DNA of 64,000 nt, from contig NZ_ML708624.1 in the NCBI RefSeq assembly GCF_008831305.1, positions 1 through 64,000 of the forward strand, in the 5' to 3' direction. This document shows positions 1 through 64,000 of the stretch, piece after piece. A program made the translations under genes and the position numbers. This DNA comes from Kocuria coralli. Its GTDB lineage: Bacteria; Actinomycetota; Actinomycetes; Actinomycetales; Micrococcaceae. The notes beneath the pieces were generated by a model. It ran no database searches. It was given only the letters and a program-made list of their open reading frames with translations, and was not told the origin of the DNA. The number at the start of each line of letters is the position of its first letter. The first letter of the stretch is position 1.

Positions 1-78
1 CACAACGCCCACCACCAACACCAACACGACCTGGACGAACTGGAATCGGTCGGAAGTAGTTCCTCGACCGAGCGCTGA
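1..78 (+). CDS. C-terminal fragment of an unidentified protein
   Basis: An open frame enters from the left edge and stops with TGA at 76-78. The 25 visible residues are His/Gln-rich, then acidic, then Ser-rich (HNAHHQHQHDLDELES...). This composition suits a disordered C-terminal tail and identifies no family. A strong terminator follows 44 bases later, which supports a real gene end. Function unknown. Confidence 0.4.
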   Translation, partial: HNAHHQHQHDLDELESVGSSSSTER

Positions 79-122
79 CCCGCCCGTCGGTGTCGGCGGC
101 CACGACGCCGCCGCCACCGCCC

Positions 123-157
123 GGAAGCCCCGCCTGACACGCTCAGGCGGGGCTTCC
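123..157 (+). terminator. Rho-independent terminator after the left-edge gene
   Basis: A perfect 15-bp stem (123-137 pairs with 143-157) encloses a 5-base loop, followed by a C-rich run and then GTTCG. As is usual in high-GC actinobacteria there is no long T tract. It lies 44 bases after the stop of the left-edge gene and well before the GNAT gene. Confidence 0.75.
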
Positions 158-319
158 CCCGTTCGTGGCACACAGCACCGCGCGGAGCACAACGACCTGA
201 GAACGATCCATGGCAACCCATGGCTCGCCCATGTCCTTTGAGTAGGCTTGATGCAATCGGCATCACAACAGGGTTCGATTAGCGGATTATCGTTCGTACG
301 AGTTCACACGGAGGGCATC

Positions 320-859
320 TTGACCGGAACCATCATCCTGATTGCACGCACCGCCGATGTCATCCCCCGCGGCACCAAGGCCGATCTGCCCACGCGTCGC
401 GCTCAGGCGGAGGACAAGGACGCTTTGGCGCAGCTGTTCTACTCCGCGTACGAGGCGGTGGGCCTGGACAGCGCCAACGGCGGCGTGGATTCCCTGGACG
501 AAGCCCGCGAGGTAGTCGAGGGTCTGTTCGACGGCGAGTACGGGCCGTTCCTGCCGGAGGCCTCCCCCGTGGTCGTGAACGACAGCGGGGAGATCATCGC
601 GGCGTCCCTGGTGGTCGAGCGCCGCAGGGGTGAGGGCCTGCCCGATGCCCCGTATATCTTCGAGCTGTTCACCCACAGCGCCCACCGGCGCCAGGGCCTG
701 GCCGAACGTCTGGTGCGCGAGTCCGTGGCGGCCCTCAAGGAATCCGGACACGAACGCGTGAGCCTGCGCATCCGGGAGGACAATTCCCCCGCCCTGGCTC
801 TCTACCTGACCCTGGACTTCAACCGGTGGCAGCCGGAGGCCGAGGACGACGAACTCTGA
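320..859 (+). CDS. GNAT-family N-acetyltransferase
   Basis: Predicted acetyl-CoA-dependent N-acetyltransferase of about 180 residues, a single GNAT domain. The signature lies in the C-terminal half: a strand ending in FELFTHSAHRRQGLAERLV, matching the acetyl-CoA pyrophosphate-binding R/Q-x-x-G-x-G/A loop, then VSLRIREDNSPALALYLTLDF, the usual late motif where an Asn and a following Tyr shape the active site. The frame opens upstream at TTG 248/ATG 251, but a GGAGGG at 310-315 sits 4 bases before the TTG at 320, so I choose that start. It stands alone between two terminators. The substrate cannot be predicted; it may be a small molecule, peptide or protein N-terminus. Confidence 0.8.
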   Translation: MTGTIILIARTADVIPRGTKADLPTRRAQAEDKDALAQLFYSAYEAVGLDSANGGVDSLDEAREVVEGLFDGEYGPFLPEASPVVVNDSGEIIAASLVVERRRGEGLPDAPYIFELFTHSAHRRQGLAERLVRESVAALKESGHERVSLRIREDNSPALALYLTLDFNRWQPEAEDDEL

Positions 860-868
860 CCCGTGCAG

Positions 869-900
869 AAGCTGTCCCGGGGTATCCCCGGGGACAGCTT
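869..900 (+). terminator. Terminator hairpin after the GNAT gene
   Basis: AAGCTGTCCC-GGGG (869-882) pairs with CCCCGGGGACAGCTT (886-900) around a TAT loop, with one bulged base. It starts 9 bases after the stop codon of the acetyltransferase. Confidence 0.65.
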
Positions 901-910
901 GAGGTGAAAG

Positions 911-958
911 ACGACGTGCGGAGGGCTCGTCGGTATCGACCGGCCCTCCGCACGTCGT
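911..958 (-). terminator. Terminator of the riboflavin operon
   Basis: A perfect 16-bp stem (911-926 with 943-958) and a 16-base loop lie 40 bases beyond the ribH stop codon. Together with the hairpin at 869-900 it separates two convergent transcription units and may act in both directions. Confidence 0.7.
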
Positions 959-997
959 CGTACCCTTCGGCCCGGATGCGGAGCTCGGGTATTCGGC

Positions 998-1477
998 TCA
1001 GGCCTTGAGGTCGCGCAGGGTGGCTGCCGTCTGGATCGCCGCGGCCGCGGCTTCGTACCCCTTGTCCTCCTGGGAGCCGGGCAGCCCGGCGCGGTCCAGT
1101 CCCTGCTGCTCCGTATCGCAGGTCAGCACCCCGAAGCCCACGGGGGTCCTCGTGCTGACCGACACCTCGGTCAGCCCCTCGGTGGCGGCCTGGCACACAT
1201 AGTCGAAGTGGGGCGTCCCCCCGCGGATCACCACCCCCAGGGCGACGACGGCGTCGAACTGGGGGGCGAGGCGGGCGGCGGCGACCGGCAGTTCGAAGGA
1301 ACCCGGTACCCGGAGGGTCACGGCGTCCTCGATGCCGGCATCGCCGAGAGCTCTCGCAGCCCCCGCCAGGAGACCGTCCATGATCGTGTCGTGCCAGCTC
1401 GATGCGATCACCGCCACCGACAGGCCCTCGGTGTTCAGTTCGCTCAGCCGGGTCGTGGGTGCTCCGTGGCCGCTCAT
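998..1477 (-). CDS. ribH: 6,7-dimethyl-8-ribityllumazine synthase
   Basis: Condenses 5-amino-6-ribitylaminouracil with 3,4-dihydroxy-2-butanone 4-phosphate to the lumazine precursor, the penultimate step of riboflavin synthesis. The 159-residue length is typical. PGSFELP at residues 58-64 and [14 protein letters not shown] at 81-94 are family signatures; His90 is the expected general acid/base and Arg129 the phosphate ligand. Last gene of the rib operon: its ATG overlaps the ribBA stop by 4 bases (1474-1477), so translation is probably coupled. Expression should follow the FMN riboswitch upstream of ribM. The family assembles as pentamers or 60-mer capsids; which applies here cannot be told from sequence. 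Confidence 0.97.
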
Positions 1478-2892
1478 GGTCTTCCTTCCAGGTCGATCGG
1501 TCCCCCGTGGGGGTGGGCGGAGTGGGCGGCGAGATCGTGGGGATCCTCGCCGGGATCGTCGAGGTGCAGGAGGTGGTGATGCATCTTGTCGCGCTTCGTG
1601 ACCAGGTAGGTGCGGTTCTCGGCCCGCGCCGGCACCTCGTTGGGAACCATGGCCTGCACCCTGATCCCCCAGGATTCCAGGGCGACGGCCTTGGCGGGGT
1701 TGTTGGACAGCAATCTGACCTCGTGCAGGCCCAGCTCCTCCAGGATCGCCGCTGCCGCGCCCCAGTCGCGTGCCTCGGCCGGCAGGCCGAGGAGCTCGTT
1801 GGCCTCCACGGTGTCCACACCTCCGTCCTGCAACCGGTAGGCCCGCAGCTTGTTAACCAGCCCGATGCCCCGTCCCTCGTGGCGCCGCAGGTAGACGAGC
1901 GTGCCCCCGTGCGCCGCCAGTTCGGCCAGGGCCTGATGCAGCTGGGCACCGCAGTCGCAGCGGAAGGATCCGAAGACGTCTCCGGTCAGGCATTCGGAGT
2001 GCAGGCGCACGAGGGGCGGCCCGTCCCCCTCCAGCGGCAGCTCCGTGCCGGGGTCCAGCGCGGTGACGCTCAGGTGCTCCCCCGCCGTCGTGCCGTCGGC
2101 ATCCGGAACCTGCCATCCGCGGACGGAGAAGCTCCCTTCTGGCATGGGGATCACGACCGCCTCGGAGGTGGCCAGCACGGGCCGTGTCCTCGCTGCCGCC
2201 CCTGGCGCGATGGGCGCGGGCACGGCAGGGCTCGCATGCTCTTCCCCGGGGTGGGCGGCGAGGTCCAGGTGAATGATGAGGTCCTCGATGCTGACCAGCG
2301 GCAGTCCGTGGTCGGTCGCGAAGGTCCGTAAGGCCGGCAGCCGCATCATCGAGCCGTCGTCATGCACCAGTTCGGCGATGACCCCCGCTTCCGTGAGCCC
2401 CGCCAGGCGGCACAGGTCCACCGCGGCCTCCGTATGGCCGGCGCGTTCGCGGACGCCGCCATCCACCGCACGCAGCGGGAGCATATGGCCGGGGCGGGTG
2501 ATGGCGCCCGGGTCCGGTTGATCGGCCGAGAGGACCCGGGCGGTCCGGGCCCGATCCTCTGCGCTGATCCCCGTGGTGACGCCTTCGCGTGCATCGCAGG
2601 TGACCGTGTACGCCGTGGTCTTGGCGTCTTCGTTGACCTCGGTCATGGCCGGCAGCCTCAGGGCGTCCGCACGTCCCGCGGTCATCGGGACGCACAGCAC
2701 ACCGGAGGTGTGCCGGATGGTGAAACCGGTCAGCTCCGGGGTGGCGAACTGGGCGGCGTAGATCAGGTCCCCTTCGTTCTCCCGGTCCTGGTCGTCCACG
2801 ACGACGACCGCTCCCCCGGCCGCGATGGCTTTCACCGCGTTCTCGATGGGGTCCAGGACCACACTGTCATCGTCCGGGCGCGGCGCCGTCAT
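1474..2892 (-). CDS. ribBA: Bifunctional 3,4-dihydroxy-2-butanone-4-phosphate synthase / GTP cyclohydrolase II
   Basis: Makes both riboflavin precursors: the N-terminal domain converts ribulose 5-phosphate to dihydroxybutanone phosphate, the C-terminal domain opens GTP. The 472-residue protein shows the RibB acidic motif DRENEGD at 36-42 and HTSGV at 61-65. The RibA half begins near residue 245 and keeps the zinc ligands Cys298, Cys309 and Cys311, then EGRGIGL near 336-342. The linker (about 210-240) is Ala/Pro-rich. It overlaps ribE and ribH by 4 bases on each side, so the three genes form one coupled unit. Both active sites look complete. The adjacent rpe gene makes the exchange between ribulose-5-P and xylulose-5-P, a plausible but unproven metabolic link. 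Confidence 0.96.
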
Positions 2893-3605
2893 CGTGCTTC
2901 CCCGCTCGTCTCACGAGAGGTCTCGGGGGTCGTCTCGGGGGGCCGCCCAGGGCCGCGGAACGCCGCTAGCCTGGCGGCGTACTTGGCCATGACGTCCGCC
3001 TCGAGGTTCACGGGGTCCCCCTCGGTCTTGGCGCCCAGGCCCGTGGCTGCCAGCGTGGCGGGGATCAGGCCGATCTCGAACCACGGCTCGGTGGCGCCCG
3101 CGGCGCTGACTGCCGTGACGGTCAGCGAGATGCCGTCGACGGCGATGGCCCCCTTCTCCGCCAGAAGCGGCGCCAGGTCATGGGGAATCCCCACCCTCAC
3201 GGTCTGCCATGCTCCGTGCGGGATACGGGACAGGATGCGCCCCGTCCCGTCCACGTGTCCCTGGACGATATGGCCGTCCAGCCTGCCGTCGGCGGGCAGG
3301 CAGCGTTCCAGGTTGACCACTGCCCCGGGCCGCAGGCTCCCCAGGGTGGTGCGTCTCAGGGTCTCCCCCATGACGTCGGCGGTCAGTACCTCCGTTCCGC
3401 CGCCCTCCGGGCTGGTCCCGCCCTGCGCGGGAGCCGGAGCGGAGGTGAGGCAGACGCCGTCGACGGCCAAGGATCCGCCGGGAGGCAGATCGGTGACGAT
3501 GGGGCCTGCCTGGATGCGCAGGCGCGCCGAACCGTCCTCCTCTCCGCTGGGGTCGCGCTCGAGGGAGATGACCGTGCCCGTCGCGGCGACGATACCGGTG
3601 AACAT
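2889..3605 (-). CDS. ribE: Riboflavin synthase (alpha subunit)
   Basis: Dismutates two lumazine molecules into riboflavin and the pyrimidine that RibH recycles. The 238 residues start with the invariant MFTGIV and contain two homologous lumazine-binding barrels, the second beginning around LDGHIVQGHVDGTG. It is longer than the usual 200-215 residues because of a Gly/Pro/Ala-rich insert in the first barrel (PAQGGTSPEGGG) and a Pro/Thr/Glu-rich C-terminal tail (PPETTPETSRETSG). It overlaps ribBA by 4 bases and follows ribD after an 11-base gap containing AGGAG. The same gene is called ribC or ribE in different species. Confidence 0.95.
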   Translation of the reverse strand: MFTGIVAATGTVISLERDPSGEEDGSARLRIQAGPIVTDLPPGGSLAVDGVCLTSAPAPAQGGTSPEGGGTEVLTADVMGETLRRTTLGSLRPGAVVNLERCLPADGRLDGHIVQGHVDGTGRILSRIPHGAWQTVRVGIPHDLAPLLAEKGAIAVDGISLTVTAVSAAGATEPWFEIGLIPATLAATGLGAKTEGDPVNLEADVMAKYAARLAAFRGPGRPPETTPETSRETSGEAR

Positions 3606-3616
3606 GATGTGCTCTC

Positions 3617-4852
3617 CTAGCTCTCGGATGCTCTGTCGTGGTGCGCTATGCGGTGCCCGGCCGGACCGGGCGGTCCGTCGTTACCCGGCGGCGCGGTCGG
3701 GGCGTTGGGAGCCGGCTGCAGATGCCATAACAGGTCACTCCCGAGACGCTGCACGGCACCGCCGTCGCTGGGGTCCGGAAGGAAGCGGCGGGCCTGGGCC
3801 AAGGTGGTCACCCCCAGATCCGGGTAGGCGGGCTGCCCCGCTCCGAGCAGCACCGGTGCCTGGTAGACGATCAGCTCGTCGGTCAGATCGGCGGCGAGGA
3901 ACGCCCCGACGATCTCCGACCCGCCCTCGATCAGGACATGGCGCACGCCCTCGGCCGTGAGGGCTCGGAGCACTTCGTGCGGGTCCCGGCTGCGCACCTG
4001 GCGGAAGCGCCCGTCCTCGCCCCGGACCCTGGCTGCGGCCGGAACCTCGCGCAGGCCCATGGCGACTCGCAGCGGAGCCGGCGCGACGGTGCCTGCTGTC
4101 GCGTGAGTATCCCCCGCGGGAGCGTTCCCCGCCGGCGCGCCCCGTTCGCCGGTGAGCGTCGCCGGTGCCGGGGCCGAGGCCCCGCGCACGGTGAGGCGGG
4201 GGTCGTCGGTGAGGATCGTCCCGGTCCCGGCCACGATGGCGTCCACTCGCCCCCGGACTCCGTGGGCGTGGGCCCGTGCCTCGGCACCCGTGATCCACTG
4301 GCTGGTGCCGTCGACGGCGGCGATCCGGCCGTCGAGGCTCTGGGCGGTCTTCACGGTCACGAAAGGCCGGCCTGCTCGCTGCGCCGCCGTCCAGCGGTGG
4401 TTCAGCTCGAGCGCGGGCTCCGCCCGCAGCCCCGAGCGGACCTCGACGCCGTGGGAGCGGAGGTAGGCCGCTCCGCCCGAGGCGGCCGGGGTGGTGTCCG
4501 CGGTGGCGTAGATGAGCCGGGGGATTCCCGACTCGAGGACGGCGTGCGAGCACGGACCGGTCCGCCCCTGGTGGTTGCACGGCTCCAGGGTCACGAGCAG
4601 GGTGGTGCGGCTCAGGTCCGCGCGGGACTTCCGCGCCTGGGACAGGACATCGACCTCGGCGTGCTCCGTGCCGGCACCACGATGGAACCCACGATGCAGC
4701 ACCCGTCCGTCCTGGTCGAGCAGTGCGGCGCCCACCAGCGGGTTCGATCCCCGCGGGCCGCGCCACGCCGCGGAGAGCGCGGCGTCCATGGCTCGGTGTT
4801 CCGCCTCGCTGAAATCACGGTCGGCGGCTGCTCCGCCGGAACCGGCCCTCAT
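3617..4852 (-). CDS. ribD: Bifunctional diaminohydroxyphosphoribosylaminopyrimidine deaminase / 5-amino-6-(5-phosphoribosylamino)uracil reductase
   Basis: Carries out the second and third steps of the GTP branch of riboflavin synthesis. The N-terminal cytidine-deaminase-fold domain has zinc ligands His64 (H-A-E, with catalytic Glu66), Cys92 and Cys101 in TLEPCNHQGRTGPC. The C-terminal reductase domain (from about 155) has VKTAQSLDGRIA and, near the end, the nucleotide-binding stretch HVLIEGGSEI. At 411 residues it is slightly long; Ala/Pro/Gly-rich inserts lie around 205-245 and at the C-terminus. Its ATG overlaps the ribM stop by 4 bases. A separate phosphatase for the next step is needed and is not evident in the operon. 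Confidence 0.95.
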   Translation of the reverse strand: MRAGSGGAAADRDFSEAEHRAMDAALSAAWRGPRGSNPLVGAALLDQDGRVLHRGFHRGAGTEHAEVDVLSQARKSRADLSRTTLLVTLEPCNHQGRTGPCSHAVLESGIPRLIYATADTTPAASGGAAYLRSHGVEVRSGLRAEPALELNHRWTAAQRAGRPFVTVKTAQSLDGRIAAVDGTSQWITGAEARAHAHGVRGRVDAIVAGTGTILTDDPRLTVRGASAPAPATLTGERGAPAGNAPAGDTHATAGTVAPAPLRVAMGLREVPAAARVRGEDGRFRQVRSRDPHEVLRALTAEGVRHVLIEGGSEIVGAFLAADLTDELIVYQAPVLLGAGQPAYPDLGVTTLAQARRFLPDPSDGGAVQRLGSDLLWHLQPAPNAPTAPPGNDGPPGPAGHRIAHHDRASES

Positions 4853-5652
4853 GAGCCGCCGCCGTCAGATCTGCCCGGATCCTCCGCAGGAGCCCCGTCC
4901 GGGTGCGTCCCGGGACGGTGCACGTTCACGGATACATCGGGGAATGCGGTCTCCACCGAGACCACGGCGCCCGCCGGGGCCGGAGCACCTTCGTCGCCTC
5001 CGGTCGCGGCTTCACGGCGCTGGACCCGCCACCATACGAAGAATCCGGTGAGGGTGAAGGCGCCGTAGAACAGGTACATGGCCGCCGACGCCCAGTATCC
5101 GGCGCTGACCAGCAGCGGGACCCCGACGATGTCCACGGCCACCCAGACCAGCCAGAACTCGGTCCAGCCACGGGCCATACCCCAGGTGGCGATCAGGGAG
5201 CCGACGAAGATCCACGCGTCCGCCCACACCGGCTCGTACGAGCCCATGGCACGGAAGACCGGGGTCAGCGCCACCGTCCCGATCAGCAGCAGCGCGACGA
5301 GGAGCACTCGTTCGCGGCCGCTGGCCCAGCGGGGGGTGACCGCGGCCCCGGCATCGCCGCGGCTCTGCCGCCAGCGCACCCACCCGTACACGGCGACGGC
5401 GATGAACATGATCTGGCGGCCCGCCTGGCCCAGGAGATTGACGGGGTTGGGCGAGCCGAAGACGGTGCCCATGAAGACCGTGAAGAGCAGAGCGTTGCCG
5501 ACGATCCCGATGGGCCAAGCCCAGACCTTCCGGCGCATGCCGCCCAGCGCCGAGAGCAGGCCGAAGACATTGCCGAGGACCTCGCGCCACAGGATGAACC
5601 CGGAGCCGATATGCAGCTGGGCGTCGAAGAGCCACCGCAGAAAGTCCAACAT
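4849..5652 (-). CDS. ribM: PnuC-family transporter, probably riboflavin importer RibM
   Basis: A 267-residue membrane protein with about seven hydrophobic segments, starting MLDFLRWLF. WPIGIVGNALLFTVF and the Trp-rich segment WLVWVAVDIVGVPLLV fit the PnuC family, whose members import nicotinamide riboside, thiamine or riboflavin by facilitated diffusion. Placement as first gene after an FMN riboswitch and directly before ribD argues for riboflavin (RibM/PnuX type, known from Corynebacterium and Streptomyces); this is inference from context. ATG 5652 is chosen because GGGAGG (5657-5662) precedes it by 4 bases; the open frame extends upstream into the leader without transmembrane character. The last ~40 residues are a hydrophilic Pro/Gly/Asp-rich tail. 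Confidence 0.85.
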   Translation of the reverse strand: MLDFLRWLFDAQLHIGSGFILWREVLGNVFGLLSALGGMRRKVWAWPIGIVGNALLFTVFMGTVFGSPNPVNLLGQAGRQIMFIAVAVYGWVRWRQSRGDAGAAVTPRWASGRERVLLVALLLIGTVALTPVFRAMGSYEPVWADAWIFVGSLIATWGMARGWTEFWLVWVAVDIVGVPLLVSAGYWASAAMYLFYGAFTLTGFFVWWRVQRREAATGGDEGAPAPAGAVVSVETAFPDVSVNVHRPGTHPDGAPAEDPGRSDGGGS

Positions 5653-5808
5653 CTCGCCTCCCGCCCGTACCCGGACCACCTGTACCGGCCGAGGAACGGC
5701 CGTTCTGCGCGGGCTCCGCCGCGCTGGTACGGGCGCCGGCCAAGCCGACCGGCGGCTTCGAGACTGATGGCATGGGAGGGCAGCAACACGCCACACGGGC
5801 GGTCGCTA

Positions 5809-5968
5809 GTGCTCCTCCCATCCAGACTGTTCTGTCGGCACCGGAATCTCACCGGTCAGGCCGAAACGCCTGCGGCCGGCTCTCCCGCGAATGCTGAGGG
5901 AGGCCGGACGCTGCGCTCGGTTAGCGGGCTGTCACCGCCGGCTCGGAATTTCACCGATCTCGGAGCAC
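5809..5968 (-). promoter_or_regulatory. FMN riboswitch (RFN element)
   Basis: Read on the minus strand the element shows the conserved RFN core: GATCGGTGAAATTCCGAG, CCGGCGGT, a variable arm, GGTGAGATTCCGGTGCCGACAG and CAGTCTGGATGGGAGGAG. GTGCTCC at the 5' end (5962-5968) pairs with GGAGCAC at the 3' end (5809-5815) as stem P1. It lies 156 bases before ribM. The leader between them contains CCCTCCC (5774-5780), complementary to the ribM Shine-Dalgarno GGGAGG, so control of translation initiation is plausible; I see no clear intrinsic terminator. FMN binding should repress ribM-ribD-ribE-ribBA-ribH. Confidence 0.95.
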
Positions 5969-5985
5969 GTCGTGTCGTGAGCCCG

Positions 5986-5991
5986 ATTATG
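5986..5991 (-). promoter_or_regulatory. Candidate -10 box for the riboflavin operon
   Basis: On the minus strand CATAAT lies 17 bases before the riboswitch, overlapping the end of rpe. A start about 7 bases downstream would begin the RNA just before stem P1. No good -35 box is seen, so the call is tentative. Confidence 0.4.
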
Positions 5992-6649
5992 GCACGTTCG
6001 AGGCCGCAACGCGCAGCGCATCGATCGCCGCGGCAGGGTCGTCGGTGCCGTAGACCGAGGAACCGGCCACGAACACGTCGGCACCGGCTTCGGCGGCGCG
6101 GAGGATGGTCTCCTCCGTGATGCCGCCGTCGACCTGCAGGGCGACCTGTCCGCCGCCCGCACGGATGGCCTGTGCAGCACGGCGGATCTTGGGGAGGGTC
6201 ACCTCCAGGAAGCTCTGCCCGCCGAATCCCGGCTCCACGGTCATGATCAGCAGCATGTCGATCTCCGGCAGGAGGTCCAGGTAAGGATCCACCGCCGTGG
6301 CCGGCCGGAGCCCGAGACCCGCCCGGGCGCCCTTGGCACGCAGCTCGCGAGTCAGGCGCACGGGTGCCGCCGCGGCTTCGGCGTGGAAGGTCACGGAGTC
6401 GCATCCTGCCTCCGCGTAGGCAGGGGCCCACCGGTCGGGATCCTCGATCATCAGGTGCACGTCCAACGGCACCGGTGAGATCGCCTTCAGCCGTTCGACC
6501 ACCGGCAGCCCAAGGGTCAGGTTGGGCACGAAATGCTGATCCATGACGTCCACGTGCGCGGCGTCGGCAGTGGCGATCCGGGCCAGTTCGGACTCCAGAT
6601 TGGCGAAATCCGCCGACAGAATGGACGGGTTGATGCAACAGCGGGACAC
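5987..6649 (-). CDS. rpe: Ribulose-phosphate 3-epimerase
   Basis: Interconverts ribulose 5-phosphate and xylulose 5-phosphate in the pentose phosphate pathway. The 220-residue TIM barrel starts [12 protein letters not shown], where the Ser of PSILSAD contacts substrate. HVDVMD at 32-37 holds metal-binding His32 and catalytic Asp34, and QVDGGI near 172-177 holds the second catalytic Asp. The family usually has DVMDGxFVPN; here the Gly is Gln ([10 protein letters not shown]). GTG 6649 is chosen because GAGGAGG precedes it by 4 bases; the upstream open frame inside rsmB is noise. It sits 65 bases after rsmB and directly before the rib operon, whose ribBA consumes ribulose 5-phosphate. Confidence 0.95.
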
Positions 6650-6714
6650 GGTTCCTCCTCGTCGGCGGCCGCCCGTCGGAGCGGGATGCGGCCGGTTTCT
6701 CTTCTGCGGTGGTG

Positions 6715-8385
6715 CTACTCCGAGATCCGGGTCTGACGGAAATGGGCGATGAACATGGCATCGGTGCCGTGCACATGGGGCCACAGCTGCACGGTGGCGG
6801 CGTCCGCGGCCGCGTGCGCCCCCTGCGCTCCGGCGTACGGCCTCGCGGGGTCGGCGTCGCCGGCCAGGGCGCCGGGCAGGGCCGCCTTCCGCACGGGGGC
6901 TCCGGCGTCCACGAGCTGCAGTCCGGGGCGGGTCCGCAGCAGGTCGTCGACGGCCACGGTCGTCTCCGCGGCGTGCGGGGAGCAGGTGGCATAGACCAGC
7001 AGGCCGCCCGGGGCGAGCGCATCCGCCGCAGCCTGCAGCAGCTCCAGTTGCAGGACGGTCAGCTCCGCGAGGTCCCGGGGCGTGCGCCGCCAGCGCGACT
7101 CCGGACGACGACGCAGGGCGCCCAGTCCCGTGCACGGGGCATCCACGAGAATCCGGTCGAAGCCCGTGGGGCCCGCCTCTTGGCTCCCCTCCCGGCTCCC
7201 TTCGTCGGAGCCATCGGACAATGCCCGACGCCCGGCATCGGCCGCGGTGATCTCACGCCCGTCACCGGCCCGCACGCTCCAGGCCCGGTCGGGGACCACG
7301 GCCAGTGCCTGGCGGACCAGGTCGGCCCGGTGTCCTGCGACCTCATTGGCCAGGAGGTGCGCTCCGGTCTCCGCGGCCGCCGCAGCGAGGAGGGCGGCTT
7401 TGCCCCCGGGCCCGGCGCACAGGTCGAGCCAGCGTTCGCCGGGCTGCACCGGGGCAGCCGCCACCACGGAACGGGCCACCAGCTGGGAGCCGGCATCCTG
7501 GACGCGCACCCGGCCCTCCCTGACCTGCGGGGACCGGCGGAGATCCCCGCCGCCGCTGATCGCAGCGCCCGGGACGAGAGTGCTGGGCTGCGCCCCGTGC
7601 TCGATCTCCGGCTCCAGCTCCCCCAGCCCGGGCAGGGCCACCAGGTGCACCGAAGGAGCCGCGTTGTCAGCGGCCAGCAGATCGGTCAGTTCGCCGCTGC
7701 GCCGTCCGTGGACGGTCAGCGCCTGCTTCATGGCACGAACGATCCACACCGGGTGCGAGGTCTCCAGCGACAGCCTCGTGAGCTGATCGGCGCCGTCGGT
7801 CAGCTTCGCGAGCCACTGCGTGAGGTCCTCGGCGGCGACCTTGCGCAGCACCGCGTTGACCAGGCCGGAGGGTCCGGCCCCGATCTCCGAGCGCGTCAGT
7901 CCCACGGTCTGGTCGATGGCCGCGTGATCCGGGATCCGCATGGCCAGCAGCTGGTGGGTGCCCAGACGCAGGGCATCGAGCACCGAGGGGTCGATCTTCG
8001 CCAGGGGCCGGTCCACGCACCGGGCCAGGACCGCGTCCCAGGTGCCCTGCTGGCGGAGGGCACCATAGGCGAGCTCCGTGGCCAGCGCGGCGTCGCGCCG
8101 GTTCAGGCCCAGCCTCCGGATCTGCTCCGGGAGGACCAGGTTCCCGTACGCGTCATTGGCCTCCACGGCGCGCAAGGTCCGGTAGGCGGCCAGCCGCGCC
8201 GGGTCAGCGCCCCGGTTGCGCTGCGAGGGCGCCGACGAGGAGAACTGCCGATCGGCCATGCCCCGGCGGTTGCGCTGCCTGCCGCGGCTGTCCCGCCGGT
8301 CGCTCCCGCGATCGTCACGGCGGTCGTCACGGCGATCGTCACGGCTGTGCCGGGGCCCCCGCGAGTCCCTGTGGTCCTGGCTCAT
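6715..8385 (-). CDS. rsmB: 16S rRNA (cytosine-967-C5)-methyltransferase
   Basis: Methylates C967 of 16S rRNA using S-adenosylmethionine. The 556-residue protein has an Arg/Asp-rich disordered N-terminus (1-45), an NusB-like RNA-binding domain (about 60-190) and a C-terminal Rossmann methyltransferase domain. SAM motif CAGPGGK lies at 323-329; the two cysteines of m5C methyltransferases are Cys418 (DAPCTGLG) and Cys468 (YATCSPH). The usual length is 430-480, so the RD-rich tail and a Ser/Glu-rich insert near 390-405 account for the excess. Its start overlaps the fmt stop by 4 bases. The tail is encoded by a 12-bp tandem repeat at 8309-8344. Confidence 0.93.
8309..8344 (-). repeat. 12-base tandem repeat in the start of rsmB
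   Basis: Three units, CGATCGTCACGG, CGGTCGTCACGG and CGATCGTCACGG (plus-strand reading), encode the Arg/Asp-rich (RDDR) tail of RsmB. Unit number could vary in frame. Confidence 0.6.
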
Positions 8386-9317
8386 ACGAACTCCGCTCCT
8401 CCGGTCGTGCCATCCGCACCGAGCCGCCCTCGGGCCCAGTCGCCGGCGGCCATGGTCTTCTTACCCGCGGGCTGCACTTGCAGCAGTTCGACGGCATGCG
8501 TCGATGTGCCGACCAGCACTCGTTTGTCCCGCAGGGTCACCGCGCCGGGTGCCAGGTCGGTGACCCCGGGGTGCTCGGCCACCCGGTCGGTGATCTTGAA
8601 CCGGGCACCGTCCATCTCGGTCCATGCTCCCGGTTCCGGGGTGACGGCGCGAACGCGTGCCGCGATCTCCGGGGCCGGGCGACCCCAGTCGATGCGGCCG
8701 TCCGGCCCGGTCAGCTTCGACGCCAGGGAGGCCTGCCCGGCCTGGGGGCGAGGCTGCACGCCTGCGACCAGGTCCCTGAGGGAATCCAGCAGCACCGGCG
8801 CTCCCAGATCGCTCAGGCGGGCCAGGACCGTGCCCGCCACGTCGTCGTCGCGGACCGGCTCCGTGAAGGTCCGCAGGACGGGGCCGGTGTCCATGCCCTC
8901 TTCGAGCACGAAGGTGGTGGCCCCCGCGGTCATCTCGCCGGCCAGCAGCGACCGCTGGACGGGTGCGGCCCCGCGCCAGGCCGGCAGGATCGAGAAGTGC
9001 AGGTTCACCCATCCGAGGGGCACGGCGTCGAGCGCGTCGCGCTTGAGCAGCGCGCCGTAGGCGACGACGGCCGCTGCCTCCGCGCCCGTCCGCCGGATCC
9101 GCTCGACGGTCTCCTGATCGACCCGGTTGGCCTTGATGACGGGCAGTCCCAGCTCGTCCGCCGCCGCGGCGACCGGTGACGGCCTGAGCACCTTCTTCCG
9201 GCCGACCGGCGCGTCCGTGCGCGTCAGCACGCCCACCACGTCGATGTCCTCCGCAGCGGCCAGGTGCCGCAGGGGGGCTACGGCGACATCGGGGGTCCCC
9301 GCGTAGAGCACCTTCAT
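8382..9317 (-). CDS. fmt: Methionyl-tRNA formyltransferase
   Basis: Formylates Met-tRNA(fMet) with 10-formyltetrahydrofolate before translation initiation. The 311-residue length is normal. NLHFSILPAWRGAAP at 105-119 carries the catalytic Asn105 and His107, and Asp143 (EEGMDTGP) completes the triad. The N-terminal formyltransferase Rossmann domain is followed by a C-terminal OB-fold domain from about residue 210. It overlaps def and rsmB by 4 bases each, so deformylase, formyltransferase and rRNA methyltransferase are translationally coupled, a common bacterial arrangement. Confidence 0.97.
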   Translation of the reverse strand: MKVLYAGTPDVAVAPLRHLAAAEDIDVVGVLTRTDAPVGRKKVLRPSPVAAAADELGLPVIKANRVDQETVERIRRTGAEAAAVVAYGALLKRDALDAVPLGWVNLHFSILPAWRGAAPVQRSLLAGEMTAGATTFVLEEGMDTGPVLRTFTEPVRDDDVAGTVLARLSDLGAPVLLDSLRDLVAGVQPRPQAGQASLASKLTGPDGRIDWGRPAPEIAARVRAVTPEPGAWTEMDGARFKITDRVAEHPGVTDLAPGAVTLRDKRVLVGTSTHAVELLQVQPAGKKTMAAGDWARGRLGADGTTGGAEFV

Positions 9318-9919
9318 CGCCCACCACCCGGGAAGCCGGTCGTGGAGGAGCCGCCGAAACTGGAGCCGCGTCCCGACCCGAGGGAGGCGGCGCGCTGGCC
9401 CTGCACGTCCGCGACCACGTCGGCGTACTCCCGCTGGCGGATGGCCTTCATGGCTTCCTTCTTGGCCGCTCCGCGTAACCGGTCGACGTAGAGCGTTCCG
9501 TTCAGGTGGTCGTACTCGTGCTGCAGGCAGCGCGCGAGCAGCCCCTCGCCGCTCACGGTGAGGGGCTCACCCGCCACCGTGAACCCGTGCACCGTGGCCG
9601 CTCGGGCCCGGGGCGTGGGGTGGCCCATCCCGGGAACGGACAGGCAGCCTTCCGAGCCGTCCTGGGGCTCCTCGCCGACCGTCAGCTCGGGGTTGACGAC
9701 GTGCCCGATCTGGCCTTCGACGTCGTAGACGAAGATCCTCAGCCCCACGCCGATCTGAGGGGCTGCGAGGCCCACCCCTTCGACGTCGTGCATGGTCTCG
9801 ATCATGTCGTCGACCAGGTCCTGCAGATCGTGGGTGCCTGCGTCGTCGAAGTCTCGGACGGGCGAGGCCTGGGAACGCAGGACCGGGTCGCCGATGGTAC
9901 GGATGGGGCGGACTGCCAT
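9314..9919 (-). CDS. def: Peptide deformylase
   Basis: Removes the formyl group from nascent proteins. All three metal-site motifs are present: GVGLAAPQIG at 48-57, EGCLSVPG with Cys92, and QHEYDHLNG with His134, Glu135 and His138. At 201 residues it is slightly longer than the core enzyme because of a Gly/Ser-rich C-terminal tail (GSGRGSSFGGSSTTGF). ATG 9919 is chosen: it begins the conserved MAVRPIRTIGDPVLR and GAGGAGG lies about 10 bases upstream; the longer open frame has no family similarity. First gene of the def-fmt-rsmB coupled unit. Confidence 0.95.
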   Translation of the reverse strand: MAVRPIRTIGDPVLRSQASPVRDFDDAGTHDLQDLVDDMIETMHDVEGVGLAAPQIGVGLRIFVYDVEGQIGHVVNPELTVGEEPQDGSEGCLSVPGMGHPTPRARAATVHGFTVAGEPLTVSGEGLLARCLQHEYDHLNGTLYVDRLRGAAKKEAMKAIRQREYADVVADVQGQRAASLGSGRGSSFGGSSTTGFPGGGR

Positions 9920-9986
9920 GAGGCGAGGGCCTCCTCGGGTTGACGGCGTGGGTGGCGTGGAACGGACGGAGCTGACAGGGCAGAGT

Positions 9987-10832
9987 TTAGGACGCCGGTG
10001 GCGGCGGCACCGGGCGCAGCTGCGCTCCGGCTCCCGCGAGTCGCCGCTCATGGGTCCAGACGCGCTGCAGGGCGCAGAATTTCCGCCAGTGGGCTTCGAG
10101 GACCTCCGGGATGGCCTGCTGGGCGACCACCTCGGTGGTGCCCACCGCCACGCCCAGGAGCAGGTCGGCCTGCCCGAAGCGCCACGGCTCCCATTCCCCG
10201 GATTCGGCGTCCACGAGCTGCTCCTCCGCCTTGAGACCCGCCACCAGCTGGGTGACCACCTTCGGGTCGAGGGACTTGACCCGGCCGTTGCGGTCCGTGG
10301 CCTTCGTCTTGTAGTCGATCAGGCACACCTTCCCGGCGATCTCCGCCACCAGGTCAAGAGTCCCCGCGTAGCCCACGGTGTGGTTCCAGACGGTGATCTC
10401 GGCTGCCAGCGGCTTGGGCGAGTACAGCTGCCACCATTCGTCGAACCGCGCCGCGTAGGCGTCCTCCCGGTGCGTGGCCAGGATCTCGCGGGCCCGCTGC
10501 CTCTCGTGCGGCAGGCCCATCGCCTCCAGGGCGACCTGTTCGCAGTAGTCGTGCACCCTGTCGCCGCGTTCGGCGGCCCGGTCCCGGTAGCGCTCGGCCG
10601 CCCCCGCCGCGTCCCGGGCGACGGTCTTCATCCGCGACGGCGAGCCCAGCGCGCCGGGCAGGCGGTCGTCCCCGATCACGGCCTGGGCCGCCAGCCATCC
10701 GTGCCAGCCCCCCAGGTCGTTGGCTGCACATCCCAGAACGGTGGTGATCGACGGGACGGTGGCCACGCCTCCTGCCACCCGGGCGTACATGCGCCCGGAT
10801 TCGGTCTGCTCGGCCAATCGGGGTTGGGTCAT
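9987..10832 (-). CDS. PD-(D/E)XK nuclease superfamily protein (RecB/Cas4-like fold)
   Basis: Predicted metal-dependent nuclease-fold protein of 281 residues; substrate unknown. The core is readable in order: a helical N-terminus with GDRVHDYCE (His94), AAE (Glu145), GYAGTLDLVAE (Asp160), LIDYKTK (Asp173 and Lys175) and a downstream Gln195 helix. This is the H-E-D-(D/E)xK-Q pattern of RecB and Cas4 nucleases. I see no helicase domain and only scattered cysteines, so a Cas4-type iron-sulfur cluster is unlikely. No cas genes are nearby. It lies 67 bases upstream of def and may share its transcript. Its own 5' region carries the overlapping terminator/inverted-repeat structure described separately. 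Confidence 0.75.
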   Translation of the reverse strand: MTQPRLAEQTESGRMYARVAGGVATVPSITTVLGCAANDLGGWHGWLAAQAVIGDDRLPGALGSPSRMKTVARDAAGAAERYRDRAAERGDRVHDYCEQVALEAMGLPHERQRAREILATHREDAYAARFDEWWQLYSPKPLAAEITVWNHTVGYAGTLDLVAEIAGKVCLIDYKTKATDRNGRVKSLDPKVVTQLVAGLKAEEQLVDAESGEWEPWRFGQADLLLGVAVGTTEVVAQQAIPEVLEAHWRKFCALQRVWTHERRLAGAGAQLRPVPPPPAS

Positions 10833-10860
10833 CGCTTCTCCAACGATCTACCCGCCCCAC

Positions 10861-10931
10861 ACGATCTAGCTGGGACGGGTGCTGTTCCAGGGACTCCGGT
10901 ACGGCAAGAGCCCCACCCCCAGCTAGATCGT
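10861..10931. repeat. 14-bp inverted repeat overlapping the tRNA-Val terminator
   Basis: ACGATCTAGCTGGG at 10861-10874 is exactly complementary in inverted orientation to CCCAGCTAGATCGT at 10918-10931. The second copy covers the loop and the inner end of one arm of the terminator stem, so the two structures cannot form together. A third ACGATCTA lies at 10843-10850. Confidence 0.7.
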
Positions 10932-10950
10932 CTGGGGGTGGGGCTCTTGC
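10904..10950 (-). terminator. Terminator directly after tRNA-Val(CAC)
   Basis: A perfect 19-bp stem (10904-10922 with 10932-10950) and a 9-base loop begin 9 bases after the tRNA 3' end. It separates the tRNA from the nuclease gene 71 bases further on. Part of one arm and the loop also belong to a second inverted repeat (see the separate entry). Confidence 0.8.
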
Positions 10951-10958
10951 ATATCTTG

Positions 10959-11030
10959 TGCGCGATACTGGGATCGAACCAGTGACCTCTTCGGTGTGAA
11001 CGAAGCGCGCTACCGCTGCGCTAATCGCGC
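10959..11030 (-). tRNA. tRNA-Val (anticodon CAC)
   Basis: A 72-base cloverleaf on the minus strand: acceptor GCGCGAT/ATCGCGC with discriminator A, D arm GCGC, anticodon stem CTTCG/CGAAG with loop TTCACAC, and T arm ACTGG-TTCGATC-CCAGT. The anticodon CAC reads GUG. CCA is not encoded (the sequence continues ACAAG). The terminator follows at once. The body is nearly identical to tRNA-Val(GAC) at 11857 on the opposite strand. Confidence 0.95.
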
Positions 11031-11611
11031 CTTTCGACCTGGAAACCATAGCGCACCACGAGCCTGCTCGCCAATTCGGCCGCGCCGGCCCCGGATCTGC
11101 CACCCCTGAGTGGGCACACGACGCACAGGTGCGCCATCCATTCCCTCCTGGTTCCCCACGGCCAGCACCCGCGATGCGCGCCCCACCCGGCAGAACTCCT
11201 CGAGTGGCCCAAGAGAGTGCGTTCACGCCCCTGCGCGCCTCAAGCGACCTCCTGGAGTGCGCTCCACGCCTCAGACGCACACCACAGGACCACTCGATCG
11301 CTGAGGGAACACGGCGGGGCCGTTCGAGAAGGGAGCGTCGCGCTCTGGAGCCGCACCCGAGGGACTGTCCAAGGGACTGCGCCCGCGGGATCGGGCGGAT
11401 CCCCACGGGCCCCGCGGCTCGATTTGCGCGGCGCGATTCAGGTGGCCTAATGTCTACGCCTGTCGGAACGGCGAGCAGCCCGAAGGACGCAGAGCGACAG
11501 TCCTGCGGAGCGCGGCTGCACGCACTGTCCGCAGCCGAGGCACCGGGCGAGAGCACGGAAAAGGCTGTGATACAGTTTCCGATCGAACGTCAGCCGAAAG
11601 GCAGATGGTTC
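11031..11611. other. 581-base stretch without a recognisable gene
   Basis: This stretch lies between divergent tRNA genes. Short open frames up to about 77 codons exist in several frames, but none shows a convincing Shine-Dalgarno or known family. It should hold the promoters of tRNA-Val(CAC) (minus) and of the Gly-Cys-Val tRNA group (plus). A TTGCGC followed 17 bases later by CTAATG (about 11428-11456) is one promoter-like arrangement. No strong hairpin is seen. Confidence 0.5.
11571..11576 (+). promoter_or_regulatory. Candidate -10 box for the tRNA-Gly/Cys/Val genes
   Basis: TACAGT, preceded by TGTGA, fits the actinobacterial TAnnnT -10 consensus and lies 35 bases before tRNA-Gly. The -35 region is unremarkable. 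Confidence 0.35.
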
Positions 11612-11684
11612 GCGGTTGTAGCTCAGCTGGTAGAGCATCACCTTGCCATGGTGAGGGTCGCGGGTTCGACTCCCGTCAACCGCT
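11612..11684 (+). tRNA. tRNA-Gly (anticodon GCC)
   Basis: A 73-base cloverleaf: acceptor GCGGTTG/CAACCGC with discriminator T, D arm GCTC/GAGC, anticodon stem TCACC/GGTGA with loop TTGCCAT, and T loop TTCGACT. The anticodon GCC reads GGC and GGU. CCA is not encoded. First of three tRNA genes on the plus strand. Confidence 0.96.
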
Positions 11685-11750
11685 CGGAGAGCATCATCTT
11701 CGGATGCATGCGATCAATGAGAAGGCCAGGTCCGCAAGGACACAGGTCCC

Positions 11751-11821
11751 GGTGGGGTGGCCGAGTGGTTAGGCAGCGGCCTGCAAAGCCGTCTACGCGG
11801 GTTCGAATCCCGTCTCCACCT
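11751..11821 (+). tRNA. tRNA-Cys (anticodon GCA)
   Basis: A 71-base cloverleaf: acceptor GGTGGGG/CTCCACC with one G-T pair and discriminator T, anticodon loop CTGCAAA, T arm CGGG-TTCGAAT-CCCG. The anticodon GCA reads UGC and UGU. It lies 66 bases after tRNA-Gly and 35 bases before tRNA-Val(GAC), so the three are probably co-transcribed. Confidence 0.95.
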
Positions 11822-11856
11822 CGGTTCCCACCCAGCTCGCTCCCCCGGGAGCATGA

Positions 11857-11931
11857 GCGCGATTGGCGCAGCGGTAGCGCGCTTCCCTGACACGGAAGAG
11901 GTCACTGGTTCGATCCCAGTATCGCGCACCA
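11857..11931 (+). tRNA. tRNA-Val (anticodon GAC)
   Basis: Acceptor GCGCGAT/ATCGCGC, anticodon stem CTTCC/GGAAG with loop CTGACAC, T arm ACTGG-TTCGATC-CCAGT. The anticodon GAC reads GUC and GUU. Unlike its neighbours it encodes CCA (11929-11931). It differs from tRNA-Val(CAC) mainly in the anticodon arm. A terminator follows 5 bases later. Confidence 0.96.
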
Positions 11932-11936
11932 GCACA

Positions 11937-11970
11937 GAAGGCCCCGACTGAAGCTTCAGTCGGGGCCTTC
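11937..11970 (+). terminator. Terminator of the tRNA-Gly/Cys/Val unit
   Basis: A 34-base perfect palindrome, 17 bases per arm, centred on AAGCTT. In RNA it would fold with a short tetraloop. It lies right after the CCA of tRNA-Val(GAC). Confidence 0.8.
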
Positions 11971-11986
11971 GTCGTACCCCCACACC

Positions 11987-12052
11987 CCCGCCGAGTGGAT
12001 ACCTAGTTGCGCCAAGGGGCCCGACAGCGCAACTAGGTATCCACTCGGCGGG
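11987..12052. repeat. Perfect 26-bp inverted repeat with 14-base loop
   Basis: The arm 11987-12012 (CCCGCCGAGTGGATACCTAG then TTGCGC) is exactly repeated in inverted orientation at 12027-12052, with a 14-base spacer. It follows a complete terminator by 16 bases and serves no adjacent gene end, so it is not needed as a second terminator. The central GGATACCTAGTT is less GC-rich than its surroundings. It resembles a repetitive palindromic element or a miniature mobile element; I cannot see other copies in the window. Confidence 0.85.
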
Positions 12053-12149
12053 AGGGGGCGACGCGCCCGGGGACTTCCGATGTTGCGACATGGACCGCGG
12101 GCAGTGGATAGTGGTCTCGTCAGATGACATCGAACGAGAGGAGACCATC

Positions 12150-12320
12150 ATGGTGGATCTCGGAGGAATGGCAGACAAGGCCAAGCAGGCAGCTTCGGAC
12201 AACCCCGAGGCCGTCGACAAGGCTGCTGACACGGCCAACGACAAGACCGGCGGCCAGTACGAGGATCAGATCAACTCCGCCAAGGACAACCTCACTGGCG
12301 GCGGCGACGACGAGAACTGA
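12150..12320 (+). CDS. MT0933-type small antitoxin homologue
   Basis: A 56-residue, highly charged, Ala/Lys/Asp-rich protein: VDLGGMADKAKQAASDNPEAV..., then VDKAADTANDKTGGQYEDQI and a Gly/Asp tail. The DKAAD...DKTGG...DQI pattern matches short actinobacterial proteins annotated as Rv0909/MT0933-type antitoxins. ATG 12150 is chosen because GAGAGGAG at 12136-12143 precedes it; an upstream ATG at 12090 lacks one. No toxin gene is next to it: the neighbours are a tRNA group and convergent zapE. It may therefore be an orphan antitoxin or a stress protein misnamed by family annotation. Confidence 0.7.
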   Translation: MVDLGGMADKAKQAASDNPEAVDKAADTANDKTGGQYEDQINSAKDNLTGGGDDEN

Positions 12321-12368
12321 TCCCCGGATCAGCGCTCGGCCGGCCCGAGAGGGTCGGCCCTCGTGCGC

Positions 12369-12403
12369 CTGAGGGGCGGCACCATCACGGTGCCGCCCCT
12401 CAG
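12369..12403. terminator. Bidirectional terminator between the antitoxin-like gene and zapE
   Basis: A perfect 15-bp stem (12369-12383 with 12389-12403) and an ATCAC loop lie between two convergent genes, 49 bases after one stop and 77 bases from the other. Confidence 0.8.
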
Positions 12404-12479
12404 TGCTTCCCGGCCGACTCGACCTGGCGCAGTGCCGGAGATCGCCGCAGCCGACGACGTCGGCCGGTCCCTCAGCCGC

Positions 12480-13556
12480 TCACAGCAACGGCTGCGCGGG
12501 CATCTGCCCCTCGCGAGCCAGAGCCGTCAGGCGCGAGACGGCGCGCGAGTACTTCTTCTGATAGCCGCCGGCCATCATCTCCGGGGTGAAGATCTGATCG
12601 AACGGCACCCCCGAGCTGATGATCGGCAGGTCGCGGTCGTAGAGGCGATCGGCCATCACCACCAGACGCAGAGCCAGAGCCTGCTCGTCCACCGTGCGCA
12701 CACCGCGCCACACGATGCCGTCGAGCCCCTGGACCATGGCCCGGTAGCGCGAGGGGTGCACGCGGATCAGGTGCTCCAGGATGTCCTCGAAGTCATCGGC
12801 GGACACGACCTGGTCGTCGCCGAAGCGCTCGTCCGCGGCGGCCTCGAGCTGATCGTCGGCCAACGGGGCAGGCGCCTCCGGCAGGCCGCGGTGGCGGTAG
12901 TCCTCGCCGTCGATGCGCAGGACCTCGAACTGGTCGGAGAGCACCTGGATCTCGCGCTGGAAGTCCTGTGCTGCGAACCGGCCCTCCCCCAGGGATCCGG
13001 GCAGCGTGTTGGAGGTCGCAGCCAGGCGCACGCCCGCATCCGCCAGCTCGCGCATCAGCCGCGACATCAGCACGGTGTCGCCGGGATCGTCGAGCTCGAA
13101 CTCGTCGATGCACACCAGCGCATAGCCGCTGAGCGCCTCGACCGTCTTGCGGAAAGTCAGCGCACCGACCAGGTTGGTGTACTCCACGAAGGTGCCGAAG
13201 GACTTGGGCCCCGGTGAGGCGTGCCAGAGGGACGCCAGGAGGTGGGTCTTGCCCACACCGAACCCGCCGTCGAGGTAGATCCCCTGCTTGGAGCCCTTGT
13301 CTCCCCCGCCGTTCGAGCCCCCGAACATCCGGGAGAAGAACCCTCCGCCCTTGGAGCCGCTCCCGGGACCGGAGATGCTGCGGGCGAACCGCTGCAGTTC
13401 CTCGACGGCCTGAGCCTGCGAGGGCTGGGACGGGTCCGGACGGTAGGTGCCGAAGGAGACCTCGCCGAAACGTTCCGAGGGACGGAACCCGTCCAGCAGC
13501 TGCTCCGCGGATACAGCGGGACGACGTTCCACGAGGCGCTCGATCTGCGGACTCAC
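12480..13556 (-). CDS. zapE: Cell division protein ZapE (AFG1-like AAA+ ATPase)
   Basis: AAA+ ATPase of the ZapE/AFG1 family, described in E. coli as a Z-ring-associated ATPase active late in division; the role in actinobacteria is little studied. The 358 residues contain Walker [10 protein letters not shown] at 97-105 and Walker B VCIDEFEL at 148-155, followed by the family motif MSRLMREL. Typical features include YRHR and the C-terminal YSRAVSRL. A Gly/Ser-rich insert at about 62-90 ([11 protein letters not shown]...) just before the P-loop is longer than in proteobacterial homologues. It is divergent from the sulfurtransferase gene. Confidence 0.88.
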
Positions 13557-13811
13557 GCTGCTACCTCTTTCTGGCCTGTCCTCACGGCGTCAGGCTCTCT
13601 TGCACGGGTGTGGGCGGGCGGATGTGCACGAGCCTACCCGGCTCCGCGGCGCCGGGGTTCGCCCGTCGCGCACATGGCAGGGCCGGGCCGACGATTCACC
13701 GGCGACGGCGCTACTCTGGAGCACAGTTCAGCGGGTCACCGGCCGTCCACGTCGCAGCACAGGCAGCGGCAGGCCGGGGCCCATCAACGACCGGGAGACG
13801 AGGAAGTGATC

Positions 13812-14723
13812 ATGTCCGTCGGTGTGGACACCACAGACGCCAAATTCGCCGAGTACGCCCATCCGCAACGGCTGGTCTCCACGCAGTGGGTGGCCGACCA
13901 TGCCCAGGACCCCGGCGTCGTCGTCATCGAGTCCGACGAGGACGTCCTGCTGTACGAGACCGGCCACATCCCCGGTTCCGTCAAGGTGGACTGGCATACG
14001 GATCTGAACCTCCCCGACATGCGCGACTACCTCGACGGCGGACAGTTCGCGCGCCTGATGAGCGACAAGGGCATCTCCCGCGAGGACACGATCGTCGTCT
14101 ACGGCGACAAGTCCAACTGGTGGGCGGCCTACGCGCTGTGGGTGTTCTCCCTGTTCGGCCACGAGGACGTCCGCCTGATGGACGGCGGGCGGGACAAGTG
14201 GATCGCCGAGGAACGGGAACTCACCACCGACGTTCCGCAGCGCGAGCAGACGCAGTACCCGGAGGTCGAGCGCGACGACTCCCGGATCCGTGCCTTCCAG
14301 CCCGAGGTCCTCGAGGCCCTGGGAACCGTGCCGCTCATCGACGTCCGCTCCGGCCCCGAATACACGGGGGCGCGCACGCACATGTCGGAGTATCCGCAGG
14401 AGGGCGTACTGCGCGGCGGCCATATCCCCACGGCCGCGTCGGTTCCGTGGGCCCGTGCGGCGGCGGAGGATTCCACCTTCAAGACCCGCACGGAGCTGGA
14501 GGCCATCTACCGCGACGAGATCGGGCTGGACCCGGAGGAGCCGGTGATCGCCTACTGCCGCATCGGTGAGCGGTCGGCGCACACGTGGTTCGTGCTGGAG
14601 CACCTGCTGGGCTTCCCCAGCGTGCGCAACTACGACGGATCATGGACCGAATGGGGCAACTCCGTCCGGGTGCCCATCGTGTCCGGCCCCGATCGCGGCG
14701 AGGCTCCGGGGGGCACCCGATGA
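13812..14723 (+). CDS. sseA: Thiosulfate/3-mercaptopyruvate sulfurtransferase (two rhodanese domains)
   Basis: Transfers sulfane sulfur from thiosulfate or mercaptopyruvate to a thiophilic acceptor through a cysteine persulfide. Of its 303 residues the N-terminal rhodanese domain (about 20-140) is inactive-type and the C-terminal domain (about 160-290) holds Cys249 in YCRIGERS, the CRxGxR loop of thiosulfate-type enzymes. ATG 13812 has GAGGAAG shortly before it. The stop overlaps the following sufE-like start (ATGA), so a sulfur donor and a sulfur acceptor are translationally coupled. This pair is common in Actinobacteria; its physiological partner is not known from the sequence. Confidence 0.92.
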
Positions 14724-15214
14724 GCACCGCCGAGGATCTCATCAGCGGCCAGGATCTCACGAAGGACCTGCCGGAGGCCGTGGCCGAGCTGGTCGAGGAC
14801 TTCCAGGCCGTTCCCCAGCAGGACCGCCTGCAGCTGCTGCTGGAGTTCTCACGGCAGCTGCCCGAGCTTCCCGACCGCTACGGCGAGCACCCCGAGGAGC
14901 TGGAACAGGTGGTCGAGTGCCAGTCCCCGCTGTTCCTCACGGTGGAGTGGGACCGGCAGGCCGAAACCGGATCCGACGACACCCCGGTGCGCCTGTTCTT
15001 CTCGGCTCCCCAGGAAGCGCCGACCACGCGGGGGTTCGCCTCCATCCTGCACGAGGGCCTGGACGGACTCACCGCGGCGCAGATCAGGGATCTCCCCGCC
15101 GATCTCACCGAGCGGTTCGCCCTGACCCAGCTGGTCTCCCCGCTGCGGATGCGCGGTATGTCGGCCATGCTCGAACGCGTCCGCCGCCGCGTGGCGCAGC
15201 TGCCCCGGACCTGA
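14720..15214 (+). CDS. SufE-like sulfur acceptor protein
   Basis: SufE accepts persulfide sulfur at a conserved Cys and passes it to the Fe-S assembly machinery. Here the 164-residue protein has ECQSPLFL with Cys67, equivalent to the E. coli SufE active site (GCQSxV), and the C-terminal [20 protein letters not shown], also typical. It is coupled to the rhodanese gene by a 4-base overlap, which suggests the donor may be the rhodanese rather than a SufS desulfurase, since no suf operon is nearby. That is inference. It overlaps the next gene by one base. Confidence 0.88.
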
Positions 15215-15711
15215 TGTCGAAGAAGCGGAAGGCCTCCGGAGCCACCGCGGCCCTGCAGTTCCTCTCCGCGCGCGGGGTGCCCTTCCGGGAGGCGGGATAC
15301 GTTCACGACGACGCCGTCACCGACTACGGCGCCGAAGCCGCCAGGGCGCTGGGGGTCGACCCCGGCCGGGTCTTCAAGACCCTCCTGGTCAGCCAGCCGG
15401 GAGGGCAGGACTTCGGCGTCGTCGTGCTGCCGGTCGACCGGCGGGTGGCCATGAAGGCCGCAGCCTCCGGCCTGGGCTGGAAGAAGGCGGTGCTCGCCGA
15501 CCCTTCGGCCGCCGAACGCCGGACCGGCTACGTGGTGGGCGGCATCTCGCCCTTCGGGCAGAAGACGCCCTCACCGACCCTGCTGGACGACTCGGCGCTC
15601 GGTCACCCCACGATCTTCGTCTCCGGCGGCCGCAGAGGTCTCGATCTCGAGGTGGCCCCTCAGGATCTGCTGGACGCGCTCGAGGCTAGGCCCGCTCCGC
15701 TGAGCGCCTGA
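15214..15711 (+). CDS. ybaK: YbaK/EbsC-family Cys-tRNA(Pro) deacylase
   Basis: Trans-editing domain protein that hydrolyses mischarged Cys-tRNA(Pro). The 165 residues match the stand-alone YbaK fold: ALGVDPGRVFKTLLV (conserved Lys), AAASGLGWKKAVLADPSAAERRTGYVVGGISPFG, then HPTIFVSGGRRGLDLEVAPQDLL. GGISPFGQK is the family signature. The start ATG sits in TGATG, one base overlapping the SufE stop. It completes a sseA-sufE-ybaK unit in which all members touch cysteine or its sulfur. Its final bases overlap the convergent hydrolase gene by 26 bases. Confidence 0.9.
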   Translation: MSKKRKASGATAALQFLSARGVPFREAGYVHDDAVTDYGAEAARALGVDPGRVFKTLLVSQPGGQDFGVVVLPVDRRVAMKAAASGLGWKKAVLADPSAAERRTGYVVGGISPFGQKTPSPTLLDDSALGHPTIFVSGGRRGLDLEVAPQDLLDALEARPAPLSA

Positions 15712-17080
15712 GGGTCTCCTCGAGACGAGGCTTCAGCCACCGCCGCACGGCGTCCTCCCACCGGCGTGGTGAGACGTTCCATTCCTTGGTGTGCCGAGCA
15801 TGCCAGAACCCCACGAAGTCCACCCACGGCGACAGCCGCGCGAGTTCGCGGGAGGCCGTGTCCGGCACGAACTCGTCGTCCTTGGAGTGCAGGATCAGCG
15901 TGGGGGTGCGCAGCTCCCGATACCGGGTGACCCAGTCCAGGCTGGCCAGATCCACCGGAGCCGTCAGGCCGGTGAGATACCGCCCCCTGGGTGAGCTGAT
16001 CAAACTCGTCGCCATCGTCGCGATGCGCCGTGGCACCCCGTGATCCGTGGTGTGGTGGGCGAAGAGGGTGAACCAGTCCACCACCGGGCCGGTGAGGACC
16101 ATGGCGGCGATGTCGTCGCGGTAGAAGGAGAGATCCGCGGTCTGCAGGCAGATCGCCCCGCCCATGGACCAGCCGAAGAGCACGATCTGGGTGGCCCCGC
16201 GGGACTTGGCGTAGGAGATCGCGACCTGGACGTCCTTCCATTCCGTGAACCCCAGGCCGTACCGGTTGTCGGGGGTGGACGGCGCCTCACGGTCGTTGCG
16301 GTAGGAGATGAGCATGGAGGTCAGGCCGAGTTCCCGGGCGGTCCTGGCAGCCCTCAGGCCTTCCAGGCGCTGGGCTCCCCGCCCGTGCACCATGATCGCC
16401 CAGGGGCCTTCGAGCATGCGAGGGCGCTGGCTCTCCTCGGGGCTCGGCCGGCCGTCGGCAGGGATCACCCATGCCGGGGCGAGCCCCACCTCGATCGGGA
16501 TCTCGACCTCCTCGTAGGCCAGGTCCAGCCTGCCGGGATCCGGGTAGACGGTCCCCGACCACCAGCCCCTGGACGCCCGGGAGAGATCGCCGCTGTAGAC
16601 CTCCTCGACCTCCCGCACCACTCGGCCGTCCCGGGGAGAGAGCGAGATGATCGCACCGATGCGCGCGTGACCCCGCCCGCCGTCGAAGCGCAGGCTGTAG
16701 ACGCCGTCCACCGTGGTCTCCACGGTCGCGGCCAGCACGATCTCCCCCGCCCCCGGAGCGACCGGGGTTGCCGGAGCGGCCGGGGCGGCTGAATCCGCCG
16801 GGGGCTCCGGGACGTAGCGGTAAATCGCGAGGTCCTCGGAACGGTAGCGCGGGGGCACCACGACCTTGCGGGCCAGGTAGGTGGCCAGTGCCGAGGACAG
16901 CCCGAAGGTCAAGGAGGCTGCCCCCACGGTCGCCGCGGCTCCCATCACGGCACCGCGCTTCCACCCCGCCTGGTGCTGGCGTGCGGATACGGCCGCCGGT
17001 GCCCCTGCCGGGGTCTTCAGCCGCGGGGTCGCGACGGTGCCGCCGGTACGGGAGGCCCCTAAGGGTTCACGCAAGTGCAT
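15686..17080 (-). CDS. Membrane-anchored alpha/beta hydrolase
   Basis: A 464-residue protein with an N-terminal basic segment, one transmembrane helix (about 43-70, [20 protein letters not shown]) and an alpha/beta-hydrolase domain in the C-terminal half, probably outside the cell. MVHGRG marks the oxyanion strand, GWSMGGA contains the nucleophile Ser, KDDEFVP the acid and FWHARHT the His. About 200 residues between the helix and the hydrolase domain form a beta-rich region of unknown role. ATG 17080 is chosen because the helix follows at normal distance and GAGGAT lies upstream. Substrate unknown. Its promoter region is shared with divergent msrB. Confidence 0.8.
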
Positions 17081-17243
17081 ACCGCCATCCTCGCATGCGC
17101 CCTCCCGCGGCCCGCGGCATATTCTCCGCCCGAGGGGCGTTGCACTGTCTGGTGCCGCCCGAGGGAACGGACAGGGAACGACTCGGCGCACCAGTTCGAG
17201 CACGACTTCTCGACCACGACTTCGAGCACTACGGAGGAAGACC

Positions 17244-17717
17244 ATGGCTCACGATGCGACCCGGAACGCCGCAGAGAACTCATCCCCGCCGCCTGCCGAC
17301 CGGCAGGCCTCCGGGCCCGTCGTCCAACGCTCGGACGACGAATGGCGCGCCGTCCTCACCCCTCAGGAGTTCCACGTCCTACGGGAGGCCGGCACCGAAC
17401 GCCCCTTCACCGGTGAGTACTGGGATACCGAGACGGAAGGGGTCTACTCCTGCAAGGGGTGCGGGGCCGAGCTCTTCCGCTCGGAGACCAAGTTCGGATC
17501 GCACTGCGGGTGGCCGTCGTTCTACGCCCCTCTGGCCGAGGACCGGGTGCGCTACATCCGGGACTCGACCCTGGGCATGGAGCGGGTGGAGGTCCGCTGC
17601 GCATCCTGCGACTCCCATCTGGGGCACGTGTTCTCCGGCGAGGGCTACCCCACGCCCACGGATCTTCGGTACTGCATCAACTCGGTCTCGATGCGCCTGG
17701 AGCCGGCTCAGTCCTGA
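17244..17717 (+). CDS. msrB: Peptide-methionine (R)-S-oxide reductase
   Basis: Repairs oxidised methionine (R-sulfoxide) in proteins with thioredoxin as reductant. The 157 residues carry zinc ligands in CKGC (Cys70, Cys73) and CASC (Cys119, Cys122), the substrate motif HCGWPSFY and the catalytic Cys144 in RYCINSVSM. The first 28 residues are an extra, polar, low-complexity N-terminus with no signal peptide, so it acts in the cytoplasm. GGAGGAAG lies 4-5 bases before ATG 17244. No msrA is adjacent. Confidence 0.95.
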
Positions 17718-17777
17718 GGCTCCATCCCGCGGCGGCGGCAGCGATGACGGTGAGGGGGCGGGTCGCCAGCCCGTGTC

Positions 17778-17812
17778 TCAATATATGGAAAATCATTAAA
17801 AAGTGCAGATCA
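17778..17812 (+). promoter_or_regulatory. AT-rich tract upstream of DUF3000
   Basis: About 35 bases (TCAATATATGGAAAATCATT followed by AAAAAGTGCAGATCATG) stand out sharply from the GC-rich background between msrB and DUF3000. It may be an UP-element-like or promoter region for the leaderless DUF3000 transcript. Confidence 0.35.
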
Positions 17813-17867
17813 TGGGCACCGTCGGCGGCGTGCCACCGCTTCCCGCGTGAACTATCGACCTACCCTT

Positions 17868-17873
17868 GAAGCC
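17868..17873 (+). promoter_or_regulatory. -10-like box immediately before DUF3000 (leaderless start)
   Basis: The TACCCT box (about 17861-17866) ends 7 bases before GTG 17874, putting the expected transcription start at or next to the start codon. The coordinates given mark the box-to-start spacer. The AT-rich tract 17778-17812 lies about 60 bases upstream. Confidence 0.4.
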
Positions 17874-18464
17874 GTGAGCGCGGTTACCGATCTGCATGGA
17901 GGCCCGGGCCGATTCCGATCGGCGTCGGCTTCTTTGCGCAGTGCTCGGTGCCGCCCGGAGATCGAACTGACGGAGATCCCCGTACCCATGGGCCCCAGCG
18001 ATGCGGTGGCCTTCGCCGCCACCGTCACCGATGGGACGGCCTCGATCGGGCGTACCGGCCCGGACGAGCTGGCCACCGGACGTTTCATCCTGAGCTACGA
18101 CCCCGCCCGCCGGCACGAATGGAACGGCGCCTTCCGCATCGTGACCTACGTCAAGGCGCAGGTGGAACGCGAGCTCGGCCACGACGAGCTCCTGGCCTCC
18201 GTGGCCTGGAGCTGGCTCCTGGAGGCCCTGGACCGCAACGGGGCTGCGTACACCCGTGAAGGGGGGACCGCCTCGCGGGTCCTGGCCGAGGGATTCGGGC
18301 AGCTCGCGGACACCGGCGAGGTCATCGACGTCGAACTGCGCGCATCGTGGACCCCCCACGACGAGGAGTTCGGAAAACACCTGGAGGCATGGGCTGACAT
18401 GGTCTGCACGTTCGCGGGTCTTCCACCGGTCTCCGACGGCATCATCAGCCTCACCGGACGCTGA
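17874..18464 (+). CDS. DUF3000 domain-containing protein
   Basis: A conserved actinobacterial protein of unknown function, 196 residues. The family pattern is seen in FRSASASLRSARCRPEIELTEIPVP and WAVxxL-like segments through to CTFAGLPPVSDGI at the end. GTG 17874 is chosen: it begins just before the conserved helix, and TACCCT lies 7 bases upstream with no Shine-Dalgarno, so the mRNA is probably leaderless. In actinobacteria DUF3000 genes regularly precede rnd, as here (gap 67 bases), and the pair may be co-transcribed. No catalytic motif is apparent. Confidence 0.82.
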   Translation: MSAVTDLHGGPGRFRSASASLRSARCRPEIELTEIPVPMGPSDAVAFAATVTDGTASIGRTGPDELATGRFILSYDPARRHEWNGAFRIVTYVKAQVERELGHDELLASVAWSWLLEALDRNGAAYTREGGTASRVLAEGFGQLADTGEVIDVELRASWTPHDEEFGKHLEAWADMVCTFAGLPPVSDGIISLTGR

Positions 18465-18531
18465 CCGCCTGTACCGACCCGGCCCCCGCCACCCGAGCCC
18501 CACGCGACGAATACGAGGAATTGACCGACCT

Positions 18532-19950
18532 GTGAACACCCCGAGCCCTTCGCAGAAGCCCCTGAACGGGGCACGCCCCCGTGAGAGCGGGCCATCCGGT
18601 GGTACGGGCTCGGCCTCTCGCGATGTCCGCGGCGGCGCACGGGGCCCCGGGATCGTCGTCGACGGCTTCGAGGACTACACCGTTCCGCGCACGGTGCCCC
18701 TGGATCGCCCGCACGACGGCCTCCCGCGAGTCCTGGACACCCGGTCCCAGCTCGAACGGGCCGCGGAGCATCTGCACGTGGCCACCGGGCCCCTGGCCAT
18801 CGACACCGAGCGGGCGAGCGGGTTCCGTTACGGCCAGCGCGCCTTCCTGGTCCAGCTGCGGCGCGAGGGCGCGGGCACCATCCTGATCGACCCCGAAGCG
18901 GTCGGCTCGCTCGGGATCATCAACGAGGCCCTAGCCGGGGTGGAATGGGTGCTGCATGCCGCCACGCAGGACCTGCCCTGCCTGCGGGAGCTGGACATGT
19001 GGCCGGACCGGCTCTTCGACACGGAGCTGGGCGGCCGGCTGGCGGGCCTGCCTCGCGTCGGACTGGCCGCGGAGACCGAGGAACTGCTCGGTTTCACGCT
19101 GGCCAAGGAGCATTCGGCCGTCGACTGGTCCAAGCGCCCCCTGCCCGAGCCCTGGCTGACCTACGCGGCCCTGGACGTCGAGGTCCTGGTCCAGCTGCGC
19201 TGGGCGGTCGAGGACCTGCTGCGCGAGCAGGGAAAGCTCGACTGGGCCCTCGAGGAGTTCGAGGCCATCCGCACCGCTCCCCCGGCGCCTCCGCGGAAGG
19301 ACCCCTGGCGCAGGACCTCCGGGATCACCAAGGTCCGCAACAGGCGCCAGCTGACCGCGCTGCGCAACCTGTGGACGGCGCGGGAGGACCTGGCGCGCAA
19401 CCGGGACATCTCCCCCGGCAGGCTCCTGCCCGACTCGGCCCTGGTGGCCGCGGCGACCACCATGCCGCGGACGGTGCCGCAGCTGCTGAAGACCCAGGGG
19501 TTCCACGGCCGGGCTGCCGCTCGGGAGGCCCCCCGGTGGCTGGCGGCTCTGCAAGAGGCGCGCGGCGCGGAGGACCTGGTGCCCTACACCGTCGCATCGG
19601 ACGCCCTGCCGCCGGTCAAGGCCTGGGACACCAAGCGGCCCGACGCGGCCACGAGGCTGAAGAAGTTCAAGCCCATGATCGCCGAACTGGCCGCCCAGCA
19701 CGGGATGCCCACGGAGAATCTCCTGGTCCCGGAGCACCTGCGCCGTTTCGCGTGGTCGCCCCCGCGGTCGACCACGGACGAGGCCGTTGCCGCTCAGCTG
19801 GCCGAGCTGGGCGCACGTCAGTGGCAGATCGCGATCTGCGCGCCCGCCCTGGGCAAGACCTGGCGGCAGCTCCGGGCCGCCAGACGCGCCAAGGCGCAGA
19901 AGGCGGAGGACCTCACCGGGGAGCCCCAGGAGACCGTCTCCGGCGCCTAG
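18532..19950 (+). CDS. rnd: Ribonuclease D-like 3'-5' exonuclease with HRDC domain
   Basis: DEDDy-type exoribonuclease predicted to trim 3' ends of stable RNAs. The 472 residues have exonuclease motif I LAIDTERASG (Asp91, Glu93), motif II around HAATQDLPCL (Asp147) and motif III YAALDVEVL (Tyr211, Asp215), followed by an HRDC domain at about 265-360 and a conserved actinobacterial C-terminal region. The first 45 residues are Gly/Ser/Arg-rich and disordered. GTG 18532 is preceded by GAGGAA 11 bases upstream. Predicted metal ligands are all present. Confidence 0.93.
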   Translation: MNTPSPSQKPLNGARPRESGPSGGTGSASRDVRGGARGPGIVVDGFEDYTVPRTVPLDRPHDGLPRVLDTRSQLERAAEHLHVATGPLAIDTERASGFRYGQRAFLVQLRREGAGTILIDPEAVGSLGIINEALAGVEWVLHAATQDLPCLRELDMWPDRLFDTELGGRLAGLPRVGLAAETEELLGFTLAKEHSAVDWSKRPLPEPWLTYAALDVEVLVQLRWAVEDLLREQGKLDWALEEFEAIRTAPPAPPRKDPWRRTSGITKVRNRRQLTALRNLWTAREDLARNRDISPGRLLPDSALVAAATTMPRTVPQLLKTQGFHGRAAAREAPRWLAALQEARGAEDLVPYTVASDALPPVKAWDTKRPDAATRLKKFKPMIAELAAQHGMPTENLLVPEHLRRFAWSPPRSTTDEAVAAQLAELGARQWQIAICAPALGKTWRQLRAARRAKAQKAEDLTGEPQETVSGA

Positions 19951-20006
19951 AAGAGCTCGCGCACGTCATGAGCTGCGCGGCTTCGCCACCGGAACCCCCG
20001 CGCGCA

Positions 20007-20053
20007 CGGCAACGGGCCCCGGGACGCTCAGACGTCTCCGGGGCCCGTTGCCG
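20007..20053. terminator. Terminator between rnd and the YtxH-like gene
   Basis: A perfect 16-bp stem (20007-20022 with 20038-20053) lies between two convergent genes and can serve both. Confidence 0.8.
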
Positions 20054-20090
20054 TAGCGGTGCGCGCCGACTCGGCCGGTGCTGGATCCGC

Positions 20091-20414
20091 TCAGCTCGTG
20101 GAACCGGGGGTCGGCTGGGTCGAGCCGTCCAGGTTGTCGGTGGCATCGCCCTTGCCGCTGCCACCGGTGGCCTCCTTGACCTTGGCGGTGGCGGTCTTGG
20201 CGGCGTCGGCTGCCTTCTCGCTGACGACCGGAGCCTGCTCCTTGACCGCGGCGGCGGCCTTCTCAGCGCCCTCGTGCACCTTGCGGCGGACCTCGGGGTC
20301 CTCGTAGACGCCGGTGACCTTGGCCTGGACCTTCTCGAACGGTTCCCGGCCCATGTACGAGCCGACCAGGAAGCCGGCTCCGAAGCCGACCAGGAATGCA
20401 GCCTTCTTGATCAT
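20091..20414 (-). CDS. YtxH-like small membrane-associated protein
   Basis: A 107-residue protein. The N-terminus (KKAAFLVGFGAGFLVGSYMG) is a single Gly-rich transmembrane helix of the kind found in YtxH-domain proteins, followed by a charged Ala/Lys/Glu helix with (A/V)KEQAPVVSEKAADAAK heptad-like spacing and a Gly/Asp/Ser/Thr tail. The call is by architecture; the function of such proteins is unknown and is often linked to general stress. ATG 20414 has AAAGGGACC about 5 bases upstream. It is monocistronic. Confidence 0.65.
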   Translation of the reverse strand: MIKKAAFLVGFGAGFLVGSYMGREPFEKVQAKVTGVYEDPEVRRKVHEGAEKAAAAVKEQAPVVSEKAADAAKTATAKVKEATGGSGKGDATDNLDGSTQPTPGSTS

Positions 20415-20542
20415 GATGGTCCCTTTCTCAGCCGTGGCGGGCAGTCTGCCCGCCCTCGGTATCTAAGCCTACTGATCTGTGATCCGGCCGACAAAGCGGA
20501 TTCACCGGCCGTGTCGCGCCCTCGCGGCAACCCCGGTCCCGG

Positions 20543-22552
20543 TCACGACCGTCCGGACGGAGTCCGTGAGGGGAATCGCTGCGCGTCGTCGTCCTCGTCC
20601 ACCGGCCTGGCGTAGGGCACCTTGGTACCCAGCACCGAGGCCAGGGTGTCGTGAGCGATCCGCTGGGCTGTGAGACCCACCCGTTCCAGGATCTCCGCCC
20701 GGGAGGCGTGGGCGAGGAACTCCGTGGGCAGGCCCACTTCGTTCAGGGCGGTGTCCACACCCGCATCACGCAGACTCTGGCGCAAGAGCGAACCGATACC
20801 GCCCGATCGCACGCCATCCTCCACGACCACCACGATCCGGTGCCGGCGGGCGAGATCCCCCAGGGACGACGGCACGGGAAGCACCCAGCGCGGGTCCACT
20901 ACGGTGGCGGTCACGCCGTGGGCCTCCAGGCGCCGGGCGGTCTCCAGGCAGGTCCCTGCCATAGCGCCGACGGCGACGATCAGCACGTCCCGGTCGTGGT
21001 CCGGGACCTCCCTGCCGGTCCCCGTCCGCAGGAGGACGTCGACGCCGTCCTCCAGCCGCTCGACCGCGGGGATCTCCTGGCCCACGTCGCCCTTGGGATA
21101 GCGGATCACGGTGGGTGCGTCGTCGACGGCGACCGCCTCCCGGAGCTGCTCGATCATGCTGGGCTCGTCGCGAGGGGCAGCCAGGTGCAGGCCGGGGACG
21201 ATCTGCAGCAGGGCCAGGTCCCACATGCCGTGGTGGCTGGGTCCGTCGGGCCCGGTCACGCCGGAGCGGTCCAGGACCACGGTCACCCCCGCCTTGTGGA
21301 GGGCGACGTCCATGAGCAGCTGGTCGAACCCGCGGTTCAGGAAGGTCGCGTAGAGGGCCACCACGGGGTGCAGGCCGCCGAAGGCCATGCCTGCCGCCAT
21401 GGTGAGGGCGTGCTGTTCCGCGATCCCGACGTCCACGACCCGGTCCGGATGGGCGGCCTGCATCTTCTCCAGGCCGACGGGGATCAGCATGGCACCGGTG
21501 ACGCCCACGATGTCCTCCCGCTCGTCGGCGATCGCGGCGATCTCGTCGCGGAAGACCGCGGTCCACGACCGGCCCGAACTGGGTTTCATGGGCTGGCCGG
21601 TCTCCGGGTTGATCGTGCCCACCGCATGGAACATGTCGGCCTCGTCGGCCACCGCGGGAGCATAACCGTGACCCTTCTCCGTGATCGCATGCACGATCAC
21701 CGGCCCGCCGAAGTTCCTGGCGTTGCGCAGCGCCTGCTCCAGTGCCTCCTGGTCGTGCCCGTCCACGGGACCCACGTACTTCATCCCCAGGTCGGCGAAC
21801 AGCCCGTGAGGGACCACGACGTCCTTGATGCCGACCTTCATGCCGTGCAGACCGCGATAGGCCGCCTGGCCGAGGGGGCCGGCGTTCTTGAGGCCGTCCT
21901 TGACGGTGGTCAGGAGCTCCTCGTACCGGCGGTCCGTGCGCACGGCGTCCACGCCCTGCTGCACGTCGGCCTTGAGGTTGTGCAGCTGGCGGGCCAGGCC
22001 GCCCACGGTCGGGGCGTAGGAGCGGCCGTTGTCGTTGACCACGATGACCACCCTGCGGTCGGGGTCGCCCGCGATGTTGTTGGCCGCCTCCCAGGTCATG
22101 CCGCCCGTCATGGCGCCGTCGCCGACCACGACGACGACGGTGCGATCGTCCTGGCCGGTCATCGAGAACGCCCGGGAGATCCCGTCTGCCCAGGACAGCG
22201 ACGATGAGGCGTGGGAGGACTCGACGACGTCGTGGGCGGACTCACCGCGGTCCGGGTAGCCGGCCAGGCCGCCCGACTGGCGCAGGGTGGAGAAGTCGTG
22301 GCGCCCGGTCAGGAGCTTGTGGACATAGGACTGGTGGCCGGTGTCGAAGACCACCGGGTCCTGGGGCGAGTCGAAGACGCGGTGAAGAGCCAGAGTCAGT
22401 TCCACCACGCCCAGGTTCGGGCCCAGGTGCCCCCCGGTCGCCGACACATTGGTGACCAGGAACTCCCGGATCTCGCCGGCCAGCTGGTCGAGTTCCTGCT
22501 GCGACAATGCGTCGAGGTCCCGGGGGCCGTGGATACGCTCAAGCAGGGTCAT
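20543..22552 (-). CDS. dxs: 1-deoxy-D-xylulose-5-phosphate synthase
   Basis: First enzyme of the MEP route to isoprenoids: condenses pyruvate with glyceraldehyde 3-phosphate using thiamine diphosphate. The 669 residues include [16 protein letters not shown], the TPP/Mg motif [16 protein letters not shown], the central pyrimidine-binding domain with [17 protein letters not shown] and a transketolase C-terminal domain ([15 protein letters not shown]). The length is about 30 over the usual because of a polar C-terminal tail ([16 protein letters not shown]). It also feeds thiamine and pyridoxal synthesis in many bacteria. AGGAGGA lies about 5 bases before ATG 22552. Confidence 0.97.
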
Positions 22553-22642
22553 GGTTCTCCTCCTGGTTCCCCGTCATGGTTCACCGTCTTTTCGTCGATC
22601 GTACGCCCACCAGGGGATATTGCCGGGAACGCATCAACGGTA

Positions 22643-22676
22643 AGGGCCCGCCCCGTCGGGTGACGGAGCGGGCCCT
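22643..22676 (-). terminator. Terminator after aconitase
   Basis: AGGGCCCGC-C-CCGTC pairs with GACGG-A-GCGGGCCCT around a GGGT loop: 14 pairs and one mismatch. It starts 13 bases after the acn stop codon. Confidence 0.7.
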
Positions 22677-22689
22677 GGATCCGCGTGGG

Positions 22690-25371
<2,682 letters not shown>

Positions 25372-25463
25372 ATTGCCCGGAACTCCTCTCGCCACGGTTG
25401 TGAAGTACCGCAGACGTCATGAGCCGCTTGGCGACGACGACGACGTCCCGGCAGTCGCCGCCC

Positions 25464-25469
25464 AATATA
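25464..25469 (-). promoter_or_regulatory. Candidate -10 box of acn
   Basis: TATATT on the minus strand lies 92 bases before the acn start codon. It is the best TAnnnT hexamer in an otherwise GC-rich leader. The -35 region is not recognisable. Confidence 0.4.
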
Positions 25470-25522
25470 CCGCTTCCAGGCCCCAGGATCCTCAGCGACG
25501 CCGGCCCGGGAGGTCGTTTGAC

Positions 25523-25533
25523 GACAAATTGTC
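25523..25533. promoter_or_regulatory. Small palindrome upstream of acn (operator candidate)
   Basis: GACAAATTGTC is an 11-base palindrome inside TTTGACGACAAATTGTCACC, 54 bases upstream of the candidate acn -10 box. Its position would suit activator or repressor binding. It also lies 51 bases before the end of the m5U methyltransferase gene reading frame (25585), outside any gene. Confidence 0.35.
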
Positions 25534-25584
25534 ACCGCTCGGACCGGGTGGTATCGAACAGGTCCAGCCAGCGTCTCGGGGCGT

Positions 25585-27105
25585 TCACCGGGTGAGGACC
25601 ACCAGGGTCTCGAGGTGGTGGGTGTTGGGGTAGAGGTCGAATCCCCGCACCGATTCGAACTGCCATCCGTGGTGCCGGAATCGGGCCAGATCCCTGGCCA
25701 GGGTGGCGGGGTCGCAGGAGAGGTAGACGATGCGGGAGGGCCCCAGGGCATTCAGGGCGTCGACCACGTTCTTGCCGGCACCGGCACGCGGCGGGTCCAG
25801 CACGACGACGCCGGGGCGGGCGGTCTCCGCCGCGGAACGGGTCGAGGACGCAGCACGGCTCCCCGCCCGGGAGGCCGTCCGGCGTGCCCGCCCGCCGCCC
25901 CTCTGCCGGGAGCCATGCGCCCGTCGGCGCGGCGCCCGCACCACGCCCGGCCAGCGTTCGGCCAGGACCTCGTCCACCGATCCCCGCACCACCTCCACCT
26001 GCTCCTGCGGGGCGGAGTTCCTGGCCGCGTCGGCGCTGGTGAGCGGCGAGCCCTCCACCGCCAGGACGTGACCGGATGCCCCCACCCCCTCCGCGAGCGC
26101 GGCGGTGAACAGCCCGGCCCCGGAATAGAGGTCGAGAGCGGTCTGCCCCCCGGTGAGCTGGGCGGCCTCGCCGACAGCCTCGAGGAGGGTCGCGGGAGCG
26201 TGACGGTGGATCTGCCAGAAACCGGCTGCCGAGACCTCCCAGGAGAACCCGCCGGCGCGCTCCCGGACCGTTGCCGTCCCGGCCAGCACCTCCGCCGGCC
26301 CGCGTTCCCCTTCAGCGGGGCCGAGCAGCACGGAGAGCCCGGGGCTGGCCTCCTCCAGGCGCGCGAGCAGTTCCCCCGCCAGCCGCTCCCTCAGTGCTTC
26401 CCTCAGGGCAGCGGAGTCGCCGGCTGCGGGGGTCACCACGATCGCCGGGGCCTCGCCGTCCGCTCCCCCGCAGGGTGCGACCAGGTCGATTCGCTCGGCT
26501 CCCGTGAAGTCGAGTTCGGCCAGGCCCAGCGCCTCCAGTGCCGGGACCATGAGCGGGAACCCGGCGACCGGGACGAGCGCCTCGGAACGGTGCGGGTGCA
26601 TGGCGATCGACCCGGCGGCGTCGACGGCGAAATGCGCTCGCGTGCGCCACCCCAGTCCGCGCGGGTCCTCACCGGGGAGGGCCTCTACGGCCGGGTCGAG
26701 GGCGTCCAGCTCCGCCGGCGCGAGCCGGCCGATGCCGCCGAGCAGTTCGCGCAGCACCCCGGTCTTGACCTCCCGCTGACGCTCGAGCGTCAGATGGCCC
26801 ATCTCCGCACCTCCCACGGGAGGGAGGCCCCCGGCCGCGGTCAGCAGGGCATCGGCGGCCTGCCATGGATGACGGTCGCGGCGATGGGGGGACGCCTCCA
26901 GGACCTCGACGGTATCCGCTCGCCAGAACTTCGCGCCAGGGTCGGCGTCGGTGAGCCGGGCCTTCACTCGCTCGCCGGAATCCGCGTGCCTGACGAAGAC
27001 CACCCGGCCCTCGTCCGTGCGGGCCACCGTGTGACCGCCGTACGCCCAGGGACCGGGGGTGAGCACGAGGTCCTTCGGGGATCGATCGGGTGCGGGGGAA
27101 GTCAA
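25585..27105 (-). CDS. TrmA/RumA-family RNA (uracil-5-)-methyltransferase
   Basis: SAM-dependent m5U methyltransferase; whether it acts on 23S rRNA or tRNA cannot be told. The 506 residues comprise an N-terminal TRAM domain (VARTDEGRVVFVRHADSGERV), a central domain and a C-terminal Rossmann domain with AAGFWQIHRHA (catalytic-site Gln), LDLYSGAGLFT (SAM), VVLDPPRAGAG and YLSCDPATLARDL with the catalytic Cys. An unusual Arg/Ala/Ser-rich insert of about 40 residues precedes VVLDPPRAG. TTG 27105 overlaps the permease stop (TTGA) and has GGAG 5 bases upstream; GTG 27066 with AAGGA is an alternative start. The RumA-type N-terminal Fe-S cysteines are absent. Confidence 0.88.
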   Translation of the reverse strand: MTSPAPDRSPKDLVLTPGPWAYGGHTVARTDEGRVVFVRHADSGERVKARLTDADPGAKFWRADTVEVLEASPHRRDRHPWQAADALLTAAGGLPPVGGAEMGHLTLERQREVKTGVLRELLGGIGRLAPAELDALDPAVEALPGEDPRGLGWRTRAHFAVDAAGSIAMHPHRSEALVPVAGFPLMVPALEALGLAELDFTGAERIDLVAPCGGADGEAPAIVVTPAAGDSAALREALRERLAGELLARLEEASPGLSVLLGPAEGERGPAEVLAGTATVRERAGGFSWEVSAAGFWQIHRHAPATLLEAVGEAAQLTGGQTALDLYSGAGLFTAALAEGVGASGHVLAVEGSPLTSADAARNSAPQEQVEVVRGSVDEVLAERWPGVVRAPRRRAHGSRQRGGGRARRTASRAGSRAASSTRSAAETARPGVVVLDPPRAGAGKNVVDALNALGPSRIVYLSCDPATLARDLARFRHHGWQFESVRGFDLYPNTHHLETLVVLTR

Positions 27106-29174
27106 GGGCGCTCCGTACTGGTCGGGTGCTGGGTGCCGGTCTGCGCCACATTCTCGCCCGAGTGCCCCTGATCCTGCGACTCGGCCTGCTGCGAGACGGG
27201 ATGCTGCGAGCCGGCAGGCGGCGAGTCCACGTGCGAGGAGTCCACCTGCCAGGGCACGGAGGCGATCATCACCCCGGGCTCCAGGCGGAGGCGGTTGGCC
27301 AGGGCGCGCGCGGACTGGTTGTGCAGGGCCTGCTCCCACCGGCTGCTCACCACGTACTCGGGGAGGTAGACCACGAACAGGTCCCGCGGCGAGCGGCGGC
27401 GTATCCGGCGTAGGTGGTCGATCACGGGCTGGACCGAGTCGCGGTAGGGGGCGTCGAGCACGGTGATGGGAACGGGGATCTCCAGCCGCTCCCAGTCCTG
27501 CAGGATCCGGTCCGTGGCGGTCTGCGAGACATCGACGACGAGCGCCTCCAGGGTGGACGGGCGGGAGGCCCGCGCGTAGGCCAGCGCCCGCATCACGGGC
27601 TTGCGCACCGAGGCGACGATGATCATGGCGTGCACCCTCGACGGGAGGGCGCGGACGGGCGACCCGGCCACCAGCCTCAGCTCGCGGTCCACGGAGTCGT
27701 AGTGGCGGCGGATGGCCAGCATCAGACCGCCGAGGACCGACATGGCGAGCAGGGTGATCCAGGCACCCTGCGCGAACTTGGTCACCAGGACGATCACCAG
27801 CACGGTGGCGCACAGGACGAGCGCGACGTGGGCCAGCACGACGGGCCCGATCATCCGGCGGCGCTGCTCCGGGGCGTGCACATGCCGTCGCTGACGCCGC
27901 CAGTGACGCACCATGCCGGCCTGGGTCACGGTGAAGGAGGCGAAGACCCCCACGACGTAGAGCTGCACCAGGTCGTTGACGCTGGCGCGGAAGACCAGGG
28001 TCAGGATCGCGGCGGCCACCAGCAGGGCGATGACGCCGTTGGTGAATGCGAACCGGTCGCCGCGTGACTTGAGCTGGCGGGGCAGGAACGAGTCCCGGGC
28101 CAGCCTGGAGCCCAGGGAGGGGAAGCCGGAGAACGCGGTGGAGGCGGCGAAGACGAGCACCATGACCGTGGCCAGGATCACGACGTAGAAGAGGGGCGTC
28201 TCCAGACCGAAGACCGCGCGGGCCAGTTGACCCAGCAGCGGATTCTGGTAGAAGTCCTCCGCCGGGGCCTGGCCGTCGATCCGCAGCTGGGCCACCGGGT
28301 CCAGGACCACCACGGCTCCGGTGCGCCCCACCAGGTACATGGTGCCCAGCAGCAGCACGCAGGAGATCGCTCCCATGATGGTGAGAATGGTCGAGGCGTT
28401 CTGCGCGCGCGGCTTCCTGAGATAGGCCACCGCGCCCGTCACCGATTCCACACCGGTCACGGAGACGGCTCCCGAGGAGAACGCCCGGAGGATGAGCATG
28501 ATCACGGCCAGGGTGGTCCATGCGGTGTCCCCGGAGCCCGCGGGCAGCACCTCCCACGATGCCGACGGCACCGGCGCCAAGGTCCCGGTGGCGGATTTGA
28601 CCAGCCCCGTCCCGATCAGCGCGAGCATCACGACGACGAACAGGTAGGTCGGCACCACCGCGGCGCGGCCCATGAAACGGATACCGCGCAGGTTCAGCAG
28701 CCCGGCGATCAGGATGCCGACCAGGGCCACCTCGATGCGGTGGTCGACCAGGCGGGGGAACGCCGCCGCCAGGTACTGGGCGGCGGCCGAGGTGGAGACC
28801 GCCACCACCAGGATGAAATCCACCATCAGGGCGGCACCGACCGCCACCCCGGCGCGGCGGCCGAGGTTCTTGGAGGCGATCTCGTAATCCCCGCCGCCCG
28901 AGGGATAGACGCGCAGGTTCTGCCGGTAGGCCGCGACCACCACCGCAGTGACCAGGACGACCGCAAGACCGACCCATGGGGAGATCGTCACCGCCGCCAC
29001 GCCCGCCAGAGCCAGCGTCAGCACGATCTCGTCCGGGGCATAGGCCACGGAGGACAGCGCATCGGCCGAGAAGACGGGCAGCCCCGTGCGCTTGGGCAGG
29101 GCCGTCTCCGCGAACCGCTCGTTGTGCAGCGGCCGGCCCACCAGGGTCGCGCGTACCGCTCGGAAGATGCTCAC
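27102..29174 (-). CDS. KimA-like APC-superfamily permease (probable K+/H+ symporter)
   Basis: A 690-residue membrane protein with about 12 transmembrane helices (residues 50-480) and a cytoplasmic C-terminal domain of about 130 residues, then a Gln/Ser/His-rich disordered tail. LPVFSADALSSVAYAPDEI in the first helix and YPSGGGDYEIASKNLG are hallmarks of the YdaO/KimA branch of APC transporters. B. subtilis KimA imports K+ with H+ and is inhibited by c-di-AMP. Its divergent neighbours ceoB and ceoC encode K+ gating proteins, which supports the potassium role here; this is inference. It overlaps the RNA methyltransferase gene by 4 bases. Confidence 0.85.
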   Translation of the reverse strand: MSIFRAVRATLVGRPLHNERFAETALPKRTGLPVFSADALSSVAYAPDEIVLTLALAGVAAVTISPWVGLAVVLVTAVVVAAYRQNLRVYPSGGGDYEIASKNLGRRAGVAVGAALMVDFILVVAVSTSAAAQYLAAAFPRLVDHRIEVALVGILIAGLLNLRGIRFMGRAAVVPTYLFVVVMLALIGTGLVKSATGTLAPVPSASWEVLPAGSGDTAWTTLAVIMLILRAFSSGAVSVTGVESVTGAVAYLRKPRAQNASTILTIMGAISCVLLLGTMYLVGRTGAVVVLDPVAQLRIDGQAPAEDFYQNPLLGQLARAVFGLETPLFYVVILATVMVLVFAASTAFSGFPSLGSRLARDSFLPRQLKSRGDRFAFTNGVIALLVAAAILTLVFRASVNDLVQLYVVGVFASFTVTQAGMVRHWRRQRRHVHAPEQRRRMIGPVVLAHVALVLCATVLVIVLVTKFAQGAWITLLAMSVLGGLMLAIRRHYDSVDRELRLVAGSPVRALPSRVHAMIIVASVRKPVMRALAYARASRPSTLEALVVDVSQTATDRILQDWERLEIPVPITVLDAPYRDSVQPVIDHLRRIRRRSPRDLFVVYLPEYVVSSRWEQALHNQSARALANRLRLEPGVMIASVPWQVDSSHVDSPPAGSQHPVSQQAESQDQGHSGENVAQTGTQHPTSTERP

Positions 29175-29218
29175 GCGCTCAGGCTAGTCCTGTCGGGACA
29201 CGTTACGTGCCCGGGCAC

Positions 29219-29224
29219 TACCCT
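29219..29224 (+). promoter_or_regulatory. -10 box of ceoB (leaderless start)
   Basis: TACCCT, six bases, followed by GGGCAC and then ATG 29231. The spacing puts transcription start on the start codon. It is identical in sequence to the box before DUF3000. Confidence 0.45.
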
Positions 29225-29230
29225 GGGCAC

Positions 29231-29959
29231 ATGCCGCACTTTGTGATCGTTGGTGCCGGGCGCGTGGGCGTCATGCTGGCCCATGCCCTGGAGGACGCGG
29301 GCCATTCCGTGGCCGTGATCGATCAGGACGACAGATCGCTGCGCCGTCTGCGCAGCGGGTTCCAGGGGAAGAAGGTCACGGGGCACGGCTTCGACCGGGA
29401 TGTCCTGCGGCGGGCGAGCGTGGAGACCGCCTACGCCCTGGCTGCGGTGTCCAGCGGCGACAATACGAACGTCCTGGCCGCCAGGGTGGCCCGGGAGACC
29501 TTCGGGGTCCAGCGCGTGGTGGCGCGGATCTACGACCCCGCCCGCGCCGAGTTCTACCAGCGGCTGGGCATCCCCACCGTGGCCTCCGTGCGCTGGACGG
29601 CCGATCAGGTGCTGCGGCGCATGCTCCCCGAGCAGAGCATCGCCGGGGATTGGCGCGAGGCCTCCGGGCGTCTCCAGCTGGGCGAGCTGAGCCTGGACGA
29701 CTCCTGGTCGGGCCTGCACCTGGATGCCATCGCCGAGGCCACCGGGGTCCGGATCGCGTTCCTGACCCGTTTCGGGGAGGGCATCCTGCCGGGTCCGTCG
29801 ACGAGCTACCAGAAGGGGGACGTGGTGCACGCCATGATGCGGATCGACGACGTCGACGAGGTCGCGCGCATCCTGGCCAGGCCGCCGTCGTCCCGGATCC
29901 GCGAGCTGGCCCAGTCGCTGCGGCCGGACGACGACGTCGAAGGGGGCGGTGAGGCGTGA
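29231..29959 (+). CDS. ceoB: TrkA-family potassium uptake regulatory protein CeoB
   Basis: Cytosolic NAD(H)-binding RCK protein expected to gate a K+ channel or transporter. The 242 residues contain an N-terminal RCK_N Rossmann fold (VIVGAGRVG at 5-13, AVIDQDD) and a C-terminal RCK_C domain ending around residue 215. ATG 29231 has TACCCT ending 6 bases before it and no Shine-Dalgarno, so the transcript is probably leaderless. It overlaps ceoC by 4 bases (GTGA). In actinobacteria such ceoB-ceoC pairs sit beside an APC permease as here, so the three are likely a functional set. Confidence 0.9.
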   Translation: MPHFVIVGAGRVGVMLAHALEDAGHSVAVIDQDDRSLRRLRSGFQGKKVTGHGFDRDVLRRASVETAYALAAVSSGDNTNVLAARVARETFGVQRVVARIYDPARAEFYQRLGIPTVASVRWTADQVLRRMLPEQSIAGDWREASGRLQLGELSLDDSWSGLHLDAIAEATGVRIAFLTRFGEGILPGPSTSYQKGDVVHAMMRIDDVDEVARILARPPSSRIRELAQSLRPDDDVEGGGEA

Positions 29960-30612
29960 AGGTCGCCGTGGTGGGTGCCGGCTCCGTGGGAGCCTCGATC
30001 GTGCGGGAGCTCTCCGGTCACGGTCACAAGGTCGTCGTGATCGACGAGAAGCCCGACGCCATCGGCCGGGCGGACCTGCGCAACAGTCATTGGATCGTGG
30101 GAGACGCCTGCGATCCCCATGTCCTGCGCGAGGCCCAGCTCGAGCAGGTGGACATCATGGTCGCGGCGACCGGCGACGACAAGGTCAATCTGGTGGTCTC
30201 GCTCATGGCTCGCTCGGAGTTCGGCGTGCCGCGCACCGTGGGCCGGGTCAACAACCCCAAGAACGAGTGGATGTTCGACCCCGCCTGGGGCGTCGACGTC
30301 GCCGTCTCCACGCCGCGGCTGATCACGGCCCTGGTCGAGGAGGCGGTCGAGGTCGGCGACGTCGTGCGGCTGCTCAACCTGCAGTCCGACAAGGCCACGC
30401 TGAACGCGTACACCGTGCCGCACGGCCACGGGATGATCGCCACGACGGTCGGCGAGGTCCCCTGGCCGCCCGATGCCACCCTGGTGGCCATTCTGCGCGA
30501 CGGCGCCGCCATCGCGCCCACGCGCGACGACGTCATCGAAGCCGAGGACGAGCTGTTCTTCCTGGCCACCGACGACGGGGAGGAGCACCTTCAGGAACTG
30601 CTCGCCCCCTGA
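29956..30612 (+). CDS. ceoC: TrkA-family potassium uptake regulatory protein CeoC
   Basis: Second RCK subunit: 218 residues, RCK_N with VAVVGAGSVGASIV at the N-terminus, VVVIDEKPDA at the end of strand 2 and DIMVAATGDDKVNLVVSLMAR, then an RCK_C domain with LTVVAILRDG-like LVAILRDGAAIAP. GTG 29956 overlaps the ceoB stop, so the two subunits should be made together, probably in equal amounts. Its 3' end overlaps the convergent DUF3159 gene by 22 bases. Confidence 0.9.
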   Translation: MKVAVVGAGSVGASIVRELSGHGHKVVVIDEKPDAIGRADLRNSHWIVGDACDPHVLREAQLEQVDIMVAATGDDKVNLVVSLMARSEFGVPRTVGRVNNPKNEWMFDPAWGVDVAVSTPRLITALVEEAVEVGDVVRLLNLQSDKATLNAYTVPHGHGMIATTVGEVPWPPDATLVAILRDGAAIAPTRDDVIEAEDELFFLATDDGEEHLQELLAP

Positions 30613-31340
30613 GCGGGTTCGCCCCCGGGCCGGACCGCCTGCGGACGGGAGACCATCCAGCCCAGCCACAGCACCAGGGCGTACAGGGGGACGCCCATGA
30701 CCAGGCGCGCGATGCCCAGGGCGGCGACCTCGTCCGCGAAGTACAGCGGTACCTGCACCACCAGCCGCGCGGCGAACATGAGCACCACGAACAGGGTGGC
30801 CAGGCGGTAGGCCTTCATCCGGACGGGAACCGCCCGCCAGCGGGTGGCCTCCCCGCGGATGTAGCCGAAGATCAGGCCGAGGACGGGCCAGCGCACCACG
30901 ATCGACAGCAGCAGGGCCGCGCCGTAGACGGCGTTGATGTAGAAACCGGGGAGGTAGTAGTCCCGGGCCTGACCCGAGACGTTGGCGAATAGCGCGCAGA
31001 TCCCCACGCCCACCAGCCCCGACACGGCCTGGACCAGGGTCTGCCGCTGGATGAGGCGGATCACGGTGAACACGCCCGCCACGGCCAGGGCGCTGATCAG
31101 GGCCGGTCCGAGGCTGCCCGCCAGGACCAGCACGGCCAGGAACAGCGCGCCCGGCAGGACGGCCTCGACCAGGCCCCTCCAGCCTCCGATGGCATGCATC
31201 ACGTCGAGCTGCCCGCTCGCATCGCGCCGCATGCCCGAACGCTGGGCGTACGTGCTCAGGGCGGCCTCCACGGAGGGGCCGTCCTGGGACTGGGACGTAC
31301 CCGGCTTCGGCTGGGACCCGTCCGGGGTGGGCTCGGTCAT
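30591..31340 (-). CDS. DUF3159 integral membrane protein
   Basis: A 249-residue actinobacterial membrane protein of unknown function with about six transmembrane helices (residues 60-235) after a polar N-terminus of about 30. Conserved family features are the segment IGGWRGLVEAVLPGALF and FGYIRGEATRWR. It is third in a coupled group: DUF3710 - OB-fold protein - DUF3159, each overlapping by 4 bases. The conserved order next to ceoBC and dut suggests a shared cell function that is not yet defined. Confidence 0.85.
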   Translation of the reverse strand: MTEPTPDGSQPKPGTSQSQDGPSVEAALSTYAQRSGMRRDASGQLDVMHAIGGWRGLVEAVLPGALFLAVLVLAGSLGPALISALAVAGVFTVIRLIQRQTLVQAVSGLVGVGICALFANVSGQARDYYLPGFYINAVYGAALLLSIVVRWPVLGLIFGYIRGEATRWRAVPVRMKAYRLATLFVVLMFAARLVVQVPLYFADEVAALGIARLVMGVPLYALVLWLGWMVSRPQAVRPGGEPAQGASSS

Positions 31341-31732
31341 CGCTGCACCTTCTTGGCCACGATCTCGTAGCGGGGGTTGAAAATGGTGGGCTCGGATCTG
31401 CGGTCGCACAGCAGCCCGACGCACTCCAGCGCCACGCCGACGGTCACTCCGGGCACCGCACGCTGGCCCTGCCACACGAGCCGGACCTGTTTCCTCTCGG
31501 CGCGCGGCCTTGCGGGGTCGTGCGCGATGACCAGGGCGGAGAACTCGGCGCGATCGTGGACCGGCGCGATCCTGACCTCGGTCACCACTCCCGTGACACG
31601 GACCCTGCGCCGCCCCGCGCCCGGTTCCGCGTCGGCCTCCGGGCAGCACAGGTTCGCCGGCTCCGCCGAGGGCGAGGGGCCGGTTCCCACCAAGGTGACG
31701 GGGGCGGTCACGGGAGGCGGTTCCCCGGTCAT
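31337..31732 (-). CDS. Small OB-fold nucleic-acid-binding-like protein
   Basis: A 131-residue protein. After a Pro/Ala-rich N-terminus the core RRVRVTGVVTEVRIAPV...FSALVIAHD, KQVRLVWQGQ and PGVTVGVALECVGLLCDR, then TIFNPRYEIV, reads as a five-strand OB fold of the kind found in RecG-wedge/tRNA-anticodon domains. Actinobacteria carry such a gene between DUF3710 and DUF3159. Binding of single-stranded nucleic acid is suggested by fold only. Overlaps of 4 bases on both sides indicate coupled translation. Confidence 0.75.
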   Translation of the reverse strand: MTGEPPPVTAPVTLVGTGPSPSAEPANLCCPEADAEPGAGRRRVRVTGVVTEVRIAPVHDRAEFSALVIAHDPARPRAERKQVRLVWQGQRAVPGVTVGVALECVGLLCDRRSEPTIFNPRYEIVAKKVQR

Positions 31733-32580
31733 CGGATCTCCGTCACTTCGGGACCGCGTTCAGGCGGTTGCAGGCCGCCCCGCTCACCGCTGGTGCGCTC
31801 CTGCGCTCCCTCGCCGGCTCCCGGCGCGGCCGGTCGAGCCGGCTTCTGGCCCGCGGTCTCCGCGTGACCGGGTGCCTTGGCGGCCCCGCCCTGCGGACGC
31901 AAGGCGGCACGCCGGACGGTCTTGCCGGCGGGGGCTCGCTGGGCTCCTTCCGGCACGTTCAGGGGCAGCAGATCCCGCGGGGGCATGGGGTCGCTGCCGC
32001 GCACCACCACCACGCTGCGGATGATCGCATCGAATTTCGCCGAGGCCTCGGGGTCGATCGCGGCCGCCCCGGAGATCACGGTCCGCAGGAACCACCGCGG
32101 ACCGTCGATCCCGACGAAACGGGCCGGACGGTAGCCGTTGGTGCCGTCGGAGGTCTTGGCCGCGAAGCGCGCCCGGAGCTCCGTGCCGAAAGTGCCCTCC
32201 ACGAATTCCGGGGCCCCGTTGTTGCGCTTGAGGGAGTCCTTGAGATCATTGCGGATCTCCTCCCACAGCCCGGTGGTCCGCGGCGCGGCGAATGCCTGGA
32301 TCTGCGCCATGGAGCCGCCCATGTCCAGGCTCACCGCGCGGGGCCGCTTGGACTTCTCGTCGACCTCGAGGCGCACTCCCACTCCGTCCTGGGGTTTGAT
32401 CAGGATGGCGCCCAGGTCCAGGTACCCGTCCCGGGACTCGATCTCGGAGACGTCGAAGGGGCCCTCGGCGCGGGGATCGTCCGTCTCCGGGGCCTCCGCG
32501 CCTGCCTCTGCTCCTGCGCCCGTCCCTGCGGGCGCACCCGAGGGTGCCTCCTCGGTCTGCTTCTTCTTACGTCCGAACAC
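31729..32580 (-). CDS. DUF3710 domain-containing protein
   Basis: A 283-residue actinobacterial protein of unknown function. The conserved domain covers about residues 40-205 (DGYLDLGAILIKP, VEGTFGTEL, RPARFVGIDGPRWFLRTVISG). The N-terminal 40 residues begin FGRKKK and are then Ala/Gly/Glu-rich; the C-terminus is Pro/Ala/Glu-rich. GTG 32580 is chosen because AAGGA precedes it by 6 bases. First gene of the DUF3710/OB/DUF3159 unit, 86 bases after dut. No catalytic motif is recognised. Confidence 0.85.
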   Translation of the reverse strand: MFGRKKKQTEEAPSGAPAGTGAGAEAGAEAPETDDPRAEGPFDVSEIESRDGYLDLGAILIKPQDGVGVRLEVDEKSKRPRAVSLDMGGSMAQIQAFAAPRTTGLWEEIRNDLKDSLKRNNGAPEFVEGTFGTELRARFAAKTSDGTNGYRPARFVGIDGPRWFLRTVISGAAAIDPEASAKFDAIIRSVVVVRGSDPMPPRDLLPLNVPEGAQRAPAGKTVRRAALRPQGGAAKAPGHAETAGQKPARPAAPGAGEGAQERTSGERGGLQPPERGPEVTEIR

Positions 32581-32666
32581 TGTCTTTCCTTCTGCAGTCG
32601 GTCTCTGGGTGCCCACGCGAGCCGGACCTGTCCGGCCGGGCCCCGGGGCAGCACGTCGGGAAGCCG

Positions 32667-33155
32667 TCAGTCCCGTCCGGAGGAGCCGAACCCCTGCCGG
32701 CCGCGTTCGGTCTCGTCGAGCTGGTCCACCTCGACGACGTCGACGACGGCCACCCGCTGCAGCACCAGCTGAGCGATGCGATCGCCTCGCGAGATCTCGA
32801 AGGCTTCCGTGAGATCAGTATTGAGCAGGGTGACCTTGATTTCACCCCTGTAGCCGGAATCCACCGTCCCCGGTGCATTGACGACGGTGATCCCGTGCTT
32901 GGCCGCCAGCCCCGACCTCGGGTTGACGAACCCGGCCCATCCCGCCGGCACCGCGATCGCTATGCCGGTGGGGATCAGGGCGCGCTGCCCGGGTTGCAGG
33001 ACGACGTCGGTCCTCGCCCTCAGGTCCATGCCTGCGTCACCGGGGCGGGCATGAGCCGGCAGGGGGAGGTGCGGGTCCAGGCGCTGGATCTTCAGGTCCA
33101 GGCGCTCCGCGCCGTCGGCGGGTGCTGTGCGGGTATCGGGGCGGTCGTCAAACAC
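32667..33155 (-). CDS. dut: dUTP diphosphatase (trimeric dUTPase)
   Basis: Hydrolyses dUTP to dUMP, keeping uracil out of DNA and feeding dTMP synthesis. The 162 residues show the five motifs: GDAGMDLRA, NPRSGLAAKHG, NAPGTVDSGYRGEI (catalytic Asp), RGDRIAQLVLQ and the flexible C-terminal RQGFGSSGR, which closes over the active site. The start is GTG 33155. It is divergent from the DUF3093 gene and upstream of DUF3710 in the conserved order. Confidence 0.96.
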   Translation of the reverse strand: MFDDRPDTRTAPADGAERLDLKIQRLDPHLPLPAHARPGDAGMDLRARTDVVLQPGQRALIPTGIAIAVPAGWAGFVNPRSGLAAKHGITVVNAPGTVDSGYRGEIKVTLLNTDLTEAFEISRGDRIAQLVLQRVAVVDVVEVDQLDETERGRQGFGSSGRD

Positions 33156-33260
33156 AGTGCCCCACTCTAGCCGCCCCGGGTCGCCCGCCCCGAGCCACCG
33201 GTGCGTTGCACCCGGACCGCCCCGGTTCGCGGGCTACGGGCTCCGTGCGAAGATGGGCCC

Positions 33261-33809
33261 ATGAACGAACACGGCACCAACGGTTCTCAGAGCCTGCACC
33301 CGGGACCGGACGACGCCGGCGATCCCGGCTCCCCCGCTTTCCCGGAGGCCGAGGAGTACGGCAACCGCGTCCTGTACCGGGAACGCCTCAACCCCGCCTG
33401 GTGGATGTGGCTGCTGTATGCAGGCTTCGGGCTGTCGGTGCTCCTGGCGCTGTCCCCGATCTCGCTCTGGCTGGGCGCGCTGGGACTCGTGCTGGCGATC
33501 GGGATCACGGCCACGGTGGCCTACGCGCGCGCCGCGCAGATCGTCGTCACCGAAGAGGAGCTGCAGGTCGGCCGGGCACGGATCGAGCGCCGTTTCGTGG
33601 GCGAGGTGGAGCCCTTCACGGAGGCCGGTGAGATCCGCCGGGTGCGCGGGCCGGAGCTGGATGCCCGCGCCTTCATGAGCTTCAGCGCCTCCGTGGGGCC
33701 GATCTGCCGGATCGAGATCACCGACCCGGTCGACCCCACCCCCTACTGGCTGACCTCGACCCGGCGGCCGCAGCAGCTCGCCGACGTCCTCACCGGGGCG
33801 TCGTCGTAG
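33261..33809 (+). CDS. DUF3093 domain-containing membrane protein
   Basis: A 182-residue protein with two close transmembrane helices (about 50-90: WMWLLYAGFGLSVLLALSPISLWLGALGLVL) between a polar N-terminus and a C-terminal PH-like beta domain (QIVVTEEELQVGRARIERRFVGEV...CRIEITDPVDPTPYWLTSTRRP). The closing TPYWLxSTRRP is diagnostic for DUF3093. Function unknown. It stands divergent from dut, another widespread arrangement in Actinobacteria. ATG 33261 lacks a clear Shine-Dalgarno; GAAGAT lies 6 bases before it, so a leaderless transcript is possible. Confidence 0.85.
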   Translation: MNEHGTNGSQSLHPGPDDAGDPGSPAFPEAEEYGNRVLYRERLNPAWWMWLLYAGFGLSVLLALSPISLWLGALGLVLAIGITATVAYARAAQIVVTEEELQVGRARIERRFVGEVEPFTEAGEIRRVRGPELDARAFMSFSASVGPICRIEITDPVDPTPYWLTSTRRPQQLADVLTGASS

Positions 33810-33829
33810 ATCACCCGCGGCATGAGGCC

Positions 33830-33883
33830 GAGATGCGAGTCGGGCCGCCCATCAGTACTGATGGGCGGCCCGACTCGCATCTC
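33830..33883. terminator. 54-base perfect palindrome between DUF3093 and DUF4193
   Basis: 27 bases per arm with no spacer (centre CAGTACTG). It lies 21 bases after the DUF3093 stop and 15 bases before the DUF4193 stop, as a shared terminator for two convergent genes. Confidence 0.8.
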
Positions 33884-33897
33884 ACTCCCCGGATCGA

Positions 33898-34197
33898 TCA
33901 GCCTGCGCATTCCACGCAGATCTTGAGCCCGTTGCGCTCCTCTGCGATCTGCGAGCGGTGGCGGACCAGGAAGCAGGAACCACAGGTGAACTCGTCCTCC
34001 TGGGCGGGCAGCACGACGACGGACAGCTCCTCGTGGGAGAGGTCCGCACCCGGCAGCTCGAAGCTCTCGGCGGCCACCGCCTCGTCCTCGTCGACGCTGG
34101 AGGACTGCTGTCCTCCGCGTCGCGACTTCAGCTCCTCAATGGAGTCCTCTTTGAGCTCCTCGTCCTGCTTGCGCGGTGCGTCGTAGTCTGTGGCCAT
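33898..34197 (-). CDS. DUF4193 family protein
   Basis: A 99-residue acidic protein of unknown function found throughout Actinobacteria. MATDYDAPRK at the start, an acidic middle, then EFTCGSCFLVRHRSQIAEERNGLKICVECAG at the end; the CxxC...CxxC pairs form a predicted zinc ribbon. Such small, abundant Zn-ribbon proteins often contact RNA polymerase or ribosomes, but nothing here shows that. It is usually encoded next to dut and sepH, as here. An ATG 15 bases upstream is an alternative start. Confidence 0.85.
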   Translation of the reverse strand: MATDYDAPRKQDEELKEDSIEELKSRRGGQQSSSVDEDEAVAAESFELPGADLSHEELSVVVLPAQEDEFTCGSCFLVRHRSQIAEERNGLKICVECAG

Positions 34198-34577
34198 CTC
34201 GTTCCCATCCATGCGAAGAACTGTGCTGATCGGGGTCGCGAACCGGGCGCCCGAAACGGGGGGTCTCGGGGGCGCCAGCGCCCCTGTGTCGGAAGGATTG
34301 TTCACCATGGGGACCCAAAAATCCAACCTCGTACGCTCACAACGGAACCAGTTTCCAGGAATGTGCTGCAATTCACTGCTAAGCGTGCTGATACCCGGTG
34401 ACCCGGGCGGAAATGTGTCAGCGTACGGATCACCATTAGACTGCTGAACCGAGAGTGAGTGCCACTTCCCGCGACCAGTCGCGACCCGCCCTGACATCCC
34501 GTGTCACCGTCGAGGGCCGGACAGCGGTTTCGCCCGCACTCTAGAACACGTAGACCCGTAGCGGAGGCTGGAGAAGC
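34198..34577. other. 380-base divergent promoter region between DUF4193 and sepH
   Basis: No gene seen. The stretch is clearly more AT-rich (34310-34445) than its surroundings. Promoter-like items are TTAGACT with an upstream GTGTCA at 34417-34442 on the plus strand and GGAACCAGTTTCC at about 34345-34357, a near-palindrome. The last 80 bases before sepH (TCTAGAACACGTAGACC) probably hold its start point; GGAGAAG precedes its ATG. Confidence 0.45.
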
Positions 34578-36326
34578 ATGGACGAGCTGCGCCTAGTAGG
34601 CGTGCACGATGACGGCGAGCATCTGGTGCTCCAGGACGCCTCCGGAACCCGTCACGTGCTGCGCATCGACCAGCAGTTGCGCGGGACCGTCCAGCGGGCG
34701 CGCCGCGTCGCCCCGCGCCGCCAGGGGAACCAGTCCGGCGACTTCGGTCCGCGTGACATCCAGGCTCGCTTCCGTGCCGGGGCCACCGTCGAGGAGATCG
34801 TCGAGGAATCGGGCTGGGAGCCCGAACGCGTCCGCCGCTACGAATGGCCGATCCTGGCCGAGCGCGCCCACATCGCGAGGGAGGCGCAGAAGGTCGAGGT
34901 GGTGGCCCGCACGTCCCGGTCGGGCGGGTACCGGTCCGTCTTCGACGGCGAGGCGCAGAGCCTGGCGGAGATCGTGGCCGCGCACGCCGGCGACCTCGGC
35001 ATCGCTCCCACGTCCCTGGACTGGGACGCCTGGCAGCGGCCGGACCAGCAGTGGCAGATCACGGCCCGGTTCCGCGTCGCCAACCCGGGTGCGGCGCCGC
35101 AGGACCTCGTCGACCAGCAGCCGGCCGCGCTCTGGATCTTCAATCCGGCCAGTCTCACGGTGACCCCCGACAACGGCTGGGCCGGTCACCTGACGGCGGC
35201 CCCCGATGCGAACGGGGTCGTCGCCGGCAGTGACAGCCTGTTCGGCGCACCCTCCTCGACCGGCGCCGCGTCCGCGCCCGCATCGGCCGGTGGAGATACG
35301 GCGCGAGGCCATCGTCATCCGTCGGCTGCGGCATCGGGCGTCGACGAGCGTTCCCGGCCCGCCGACCATTCCTCCGGGTCTCCGGCCGGGTCTCCGGCGG
35401 CTCAGGCCGGTTCTCATGCCCAGAGCGCGCCGCATACTGAAGACAGTGCCGGCGCCTCGACGGGGCAGGCGGGGCAGGAGACCGACGAGCTCCTGGATGT
35501 CCTGGATGCCCGTCGCGGCCAGCGGCTCGGCCAGGACTCCGACTCGGACGATCAGCTGGCGGCGATCCTGGGCCGCAGCATGGGTCACGTCGACCGCAGG
35601 CCCCGGCCCATCTCGGCTCCCAAGGACTCTCCGCTCTTCGACCAGCCCATGCATCCCTCACGCCCCGTGAGCCAGCAGCCCGCCCCGGCACAGGCCGAGA
35701 ACGGACACGGCGAGCAGGCCGGTACCCCCGACGCCGGTGAGCCGGGAACCCCGGTGCCCTCCGGCGGCATCGCAGGGGCGGACCCGTCGCCCGCCGGCCA
35801 GGACCGGTCCGAGGAGGCCGCGGTGCATCATCTGGGCCGAGCCGACGCCCAGGACAAGCCCACCTCACCGGTCATCGAGATCATGGATGACGATTCCCGT
35901 CCGCTGGACGGCGATGCCGCCGAACCCGCTCAGCAGGAGGACGGGTCGTCAGCGCCGCACCCGGAGGAGGCCGCGCCGGGTTCGACCGCGGCTGCGATGC
36001 CGCCGCCCGGGAACGGGGAAGCCGGAGTCGCTCCGTTGCGTGACGCCGGCAGTGCGGGGCCCTCGACCCCGGAATCCCGGCCCGACTCCGATCCCGCCGA
36101 CTCCGATCCCGCTGTCTCCGATCCCGACTCCGGGCGAGTCCCCGAATCGACCACCATGGACGACACGGCAGCGGAAGCGGCCGAACCGGAGGGCGCCGAG
36201 GAGGCGCCCGAGCCCGAACAGCCCTCCCGCCCCCGCCCGCGAGGGCGCACGAACGCCAAGCGCTCGCGGTCCTCCGTGCCCAGCTGGGACGAGATCGTCT
36301 TCGGCGCCAAGAACACGGACACCTGA
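34578..36326 (+). CDS. sepH: Septation protein SepH
   Basis: Actinobacterial FtsZ-binding protein that promotes Z-ring assembly (described in Streptomyces and Mycobacterium). The 582 residues split into a conserved N-terminal DUF3071 domain (1-170: MDELRLVGVHDDGEHLVLQD, a helix-turn-helix-like FGPRDIQARFRAGATVEEIVEESG with RYEWPILAERAHIA) and a long disordered Pro/Ala/Asp/Glu-rich region, ending in the conserved SSVPSWDEIVFGAK. The linker contains a threefold 15-bp repeat (36084-36128). GGAGAAG lies before ATG 34578. It is upstream of an Ala/Pro/Glu-rich membrane protein gene. Confidence 0.92.
   Translation: MDELRLVGVHDDGEHLVLQDASGTRHVLRIDQQLRGTVQRARRVAPRRQGNQSGDFGPRDIQARFRAGATVEEIVEESGWEPERVRRYEWPILAERAHIAREAQKVEVVARTSRSGGYRSVFDGEAQSLAEIVAAHAGDLGIAPTSLDWDAWQRPDQQWQITARFRVANPGAAPQDLVDQQPAALWIFNPASLTVTPDNGWAGHLTAAPDANGVVAGSDSLFGAPSSTGAASAPASAGGDTARGHRHPSAAASGVDERSRPADHSSGSPAGSPAAQAGSHAQSAPHTEDSAGASTGQAGQETDELLDVLDARRGQRLGQDSDSDDQLAAILGRSMGHVDRRPRPISAPKDSPLFDQPMHPSRPVSQQPAPAQAENGHGEQAGTPDAGEPGTPVPSGGIAGADPSPAGQDRSEEAAVHHLGRADAQDKPTSPVIEIMDDDSRPLDGDAAEPAQQEDGSSAPHPEEAAPGSTAAAMPPPGNGEAGVAPLRDAGSAGPSTPESRPDSDPADSDPAVSDPDSGRVPESTTMDDTAAEAAEPEGAEEAPEPEQPSRPRPRGRTNAKRSRSSVPSWDEIVFGAKNTDT
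36084..36128 (+). repeat. Tandem repeat of 15 bases inside sepH
   Basis: Three units: GACTCCGATCCCGCC, GACTCCGATCCCGCT and GTCTCCGATCCCGAC, encoding DSDPA-type pentapeptides in the disordered linker. Copy number could vary without shifting frame. Confidence 0.7.
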
Positions 36327-36407
36327 TACCGTCCCCCACGACCCGATCATCGGCCAACGGGCCCGCCAGTACCACCTGACCGGCGGAACCGAGCAAGGAC
36401 CCCCACG

Positions 36408-37061
36408 ATGTCGTACTCCCCCCAGAGCACTCCCCCGCCCGGATCCCGGGAACCCGAGCAGGACCCCTATCGCGGCAAGGTCTCCGGCCGGAGCAAGGCA
36501 GCCGCCGCGGCGGTCCTGGCGCTCGTGGCCGCCGCGGTCCTGGTCGGGGCCGTCTACCTGCTGTTCCTGGCCGGATCGGGAGACGGAGAGGACACCGAGA
36601 ACACCTCGGAGTCCACCTCGGCCGCCACACCGTCGCCATCGGGAACCGTCGCCACGCCCAGCCCGAGCAGGACCGCCACACCGGACGCCACGGACGAGGG
36701 CCTGCCCGCCGGCGAAGAAGACCCAGCGGTGCTTCAACCGGCTCCCGACGAAACCGTCCCGGTCCAGGAGGACCCGGCAGCCGAGGATCCGGTCGTGCCC
36801 GCTCCCGCGGAGGAGGCGCCGCCGGCTGAACAGGCCCCGCCGGCCGTGCCCGCGATCCCGGAGCAGCCCGCACCTCCCCAGGCCCCGGCCCCGGAGCCGG
36901 GGAATCCGGGCAACGATGACGTAGGCGACGACACCGGTGACAACTCGGGCACCGACGATCCGGACGACGGTGCCACCGAAGCCGCGGGACCGGGGGCGAC
37001 CGCCGACGCCACGCCGTCGGCGCAGGACACCGCCTCGGCGTCATCCGGCGCCGGGCGGTAG
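36408..37061 (+). CDS. Single-pass membrane protein with Pro/Glu/Ala-rich tail
   Basis: A 217-residue protein of no family I recognise. A short polar N-terminus (1-30) leads to one transmembrane helix (about 31-55, AAAAAVLALVAAAVLVGAVYLLFLAG), then about 160 residues of Thr/Ser/Pro followed by Pro/Ala/Glu and Gly/Asp-rich sequence with no hydrophobic core. By the positive-inside rule the tail is probably outside. It follows sepH by 81 bases and may be co-transcribed. The tail looks like a cell-wall-spanning or glycosylated stalk, but no enzyme or anchor domain is visible. Confidence 0.6.
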   Translation: MSYSPQSTPPPGSREPEQDPYRGKVSGRSKAAAAAVLALVAAAVLVGAVYLLFLAGSGDGEDTENTSESTSAATPSPSGTVATPSPSRTATPDATDEGLPAGEEDPAVLQPAPDETVPVQEDPAAEDPVVPAPAEEAPPAEQAPPAVPAIPEQPAPPQAPAPEPGNPGNDDVGDDTGDNSGTDDPDDGATEAAGPGATADATPSAQDTASASSGAGR

Positions 37062-37080
37062 GTCCGGGTCCGGCCGCGCC

Positions 37081-38298
37081 CTAGAGGCCGGCGAGCCCGA
37101 GCAGCGGAACGCTCGCCTCGGCACGGGTCAGTCCCCCGTGCTGGCCGACCATGGTCAGGGTCCCGGCTCCGATCCGGGAGAGGTCGTGGAATGCCAGGTC
37201 CTCCGTGGCCGGCAGCACGAGCACGTCGCCGATACGATCCACGACGGCGGGCCGGATGCGCTCGCGCGGCCCGAACCACCCGCCGTCGAGCAGTTCCTCA
37301 CGGGTGGCCGCGTGCACCTGCTCCCCGAACTCCGCACGCCAGCGTTCCATCGTGCGCTGCTGCGCCTCGGCCCGGGCGGAGGCGGCGACGGGGTGCAGGT
37401 GCAGCTGCAGGCACCGTGGCTCCCCGGAAGTCGTCACGGCGTCATCCAGCAGGCCGGGAATCGCGGCCACGTCCAACCGCCCCTCGGCGGGGATGTCGAC
37501 CATCCCATGGTCCGCGGTCAGCACCACGGCGGTGCGGGGCGGAAGGCCGGCGATCAGCCGTCTGAGGCAGCCGTCGAGCTCCTCCAGCTGCTCGCTCCAC
37601 TCGGCGGAACCCCAGCCGGCCTGATGACCGGTCTTGTCCAGGTCATCCCAGTAGAAATACATCAGGCTGCGCCGTCCCGACCGCAGGTTCTCCTGGGCGG
37701 CCCGCACCCTGGCGTGGGTCGAGTCCGCCGCGACGAATCTGCCGCCACGCAGCGCGGCGGTGGTCAGCGAGGACTGCCGGAACTTCTTCCGGCTCACCGT
37801 GACGACGTCGATCCCCGCCTGCTCGGCCCTCTCCAGCACGGTGGGCAGGGGCTGCCACCGCAGCGGGTCGACCCGCGAGTCCCAGTTCCCGAGCATGTTG
37901 ACCGTCTGGCCGAGTTCCGGGGAGTAGGAGTCGTAGCCCGTGAGCCCGTGCTCGCCGACCGGCCGGCCCGTGCCCAGCGAGGCCAGGGAGGAGGCGGTCG
38001 TCGTCGGGAAGGCGGCATCCAGCTCCCCCAGCAGGGCGGCGTTGCGCAGCAGCGGGGCGTAGCCGAAACGCGCCTTCAGCTGCTCCAGCCCCAGCCCGTC
38101 CACCATGACGACGACGAACCGCTCCGCCTGGGGCAGCCCCAGGACGTCCTGGCAGCCGGCAACGCCCAGGGCGCCCGCCGCCGAGCTCAGCACGTCCGCG
38201 ACCGAGGCGGAGCCGTAGCGCGGCGCCGGCGGGAAACCCGGTTCGGGAGCGGGGGTCCGGGAGGTCTCGTCCGTCATCGCGCGTCCGTCATCGTCCAT
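37081..38298 (-). CDS. Alkaline phosphatase superfamily protein (nucleotide pyrophosphatase/phosphodiesterase type)
   Basis: A 405-residue hydrolase with the alkaline-phosphatase/nucleotide-pyrophosphatase fold. VVVMVDGLGLEQLKARFG holds the first metal-binding Asp, AAFPTTTASSLASLGTG the nucleophile Thr, DDLDKTGHQ the second metal site, TADHGMVDIP the third, and QHGGLT the last His. No signal peptide or membrane segment, so probably cytosolic. ATG 38298 is the outer start; ATG 38277 is equally possible. It follows DUF5998 by 17 bases. The physiological substrate is unknown. Confidence 0.85.
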   Translation of the reverse strand: MDDDGRAMTDETSRTPAPEPGFPPAPRYGSASVADVLSSAAGALGVAGCQDVLGLPQAERFVVVMVDGLGLEQLKARFGYAPLLRNAALLGELDAAFPTTTASSLASLGTGRPVGEHGLTGYDSYSPELGQTVNMLGNWDSRVDPLRWQPLPTVLERAEQAGIDVVTVSRKKFRQSSLTTAALRGGRFVAADSTHARVRAAQENLRSGRRSLMYFYWDDLDKTGHQAGWGSAEWSEQLEELDGCLRRLIAGLPPRTAVVLTADHGMVDIPAEGRLDVAAIPGLLDDAVTTSGEPRCLQLHLHPVAASARAEAQQRTMERWRAEFGEQVHAATREELLDGGWFGPRERIRPAVVDRIGDVLVLPATEDLAFHDLSRIGAGTLTMVGQHGGLTRAEASVPLLGLAGL

Positions 38299-38315
38299 CA
38301 CGTCACCGGGCCACG

Positions 38316-38909
38316 TCACTGGACGGGCGCGCGGTGCAGTGCGGCCCGGCGCAGGCGGCGGGCGAACTCCCGGGCGCCCTCGACGGCCTCCATGCCGTCG
38401 GCCTCGGCGCTGATGCGCAGCACGACGTCCTGGACGGCGGACATGCCCGTGTAGCCGTGGTCGGCCTCGCACTGGGGATCCTCGCAGGCGGCCGGCTGCA
38501 GGTCCAGGTTCCGGGTCCCCGTCCAGGCGACGGAGAGGTTGACCTCGCTGATCGGGTGCCCCGGCCGATACTGCTGCGGTTTGTAGTAGGCGTAGGTCAG
38601 CGTCACCGAGTGCACCCGGGCTGCGGCCACCGACTCGGTGGACACCAGCGCCACCACCTCGTTGCCGGCCTCGTCGTACTGCTGGTCGTCCACGTGGGTG
38701 ATGTGCAGGACCTCGCCGGCCAGGACCAGCGCGGTGATGTGCCGGTGGATCTCGTCGCGGTCGAAGGTGGTCTCCAGCTGGACCAGATGCGAATCAGGCG
38801 CAGCGCCGTCCAGGGCATCGGCGACGACGTCGTGCACGAGCTGCGGGTAGAACCCCGCCCGTTCGATGTCCTGGTGCAGCTGCTCGCCGCGCGGTCCCGA
38901 TTTGGTCAT
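38316..38909 (-). CDS. DUF5998 family protein
   Basis: A 197-residue cytosolic protein of unknown function conserved in Micrococcales and relatives. Recognisable features are the N-terminal LHQDIERAGFYPQLVHDVV, HITHVDDQ, TLTYAYYKPQQYRPGHPISEVNL and the pair of cysteines in ACEDPQCEADHGY. It lies between the Ser/Thr kinase gene (51 bases) and the phosphatase-fold gene (17 bases), all on the minus strand, so the three may be one transcript. Confidence 0.75.
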   Translation of the reverse strand: MTKSGPRGEQLHQDIERAGFYPQLVHDVVADALDGAAPDSHLVQLETTFDRDEIHRHITALVLAGEVLHITHVDDQQYDEAGNEVVALVSTESVAAARVHSVTLTYAYYKPQQYRPGHPISEVNLSVAWTGTRNLDLQPAACEDPQCEADHGYTGMSAVQDVVLRISAEADGMEAVEGAREFARRLRRAALHRAPVQ

Positions 38910-38960
38910 CTGTCTCCTGCTTCCTGGGCCGTCCGATGCATTGCCGGGCGCGGATCGGTG

Positions 38961-40634
38961 TCAGTCACCGATGCGGCCCGGACCGTTTCCGTCGAGACTG
39001 CCGATCGTCGGATCCGAGTTCTGAAAGTTGTTGCCGGCACCACCGGGGGTGCCGTTATTGGTGGCCGGGGACGAGGAGGCCGTCTCGGCGGGCGGGACGG
39101 GAGCCGTACCGCCGTCGTCGGTCAAGGCGAGGACGATCAGCAGCACGGCGAGCACGAGCACCAGCAAGACGACGGCGATGAGCATCCACCCCGTGGCGGT
39201 CCCGTGGATCCCGAGCCGTTCCAGGGGCCCGTTCCTGGCCGGTGCCGACGGAACGGACCCGCCTGCCACCGACCCTGTTCCCGGCGCGGTGAGGCCGTCA
39301 CCGCCCGTCGTCTCGCCCGTGCTCTCGTCGACCGTCAGATGCGAAACGCCCGGCCGCGCCTGTGCATTCCATCCCGAGGAGACCGCGCCCTCCAGCAGGG
39401 TCGCCCGGGACTGCTGGCCGCGGGGCAACGGCCCTTGGACCATGGCGCCCCGGCCCGCTCCGCCCACAGGGCCCGGCGAGGCGGGTGCCACCGCCCCGTC
39501 CCCGGTCAGACCGGAGGGCATGCCGTGCAGCGAGGCGCCGGCGGGCCCGGCTGCCGGGCCGATCAGCGGCTCTCCGCCGGGTGGCGGGGTGGAGACCATG
39601 CCGTAGTTGGTGCGGATCAGGCCGGAGTCGAGCGGCTCGGCCTGCGGCGCACTCGCCGCCAAGGGGGCACCGCCGGTGGAGGTCGGCACGGGGTCCGATA
39701 CGTCACCCGAGCGGGGAGCGGTCACCGCGCCGGTGAGAGGCTGCCGGGCTGCCGCGCCGTCGCCCTCGACGATCCGGCTCCACTCCTCCGGCAAGGGGTC
39801 GAGGGTCTGGAAGATCTCCAGGGGCTCGCCGTGACGGGTCCGGGCGGGCTGGAAGGACCGGCCCTCGGAGGCCGGCGCCAGCCGCTCCAGCAGCGCCATG
39901 GCACCGTCGTGCCGGACGGCCGGCTCGGGATCGAGCAGGGCCGCGATCTCGGCGCCCAGGAGGGAACCGGCCCCGAATTTCTGCAGCGCCGACTCCGGCT
40001 GCGGCGTCTCACCGCGGCCCTCGTGCGGGCATACCATGCGCATGGCGACGACGCCCGCGGCGAAGAGGTCCTGGGCGGCAGCGGGATCCGCCCCTTCCAG
40101 AAGCTCCGGTGCGATGTACCCCGGGGTGCCCACCACCGTGCCGAGCCGGGTCAGTCGCGCGTCCTCGCATTGGGTGGCGATTCCGAAATCGGCCAGGCGC
40201 GCCAGCGGACGGCCGGTCCCGGTGGCGTTCATCATGAGGTTGGCCGGCTTGACGTCGCGGTGGATCCAGCCCTCGGCATGCACGAACTGCAGGGCGCGCA
40301 GCAGCTGGAGCATGACCTCCTCCACGACCTCGTCCGACAGCGCCCCGTGATCCTGCAGGACGCTCTCCAGCGTGCCGCCGTCGCACAGGTCCATGGCGAT
40401 CACCACGTGCTCGTCCTCGGCCGCCCAGCCGTACGGGGCCAGGACGTGGGGATGCTCCAGCTTGACCGACTGCTCGCGCACGAACCGGAGCAGATCAGCG
40501 GAATCCCGCTGCCGCAGGACCTTCGCGGCGCACAGCTTGCCGTGCCTCTGATCCCAGGCCCGCCATACCGTGCCGGAGCCGCCACGGGCGATGGGGTCGA
40601 TGAGGGTGTACCTGCCAGCGATCGTGTCGCTCAT
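38961..40634 (-). CDS. Transmembrane serine/threonine protein kinase
   Basis: Hanks-type kinase of 557 residues. Gly-loop ARGGSGTVW at 16-24, Lys38 (AAKVL), HRDVKPAN at 125-132 with catalytic Asp127, DFG at 149-151 and GTPGYIAPE give an apparently active catalytic domain to about residue 260. A 220-residue Pro/Gly/Ser-rich linker with likely Thr/Ser phosphosites leads to one transmembrane helix (about 485-508) and a short external Ser/Asn/Gly-rich tail. There are no PASTA repeats, so it is not PknB. It begins 3 bases from the acetyltransferase/ligase gene end, and the two may be co-transcribed. Confidence 0.9.
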   Translation of the reverse strand: MSDTIAGRYTLIDPIARGGSGTVWRAWDQRHGKLCAAKVLRQRDSADLLRFVREQSVKLEHPHVLAPYGWAAEDEHVVIAMDLCDGGTLESVLQDHGALSDEVVEEVMLQLLRALQFVHAEGWIHRDVKPANLMMNATGTGRPLARLADFGIATQCEDARLTRLGTVVGTPGYIAPELLEGADPAAAQDLFAAGVVAMRMVCPHEGRGETPQPESALQKFGAGSLLGAEIAALLDPEPAVRHDGAMALLERLAPASEGRSFQPARTRHGEPLEIFQTLDPLPEEWSRIVEGDGAAARQPLTGAVTAPRSGDVSDPVPTSTGGAPLAASAPQAEPLDSGLIRTNYGMVSTPPPGGEPLIGPAAGPAGASLHGMPSGLTGDGAVAPASPGPVGGAGRGAMVQGPLPRGQQSRATLLEGAVSSGWNAQARPGVSHLTVDESTGETTGGDGLTAPGTGSVAGGSVPSAPARNGPLERLGIHGTATGWMLIAVVLLVLVLAVLLIVLALTDDGGTAPVPPAETASSSPATNNGTPGGAGNNFQNSDPTIGSLDGNGPGRIGD

Positions 40635-40637
40635 AGG

Positions 40638-43373
40638 TCACCTCCGCATCGCTCGCCTGGCGCTGTCCGTTCGTTCTTTCGGATCCCCCAGCCGTACGTC
40701 CGCGGACAGCACGGTGAGGTGTTCGCTGGACAACAGTACCGGGTTCAAATCCAGCCTCGCGATCTGCGGGTGGCGGTCCTTCAGGAGGGCGACCCGGATC
40801 AGGAGGTCCTCGAGCTCGGTCACCGCCACGGGCGGCTGGCTTTCGTAGCCGAAGAGCTTCCGCGCGGCCTTGGGCTCACGGACCATGTCCTGGACGTCCT
40901 GGTCCGTCAGCGGCGGCACCCGGTGGGAACGGTCGTCCAGCAGCTTGACCGCGTCCCCGGCGATCCCGAACGAGACCACCGGGCCCACGAGCGGGTCCTC
41001 CGTGGCAGTCACGACGACGGCCTGGCCCGTCGGCGCCATCGCCTGCAGATCCAGCTGCTCGGACCCCATCGGCAGGGTCCGGCGCATGGAGGCGATCGCC
41101 TCGCGCAGCTGCTCGGGAGAATCGATCTGCAGGCGCACCCCGCCCAGGTCCAGGCGGTGCCGGAGGTTCCGGTCGGTGCTCTTCAGCGCCACGGGGTAGC
41201 CCAGCTTCCCGGCGGCCTCCAGCGCGTCCTCGACGTCGCGGAACCGTACCGTGGGCAGGACCGTGATCCCGTAGGTGGCCAGCAGCTTGCGAGCGCGCTC
41301 ACCGTCCAGCGGCAGGAGGGACTCGCCGGGCACCTCGGCCGACCATTCCGCCAGCAGTTCCTCGGCGGCGTCGGCGTCGATGTCCTCGGGCAGCGTCACC
41401 GAGTCGTCCTCGCGGTCGCGCCAGGCCATCCATTCCTGGACCCGGTGCACGGCTTCCACCGCCGAGGAGGGGGCCAGGAAGATGGGCAGCTCGCGGCCCT
41501 CGGAGTCGCGGTGGATATGGGACGGCGCCCGGGCCTCGGTGCTGCCGGTCATGGCGAACGCCACGGTCTTGCCGGCCTCGGCTCCCACCGCCGTGACCGT
41601 GTCGGCCCATTCGTCCTCGGTGACCCCCGGTGCGGGGATCAGGGCGATGACGGCGGCATCCACGTCGTCGCGGGCGAGCACGTCGGCCAGCGCCGAGCGC
41701 ACGGCCTCCACCGCATCGGCGCCCCCGCCGGCCGTGTCCAGGTCGTCCCGGACCGCGGTGACCTCCATACCCAGGATCGCCGCGGTGTCCTCCATGAGCC
41801 GGCCCAGCGCCATGGCGTTGGCGATCAGCGCCGTCCGCCTTCCGGCGGGCCGGGGCTGTCCGGAGGCCACGGCGGCGAGGTCCATGAGCTGATCGGAGGT
41901 GGCCACCTGCAGCACGCCGGCCTGCTGGAGCATCGCGTTCAGCGCCCCGGCGGGGGCTTCCGTGGTCCGGCCCGTGTGACCCGGCGGCAGGCGCAGGCCG
42001 GTGACCTCCGACTTCGCCACGATCAGGGGCTTGAGCCGTGACAGCCGCCGGGCGATGCGGGAGAACTTGCGGGGATTGCCGAAGGACTGGAGGCTCATGC
42101 CGCACACCTGGGTGGCGGCGTCGTCCTCCCAGAACTGCATCATGTCGTTGCCCGAGACATCGGCGCGGTTGCCGGCCGAGAGGAAGGTGGAGATCCCCAG
42201 CCCGTGCCGGATCGCGGCGGACGTCTGCAGGGTCCCCAGCGCCCCCGACTGGGCGAAGAGACCCATGTTGCCGGCCTTGAACCGCGCCGGGAGCACCGTG
42301 GCGTTGAACGCGTGCTCGCCCGAGTTGTTCAGCACCCCCAGGCTCGCCGGACCGACCACCCGCATGCCGTGGCCGCGGGCGAGCCTGACCAGCTGCCGCT
42401 GGCGGCGGGCGCCTTCCTGGCCCGCCTCGGCCCACCCGCCCGTCACGATCACGACGGCGTGGGCACCGGCGCGGCCGCATTGGTCGACCACGTCCAGCAC
42501 GGCGTCGTAGGGCACGGCGATCACGGCCAGGTCGACGGGCTGGCCGATCTCCTCGATCGAGGACTTGTAGGTCATGCCCTCCTGGTCGAACGGCACCGGG
42601 TTGATGCCGTACAGGGCTCCGGTGAAGCCCGATTCGACGATGTTGCGGACCACCGCGTGCCCGCCGTTGGTGGGATCGGCGGATGCGCCGATCACGGCGA
42701 TGCTGCCGGGCGTCAGGATGCGGGCCGTGGAGCGGGCCTCCGCACGGTGCTCGCGGGCGACCATCACCGAACGCTGCTTCTCCGTGGGGTCGATCGAGAA
42801 CTCCAGGGCGACCACGCCGTCGTCGAACCGCCTGGTCACGTCGTAGCCCGCTTCGACGAACACGCGCAGCATCGCCCGGTTCTCGGGGAGCACCTCGGCC
42901 GAGAAGTGGTCGATGCCGTTCTCCAGGGCCGCCGCGCTGAGGTGCTCGAGCAGGATAGAGCCGATCCCCCGGCCCTGGTGGGCGTCGGAGATCAGGAACG
43001 CGACCTCGGCATCGTGTGGGTCGTGCGTCCGGTCGTAGCGGCCGATGCCGATCATGGAAGAGCCCAGCATGATCACGAAGGCCACCCGGTCGTGGTGGTC
43101 CACGGTGGTGTACCGTTCGAGCTCGCGCTTGGTCAGCGTGGTCTTGTGCGAGAAGAACCGCAGGTAGATCGTGTTCTGCGACTGGCCGTGGAACATCTCC
43201 AGGAGGGCGTCCTGGTCGTCGGGAGTGACGGGGCGCAGATGGGCTGTCGCGCCGTCGCGCAGCACCACATCCGCTTCCCAGTGGGCCGGATACCCCTGTT
43301 GCATGGCGATCGCGGCGGTGTCGGGGGCCTGGGCGCGGGTGTCGCCACCCTCTGGTGTGGACTCGGAGACCAT
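40638..43373 (-). CDS. GNAT acetyltransferase fused to acyl-CoA synthetase (ADP-forming)-like domains (Pat/PatZ type)
   Basis: A 911-residue protein: an N-terminal GNAT domain (about 36-200, with [19 protein letters not shown] for acetyl-CoA), then a CoA-binding Rossmann domain ([18 protein letters not shown]), two succinyl-CoA-ligase-like flavodoxin folds ([14 protein letters not shown]...[18 protein letters not shown]) and a C-terminal ATP-grasp domain ([14 protein letters not shown]). This order, GNAT first, matches actinobacterial relatives of E. coli PatZ, which acetylate lysines such as that of acetyl-CoA synthetase. ATG 43373 follows TACGCT by 7 bases without a Shine-Dalgarno. It is divergent from the topoisomerase subunit A gene. 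Confidence 0.9.
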
Positions 43374-43452
43374 AGACTTCAGCGTATCGACAATCCCGTG
43401 TGACCCGGCAGTGGGCACCCACCTAAGAAGTAGCAAAGGAGAGCCCGCCCCT

Positions 43453-45993
<2,541 letters not shown>

Positions 45994-46052
45994 CGGTGGC
46001 AGGCCGGCGGGATGCCGCCGGACAGCCGACGGATCGAAGGAGACGATGCTCC

Positions 46053-46628
46053 ATGCCCCATGAGCCCATGCCCTACGAGATCGTCCCCGCGGTGCCCGGG
46101 GACGGGCCGTCGCTGCACGCCCTGGCGGCGGTGACCTTCCACGACGCCTGCCCGCCGGGCACGGATCGTGCCGTGTCCGATGCCCACGTGGCGAGAGAGC
46201 TGTCCGCGGAGAGGTTCGAGAGCTGGCTGGCGGACCCCCGGTACCACCTTCTGGTTCTGCTCGCCTCCCCGGTGGAGCAGGGGAAGGCCTCCCCCGCCGG
46301 ATACGCGATGCTGGTCCAGGACGAGCCGATCCGAGGGACGGTCCCGGCGAAGCAGGCCGTGGCCGGGCACCGGGGAGCGACCTGGTTCCTCTCCAAGCTG
46401 TACGTCCATCCAGACCACCGGGGAACGGGCGCTGCGAGCCGGCTCCTGGAGGCCTCAAAGCACCTGGCGGCGGAGAGCGGCGCGACGCGGCTATGGCTGA
46501 CGGTCAACCAGCTCAATGCCCGGGCCAACGCCTTCTACGAGCGCAGCGGGCTCGGCATCGTGGGCACGGCCACCTTCCCCATGGGGAACATGGTGCACGA
46601 CGATTTCGTCAGGCTGACCAGGCTCTGA
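46053..46628 (+). CDS. GNAT-family N-acetyltransferase
   Basis: A 191-residue single-domain acetyltransferase. The core lies at about 105-165: WFLSKLYVHPDHRGTGAASRLLEAS gives the acetyl-CoA loop (HRGTGAA), followed by LWLTVNQLNARANAFYERSGLGIVGTATFPMG. NARANAFYERSGL is the classic C-terminal GNAT motif. GAAGGAGA lies 9 bases before ATG 46053. It follows subunit A of the topoisomerase by 59 bases and may be transcribed with it; the substrate is unknown. Confidence 0.88.
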   Translation: MPHEPMPYEIVPAVPGDGPSLHALAAVTFHDACPPGTDRAVSDAHVARELSAERFESWLADPRYHLLVLLASPVEQGKASPAGYAMLVQDEPIRGTVPAKQAVAGHRGATWFLSKLYVHPDHRGTGAASRLLEASKHLAAESGATRLWLTVNQLNARANAFYERSGLGIVGTATFPMGNMVHDDFVRLTRL

Positions 46629-46664
46629 CTGATCAGCCTCTGACCGCGAACGGGTGCTCGCCCG

Positions 46665-47717
46665 TCATGCCCTGGGGCCCAGCAGGCCCAGCTCCGCGAC
46701 GGCCTCCCGCTCGGCCAGGAGCTCGGCGACCGAGCGGTCGATGCGGGCCCGGGAGAACTCGTCGACGGCCCACGGCTCGACGATGGCGTACCCGCCTTGC
46801 GAGCACGTCACCGGGAAGGAGCTCACCACGCCCTCCGGGATGCCGTGAGCCCCCGTCGACGGGACGGCCATGGACGTCCAGCGGCCCTCGTCCGTGCCGC
46901 GCAGCCAGGTGCGAACGTGCCGCAGCGCGGCATGCGCCGCGGAGGCCACCGACGAGCCGCCCCGGACCCTGATGATCTCCGCTCCCCGTTTGGCCACCTT
47001 CGGGATGAAGAAATCGTCGATCCACTGCCGGTCCAGTCCCCTCTCGGCCAGGACCTCCTCCGCGGGACGCCCCTGGACCGTGGCCCGGGTCAGGTCCACG
47101 TACTGGGACGCTGAGTGATTGCCCCAGATGGCGATCCCGTCGACGTCGTTGACCGAGACGTCGCAGGCGATGGCCAGCTGCGCCTCGGCCCGGTGGTGAT
47201 CCAGCCGGGTCAGTGCCGTGAACCGCTCCGCGGGAACGTCCGGGGCGTGGGAGGCTGCGATCAGGGCGTTCGTATTGGCCGGGTTGCCCACGACGACGGC
47301 CCGGAAGGAATCCGCCGCGCCGTCGTTGATCGCACGTCCCTGGACCGAGAAGATCCCCGCGTTGGCGCTGAGCAGGTCTGCCCTCTCCATCCCCTGGGAG
47401 CGCGGTTTGGCCCCGATCAACAGACCGACCTCCGACCCCTCGAAGGCGGCCGCCGGGTCGTCGAAGACATCCACCGAGGCCAGGAGGGGGAAGGCCCCGT
47501 CGAGCAGCTCCATGGCCACCCCCTCGGCAGCGCGCGCTGCCTGGGGAACCTCGAGCAGGCGCAGGCGGACCGGGGTCGCCGGGCCCAGCAGGGCTCCCGC
47601 CGCGGCCCGGAAGACCGTGGCGTAGCCGATCTGGCCGGCCGCGCCGGTGACGGTGACAGTAGCCGCGGGCGTGGTGCCCACGGGATCCCGGGTGATGGAC
47701 TGGGCGACGTCGACCAT
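46665..47717 (-). CDS. mdh: Malate dehydrogenase
   Basis: NAD-dependent malate/oxaloacetate oxidoreductase of the TCA cycle. The 350 residues are of the type found in Thermus and Actinobacteria: [17 protein letters not shown] (NAD loop), [17 protein letters not shown] (substrate Arg), [12 protein letters not shown] and the catalytic His in [23 protein letters not shown] replaces the usual LDHNRA, with His for Asn beside the conserved Asp and Arg. Two AACGTACTG copies upstream (47730-47760) may be regulatory. It is 200 bases after the lactate permease on the same strand in the opposite order of use. Confidence 0.95.
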
Positions 47718-47729
47718 GACTCACTCCTC

Positions 47730-47760
47730 AACGTACTGCGAACATATGGGGAACGTACTG
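47730..47760. repeat. AACGTACTG direct repeat upstream of mdh
   Basis: Two identical 9-mers at 47730-47738 and 47752-47760, 22 bases apart (two helical turns), lie 13 and 35 bases before the mdh start codon, where a regulator could cover the promoter or leader. Confidence 0.4.
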
Positions 47761-47920
47761 GGGTCATCGGCTGCCCGTGGGGGCAGAACCTCGAGACGAG
47801 GGGCCACCGTGATGCAGATCACGATGACCCCTTCATCCTATCGACCCGGATCAGCCGGTCCGGCAATGGCCTGCCGACACCTGCCCGCCCTGCAAGGGCG
47901 CAGAGCTCTCACCCGAGCGC

Positions 47921-49537
47921 TCAGAGGACCAGCGAGAGGATGAGCACCCAGACGCACAGCACGGCCAGCAGGCCGAGGCTGTAGAGCAGCACCTGACGGG
48001 TGAGGTCGGCCTCCTTGCCCTGCTCCTTCACGGCCGCCGTGGCGATGGCGATCGACTGCGGGGAGATCACCTTGGCCATCACGCCGCCCGCGGTGTTCGA
48101 GGCCACGAGGAGCGTCTGGCTGGTGCCGATCTGCTCGGCGGTCACCGCCTGAAGGGAGGCGAAGAGGGTGTTGTTGTTGACCACGGATCCGGTCACGAAC
48201 ACCCCGATCCAGCCGATGATGGGTGAGAGCAGGGGGAACACGCCACCGGCGGCCGACAGGGCGAGGGCCATGGACGAGGACATGCCGGCGAAGTTCATGA
48301 CGTTGGCCACCGACATCACCATGCAGATCATGAGGATGGGGACCCAGAGCTGCCGGACCGCCCCGCCCAGTTCCTCGAAGCCCTGGCGCCACGTGATGCT
48401 GGGCGTCACGAGCAGGGTCACCAGCGCGGCGAAGAGGATGGCGGTTCCGGAGGCGGCGAGGATGCCCCAGTTCCAGAGCACCTCCACGGGGGTGGTCTCC
48501 GCCACGATCGGCGCCGTCCGGGCGATCTCCTGATGCAGGAACGGCATCGGCACGCCCACGCTCGCCCGGGCCAGGAACCCGACCACAGCGGGCACCGACC
48601 ACAGCAGGATGAAGGCGGAGAGGATGTAGAAGGGCGACCAGGCCTGGACCACCTTCCCGAAGGTGATGGGCTGCTGATCGGCGTGCAGCTCCTCCAGCGC
48701 CGGGGCGTTGGCCTCGCGGTAGATGCTGCGGGGCCGCCAGCGGCGCAGCATCAGGGCCAGCGCGGCCATGCCGATCAGCGGGGGGATGATGTCCGCGAGC
48801 TCGGGGCCGGCGAACCACAGCAGCAGCGACTGGAGGCCGGAGACCAGCAGGCCGATCGCCAGGGCGATACCGCCCGTCTCCCGCAGACCGCGCCAGCCGT
48901 CCAGGATCGCCACCAGGAGCAGCGGGATGAAGACCATGATCCCCTGGATGGCCAGGACCATCATCTGGGACAGGTCCGTCAGCGGGACCTCGCCCTGCGC
49001 GGCTCCGACGATGACGGGGATGCCGATGGCACCGTATCCGCCGAAGGCGGCGTTGGCGACCAGGGAGATGCCGGCCGCCCGCAAGGGACGGAAACCGAGG
49101 TTGACCAGCAGCGCCGCGCAGATGGCGATCGGGATGCCGAAGCCGGCCGCGCCTTCCAGGAAGCCGCCGAAGCAGAAGGCGATCAGCAGCACCTGGATGC
49201 GCTGATCCTCGGAGATCGCCGAGATCGAGGAGCGGATGACGTCGAAGTAACCGGCGCGCACGGCGATGCGGTAGAGCCACACAGCCATCAGCACGATCCA
49301 GCCGATGGGCCATAGGCCGCCCAGGAAGCCGTAGACGACCGCCGAGCCGGTGGCCGCCACGGGCAGCCCGAAGACCAGGGTGCCCAGGCCGACGGCAAGG
49401 ATCAGTGCGATCAGTGAGGCTTTGATGCCCGTGAGTTTGAAGACCGTCAGTCCCAGCAGGAAGACGACGATGGGGACTGCAGCGACGAGAGCGGAGAGAA
49501 CAGGCGACCCGAGCGGGTCGTAATCCTGGAGCCACAT
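47921..49537 (-). CDS. lctP: L-lactate permease (LctP family)
   Basis: Proton-coupled lactate (and glycolate) transporter of the LctP/LldP family. The 538 residues hold about 13-14 transmembrane helices from residue 17 to the C-terminus. Family hallmarks include FCFGGFLEGAAGFGIPIAICAALL, ANAAFGGYGAIGIPVI and GSVVNNNTLFASLQ...LLVASNTAGGVMAKVISPQSIAIA. Residue LSALVAAVPI follows the short N-terminus. It is coupled to no lactate dehydrogenase gene nearby. An unusually AT-rich leader precedes it, with candidate repressor sites. Confidence 0.93.
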   Translation of the reverse strand: MWLQDYDPLGSPVLSALVAAVPIVVFLLGLTVFKLTGIKASLIALILAVGLGTLVFGLPVAATGSAVVYGFLGGLWPIGWIVLMAVWLYRIAVRAGYFDVIRSSISAISEDQRIQVLLIAFCFGGFLEGAAGFGIPIAICAALLVNLGFRPLRAAGISLVANAAFGGYGAIGIPVIVGAAQGEVPLTDLSQMMVLAIQGIMVFIPLLLVAILDGWRGLRETGGIALAIGLLVSGLQSLLLWFAGPELADIIPPLIGMAALALMLRRWRPRSIYREANAPALEELHADQQPITFGKVVQAWSPFYILSAFILLWSVPAVVGFLARASVGVPMPFLHQEIARTAPIVAETTPVEVLWNWGILAASGTAILFAALVTLLVTPSITWRQGFEELGGAVRQLWVPILMICMVMSVANVMNFAGMSSSMALALSAAGGVFPLLSPIIGWIGVFVTGSVVNNNTLFASLQAVTAEQIGTSQTLLVASNTAGGVMAKVISPQSIAIATAAVKEQGKEADLTRQVLLYSLGLLAVLCVWVLILSLVL

Positions 49538-49787
49538 GGGTTCGATAGCCCTTCGGGAAGTGATGAGAGGACATCGCCGGACAAGGGTGGCTCCGAGACT
49601 CTGGTATCGAAAGCCACCTTGCGTTTATGTTGCAACGTCCCGACGAACACTCTCAAACCTAAGAAAACTGCTGGAAAAGCGCCCGAAGTTGCCATATATT
49701 CCAACGGAAAACAACGCGAAACAACTATTGTTCATGTGCCGTTCGCCCAGCCGACGCCGGGGCGCACCGGAAGCACGCCGGCTGCCG
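49538..49787. other. AT-rich regulatory region between parE and lctP
   Basis: 250 bases, noticeably lower in GC than the rest. It contains AACAACTATTGTT (49720-49732, palindrome with 5-base arms), two AAACAAC/AACAAC copies about 11 bases apart (49708-49726), a TATATT at about 49696-49701 and TTGCAACATAAAC on the minus strand near 49628. This must hold the lctP promoter. No gene seen. Confidence 0.55.
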
Positions 49788-51896
49788 TCAGGCGTCGATC
49801 TGCTCGGCGTCCAGCTGGGCCGCACCCGCGATGATGAACTCCTTGCGCGGGGCGACCTCCGAGCCCATGAGCAGGGAGAAGGCCCTCTCAGCCGCCTCGG
49901 CGCCCTCCACGGTCACACGGCGCAGCATGCGGTGACGGATGTCCATGGTGGTCTCGGCGAGCTGGTCCGCGTCCATCTCACCCAGGCCCTTGTAGCGCTG
50001 GATGGGCTCCTTGTACGACCGCCCCTCGGACTCGAGCTTGCGCAGCAGGGTGATCAGCTCGCGCTCGGAGTAGGTGTAGACCATCTCGTTGGCCTTGGAG
50101 CCGCGGTTGACGATCTCCACCCGGTGCAGCGGCGGCACGGCGGCATAGACCTTCCCGGCTTCCACGAGCGGGCGCATGTACCGGTAGAAGAGCGTCAGCA
50201 GGAGGGTGCGGATATGGGCTCCGTCGACGTCCGCGTCGGTCATCATGATGACCTTGCCGTAGCGGGCGGCGTCGACGTCGAAGGAGCGCCCGGACCCGGC
50301 GCCGATCACCTGGATCAGGGCGGCGCACTCGGCGTTGGCCAGCATGTCCGTGATCGAGGCCTTCTGGACGTTGAGGATCTTGCCGCGGATGGGCAGCAGC
50401 GCCTGGTACTCGGAGTCGCGGGCCAGCCTGGCCGTGCCGAGGGCGGAGTCCCCCTCCACGATGAACAGCTCGGACTTCTCCACGTCAGTGGAACGGCATT
50501 CGACCAGCTTGGTGGGCATGGAGGAGGTCTCCAGGGCGTTCTTGCGCCGCTGGGTCTCCTTGTGGAGTCTCGCGGAGATGCGCGACTTCATCTCGGCCAC
50601 GACCTTCTCCAGCACGGCGTTGGCCTGGTTCTTCTGATCGCGTTTGGTCGCGGTCAGCGCCTTGGTGAGCTCCCGCTCCACCACCTTGGACACGATCTGG
50701 CGCACCGCGGGAGTGCCCAGGATCTCCTTGGTCTGACCCTCGAACTGCGGCTCCGCGAGACGGACGGTGAGCACCGCCGTGAGCCCGGCGAGCACGTCGT
50801 CCTTGTCGATCTTGTCGTTGCCCGCCTTCAGCCGGCGGGCATTGGCCTCGATCTGCTTGCGGAAGACCTTGACGAGCGCCTGTTCGAAACCCGTCTGGTG
50901 GGTGCCTCCCTTGGGCGTCGAGATGATGTTGACGAAGCTCCGGACGGTGGTGTCGTAGCCGATCCCCCACCGCAGCGCGAGATCCACCTCGCAGTCGCGT
51001 TCGACCTCCTGCAGTCGCGAGTGCCCCCCGTCGTCGAGGACCGGCACCGTCTCGGTGAAGGAGGCCTCGCCCTGGAAGCGCCATACGTCCGTCACTGATT
51101 CGTCGGTGGCCAGGAACTCCGCGAACTCGGAGATGCCGCCGTCGTGCTGGAAGACCTCCTCGTGGGGGCCCGCCTCTCCCGCCGTACCCGGCACCCGGCG
51201 CTCGTCGCGGACCGTGATCCGCAGGCCCGGGATCAGGAACGCGGTGGTGCGGGCGCGGGTGGCCAGCTCGTCGTAGGAGAACTGGGCGTCCGGGGTGAAG
51301 ATCTGCCGGTCCGACCAGTAGCGGATGCGGGTCCCGGTGACCCCGCGGCGCGCCTTGCCGACCACCTCGAGCTCGGAGCCCGAGACGAAGGGCTCGAACG
51401 GCGCGTCGGGTGAAGGAGTTCCCCGGTCCGTGAACTCGCCCGGCTCCCCCCTCCTGAAGGACATCTGATAGGTCTTGCCACCGCGGTCCACCTGGACGTC
51501 CAGCCGGGAGGACAGCGCGTTGACCACCGACGCGCCCACGCCGTGCAGACCGCCCGAGGCCGTGTAGGAGCCGCCGCCGAACTTTCCGCCGGCATGCAGC
51601 TTGGTGAACACCACTTCGACACCGGACAGCCCCGTTCGCGGTTCCTTGTCGATCGGGATGCCGCGTCCGTCGTCGTGCACCTCCACGCAACCACCCTTGT
51701 GCAGGATCACGGTGATCTGGTGCCCGTAGCCCGCAAGGGCCTCGTCCACCGAGTTGTCGATGATCTCCCAGAGGCAGTGCATGAGGCCGCGGGAGTCGGT
51801 GGAACCGATGTACATCCCCGGGCGCTTACGAACGGCCTCCAGCCCCTCCAGGACGGAGAGGTGACGGGCGTTGTATTCGGATCTGGTGGGCGACAC
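49788..51896 (-). CDS. parE: Type IIA topoisomerase subunit B (ParE/GyrB family)
   Basis: ATPase subunit partnering the ParC/GyrA-like protein at 43453-45993. GHKL ATPase domain with EIIDNSVDEA and HDDGRGIPID, GGKFGGGSYTASGGLHGVGASVVNALS; TOPRIM domain with VEGDSA and DADVDGAHIRTLLLTLFYRYMRPLVEAGKVY; C-terminal QRYKGLGEMDADQLAETT. There is no long TOPRIM insert. About 702 residues from GTG 51896, which I choose because AGGAG lies 11 bases upstream; ATG 51920 and ATG 51935 are other in-frame starts without Shine-Dalgarno. A -10-like TAGAGT lies at 51996-52001. Likely topo IV rather than gyrase, since oriC genes are absent. Confidence 0.9.
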   Translation of the reverse strand: MSPTRSEYNARHLSVLEGLEAVRKRPGMYIGSTDSRGLMHCLWEIIDNSVDEALAGYGHQITVILHKGGCVEVHDDGRGIPIDKEPRTGLSGVEVVFTKLHAGGKFGGGSYTASGGLHGVGASVVNALSSRLDVQVDRGGKTYQMSFRRGEPGEFTDRGTPSPDAPFEPFVSGSELEVVGKARRGVTGTRIRYWSDRQIFTPDAQFSYDELATRARTTAFLIPGLRITVRDERRVPGTAGEAGPHEEVFQHDGGISEFAEFLATDESVTDVWRFQGEASFTETVPVLDDGGHSRLQEVERDCEVDLALRWGIGYDTTVRSFVNIISTPKGGTHQTGFEQALVKVFRKQIEANARRLKAGNDKIDKDDVLAGLTAVLTVRLAEPQFEGQTKEILGTPAVRQIVSKVVERELTKALTATKRDQKNQANAVLEKVVAEMKSRISARLHKETQRRKNALETSSMPTKLVECRSTDVEKSELFIVEGDSALGTARLARDSEYQALLPIRGKILNVQKASITDMLANAECAALIQVIGAGSGRSFDVDAARYGKVIMMTDADVDGAHIRTLLLTLFYRYMRPLVEAGKVYAAVPPLHRVEIVNRGSKANEMVYTYSERELITLLRKLESEGRSYKEPIQRYKGLGEMDADQLAETTMDIRHRMLRRVTVEGAEAAERAFSLLMGSEVAPRKEFIIAGAAQLDAEQIDA

Positions 51897-52275
51897 GGCG
51901 CGTGGAACTCCTGCTGGCATATCGGGGCGGGGCATCGGGTCGATGCCCGTGACAGGCGGGCATGATCGCCCGTACCGGTTGGGACGGGCGCCCTTACTCT
52001 AATCCGCCGGGAAACGGAGCAGGGACGACGACGGACGACGGCGCGTCATCCGGAGACGTCCCCGGAGGGCCGGGCGTGCGCGGTGGGCGAAAACACCCTC
52101 CGGGTGGAATGCAACGCACGGCTCGCGTGGTTGTATTGACGTACTCGAAAGAGCACTTCCCCGATCGAGGGCTCCGACACCGTGACCTGGGCACCAGGAC
52201 GGAAGGGGCACTGGCCGGTGACCGCATCGACGGGAACCGCCAGTGGGATGAAGTCTGAGCTTGAAGGAGGATGTC
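51897..52275. other. Divergent promoter region between parE and DUF7455
   Basis: No gene seen. On the minus strand TAGAGT (52001-51996) is the best -10 candidate for parE. On the plus strand TTGTATTGACG with an AT-richer stretch at 52128-52160 probably starts the DUF7455 transcript. CCTGGGCACCAGG at 52186-52198 is a small palindrome within the leader. Confidence 0.4.
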
Positions 52276-52476
52276 GTGAACGCCACGCTCGAGACCCCAG
52301 AGTTGAACGCCACCCACCGCTGCGATGCCTGCGGCGCACAGGCCTATGTGCGGGTCGTCCTCCAGTCCAGCGGCGGAGAGCTGCTGTTCTGCGCTCACCA
52401 CGCGCGTGCCAACGAAGAGAAGCTTCGTCCCATGGCCGCCACGTGGCAGGACGAAACGGAGCGCATTGACGCCTGA
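52276..52476 (+). CDS. DUF7455 family small zinc-ribbon protein
   Basis: A 66-residue actinobacterial protein of unknown function. HRCDACGAQAYVRVVL and ELLFCAHHARAN form a predicted zinc site (C-x2-C...C-x2-H). GTG 52276 has a strong GAAGGAGGA 5-6 bases upstream; a TTG 15 bases earlier is in frame but has no Shine-Dalgarno. It sits between the sigma factor and topoisomerase subunit B genes, an order common to many Actinobacteria, so it may act in transcription or translation, though no function is proven. Confidence 0.8.
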   Translation: MNATLETPELNATHRCDACGAQAYVRVVLQSSGGELLFCAHHARANEEKLRPMAATWQDETERIDA

Positions 52477-52510
52477 TCCACTACCAGCGCGGTCTTGACC
52501 CGCTGACAGA

Positions 52511-52546
52511 CGATGGCCCCGGTACGGATCCGTACCGGGGCCATCG
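52511..52546. terminator. Bidirectional terminator between DUF7455 and sigA
   Basis: A 36-base perfect palindrome, 18 bases per arm, centred on GGATCC, between two convergent genes 34 and 12 bases away. Confidence 0.8.
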
Positions 52547-52558
52547 TGTTTCCGCTGC

Positions 52559-54157
52559 TCAGTCCAGGTAGTCGCGCAGCACCTGGGAGCGAGAGGGGTG
52601 GCGCAGCTTCGACATGGTCTTGGACTCGATCTGCCGGATGCGCTCGCGGGTCACCCCGTAGACCTTGCCGATCTCGTCCAGGGTCTTGGGCTGGCCGTCG
52701 GTCAGGCCGAACCGCATGGCCACGACGCCCGCTTCCCGCTCGGAGAGGGTATCCAGCACCGAGTGCAGTTGCTCCTGGAGCAACGTGAAGCTCACGGCGT
52801 CGGCGGGGACGACCGCTTCGGAGTCCTCGATCAGGTCGCCGAACTCGGAGTCGCCGTCTTCACCCAGGGGCGTGTGCAGGGAGATGGGCTCACGGCCGTA
52901 TTTCTGCACCTCCACGACCTTCTCCGGGGTCATGTCCAGCTCCTGGGCGAGCTCTTCCGGAGTCGGTTCACGCCCGAGGTCCTGGAGCATCTGGCGCTGC
53001 ACACGGGCCAGCTTGTTGATGACCTCGACCATGTGCACGGGGATGCGGATGGTGCGGGCCTGGTCCGCCATGGCACGGGTGATCGCCTGCCGGATCCACC
53101 AGGTGGCATAGGTGGAGAACTTGAAGCCCTTGGTGTAGTCGAACTTCTCGACTGCACGGATCAGGCCCAGGTTGCCCTCCTGGATCAGGTCCAGGAACAG
53201 CATGCCGCGGCCGGTGTAGCGCTTGGCCAGCGAGACCACCAGACGCAGGTTGGCCTCCAGCAGGTGATTCTTGGCCCGCTTGCCGTCGTGGATGACCCAG
53301 CGCAGTTCCTTCTTCTGCTCGCGGGTCAGGGTGTCGGCTTCGTCCTTGTACTTGTGCTCGGCGAACAGGCCGGCTTCGATACGGAGGGCGAGGTCCACCT
53401 CTTGCTCGGCGTTCAGCAGGGCGACCTTGCCGATCTGCTTGAGGTAGTCCTTGACGGGGTCAGCGGTCGCGCCGGCGGAGACCACCTGCTGCGCGGGCGC
53501 GTCGTCGTCGTCGTTGGTGGAGAGCACGAACCCGCGGGCTGCCTCCTGCGAAGCGGTGGTCTTGCCCGTGGGCTTGGCGACCACCTCGGTGCCGGACTTC
53601 GCGTTCTCGGCATCCTCGGGGGCGATGACCCCGTCGGTCTCCTCGCCCTCCTCCGCCTCGTCCGCGGAGTCCTGGGAATCCTCAGCGGCGTCGGAACTCA
53701 TGGAGTCGTCGACGTCGAACTCCTCGTCATCGTCCAGGTCGTCGGCGGCTGCCGCGGAAGCCTTCTTGCCCCCCCGGGAGCCGGTGGCCTTCTTCTTGGG
53801 GGCCGCGGTCTTCGCCCTGGTCTTGCGAGGCTTCGCGGGCGCCTTGGCGGGGGTCGCCTCGGCCTCGTCGTCCGACTCGGCCGTGGTGCTCTCGGCCGCG
53901 GTGTCCTTCCCTGCGGCCTTCTTGGCCGAGGTCCGAGCGGTGGAGGCGGCGGCCGCGGGTTTCGCGGCCGATGACTTGGCGGCGGTGGTCTTCTTCGCCG
54001 CAGTGCTCTTCTTGGCGGCCGTGGCCTTCTTCGCGGCGGTGGTCTTCTTCGCCGCGGTCTTGGTAGCACTGGTGGTGCCCGACGACTCCCGGCTTGCTCC
54101 CACGGTCTCAGTGGACTCGACGGTTGCAGTCGTCTCATTCGTGACAGCTGGTGACAC
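52559..54157 (-). CDS. sigA: Primary RNA polymerase sigma factor
   Basis: Housekeeping sigma-70 factor of 532 residues. The first 210 are a Lys/Ala/Thr-rich region with AAKK repeats (residues 35-65), then an acidic stretch, as in HrdB/RpoV-like actinobacterial sigma factors. Region 1.2 begins near [16 protein letters not shown]; region 2 carries [28 protein letters not shown] and the -10-binding [19 protein letters not shown]; region 4 ends [27 protein letters not shown]. All regions are intact. The start is GTG 54157 with AAAGG upstream. Upstream lies a 19-base dyad (54198-54216) next to a TTGACA. Confidence 0.95.
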
Positions 54158-54197
54158 TGGGAACCTTTCGTTGCTCGACGCGGTGTTCTTGACGTCT

Positions 54198-54216
54198 GGT
54201 CATAACACCTATGACC
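54198..54216. promoter_or_regulatory. Dyad GGTCATA-N5-TATGACC upstream of sigA
   Basis: A perfect inverted repeat with 7-base arms, 41-59 bases before the sigA start codon. On the minus strand it directly follows TTGACA (overlapping the promoter region), so a protein bound here would touch RNA polymerase. No obvious TAnnnT -10 lies at 17 bases from TTGACA. Confidence 0.55.
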
Positions 54217-54254
54217 CTGTCAAGTCCCGCCGGCGATCATAGCTCGCACTCAGG

Positions 54255-54273
54255 ACCTGAAGGGTCTTCAGGT
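54255..54273 (-). terminator. Hairpin after the DUF4192 gene
   Basis: ACCTGAAG-GGT-CTTCAGGT, an 8-bp perfect stem with 3-base loop, 84 bases beyond the stop of the DUF4192 gene and 98 bases before sigA. It may be a weak terminator or part of the sigA control region. Confidence 0.4.
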
Positions 54274-54356
54274 GCTTGCAACCATGCACCCGTCGAGGTT
54301 GTTCCCGAACCCGCAGAAAATATCCCGTGTTTGTCGGAGACGCTCCCTCATGTTCG

Positions 54357-55715
54357 TCAGATGCGCTCCTCGTGGGGTCCATCCCCCCATGGAGCCGGGG
54401 CGCTGCGCCGCCATGCCGTGACCGGGTCGGTGGCCCACACGGGGACCGGCCGCGACGCCGCGAGCTGCCGTAACCGTTCGATCCCGGGGTGCCACGGCGC
54501 CACCTGCTCCGCCTCGGCGACGTACCTCTCCACCAGCGAGCCCCGCGCCCGGAAGTGCTCTGCATGCCCGAGCGCCAGCCAGAGCCCCGCCAGCATCGTG
54601 GGCAGGAACGTCCGTCCGTCGTCTCCCCCGACACCCTCCGGCGGGAGGCCCTGAGCGGATCCGCTGACCCCCGCCAGCATGGCCCGTGCCATGGGGATCA
54701 ACTCCTGAAGGACGACGACGCACCGATCCAGTCGTCGCCAGTCCGGTCTCCCCCGCCAGATACCGGACATGACGTGTGCGATCTGGAGGACCCCAGGCAT
54801 CTCCGCGCCGCCCGCCGCATGCGCCGTTTCAGCCCACGCCTCCCGCGAGGCGGCCGGATCCCCGGTCAGCACCATGGCCAGGATCAGCTCGCATCCGAGG
54901 GGGTCAGCCATTCCCAGCATCAGGTCCGTGAGCATTCGGCTGTCACGGGGAAGGCCTGGCATCCGGCCCCGCCCCGTTCCGAGAACCCGGTGCCACTGCT
55001 CCAGGTACTCGAGCCGCCACTCGTAGCCGGCGGTCTCCGGCTGGCGAAACCCGCCGGCCCCTGCGAAGAGGCCCCGGACCTCCTCGGCGGGTTCCTCGAT
55101 CGGGTCGGGCCCGACCACGCTGCCGCTGCAGACCATGGCCGCGTACACGGCGGAGTCCAGGATCTCACCCACAGAACGCAGACGTGCGGGGTCCACGACC
55201 GGCCACCAGGACTCCCCCGACACGCACCACCCGTCCTGAAGGGCGTGGCCGGAGAGGGTCCCGGCTTCATCGATCGCCCTGAGGACGGCGAGCGCGTGCT
55301 CCTGCAGGGCCGTTCGGCCCGTCTCGTCGTCGGCGAACTGGCTTCCACCGCATGCCCCGGGCGCGGCCCGGTCATCGGCGCGGTTGCCGCTCACCCGTGA
55401 TGCGCTGGGCGGCTGGCCGTAGCAGACCACGTACATCCGCTGCCCGACGGTGTCGTACTCCAACACGGCCGACAGCTGCGTCGTCCACGCGGCGACCCAC
55501 TCCGGATCGGTGAACCTCTCCATCGAGGGCAGTTCGATCCTCAGGCACGGACCCAGGCCGCTCCCGGCCGCCGTCAGGATCGCGACGGAGCGGCACGGCC
55601 AGTACCCGAGGGTATGCGGGACGATCGCCAGCACGTCGGCAGCCGTCCGGGCCACCGTCCGGGCCGTGCGGGTGGGGTAAGGGTTCTCTGGACATCCGCC
55701 GGGTTCTGCGCTCAT
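54357..55715 (-). CDS. DUF4192 domain-containing protein
   Basis: A 452-residue actinobacterial protein of unknown function. The N-terminal part matches DUF4192: ADVLAIVPHTLGYWPCRSVAILT, a hydrophobic strand followed by SVAIL, then VGQRMYVVCYG. The remainder includes a helical segment (MTDLMLGMADPLGCELILAMVLTGD, LWLALGHAEHFRARGSLVERYVAEAEQVAPWHPGIERLRQLA) that reads like a TPR-type tail. No catalytic motif. The start at 55715 precedes the conserved region by about 25 residues. Divergent from the BMP lipoprotein gene. Confidence 0.8.
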   Translation of the reverse strand: MSAEPGGCPENPYPTRTARTVARTAADVLAIVPHTLGYWPCRSVAILTAAGSGLGPCLRIELPSMERFTDPEWVAAWTTQLSAVLEYDTVGQRMYVVCYGQPPSASRVSGNRADDRAAPGACGGSQFADDETGRTALQEHALAVLRAIDEAGTLSGHALQDGWCVSGESWWPVVDPARLRSVGEILDSAVYAAMVCSGSVVGPDPIEEPAEEVRGLFAGAGGFRQPETAGYEWRLEYLEQWHRVLGTGRGRMPGLPRDSRMLTDLMLGMADPLGCELILAMVLTGDPAASREAWAETAHAAGGAEMPGVLQIAHVMSGIWRGRPDWRRLDRCVVVLQELIPMARAMLAGVSGSAQGLPPEGVGGDDGRTFLPTMLAGLWLALGHAEHFRARGSLVERYVAEAEQVAPWHPGIERLRQLAASRPVPVWATDPVTAWRRSAPAPWGDGPHEERI

Positions 55716-55905
55716 GACCCGACCTTGCCCCCGGCCCCGTCGTCTGCGTCTGCTTTCGTGCGCCTGTGGATGCTGCTTCGGGGGGATTCAGCGGACCGCT
55801 CCGGCTGTGGAGTCATCCCGGCGAGTCCGGGGTAGTCTGCCTCCTGAGATGGCCGCCTTATGACCGACCTCACCACAGCCGATCATGACAGTCCAGGAGA
55901 CAATC

Positions 55906-57012
55906 GTGCCGATCACCTCGACCCGCCACCCGCTCCTGACGCCCGGAACCGGGCGCGCGGCGAAGGCCTTGACCGCGGCGCTCGCCGGCACCCTCCTGGT
56001 GGTCACAGGCTGCGGACAAGCTCCGGACTCGGACGATGCCGGGGAGACCTCCGACTTCACGGGCTGCATCGTGGCCGATGCGAGCGGCTTCAACGACGCC
56101 TCCTTCAACGAGGCCGCGATGAACGGCATGCGCCAGGTCGAGGAGGACCGGGGCATCCAGGTCCGCTCGGCCGAGGCCGCGGAGGCGCAGGACGCCAATC
56201 CCGCACTGACCTCGATGGCCGACTCGGGCTGCGACCTGACGGTGGCCATGAGCTACACCATGGTCGACCCGCTGCGGGAAGTGGCGGCCGCGAACCCGGA
56301 GTCCCACTTCATGATCGTCGACGACGACTCCATCCAGGCCGACAACGTCAAGCCGGTGGTCTACAACACGGCGGAGGCCGCCTTCCTGGCCGGGTATCTG
56401 GCAGCCGGAACCTCGGAGACGGGCACCGTGGGCACTCTCGGAGGGATGCAGCAGCCGGCGGTGACGGTCTTCATGGACGGTTTCGCACTGGGCGTCGCGC
56501 ACTGGAACGAGACGCAGGGCGCCGACGTCCAGGTGGTCGGCTGGAACGAGTCCACCCAGCAGGGCACGTTCGTCAACTCCTATACGGACACCAACGCGGC
56601 CAAGACGATGACCCGCAACCTGATGGATCAAGGCGCCGACGTCGTCATGCCGGTGGCCGGGCAGGCCGGGAACGGGGCCCTGGATGCCGTGCTCGAATCG
56701 GAGAACGCGAAGATCGTCTGGGTGGATCAGGACGGATTCGAGTCCCTGGACCGGGGCAAGGACCGTGTGCTCACCTCGGTCATGAAGGGCATCACCACCT
56801 CGACGGTGGACGTCCTCGACCAGAGCGTCGACGGGGAATTCTCCCCCGAGACCTACGTGGGCACCCTCGAGAACGGCGGGGTGAGCATCGCCGACTTCCA
56901 CGACGGGGCCGCCCCGGTCGATCCGCAGCTGCAGGAACAGGTCGGGCAGCTGCGGCAGCAGATCATCGACGGCGAGCTCTCGGTCGACTCCCGCTCCGCG
57001 CCGAGTTCATAA
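55906..57012 (+). CDS. BMP-family lipoprotein (PnrA/Med-like nucleoside-binding protein)
   Basis: A 368-residue extracytoplasmic substrate-binding protein. The signal peptide (about 1-38) ends in the lipobox LVVTGC (Cys37 becomes lipidated). The mature domain reads as a type I periplasmic-binding fold: GCIVADASGFNDASFNEAAMNGM (typical BMP start), LTVAMSYTMVDPLREVAAANPESHFMIVDDDS, FLAGYLAAGTSETGTVGTLGGM, DVVMPVAGQAGNGAL. BMP proteins bind nucleosides for ABC importers. GTG 55906 follows AGGAGA by 6 bases. No ABC permease or ATPase gene adjoins it, so its transporter must be elsewhere. Confidence 0.88.
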   Translation: MPITSTRHPLLTPGTGRAAKALTAALAGTLLVVTGCGQAPDSDDAGETSDFTGCIVADASGFNDASFNEAAMNGMRQVEEDRGIQVRSAEAAEAQDANPALTSMADSGCDLTVAMSYTMVDPLREVAAANPESHFMIVDDDSIQADNVKPVVYNTAEAAFLAGYLAAGTSETGTVGTLGGMQQPAVTVFMDGFALGVAHWNETQGADVQVVGWNESTQQGTFVNSYTDTNAAKTMTRNLMDQGADVVMPVAGQAGNGALDAVLESENAKIVWVDQDGFESLDRGKDRVLTSVMKGITTSTVDVLDQSVDGEFSPETYVGTLENGGVSIADFHDGAAPVDPQLQEQVGQLRQQIIDGELSVDSRSAPSS

Positions 57013-57082
57013 GCCGTTCATGCCGCGGGCGCTCCGGTCCTCGACGACGGCCCCAACCGAGGCGAAAGCCGGCGGACGACGG

Positions 57083-58369
57083 TCAGACGGCGTCGGCGCC
57101 GAAACTGGCCCGGACCCGGCGAGCGCTCACGAGCATGCCGACCGTGCCCGTGACGGTGACCAGCAGCTGCATCGCCATGGCCACCCGGAACCCCTCCGGG
57201 TCGTAGGCATCGTCCACCCAGCCCAGCGTGACCTGGAGGTCCAGGGTGATCCCGATCAGGAAGATCGCGCACAGGGAGGCCACGAACCCGCCCACGTTCG
57301 TGATGCCGGTGACGGTGCCGATATAGCTGCGCTGGGTGAAGGACTGCACGATGTTGAACGCGAGCATGGAGGCCGGAAGGCTCATGGCGATCGCCACCAC
57401 GGCTGCCATGACCACGACGAAAGGAGCGGTCCCCGGCCACAGGATCAGCGCCGCCCAGGCGACGACGCCGATCCCCACCACGATGAGCGCGATCCGGAGG
57501 CGCCGGTGCTGGAACCGGCTCACCATCTGCCCGATGCTCATGCCCAGCACCAGGTTCGTGAGCACGAAGAGGGTCATCACGAACGAGGCCTGTCCGGCGC
57601 TCATCCCCTGAGCATTCTGGAGATAGGGGTAGCCCCACATCAGGGCGAAGACCGTGCCGATGAACTGCACGGTGAAATGCACCCAGAAGGCCAGGGCCGT
57701 GGCCGGCGCCCGGACGCATGCCACCACGGTGTCCCAGGTGCGCCGCAGGGCCAGGGGACGGACCTCCTCCGCGGAGAGCGGGTCCGGGCTGTCCCGCATG
57801 AAGGCCAGGACCAGGACGGCTGCGAGGACCGACAGGGCGCCCAGCGACAGGAAGGCGGGCGTCCATCCGGCCCAGCCCAGCAGAGCGCTGAACGGGATGA
57901 CCGAGAGCATCTGCCCGAAGTTGCCCACCGTGCCGACCAGGAAGGTGGCCATCGGCGCCTTGGAGACCGAGAACCAGGCCGGGATGATGCGCAGCACGCA
58001 GATGAAGGTGGCGGCGTCCCCGGCGCCTACCAGCACGCGCCCGGCCACGCCCCACCCCAGGGAGTCCGCCAGGGCCAGGACCAGTTGGCCGGAACCCATC
58101 AGGATGGCCCCGGCCCCTACCATGGCCCGCGAGCCGAAACGATCCGCCAGCACGCCCACCGGGATCTGCAGGCCCGCGTAGACGAAGACCTGCAGCATGG
58201 TGAACAACGAGAGCTGGGAGGCGGTCGCCTGGAAGCGGTCGGCGGCCTCGAGGGAGGCCACCCCGAAGCTCGTCCGCTGGGCCACGGCCAGGAAGTAGGC
58301 GAATATCCCGACGGCGATGACCCAGTAGGCCATGCGCGAATCCCGTTCGTATCGCTTTTCCGGCTTCAT
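57083..58369 (-). CDS. Major facilitator superfamily transporter
   Basis: A 428-residue protein with 12 predicted transmembrane helices. The helix 2-3 loop holds LADRFGSRAMVGAG, the MFS signature (G-x3-D-R-x-G-R-R form). The N-terminus AYWVIAVGIFAYFLAVAQRTSFGVA resembles the oxalate/sugar-phosphate/anion branch of the family. The substrate is not determinable; no enzyme gene lies in the same operon. Convergent to the BMP lipoprotein gene (gap 70 bases) and followed upstream by a PAC2 gene on the same strand. Confidence 0.85.
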   Translation of the reverse strand: MKPEKRYERDSRMAYWVIAVGIFAYFLAVAQRTSFGVASLEAADRFQATASQLSLFTMLQVFVYAGLQIPVGVLADRFGSRAMVGAGAILMGSGQLVLALADSLGWGVAGRVLVGAGDAATFICVLRIIPAWFSVSKAPMATFLVGTVGNFGQMLSVIPFSALLGWAGWTPAFLSLGALSVLAAVLVLAFMRDSPDPLSAEEVRPLALRRTWDTVVACVRAPATALAFWVHFTVQFIGTVFALMWGYPYLQNAQGMSAGQASFVMTLFVLTNLVLGMSIGQMVSRFQHRRLRIALIVVGIGVVAWAALILWPGTAPFVVVMAAVVAIAMSLPASMLAFNIVQSFTQRSYIGTVTGITNVGGFVASLCAIFLIGITLDLQVTLGWVDDAYDPEGFRVAMAMQLLVTVTGTVGMLVSARRVRASFGADAV

Positions 58370-58445
58370 GGCGTGGCTGAGTCATTCTCCTGTCTGAGAT
58401 CGGCGGCCCGTGTGCGGGCGCCGCCGGGCGTGGTCGTTCGAGTCG

Positions 58446-58481
58446 TCCGGTCTCCCCTCCGCTGTGGGAGGAGAGGCCGGA
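58446..58481 (-). terminator. Terminator after the PAC2 gene
   Basis: TCCGG-TCTCC-CCTCC pairs with GGAGG-AGAGG-CCGGA: 15 positions with one mismatch and one G-T pair, loop GCTGTG. It starts 9 bases beyond the PAC2 stop and lies upstream of the MFS gene, so the latter needs its own promoter. Confidence 0.65.
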
Positions 58482-58489
58482 CAGCAGGC

Positions 58490-59404
58490 CTAGTCGTCGT
58501 CGGGCTGGTTCGCCAGGAAGGCCTCGACGGCGGCGCCGATCTCGTCGGCGTCGGGGAGTTCCGACTCGTCGCCCGCCAGCAGGGACCGCTGGGAGGCGTT
58601 GGCCACGACCTCGTCGTAGCGGACCTCCATGGATTCGATCACGGCCTGGACCTCCGGAGATCCCGCCACCTGCTCGTCGACGCGGCGGATGACGTCCCCG
58701 CCCGCATCCCGCAGCGCGTCGGTGGGCAGGGTGAGCCCTGTCGCCGCGGAGGCGTGCTCGAAAGCGGTCACGGTGATCTGCGGAAGACGAGCGTCGGCGA
58801 GGTACTGCGGCACGTGCACGGTGAAGCCGATGGTGTCCACGCCCAGCTCCCCGAACCGGATCTCGAGCTGCTGAGCGACAGAGGAGCTCATCTCGGCCAC
58901 CGGGCGCTGCCCGTGGTTCTGCTCGACCAGGTCCGTCCGGGTTCCGTGCACCGAGACCAGGAACGGGCGAGTGTGCGGAACGGGCATCGGGATGCCCGTG
59001 ACGGTGGTGACCATCGAGGTCTGCAGGCGCTCCGAGAGCTCGACCACCGCTTCGATGAACCGGTTCCACTGCAGATCGGGCTCGGGGCCGGTCAGCAGGC
59101 TGAAACTGCGCCCCAGTGGATCGGTCAGGGCGTAGAGCGCCAGCTGGGGGTTCTCCATGCGCTCGAAATGATCCTCCACGAAACGCACGTGCGGCCGCCT
59201 CGACCGGTAGTCCTGCAGCTGGTCGGCGTCGAAACGGGCCAGCACGTCATGGGGCAGCGACTCCAGGAGGGTCTCACGGATCTGATCGCTGATCTGGCCG
59301 CCCTCCGCGTAGCCGCTCAGCGAGATGACCATGGGTGCCCCGTGCAGGCGCGGGTCATCCAGCAAGCTCGGATTGCCCAAGTACAGGGCAGATGGATCCA
59401 CCAC
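58490..59404 (-). CDS. PAC2-family protein
   Basis: A 304-residue protein of the PAC2 (proteasome-assembly-chaperone-like) family, common in Actinobacteria and archaea. LISLSGYAEGG-type MVISLSGYAEGGQISDQI starts the conserved alpha/beta domain; GIPMPVPHTRPFLVSVHGT and VQVPQYLADA-like HVPQYLADARLPQ follow, and the C-terminal portion is helical. GTG 59404 is chosen because AGGAG lies 7 bases upstream; the open frame reaches 29 codons further without family similarity. Precise role unknown in actinobacteria. An 18-base-period direct repeat lies 38-70 bases upstream. Confidence 0.8.
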   Translation of the reverse strand: MVDPSALYLGNPSLLDDPRLHGAPMVISLSGYAEGGQISDQIRETLLESLPHDVLARFDADQLQDYRSRRPHVRFVEDHFERMENPQLALYALTDPLGRSFSLLTGPEPDLQWNRFIEAVVELSERLQTSMVTTVTGIPMPVPHTRPFLVSVHGTRTDLVEQNHGQRPVAEMSSSVAQQLEIRFGELGVDTIGFTVHVPQYLADARLPQITVTAFEHASAATGLTLPTDALRDAGGDVIRRVDEQVAGSPEVQAVIESMEVRYDEVVANASQRSLLAGDESELPDADEIGAAVEAFLANQPDDD

Positions 59405-59702
59405 GATCGACTCCTGGTTCGGTGCTGAACGACGTCTGGTGCCGGACAAGACGGGCGAACCGGACAAGACGGGGAACAGCTCGGAAAACAACTCTACGGC
59501 GGGCCGGGAGCGGGCTCCCGCTGCGTTCCGGCCCGGACGTGTTCAACCGTCGGCGGGGACGGCGATATTCCCGGCGGGGGCGGTTGAGCTGCGACACACC
59601 CGGCGCCAGTGCCTTGCGCAGGAGCGCGTCGCGAGAGCCCGCTACCGGCGAACAGGCTGGGCGGTGCCTGTGAGCCCGGCTACGATCGGGAAGGAAATCA
59701 GG
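59405..59702. other. 298-base divergent intergenic region between PAC2 and pepA
   Basis: No gene seen. It contains the 14-base direct repeat and, toward pepA, TACGAT (59681-59686), the best -10 hexamer on the plus strand. The central part (59510-59650) is GC-rich without other structure. Confidence 0.4.
59442..59473. repeat. 14-base direct repeat upstream of the PAC2 gene
   Basis: CCGGACAAGACGGG occurs at 59442-59455 and again at 59460-59473, period 18. On the minus strand each copy includes TTGTCC. It lies in the promoter region of the PAC2 gene and 230 bases before pepA. Confidence 0.5.
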
Positions 59703-61370
59703 TTGACCCCCATGGGAAGGTACCTCACCCGCATGTCACGTACTCCAGCCTCGTCTTCTCGCCGCCGGACCGGTCGCGATTCGGATTCCCGACCGCAGAC
59801 GGCCCGGCCGCTCATCGACCTCCTCCCCGCGAGCGACCTGGATCTCCAGGCCTCGGACAAGAAGCTGGGCAGGATCAGCGGTGACGCCGTCGTGGTGGGC
59901 GTCCGCAGAACGCCGGAGGGGCCCCTCGTGGAGCTGCCGGCCGACGCCAAGTCGCTGCCTTCCGATCTCCAGACGCAGGCCAAGGCGATCGGCGTCACCG
60001 GTGCTGCGGACGAGGTCAAGAAGCTGGCCGCGCCCAAGGGCTCGCCGTGGCCGATCATCGTGCTGGCCGGCCTGGGCAGGGGCGACGAGGCGCCCTCGGA
60101 CGCGGAAGCGCTACGGCGAGCCGCCGGGGCCGCCGCGCGCACCCTGTCCGGGACCGATCACGTCGTCTTCGCGCTGCCGTCGGCCTCGCTCGAGGAGGCC
60201 GCCGCCGTTGCCGAGGGCGCCGCCCTGGGGGCCTACGCCTTCTCCGCCCAGAAGGCCAAGACCGCCCATTCAGTGGGGACCGCCCTCAAGCGGGCCACCG
60301 TGGCGGCACCAGAGCTCGGCGCGAAGGAGCTCGCCGCCGCCGTGGACCGCGCCGGTGTCCTGGGCCGCGCCGTGGCACGCGCCCGCACCCTGGTGACCCT
60401 CTCCCCCGACGTCGTGTTCCCGGAGTCCGTGGCGCAGCTGACCGAGGATCTGGCCAAGGCCGGCTCGGGCAGGGTCACCGTGGAGGTCCTGGACGAGAGC
60501 GAACTGGCCGACGGTGGTTTCGGCGGGCTGATCGGGGTGGGGCAGGGCGCCTCCCGCCCGCCCAGGCTCGTCCGGATCGGCTGGGAGCCCAAGAAGCCGG
60601 TCGAATCGGTGGCGCTCGTCGGCAAGGGCATCACCTTCGACTCGGGCGGTCTTTCCCTGAAGCCCGCCAACTCGATGATGACGATGAAGTCGGACATGGC
60701 AGGCGCCGCCGCCGTGCTGTCCACGGTCTTCGCCGCGGCGGAGGCGGAGGTGCCCGTGTCCGTGACCGGCTGGCTGTGCCTGGCCGAGAACATGCCCTCG
60801 TCCACGGCGACCCGGCCCGGTGACGTGATCTCGGTCCGGGGCGGCCGCACCGTGGAGGTGCTCAACACCGACGCGGAGGGGCGCCTGGTCCTCGCCGACG
60901 GCCTGGTCGCCGCTCGGGAGGAGGACCCCGGTCTCCTGATCGACATCGCAACCCTGACCGGAGCCCAGATGGTGGCCCTGGGTGCCCGTACCGCCGCCGT
61001 GATGGGCGACGACGACGCCGTCGAGACCGTGCTGGCGGCCTCCGTGGCCTCGGGAGAGGACCTGTGGCCCATGCCCTTGCCGCAGCACCTGCGCGCGAGC
61101 CTCGACTCGGATGTCGCGGACATCAAGAACATCGGCGACCGCAACGGCGGCATGCTCGTCGCCGGGCTGTTCCTCAAGGAGTTCGCCGGGGCCGAGGAAG
61201 CCGCCGAGGAGTCGGCCGTGGAACCCGTGGGCCCTTGGGCTCACCTCGATATCGCCGGGCCCTCCTTCAACGAGGGCTCAGCCTGGGGTTACACGCCCAA
61301 GCAAGGCACCGGCTTCGGCGTGCGCACCATGTTCGCCGCCATCGAGCTGGTCGGCGGAGAGCCGGTGTGA
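59703..61370 (+). CDS. pepA: Leucyl aminopeptidase (M17 family)
   Basis: Cytosolic dizinc aminopeptidase that removes N-terminal residues from peptides. The catalytic C-terminal domain (from about 255) has GKGITFDSGGLSLKP (first metal Lys and Asp), MKSDMAGAAAV (Asp and Lys near the site), NTDAEGRLVLADGL (Asp and Glu ligands, catalytic Arg) and HLDIAGP at the end. The N-terminal domain is alpha/beta. Possible starts are TTG 59703, ATG 59712 and ATG 59733; TTG has AAGGA 7 bases upstream and gives 555 residues. The first ~35 residues are Arg/Ser-rich and extra to the family. It is followed by lpdA. Confidence 0.93.
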   Translation: MTPMGRYLTRMSRTPASSSRRRTGRDSDSRPQTARPLIDLLPASDLDLQASDKKLGRISGDAVVVGVRRTPEGPLVELPADAKSLPSDLQTQAKAIGVTGAADEVKKLAAPKGSPWPIIVLAGLGRGDEAPSDAEALRRAAGAAARTLSGTDHVVFALPSASLEEAAAVAEGAALGAYAFSAQKAKTAHSVGTALKRATVAAPELGAKELAAAVDRAGVLGRAVARARTLVTLSPDVVFPESVAQLTEDLAKAGSGRVTVEVLDESELADGGFGGLIGVGQGASRPPRLVRIGWEPKKPVESVALVGKGITFDSGGLSLKPANSMMTMKSDMAGAAAVLSTVFAAAEAEVPVSVTGWLCLAENMPSSTATRPGDVISVRGGRTVEVLNTDAEGRLVLADGLVAAREEDPGLLIDIATLTGAQMVALGARTAAVMGDDDAVETVLAASVASGEDLWPMPLPQHLRASLDSDVADIKNIGDRNGGMLVAGLFLKEFAGAEEAAEESAVEPVGPWAHLDIAGPSFNEGSAWGYTPKQGTGFGVRTMFAAIELVGGEPV

Positions 61371-61505
61371 CACGTCCGGATCGCCGGAAGTCGTCGATGT
61401 AGCTCACGGGCGACTGCCTTGACTAGAGTGGTCGTGAATCACAGTGAGCCCGACCCGGCCCCACTGCCGTGTCGCTAAGGATCAATGAGCAAGGGAGCGT
61501 CATCC

Positions 61506-62873
61506 GTGGCGGAGAACGAATTCGACATCCTCGTACTGGGCGGCGGCAGCGCCGGTTACGCGGCTGCGTTGCGCGCCGTGCAGCTGGGGTACACCGTGGC
61601 ATTGTTCGAGAAGAGCAAGGTGGGCGGCACCTGCTTGCACTGGGGCTGCATCCCCACCAAGGCGTACCTGCACTCCGCGGAGCTCGTGGCCGATGCCAAG
61701 GAATCCGAGAAGTACGGCGTCAAGCTGTCCGTGGACTCCGTGGACATGGGTGCCGTGCGCAGCTACAAGGACAGCATCGTGGCCGGCAAGTTCAAGGGTC
61801 TGAGCGGGCTGCTGAAGGCCAAGAAGATCACGGTGGTCGATGCCTTCGGCAAGCTCACCGGCGAGAACACCATCGAGGCCGACGGCACGACCTACACGGG
61901 CAAGCACATCATCCTCGCCTCGGGCTCGGTGTCCAAGACCATGGGCATCGAGATCCGCGACCGGGTCATGACCTCGACGGAAGCCCTGGAGATCGACTGG
62001 ACCCCCAAGTCCGCGATCGTCCTGGGCGGCGGCGTCATCGGCTGCGAGTTCGCCTCCATGTGGAACTCGTTCGGCGTTGACGTCACCGTGATCGAGGGCC
62101 TGAACAACCTGGTTCCCAACGAGGACCCCTCGATCATCAAGATCCTCGAGAAGGAATTCAAGAAGAAGAAGATCAAGACCAACCTCGGCACCTTCTTCGA
62201 GAAGGTCGAACAGGACGAGAACGGCGCCAAGGTCACTCTCGCGGACGGCAAGACCTTCGAGGCCGACGTCGTGCTGGTGGCAGTGGGCCGCGGCCCGAAC
62301 ACCCAGGACATGGGCTTCGAGCAGGTCGGCGTGCCGATGGACCGCGGGTTCGTGACCCCCAACGAGCGCCTGCACACCGGCGTGGGCAACATCTACGCGA
62401 TCGGGGACATCGTTCCCGGCGTGCAGCTGGCCCACCGTGGGTATCAGCAGGGCCGTTTCGTGGCCGAGGAGATTGCGGGCCTGAACCCCGTGGTCGTCGA
62501 GGACGTCAACGTCCCCAAGGTGACCTTCACCGAGCCGGAGATCTCCTCCGTGGGCTACACCCAGCCCAAGGCCGAGGAGAAGTTCGGCAAGGACAACGTC
62601 GAGGTCGCCGAGTACAACCTCCTCGGCAACGGCAAGTCCTCGATCCTGGGCACCGGCGGCATCATCAAGCTCGTCCGGGAGAAGGACGGCCCGATCGTCG
62701 GCTTCCACGCCATCGGCAAGCGGATCTCCGAGCAGATCGGCGAGGGCCAGCTGATCGTCAACTGGGAGGCCTACCCGGAGGACCTGGCTCCCTTCATCCA
62801 CGCTCACCCGACGCAGAACGAGGCCATCGGCGAGGCCGCGATGGCCCTCGCCGGCATCCCGCTGCACGGCTGA
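61506..62873 (+). CDS. lpdA: Dihydrolipoyl dehydrogenase
   Basis: FAD-dependent E3 enzyme that reoxidises lipoyl groups of the 2-oxo acid dehydrogenase complexes. The 455 residues include FAD-binding LGGGSAGYAAALRAVQLG, the redox disulfide GGTCLHWGCIPTKA, NAD-binding LGGGVIGCEFASMW and the C-terminal HAHPTQNEAIGEA with catalytic His and Glu. Trp replaces the usual Arg/Asn within the redox loop (CLHWGC). GTG 61506 with GGGAG 9 bases upstream is preferred; ATG 61485, 7 codons earlier, is an alternative with AAGGA only 3 bases away. It precedes the E2 gene after a terminator. Confidence 0.96.
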   Translation: MAENEFDILVLGGGSAGYAAALRAVQLGYTVALFEKSKVGGTCLHWGCIPTKAYLHSAELVADAKESEKYGVKLSVDSVDMGAVRSYKDSIVAGKFKGLSGLLKAKKITVVDAFGKLTGENTIEADGTTYTGKHIILASGSVSKTMGIEIRDRVMTSTEALEIDWTPKSAIVLGGGVIGCEFASMWNSFGVDVTVIEGLNNLVPNEDPSIIKILEKEFKKKKIKTNLGTFFEKVEQDENGAKVTLADGKTFEADVVLVAVGRGPNTQDMGFEQVGVPMDRGFVTPNERLHTGVGNIYAIGDIVPGVQLAHRGYQQGRFVAEEIAGLNPVVVEDVNVPKVTFTEPEISSVGYTQPKAEEKFGKDNVEVAEYNLLGNGKSSILGTGGIIKLVREKDGPIVGFHAIGKRISEQIGEGQLIVNWEAYPEDLAPFIHAHPTQNEAIGEAAMALAGIPLHG

Positions 62874-62879
62874 CCACAT

Positions 62880-62911
62880 GCGGTGGCCCGGTTCCCGAAC
62901 CGGGCCACCGC
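62880..62911 (+). terminator. Terminator after lpdA
   Basis: A 15-bp perfect stem (62880-62894 with 62897-62911), the loop being effectively 4 bases, starting 6 bases after the stop codon. The E2 gene downstream therefore should have its own promoter in 62912-62987. Confidence 0.75.
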
Positions 62912-62987
62912 CTCTGGCGGGGGCCAGGCCCCACAGATCTCAAGCAACAACTGCAGACAGCGCACAGAAGAAAGAGACGGTCAGACG

Positions 62988-64000
62988 ATGTCCGAAACCG
63001 TGAACCTTCCGGCCCTTGGCGAATCCGTTACCGAAGGCACCGTGACCCGGTGGCTCAAGGAAGTCGGCGACGAGGTCGCCGTTGACGAACCCCTGGTCGA
63101 GGTCTCCACCGACAAGGTCGACACCGAGGTCCCCTCCCCCGTAGCCGGCGTCATCGAGAAGATCCTCGTCGAAGAGGACGAGGACGTCGAGGTCGGCGCA
63201 CCGCTGGTCGTCATCGGCGATGGCTCCGGCTCGGGTGACGACGACTCCGGCTCGGACTCGGCGGACTCCGGCGAGCCCGAGGAGAGCCAGGAGGCCGAGC
63301 CCGCAGCGGAGGAGACTTCCGAAGCACCCCAGCAGGACTCCGGGTCCGGCGCCAAGAAGTCCTCGGGCGGATCGGGCACCGAGGTCACCCTGCCAGCACT
63401 GGGCGAGTCGGTCACCGAAGGCACCGTGACCCGCTGGCTCAAAGAGATCGGCGAGGAAGTGGAGGTCGACGAGCCTCTGCTCGAGGTCTCCACCGACAAG
63501 GTCGACACCGAGGTCCCCTCCCCCGTAGCCGGCACCCTGCTGGAGATCAAGGTCCAGGAGGACGAGGACGCCGAGGTAGGCCAGGTCCTGGCTCTCATCG
63601 GCGACCCCGACGACGCTCCCGCAGAGGACGACTCCGACGACTCCGCTGGTTCGGAGGACTCCGCCGACTCGGCGGAGGCGATCGAGGATGCGGCCACCGA
63701 GTCCGCGACCCCCGAGGCCACGGACAAGGCTGCCGAGGAGAAGGCCCCCGCCAAGGCCCAGGAGCAGGAGCAGGCCGCCCCGGCGCAGCCCGAGGCCCCT
63801 GCCAAGGCCGAAGAGTCCCAGGCCGCTCCGGCCGGTGACTCGGGCGACTCCGACACCGCATACGTGACCCCGCTGGTGCGCAAGCTGGCCAAGTCGAAGG
63901 GCGTGGACCTGTCCTCGCTCAAGGGCACCGGCGTGGGCGGCCGCATCCGCAAGCAGGATGTGCTGGCCGCCGCCGAGTCCGCACCGGCCGCCTCCTCGGC
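62988..64000 (+). CDS. sucB: 2-oxoglutarate dehydrogenase E2 (dihydrolipoamide succinyltransferase), N-terminal part
   Basis: The start of a lipoyl acyltransferase; it runs off the right edge and 337 codons are visible. Two lipoyl domains (about 2-78 and 132-208) each carry the lipoylation site [12 protein letters not shown]. They are joined by Asp/Ser/Glu-rich linkers and followed by an Ala/Pro/Glu-rich linker and the peripheral-subunit-binding domain ([34 protein letters not shown]). In actinobacteria a single E2 of this type serves pyruvate and 2-oxoglutarate dehydrogenases. The catalytic domain lies outside the window. The two lipoyl coding segments share a 53-base identical tract (63097-63149 and 63481-63533). 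Confidence 0.93.
63097..63533 (+). repeat. Two 53-base identical tracts in the E2 lipoyl domains
   Basis: The tracts 63097-63149 and 63481-63533 are identical base for base, 384 bases apart (exactly 128 codons), while flanking lipoyl codons differ at synonymous positions. Rare-looking codons such as GTA are kept in both. Confidence 0.75.

Follow-up and report, generated by a model that had tools for sequence, protein, structure and literature searches.

A perfect palindrome after a tRNA unit of Kocuria coralli is probably an orphan copy of a nuclease-linked palindromic repeat

The perfect inverted repeat that follows the tRNA-Gly/Cys/Val genes in the window (the whole stretch of 64,000 nucleotides that we analysed) is, in our judgement, rather probably a solo, orphaned copy of a palindromic repeat linked to a nuclease, one that is REP/RAYT-like but goes with an unrelated enzyme. 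By comparing sequences within the genus we could show a dispersed family of 60/61-bp elements that sit after stop codons, fall into subfamilies by their arms, form mostly matched pairs around one type of gene, and for the most part have cognates beside that gene in their own genome. The family suggests a mobile repeat of an undescribed kind. Its autonomous unit would be a ~60-bp palindrome, ~70-170 bp of DNA, a gene of ~325 aa, ~0-45 bp and a matching palindrome. We refer to the genome that contains the window as G000 (3.43 Mb in 70 contigs) and to the same-genus genome that carries most of the close copies as G009. The features of the window are as follows.

11612..11931, + strand: tRNA-Gly, tRNA-Cys and tRNA-Val genes, upstream of the element
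11937..11970, + strand: ordinary terminator-like hairpin of the tRNA unit (span of its arms), 16 bases upstream of the element
11987..12052, no strand: palindromic element with 26-bp arms and a 14-nt centre; a solo copy of the G009-type subfamily
11990..12049, no strand: 60-bp tip-to-tip unit GCCGAGT...ACTCGGC, of a length common to the superfamily
11993..12000, + strand: conserved half-site GAGTGGAT, mirror copy at 12039-12046; columns 7-14 in the alignment of 34 elements
12007..12012, + strand: conserved half-site TTGCGC, mirror copy at 12027-12032; columns 21-26 in the same 34 elements
12013..12026, no strand: central spacer, the most variable stretch of the family
33830..33883, no strand: second palindrome, perfect, 54 bp, between convergent ORFs and 20 and 14 nt from their ends

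The inverted repeat is confirmed as real and far beyond chance. Its arms (11987-12012 and 12027-12052, 26 nt each and 14 nt apart) are 100% complementary, just as an earlier reading of the sequence alone had described them, and its RNA fold comes to -66.5 kcal/mol, where shuffled sequences give -33.6 +/- 3.6 (z = -9.2). A 17-mer core of the arm occurs twice in the window, once in each arm, where 0.03 occurrences are expected from shuffles. The full hairpin that was said to end the tRNA unit 16 bases earlier is also there, with its arms at 11937-11970. When we scanned window positions 11500-12500 with Rfam, the element fell below every threshold and the tRNAs alone passed the gathering threshold. 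The arms of the second palindrome (33830-33883) have a similarity of 0.85 to a subfamily A element of G000, and this is probably another solo element with different tips.

In G000 the arm core matches only the window arms when up to two mismatches are allowed. With up to three, it matches both arms and one 3-mismatch site, and since the reversed control also gives 3 matches we regard the third one as being at chance level. An exact-arm scan of genome contigs returned 3 single matches in contigs of MAGs (2 archaeal and 1 actinobacterial), which we took as chance. The picture in G009 is different. Across 27 same-genus genomes, the arm core with up to 2 mismatches gave 33 matches in G009, one 2-mismatch match in G017 and the window's own two arms. 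The multiple copies that the sequence-only reading would have counted as support for a repeat family are missing from its own genome but present in a relative. A degenerate pattern of the palindrome found 34 copies in G009, which bears out the suggestion of a dispersed palindromic repeat family, as well as 1 copy in G000 and none in the other 25 genus genomes, with 0 everywhere for the reversed control. Among 395 genomes of the taxonomic family the same pattern was positive in only 2, again G000 and G009. A covariance model recovered 36 loci in G009 and 7 in G000, namely the window copy and 6 more distant ones that have the tips (GTCGAGT in one case) and the length of the superfamily but other inner arms. 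It also recovered 2 loci in G010 and 1 in G022, all less similar to the family than the G000 ones.

We aligned the 33 paired G009 elements that were read first with the window copy, and in all of them the best pairing was at an offset of 37 nt in a search that allowed 30-45 nt; one G009 locus had an additional, weaker pairing at offset 42. The half-sites GAGTGGAT and TTGCGC are almost invariant across these 34 elements. The six bases that separate the two half-sites vary, and so does the centre, mostly without covariation. Such a pattern resembles recognition by a protein more than pairing within an RNA. G009 also carries a copy at the same tRNA locus as the window, and both copies are of the GGAT/TTGCGC type. 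G010 has no element at the orthologous tRNA locus and so provides the empty site in a relative that had been proposed as a check. A single occurrence in the genome together with conservation at the same spot in all relatives had been named as the outcome that would speak against a mobile repeat; the arm does occur once in its genome, but G009 alone shares it at this locus. A small ORF follows the window element at 12150-12320, presumably CsbD-like, and in G009 it likewise lies 3' of the tRNA unit. G009 has 2-4 divergent copies 3' of the 5S gene in each of three rRNA operons (L040, L041 and L044).

The G009-type elements belong to a superfamily of palindromes that is abundant in 5 of the 27 same-genus genomes. 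The tips GCCGAGT-n-ACTCGGC gave 20 raw matches in G000, 24 in G009, 17 in G017, 23 in G020 and 32 in G022, including a few chance ones; in each of the remaining 22 genomes the tips gave 0-5 matches and the reversed control 0-3. From the five rich genomes we collected 127 elements, admitting lengths of 59-63 bp and applying mismatch limits; this set holds 28 elements from G009, compared with the 36 covariance-model loci there. Nearly all are 61 bp (65 elements) or 60 bp (60 elements) long, 125 of 127 together. In six subfamilies the mean diversity was 0.00-0.12 over the outer 24+24 positions and 0.35-0.55 over the central 8-9, and the arm values are somewhat lowered because five of the six were chosen by a short arm motif. 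At several orthologous positions different species have an element, each with the arms of its own species.

We then come to the gene. Among 217 ORFs that flank elements, the two largest homology groups were a protein of 321-357 aa (6 proteins from 4 genomes) and an MFS transporter, the latter coming mostly from the lpd-MFS locus. The linked protein had no NCBIfam match above cut-off in the members scanned, its Pfam matches were all sub-threshold (chiefly AbiEi, MTES_1575 and DUF559), and its sequence matches in the PDB were weak. A profile search gave 87 homologue matches in 25 of the 27 genomes (8 in G000, 4 in G009, 5 in G017, 9 in G020, 11 in G022 and 0-6 elsewhere), and the window contains no homologue. 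We examined 50 of the 87 loci, 30 chosen by the tool and 20 by us, all of the latter from the five element-rich genomes. The 6 seed loci (alignment A2) are circular for this purpose and were excluded. Among the 44 non-seed homologues that are left, palindromes within 400 bp lie on both flanks of 16 and on a single flank of 10, whereas 18, mostly distant homologues, lack any. Control genes had palindromes on both sides in 0 of 84 cases and on one side in 7 of 84 (Fisher test, 4e-9 for both sides at 16/44 vs 0/84 and 1e-9 for at least one side at 26/44 vs 7/84).

The flanking palindromes are often entirely unlike GCCGAGT in sequence. Even so, most pairs match within their locus. Mean arm identity in a pair is 0.82 over 21 pairs and 0.80 over the 16 non-seed ones, compared with 0.475 for palindromes of different loci; 3 of the 16 (L255, L284 and L288) do not match, at 0.41-0.53. 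The 5' palindrome usually lies ~70-170 bp before the gene, counted to the HMM start, and the 3' palindrome ~0-45 bp after it. Protein identity and arm identity are correlated over 21 loci (Mantel r=0.37, p=0.0002), in a set from which pairs with similarity <=0.6 were dropped and in which the seeds and three one-sided loci were kept. The lpd-MFS locus has one palindrome in G000 and G020 and two around an extra gene of ~330 codons in G017 and G022, with stop-to-stop distances of 104, 179, 1262 and 1303 nt in G000, G020, G017 and G022. Two genomes thus show the solo state and two the full unit at one orthologous place, which might reflect either gain or loss of the gene. Among plasmid records, homologues turned up only outside the genus, two of them, both from Arthrobacter, one annotated as 'hypothetical protein' and one unannotated. 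Each lies between two palindromes that resemble each other (identity 0.81 and 0.79), although one of these palindromes passes only when 4 mismatches are allowed. A plasmid search with another protein, that of L197, was negative. In G020, identical 60-bp palindromes at L278:1357-1416 and 2482-2541 surround an uninterrupted homologue, possibly a recent unit. At L183 (G000) and L197 (G020) the bracketed homologues are 46% identical and both neighbours 92-93%, a contrast that could come from fast evolution or from replacement inside the unit.

To see which element goes with which gene, we scored all 127 elements against the full set of homologue-flanking palindromes. At an arm identity of at least 0.75, a limit chosen afterwards, 110 of the 127 (flanking copies themselves included) match a homologue-flanking palindrome in their own genome. 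In G000, 12 elements go with L252, 9 with L276 and 1 with L282; in G009 all 28 go with L279; in G017, 8 go with L275, 5 with L251 and 1 with L289; in G020, 19 go with L253, and in G022, 27 with L250. The own-genome match was at least as good as any match in another genome for 111 of 127. The 17 elements without an own-genome cognate (1 in G000, 5 of 19 in G017, 4 in G020 and 7 of 34 in G022) are counted on the 50 of 87 homologue loci examined, and several of them match a homologue-flanking palindrome of another genome. The subfamily A gene of G000 (L252) showed a palindrome on its 5' side alone, and the 3' palindrome of L279 was found by the covariance model and missed by the stricter palindrome scan.

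The window copy is the sole cognate-less element of the 23 collected in G000. Its arms are 0.92 identical to the palindrome that flanks the G009 unit and at most 0.52 identical to any palindrome beside the G000 homologues, 7 of 8 of which have a palindrome in reach (L283 has none). Since the gene with the window's arm type is found in G009 and beside none of the 8 G000 homologues, the copy would be an orphan, either a relic after loss of its unit or acquired with the neighbouring DNA. The tRNA block before the element is 95.2% identical between G000 and G009, and each is 88% identical to G010. The DNA 3' of the element gives 85, 84 and 85% in the same three comparisons. This pattern is compatible with a local exchange and does not prove one, and it is possible that a G009-like donor supplied the window copy along with the tRNA block. 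A recent insertion by the genome's own enzyme is not supported, since the arm type has a single copy in that genome. Taken as a whole, the interpretation in the sequence-only reading is partly supported.

We modelled the structure of the linked protein using 26 homologues (pLDDT 93.7). Residues 219-329 align with the I-Bth0305I catalytic domain (3r3p) at Z 11.3 over 95 of 97 residues with an rmsd of 2.7, and with Vsr (1cw0) at Z 9.7, although three mitoribosomal chains match the nuclease part equally well as Vsr (Z 9.2-10.5). Nucleases of this class are called EDxHD. All 26 homologues keep the putative catalytic residues E222, D254 and H271. Residues 4-214 align with S. agalactiae AbiEi (6y8q) at Z 10.3 over 180 residues with an rmsd of 5.8, and with Rv2827c (1zel) at Z 8.1. 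Foldseek gave no match at E <= 0.001. From its modelled structure, the protein is a predicted fusion of an AbiEi antitoxin with a homing-endonuclease domain of the Vsr/I-Bth0305I type. A transposase encoded elsewhere had been proposed for the window element; a partner enzyme encoded elsewhere does seem likely, but it would be this predicted fusion, and a Y1 transposase is found in 0 of the 27 genomes.

Likeness to homing endonuclease genes comes from the modelled nuclease domain, its fold and its invariant E, D and H; homing itself is a proposal. The known Vsr/I-Bth0305I endonucleases differ in that ours is fused to AbiEi, is flanked by complete palindromes and is accompanied by many solo intergenic ones, and the linked protein was confirmed in no phage record or viral contig. 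Compared with AbiE type IV toxin-antitoxin systems, the N-terminal ~214 residues of the model are alike (Z 10.3 and 8.1 to AbiEi and Rv2827c), but the stretch between the palindromes has room for one gene only, a nuclease domain is added, and the palindromes also occur solo. According to PMC7319586, the promoters of AbiEi and Rv2827c contain 23-bp inverted repeats to which these proteins bind. By analogy with these relatives, recognition of the arms by the N-terminal part is a natural proposal.

That DNA binding is also what favours a different explanation, in which the palindromes are operator sites. An AbiEi-like regulator or nucleoid protein would then bind the flanking palindromes for autoregulation and the solo ones as a regulon or for architecture, and the nuclease fold would not be used for movement. 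The 5' palindrome, mostly 70-170 bp before the HMM start, and the correlation of protein and arm similarity both agree with this. However, solo sites are mostly 3' of genes, with just 12 of 127 between divergent ORFs, and an operator does not call for a second matching palindrome at the 3' end of the gene or for putative catalytic residues that stay invariant in all 26 homologues. We think that this explanation is unlikely.

The position of the elements bears on another alternative, that they are host 3'-end elements (bidirectional terminators or 3'-end stabilisers) kept alike by selection or gene conversion and having no mobility of their own. Of the 127 elements, 57 lie between convergent ORFs, 51 between codirectional and 12 between divergent ones, and 7 are at the edges of stretches. 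The ORFs come from a GC3-based caller that is blind to RNA genes, which is why the window copy was scored as divergent although it is 3' of tRNA genes. The nearest facing stop codon is at a median of 17 nt (n=108) and within 50 nt in 92 of 108, and the hairpins are strong (median -48.3 kcal/mol). When we compared six 3' ends of one G009 cluster with G010, we found that ldh, lctP, helicase and selO bear other hairpins in G010, and that the comparison was ambiguous at lpd and at the acetyltransferase gene; the selO hairpin of G010 starts GCCGAGCGGGC and may be an old element. The copies after the 5S gene in the three G009 rRNA operons examined also fit a host function, and arm conservation could come from such a function instead of from copying. 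Some element pairs enclose other genes, which counts against the mobile unit.

Like intrinsic terminators, the elements put a hairpin just 3' of stop codons. Unlike them, they have a fixed length of 60/61 bp, an arm sequence that is common to many loci, and no U tract: T makes up 0.117 and 0.128 of the next 10 nt on the two strands across the 127 elements. A terminator requires pairing and not identical letters across tens of loci, and a host 3'-end element leaves unexplained both the matched pairs around one gene family and the abundance in just 5 of 27 genomes. At the window locus a terminator-like hairpin already lies upstream. For these reasons we rejected a simple terminator, and we consider the host explanation in general improbable. 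Over the 127 elements, pyrimidines make up 73% of the 20 preceding bases and purines 74% of the 20 following ones; purine/pyrimidine tracts thus extend the mirror symmetry outward.

Alternatively, the element could be a REP or MITE that a conventional transposase has moved, either RAYT/IS200 or a DDE enzyme. Such a repeat would also be short, palindromic, intergenic and dispersed, with one gene family bracketed, and REPs do bracket RAYT genes (PMC2817692). We nevertheless find this very improbable. Y1_Tnp (PF01797) is present in 0 of the 27 genus genomes and in 5 of 14 control genomes, and the fold predicted for the linked gene is another one. None of the 127 elements has direct repeats of at least 5 nt near its ends (null mean 0.2), on which ground we rejected a DDE-type insertion with a target duplication of at least 5 nt. 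GTAG occurs within 8 nt of either end in 15 of 127 elements and at 12-20 nt away in 7, and CGTC in 4 and 13, so that CGTC is not enriched. The RAYT variant of this explanation is largely refuted, and we rejected RAYT/REP on the lack of PF01797.

There are real likenesses to REP/REPIN-RAYT systems (TnpA-REP, REPtrons). Both have short extragenic palindromes with solo copies and a pair around one enzyme gene, and in both the type of repeat goes with the type of enzyme. The differences are that the enzyme here is a predicted AbiEi plus Vsr/I-Bth0305I-like nuclease, with no Y1 transposase in 27 genomes, that the defining GTAG/CGTC foot is absent, and that the flanking pairs are not inverted but, judged by the loop, direct in 13 of 18 and inverted in 5, several by a small margin. 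The elements are also 60/61 bp long, compared with 20-40 bp for REPs according to PMC3733652.

That the window element acts as RNA, as a structured small RNA or attenuator, was one suggestion of the sequence-only reading and is hardly credible: the fold is very stable, but the element is below the Rfam thresholds (the ground on which we rejected an RNA family), the inner arm positions in G009 mostly lack covariation and show little pairing signal, and convergent ORFs surround 57 of the 127 copies. Phage origin was rejected as well. The exact palindrome pattern matched 0 viral contigs and a looser half-site pattern 9, while the protein was found in 0 phage records, and 27 viral stretches that matched its peptide patterns gave none that was confirmed. 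Single genes between two elements, together with breaks of synteny at elements, prompted the idea of integron-like gene cassettes. We retained it only in part, because some bracketed genes recur at orthologous places and are not simply accessory cassettes.

We return to the orphan site of a nuclease-linked repeat, which we prefer. The AbiEi part would bind the palindrome arms and the nuclease would cut at or near palindromes. Repair of the break could then copy the palindrome, or palindrome, gene and palindrome together, into other palindromes and 3'-end hairpins, and such copying would convert arms to the resident type. Recombination between the flanking copies could leave a solo site behind. 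The window copy can probably still serve as a 3'-end hairpin. A bolder version, which we offer tentatively and would not put at quite even strength, is that these are a new class of selfish element: AbiEi-homing-nuclease fusions that recognise ~60-bp palindromes, spread their own gene and solo palindromes by break repair into gene-end hairpins, and overwrite the palindromes of rival families. If this is true, each genome gets its own arm dialect and ordinary transcription terminators become a network of homing sites.

To our knowledge, REP-like repeats with a cognate enzyme have so far been described with HUH (Y1) transposases. Here a REP-like architecture comes with a predicted antitoxin-homing-nuclease fusion, and the arm dialects follow the protein lineage. 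In the open-licence literature that we searched, no title or abstract start dealt with a link between palindromes and nucleases of the AbiEi or DUF559 type. Should the protein act on these palindromes, there is a testable route by which short palindromes could spread and stay alike with no transposase, a possible function is suggested for a protein family that Pfam and NCBIfam do not place, and the pairs of protein and site form a natural series that co-varies.

A few minor observations concern individual loci. In G020, two 61-bp elements (L213:1682-1742 and 3052-3112) in direct orientation differ by one letter, loops included, and the pair of genes that they enclose is not related to the nuclease. 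Other genes, too, may be moved or duplicated by elements. In G022, contigs C46, C218, C263 and C230 each have an element 82-229 nt from their start, as if elements or their units break assemblies. In the window, convergent ORFs are separated at 910-959 by a 50-bp palindrome, which may be either a terminator or an element in decay.
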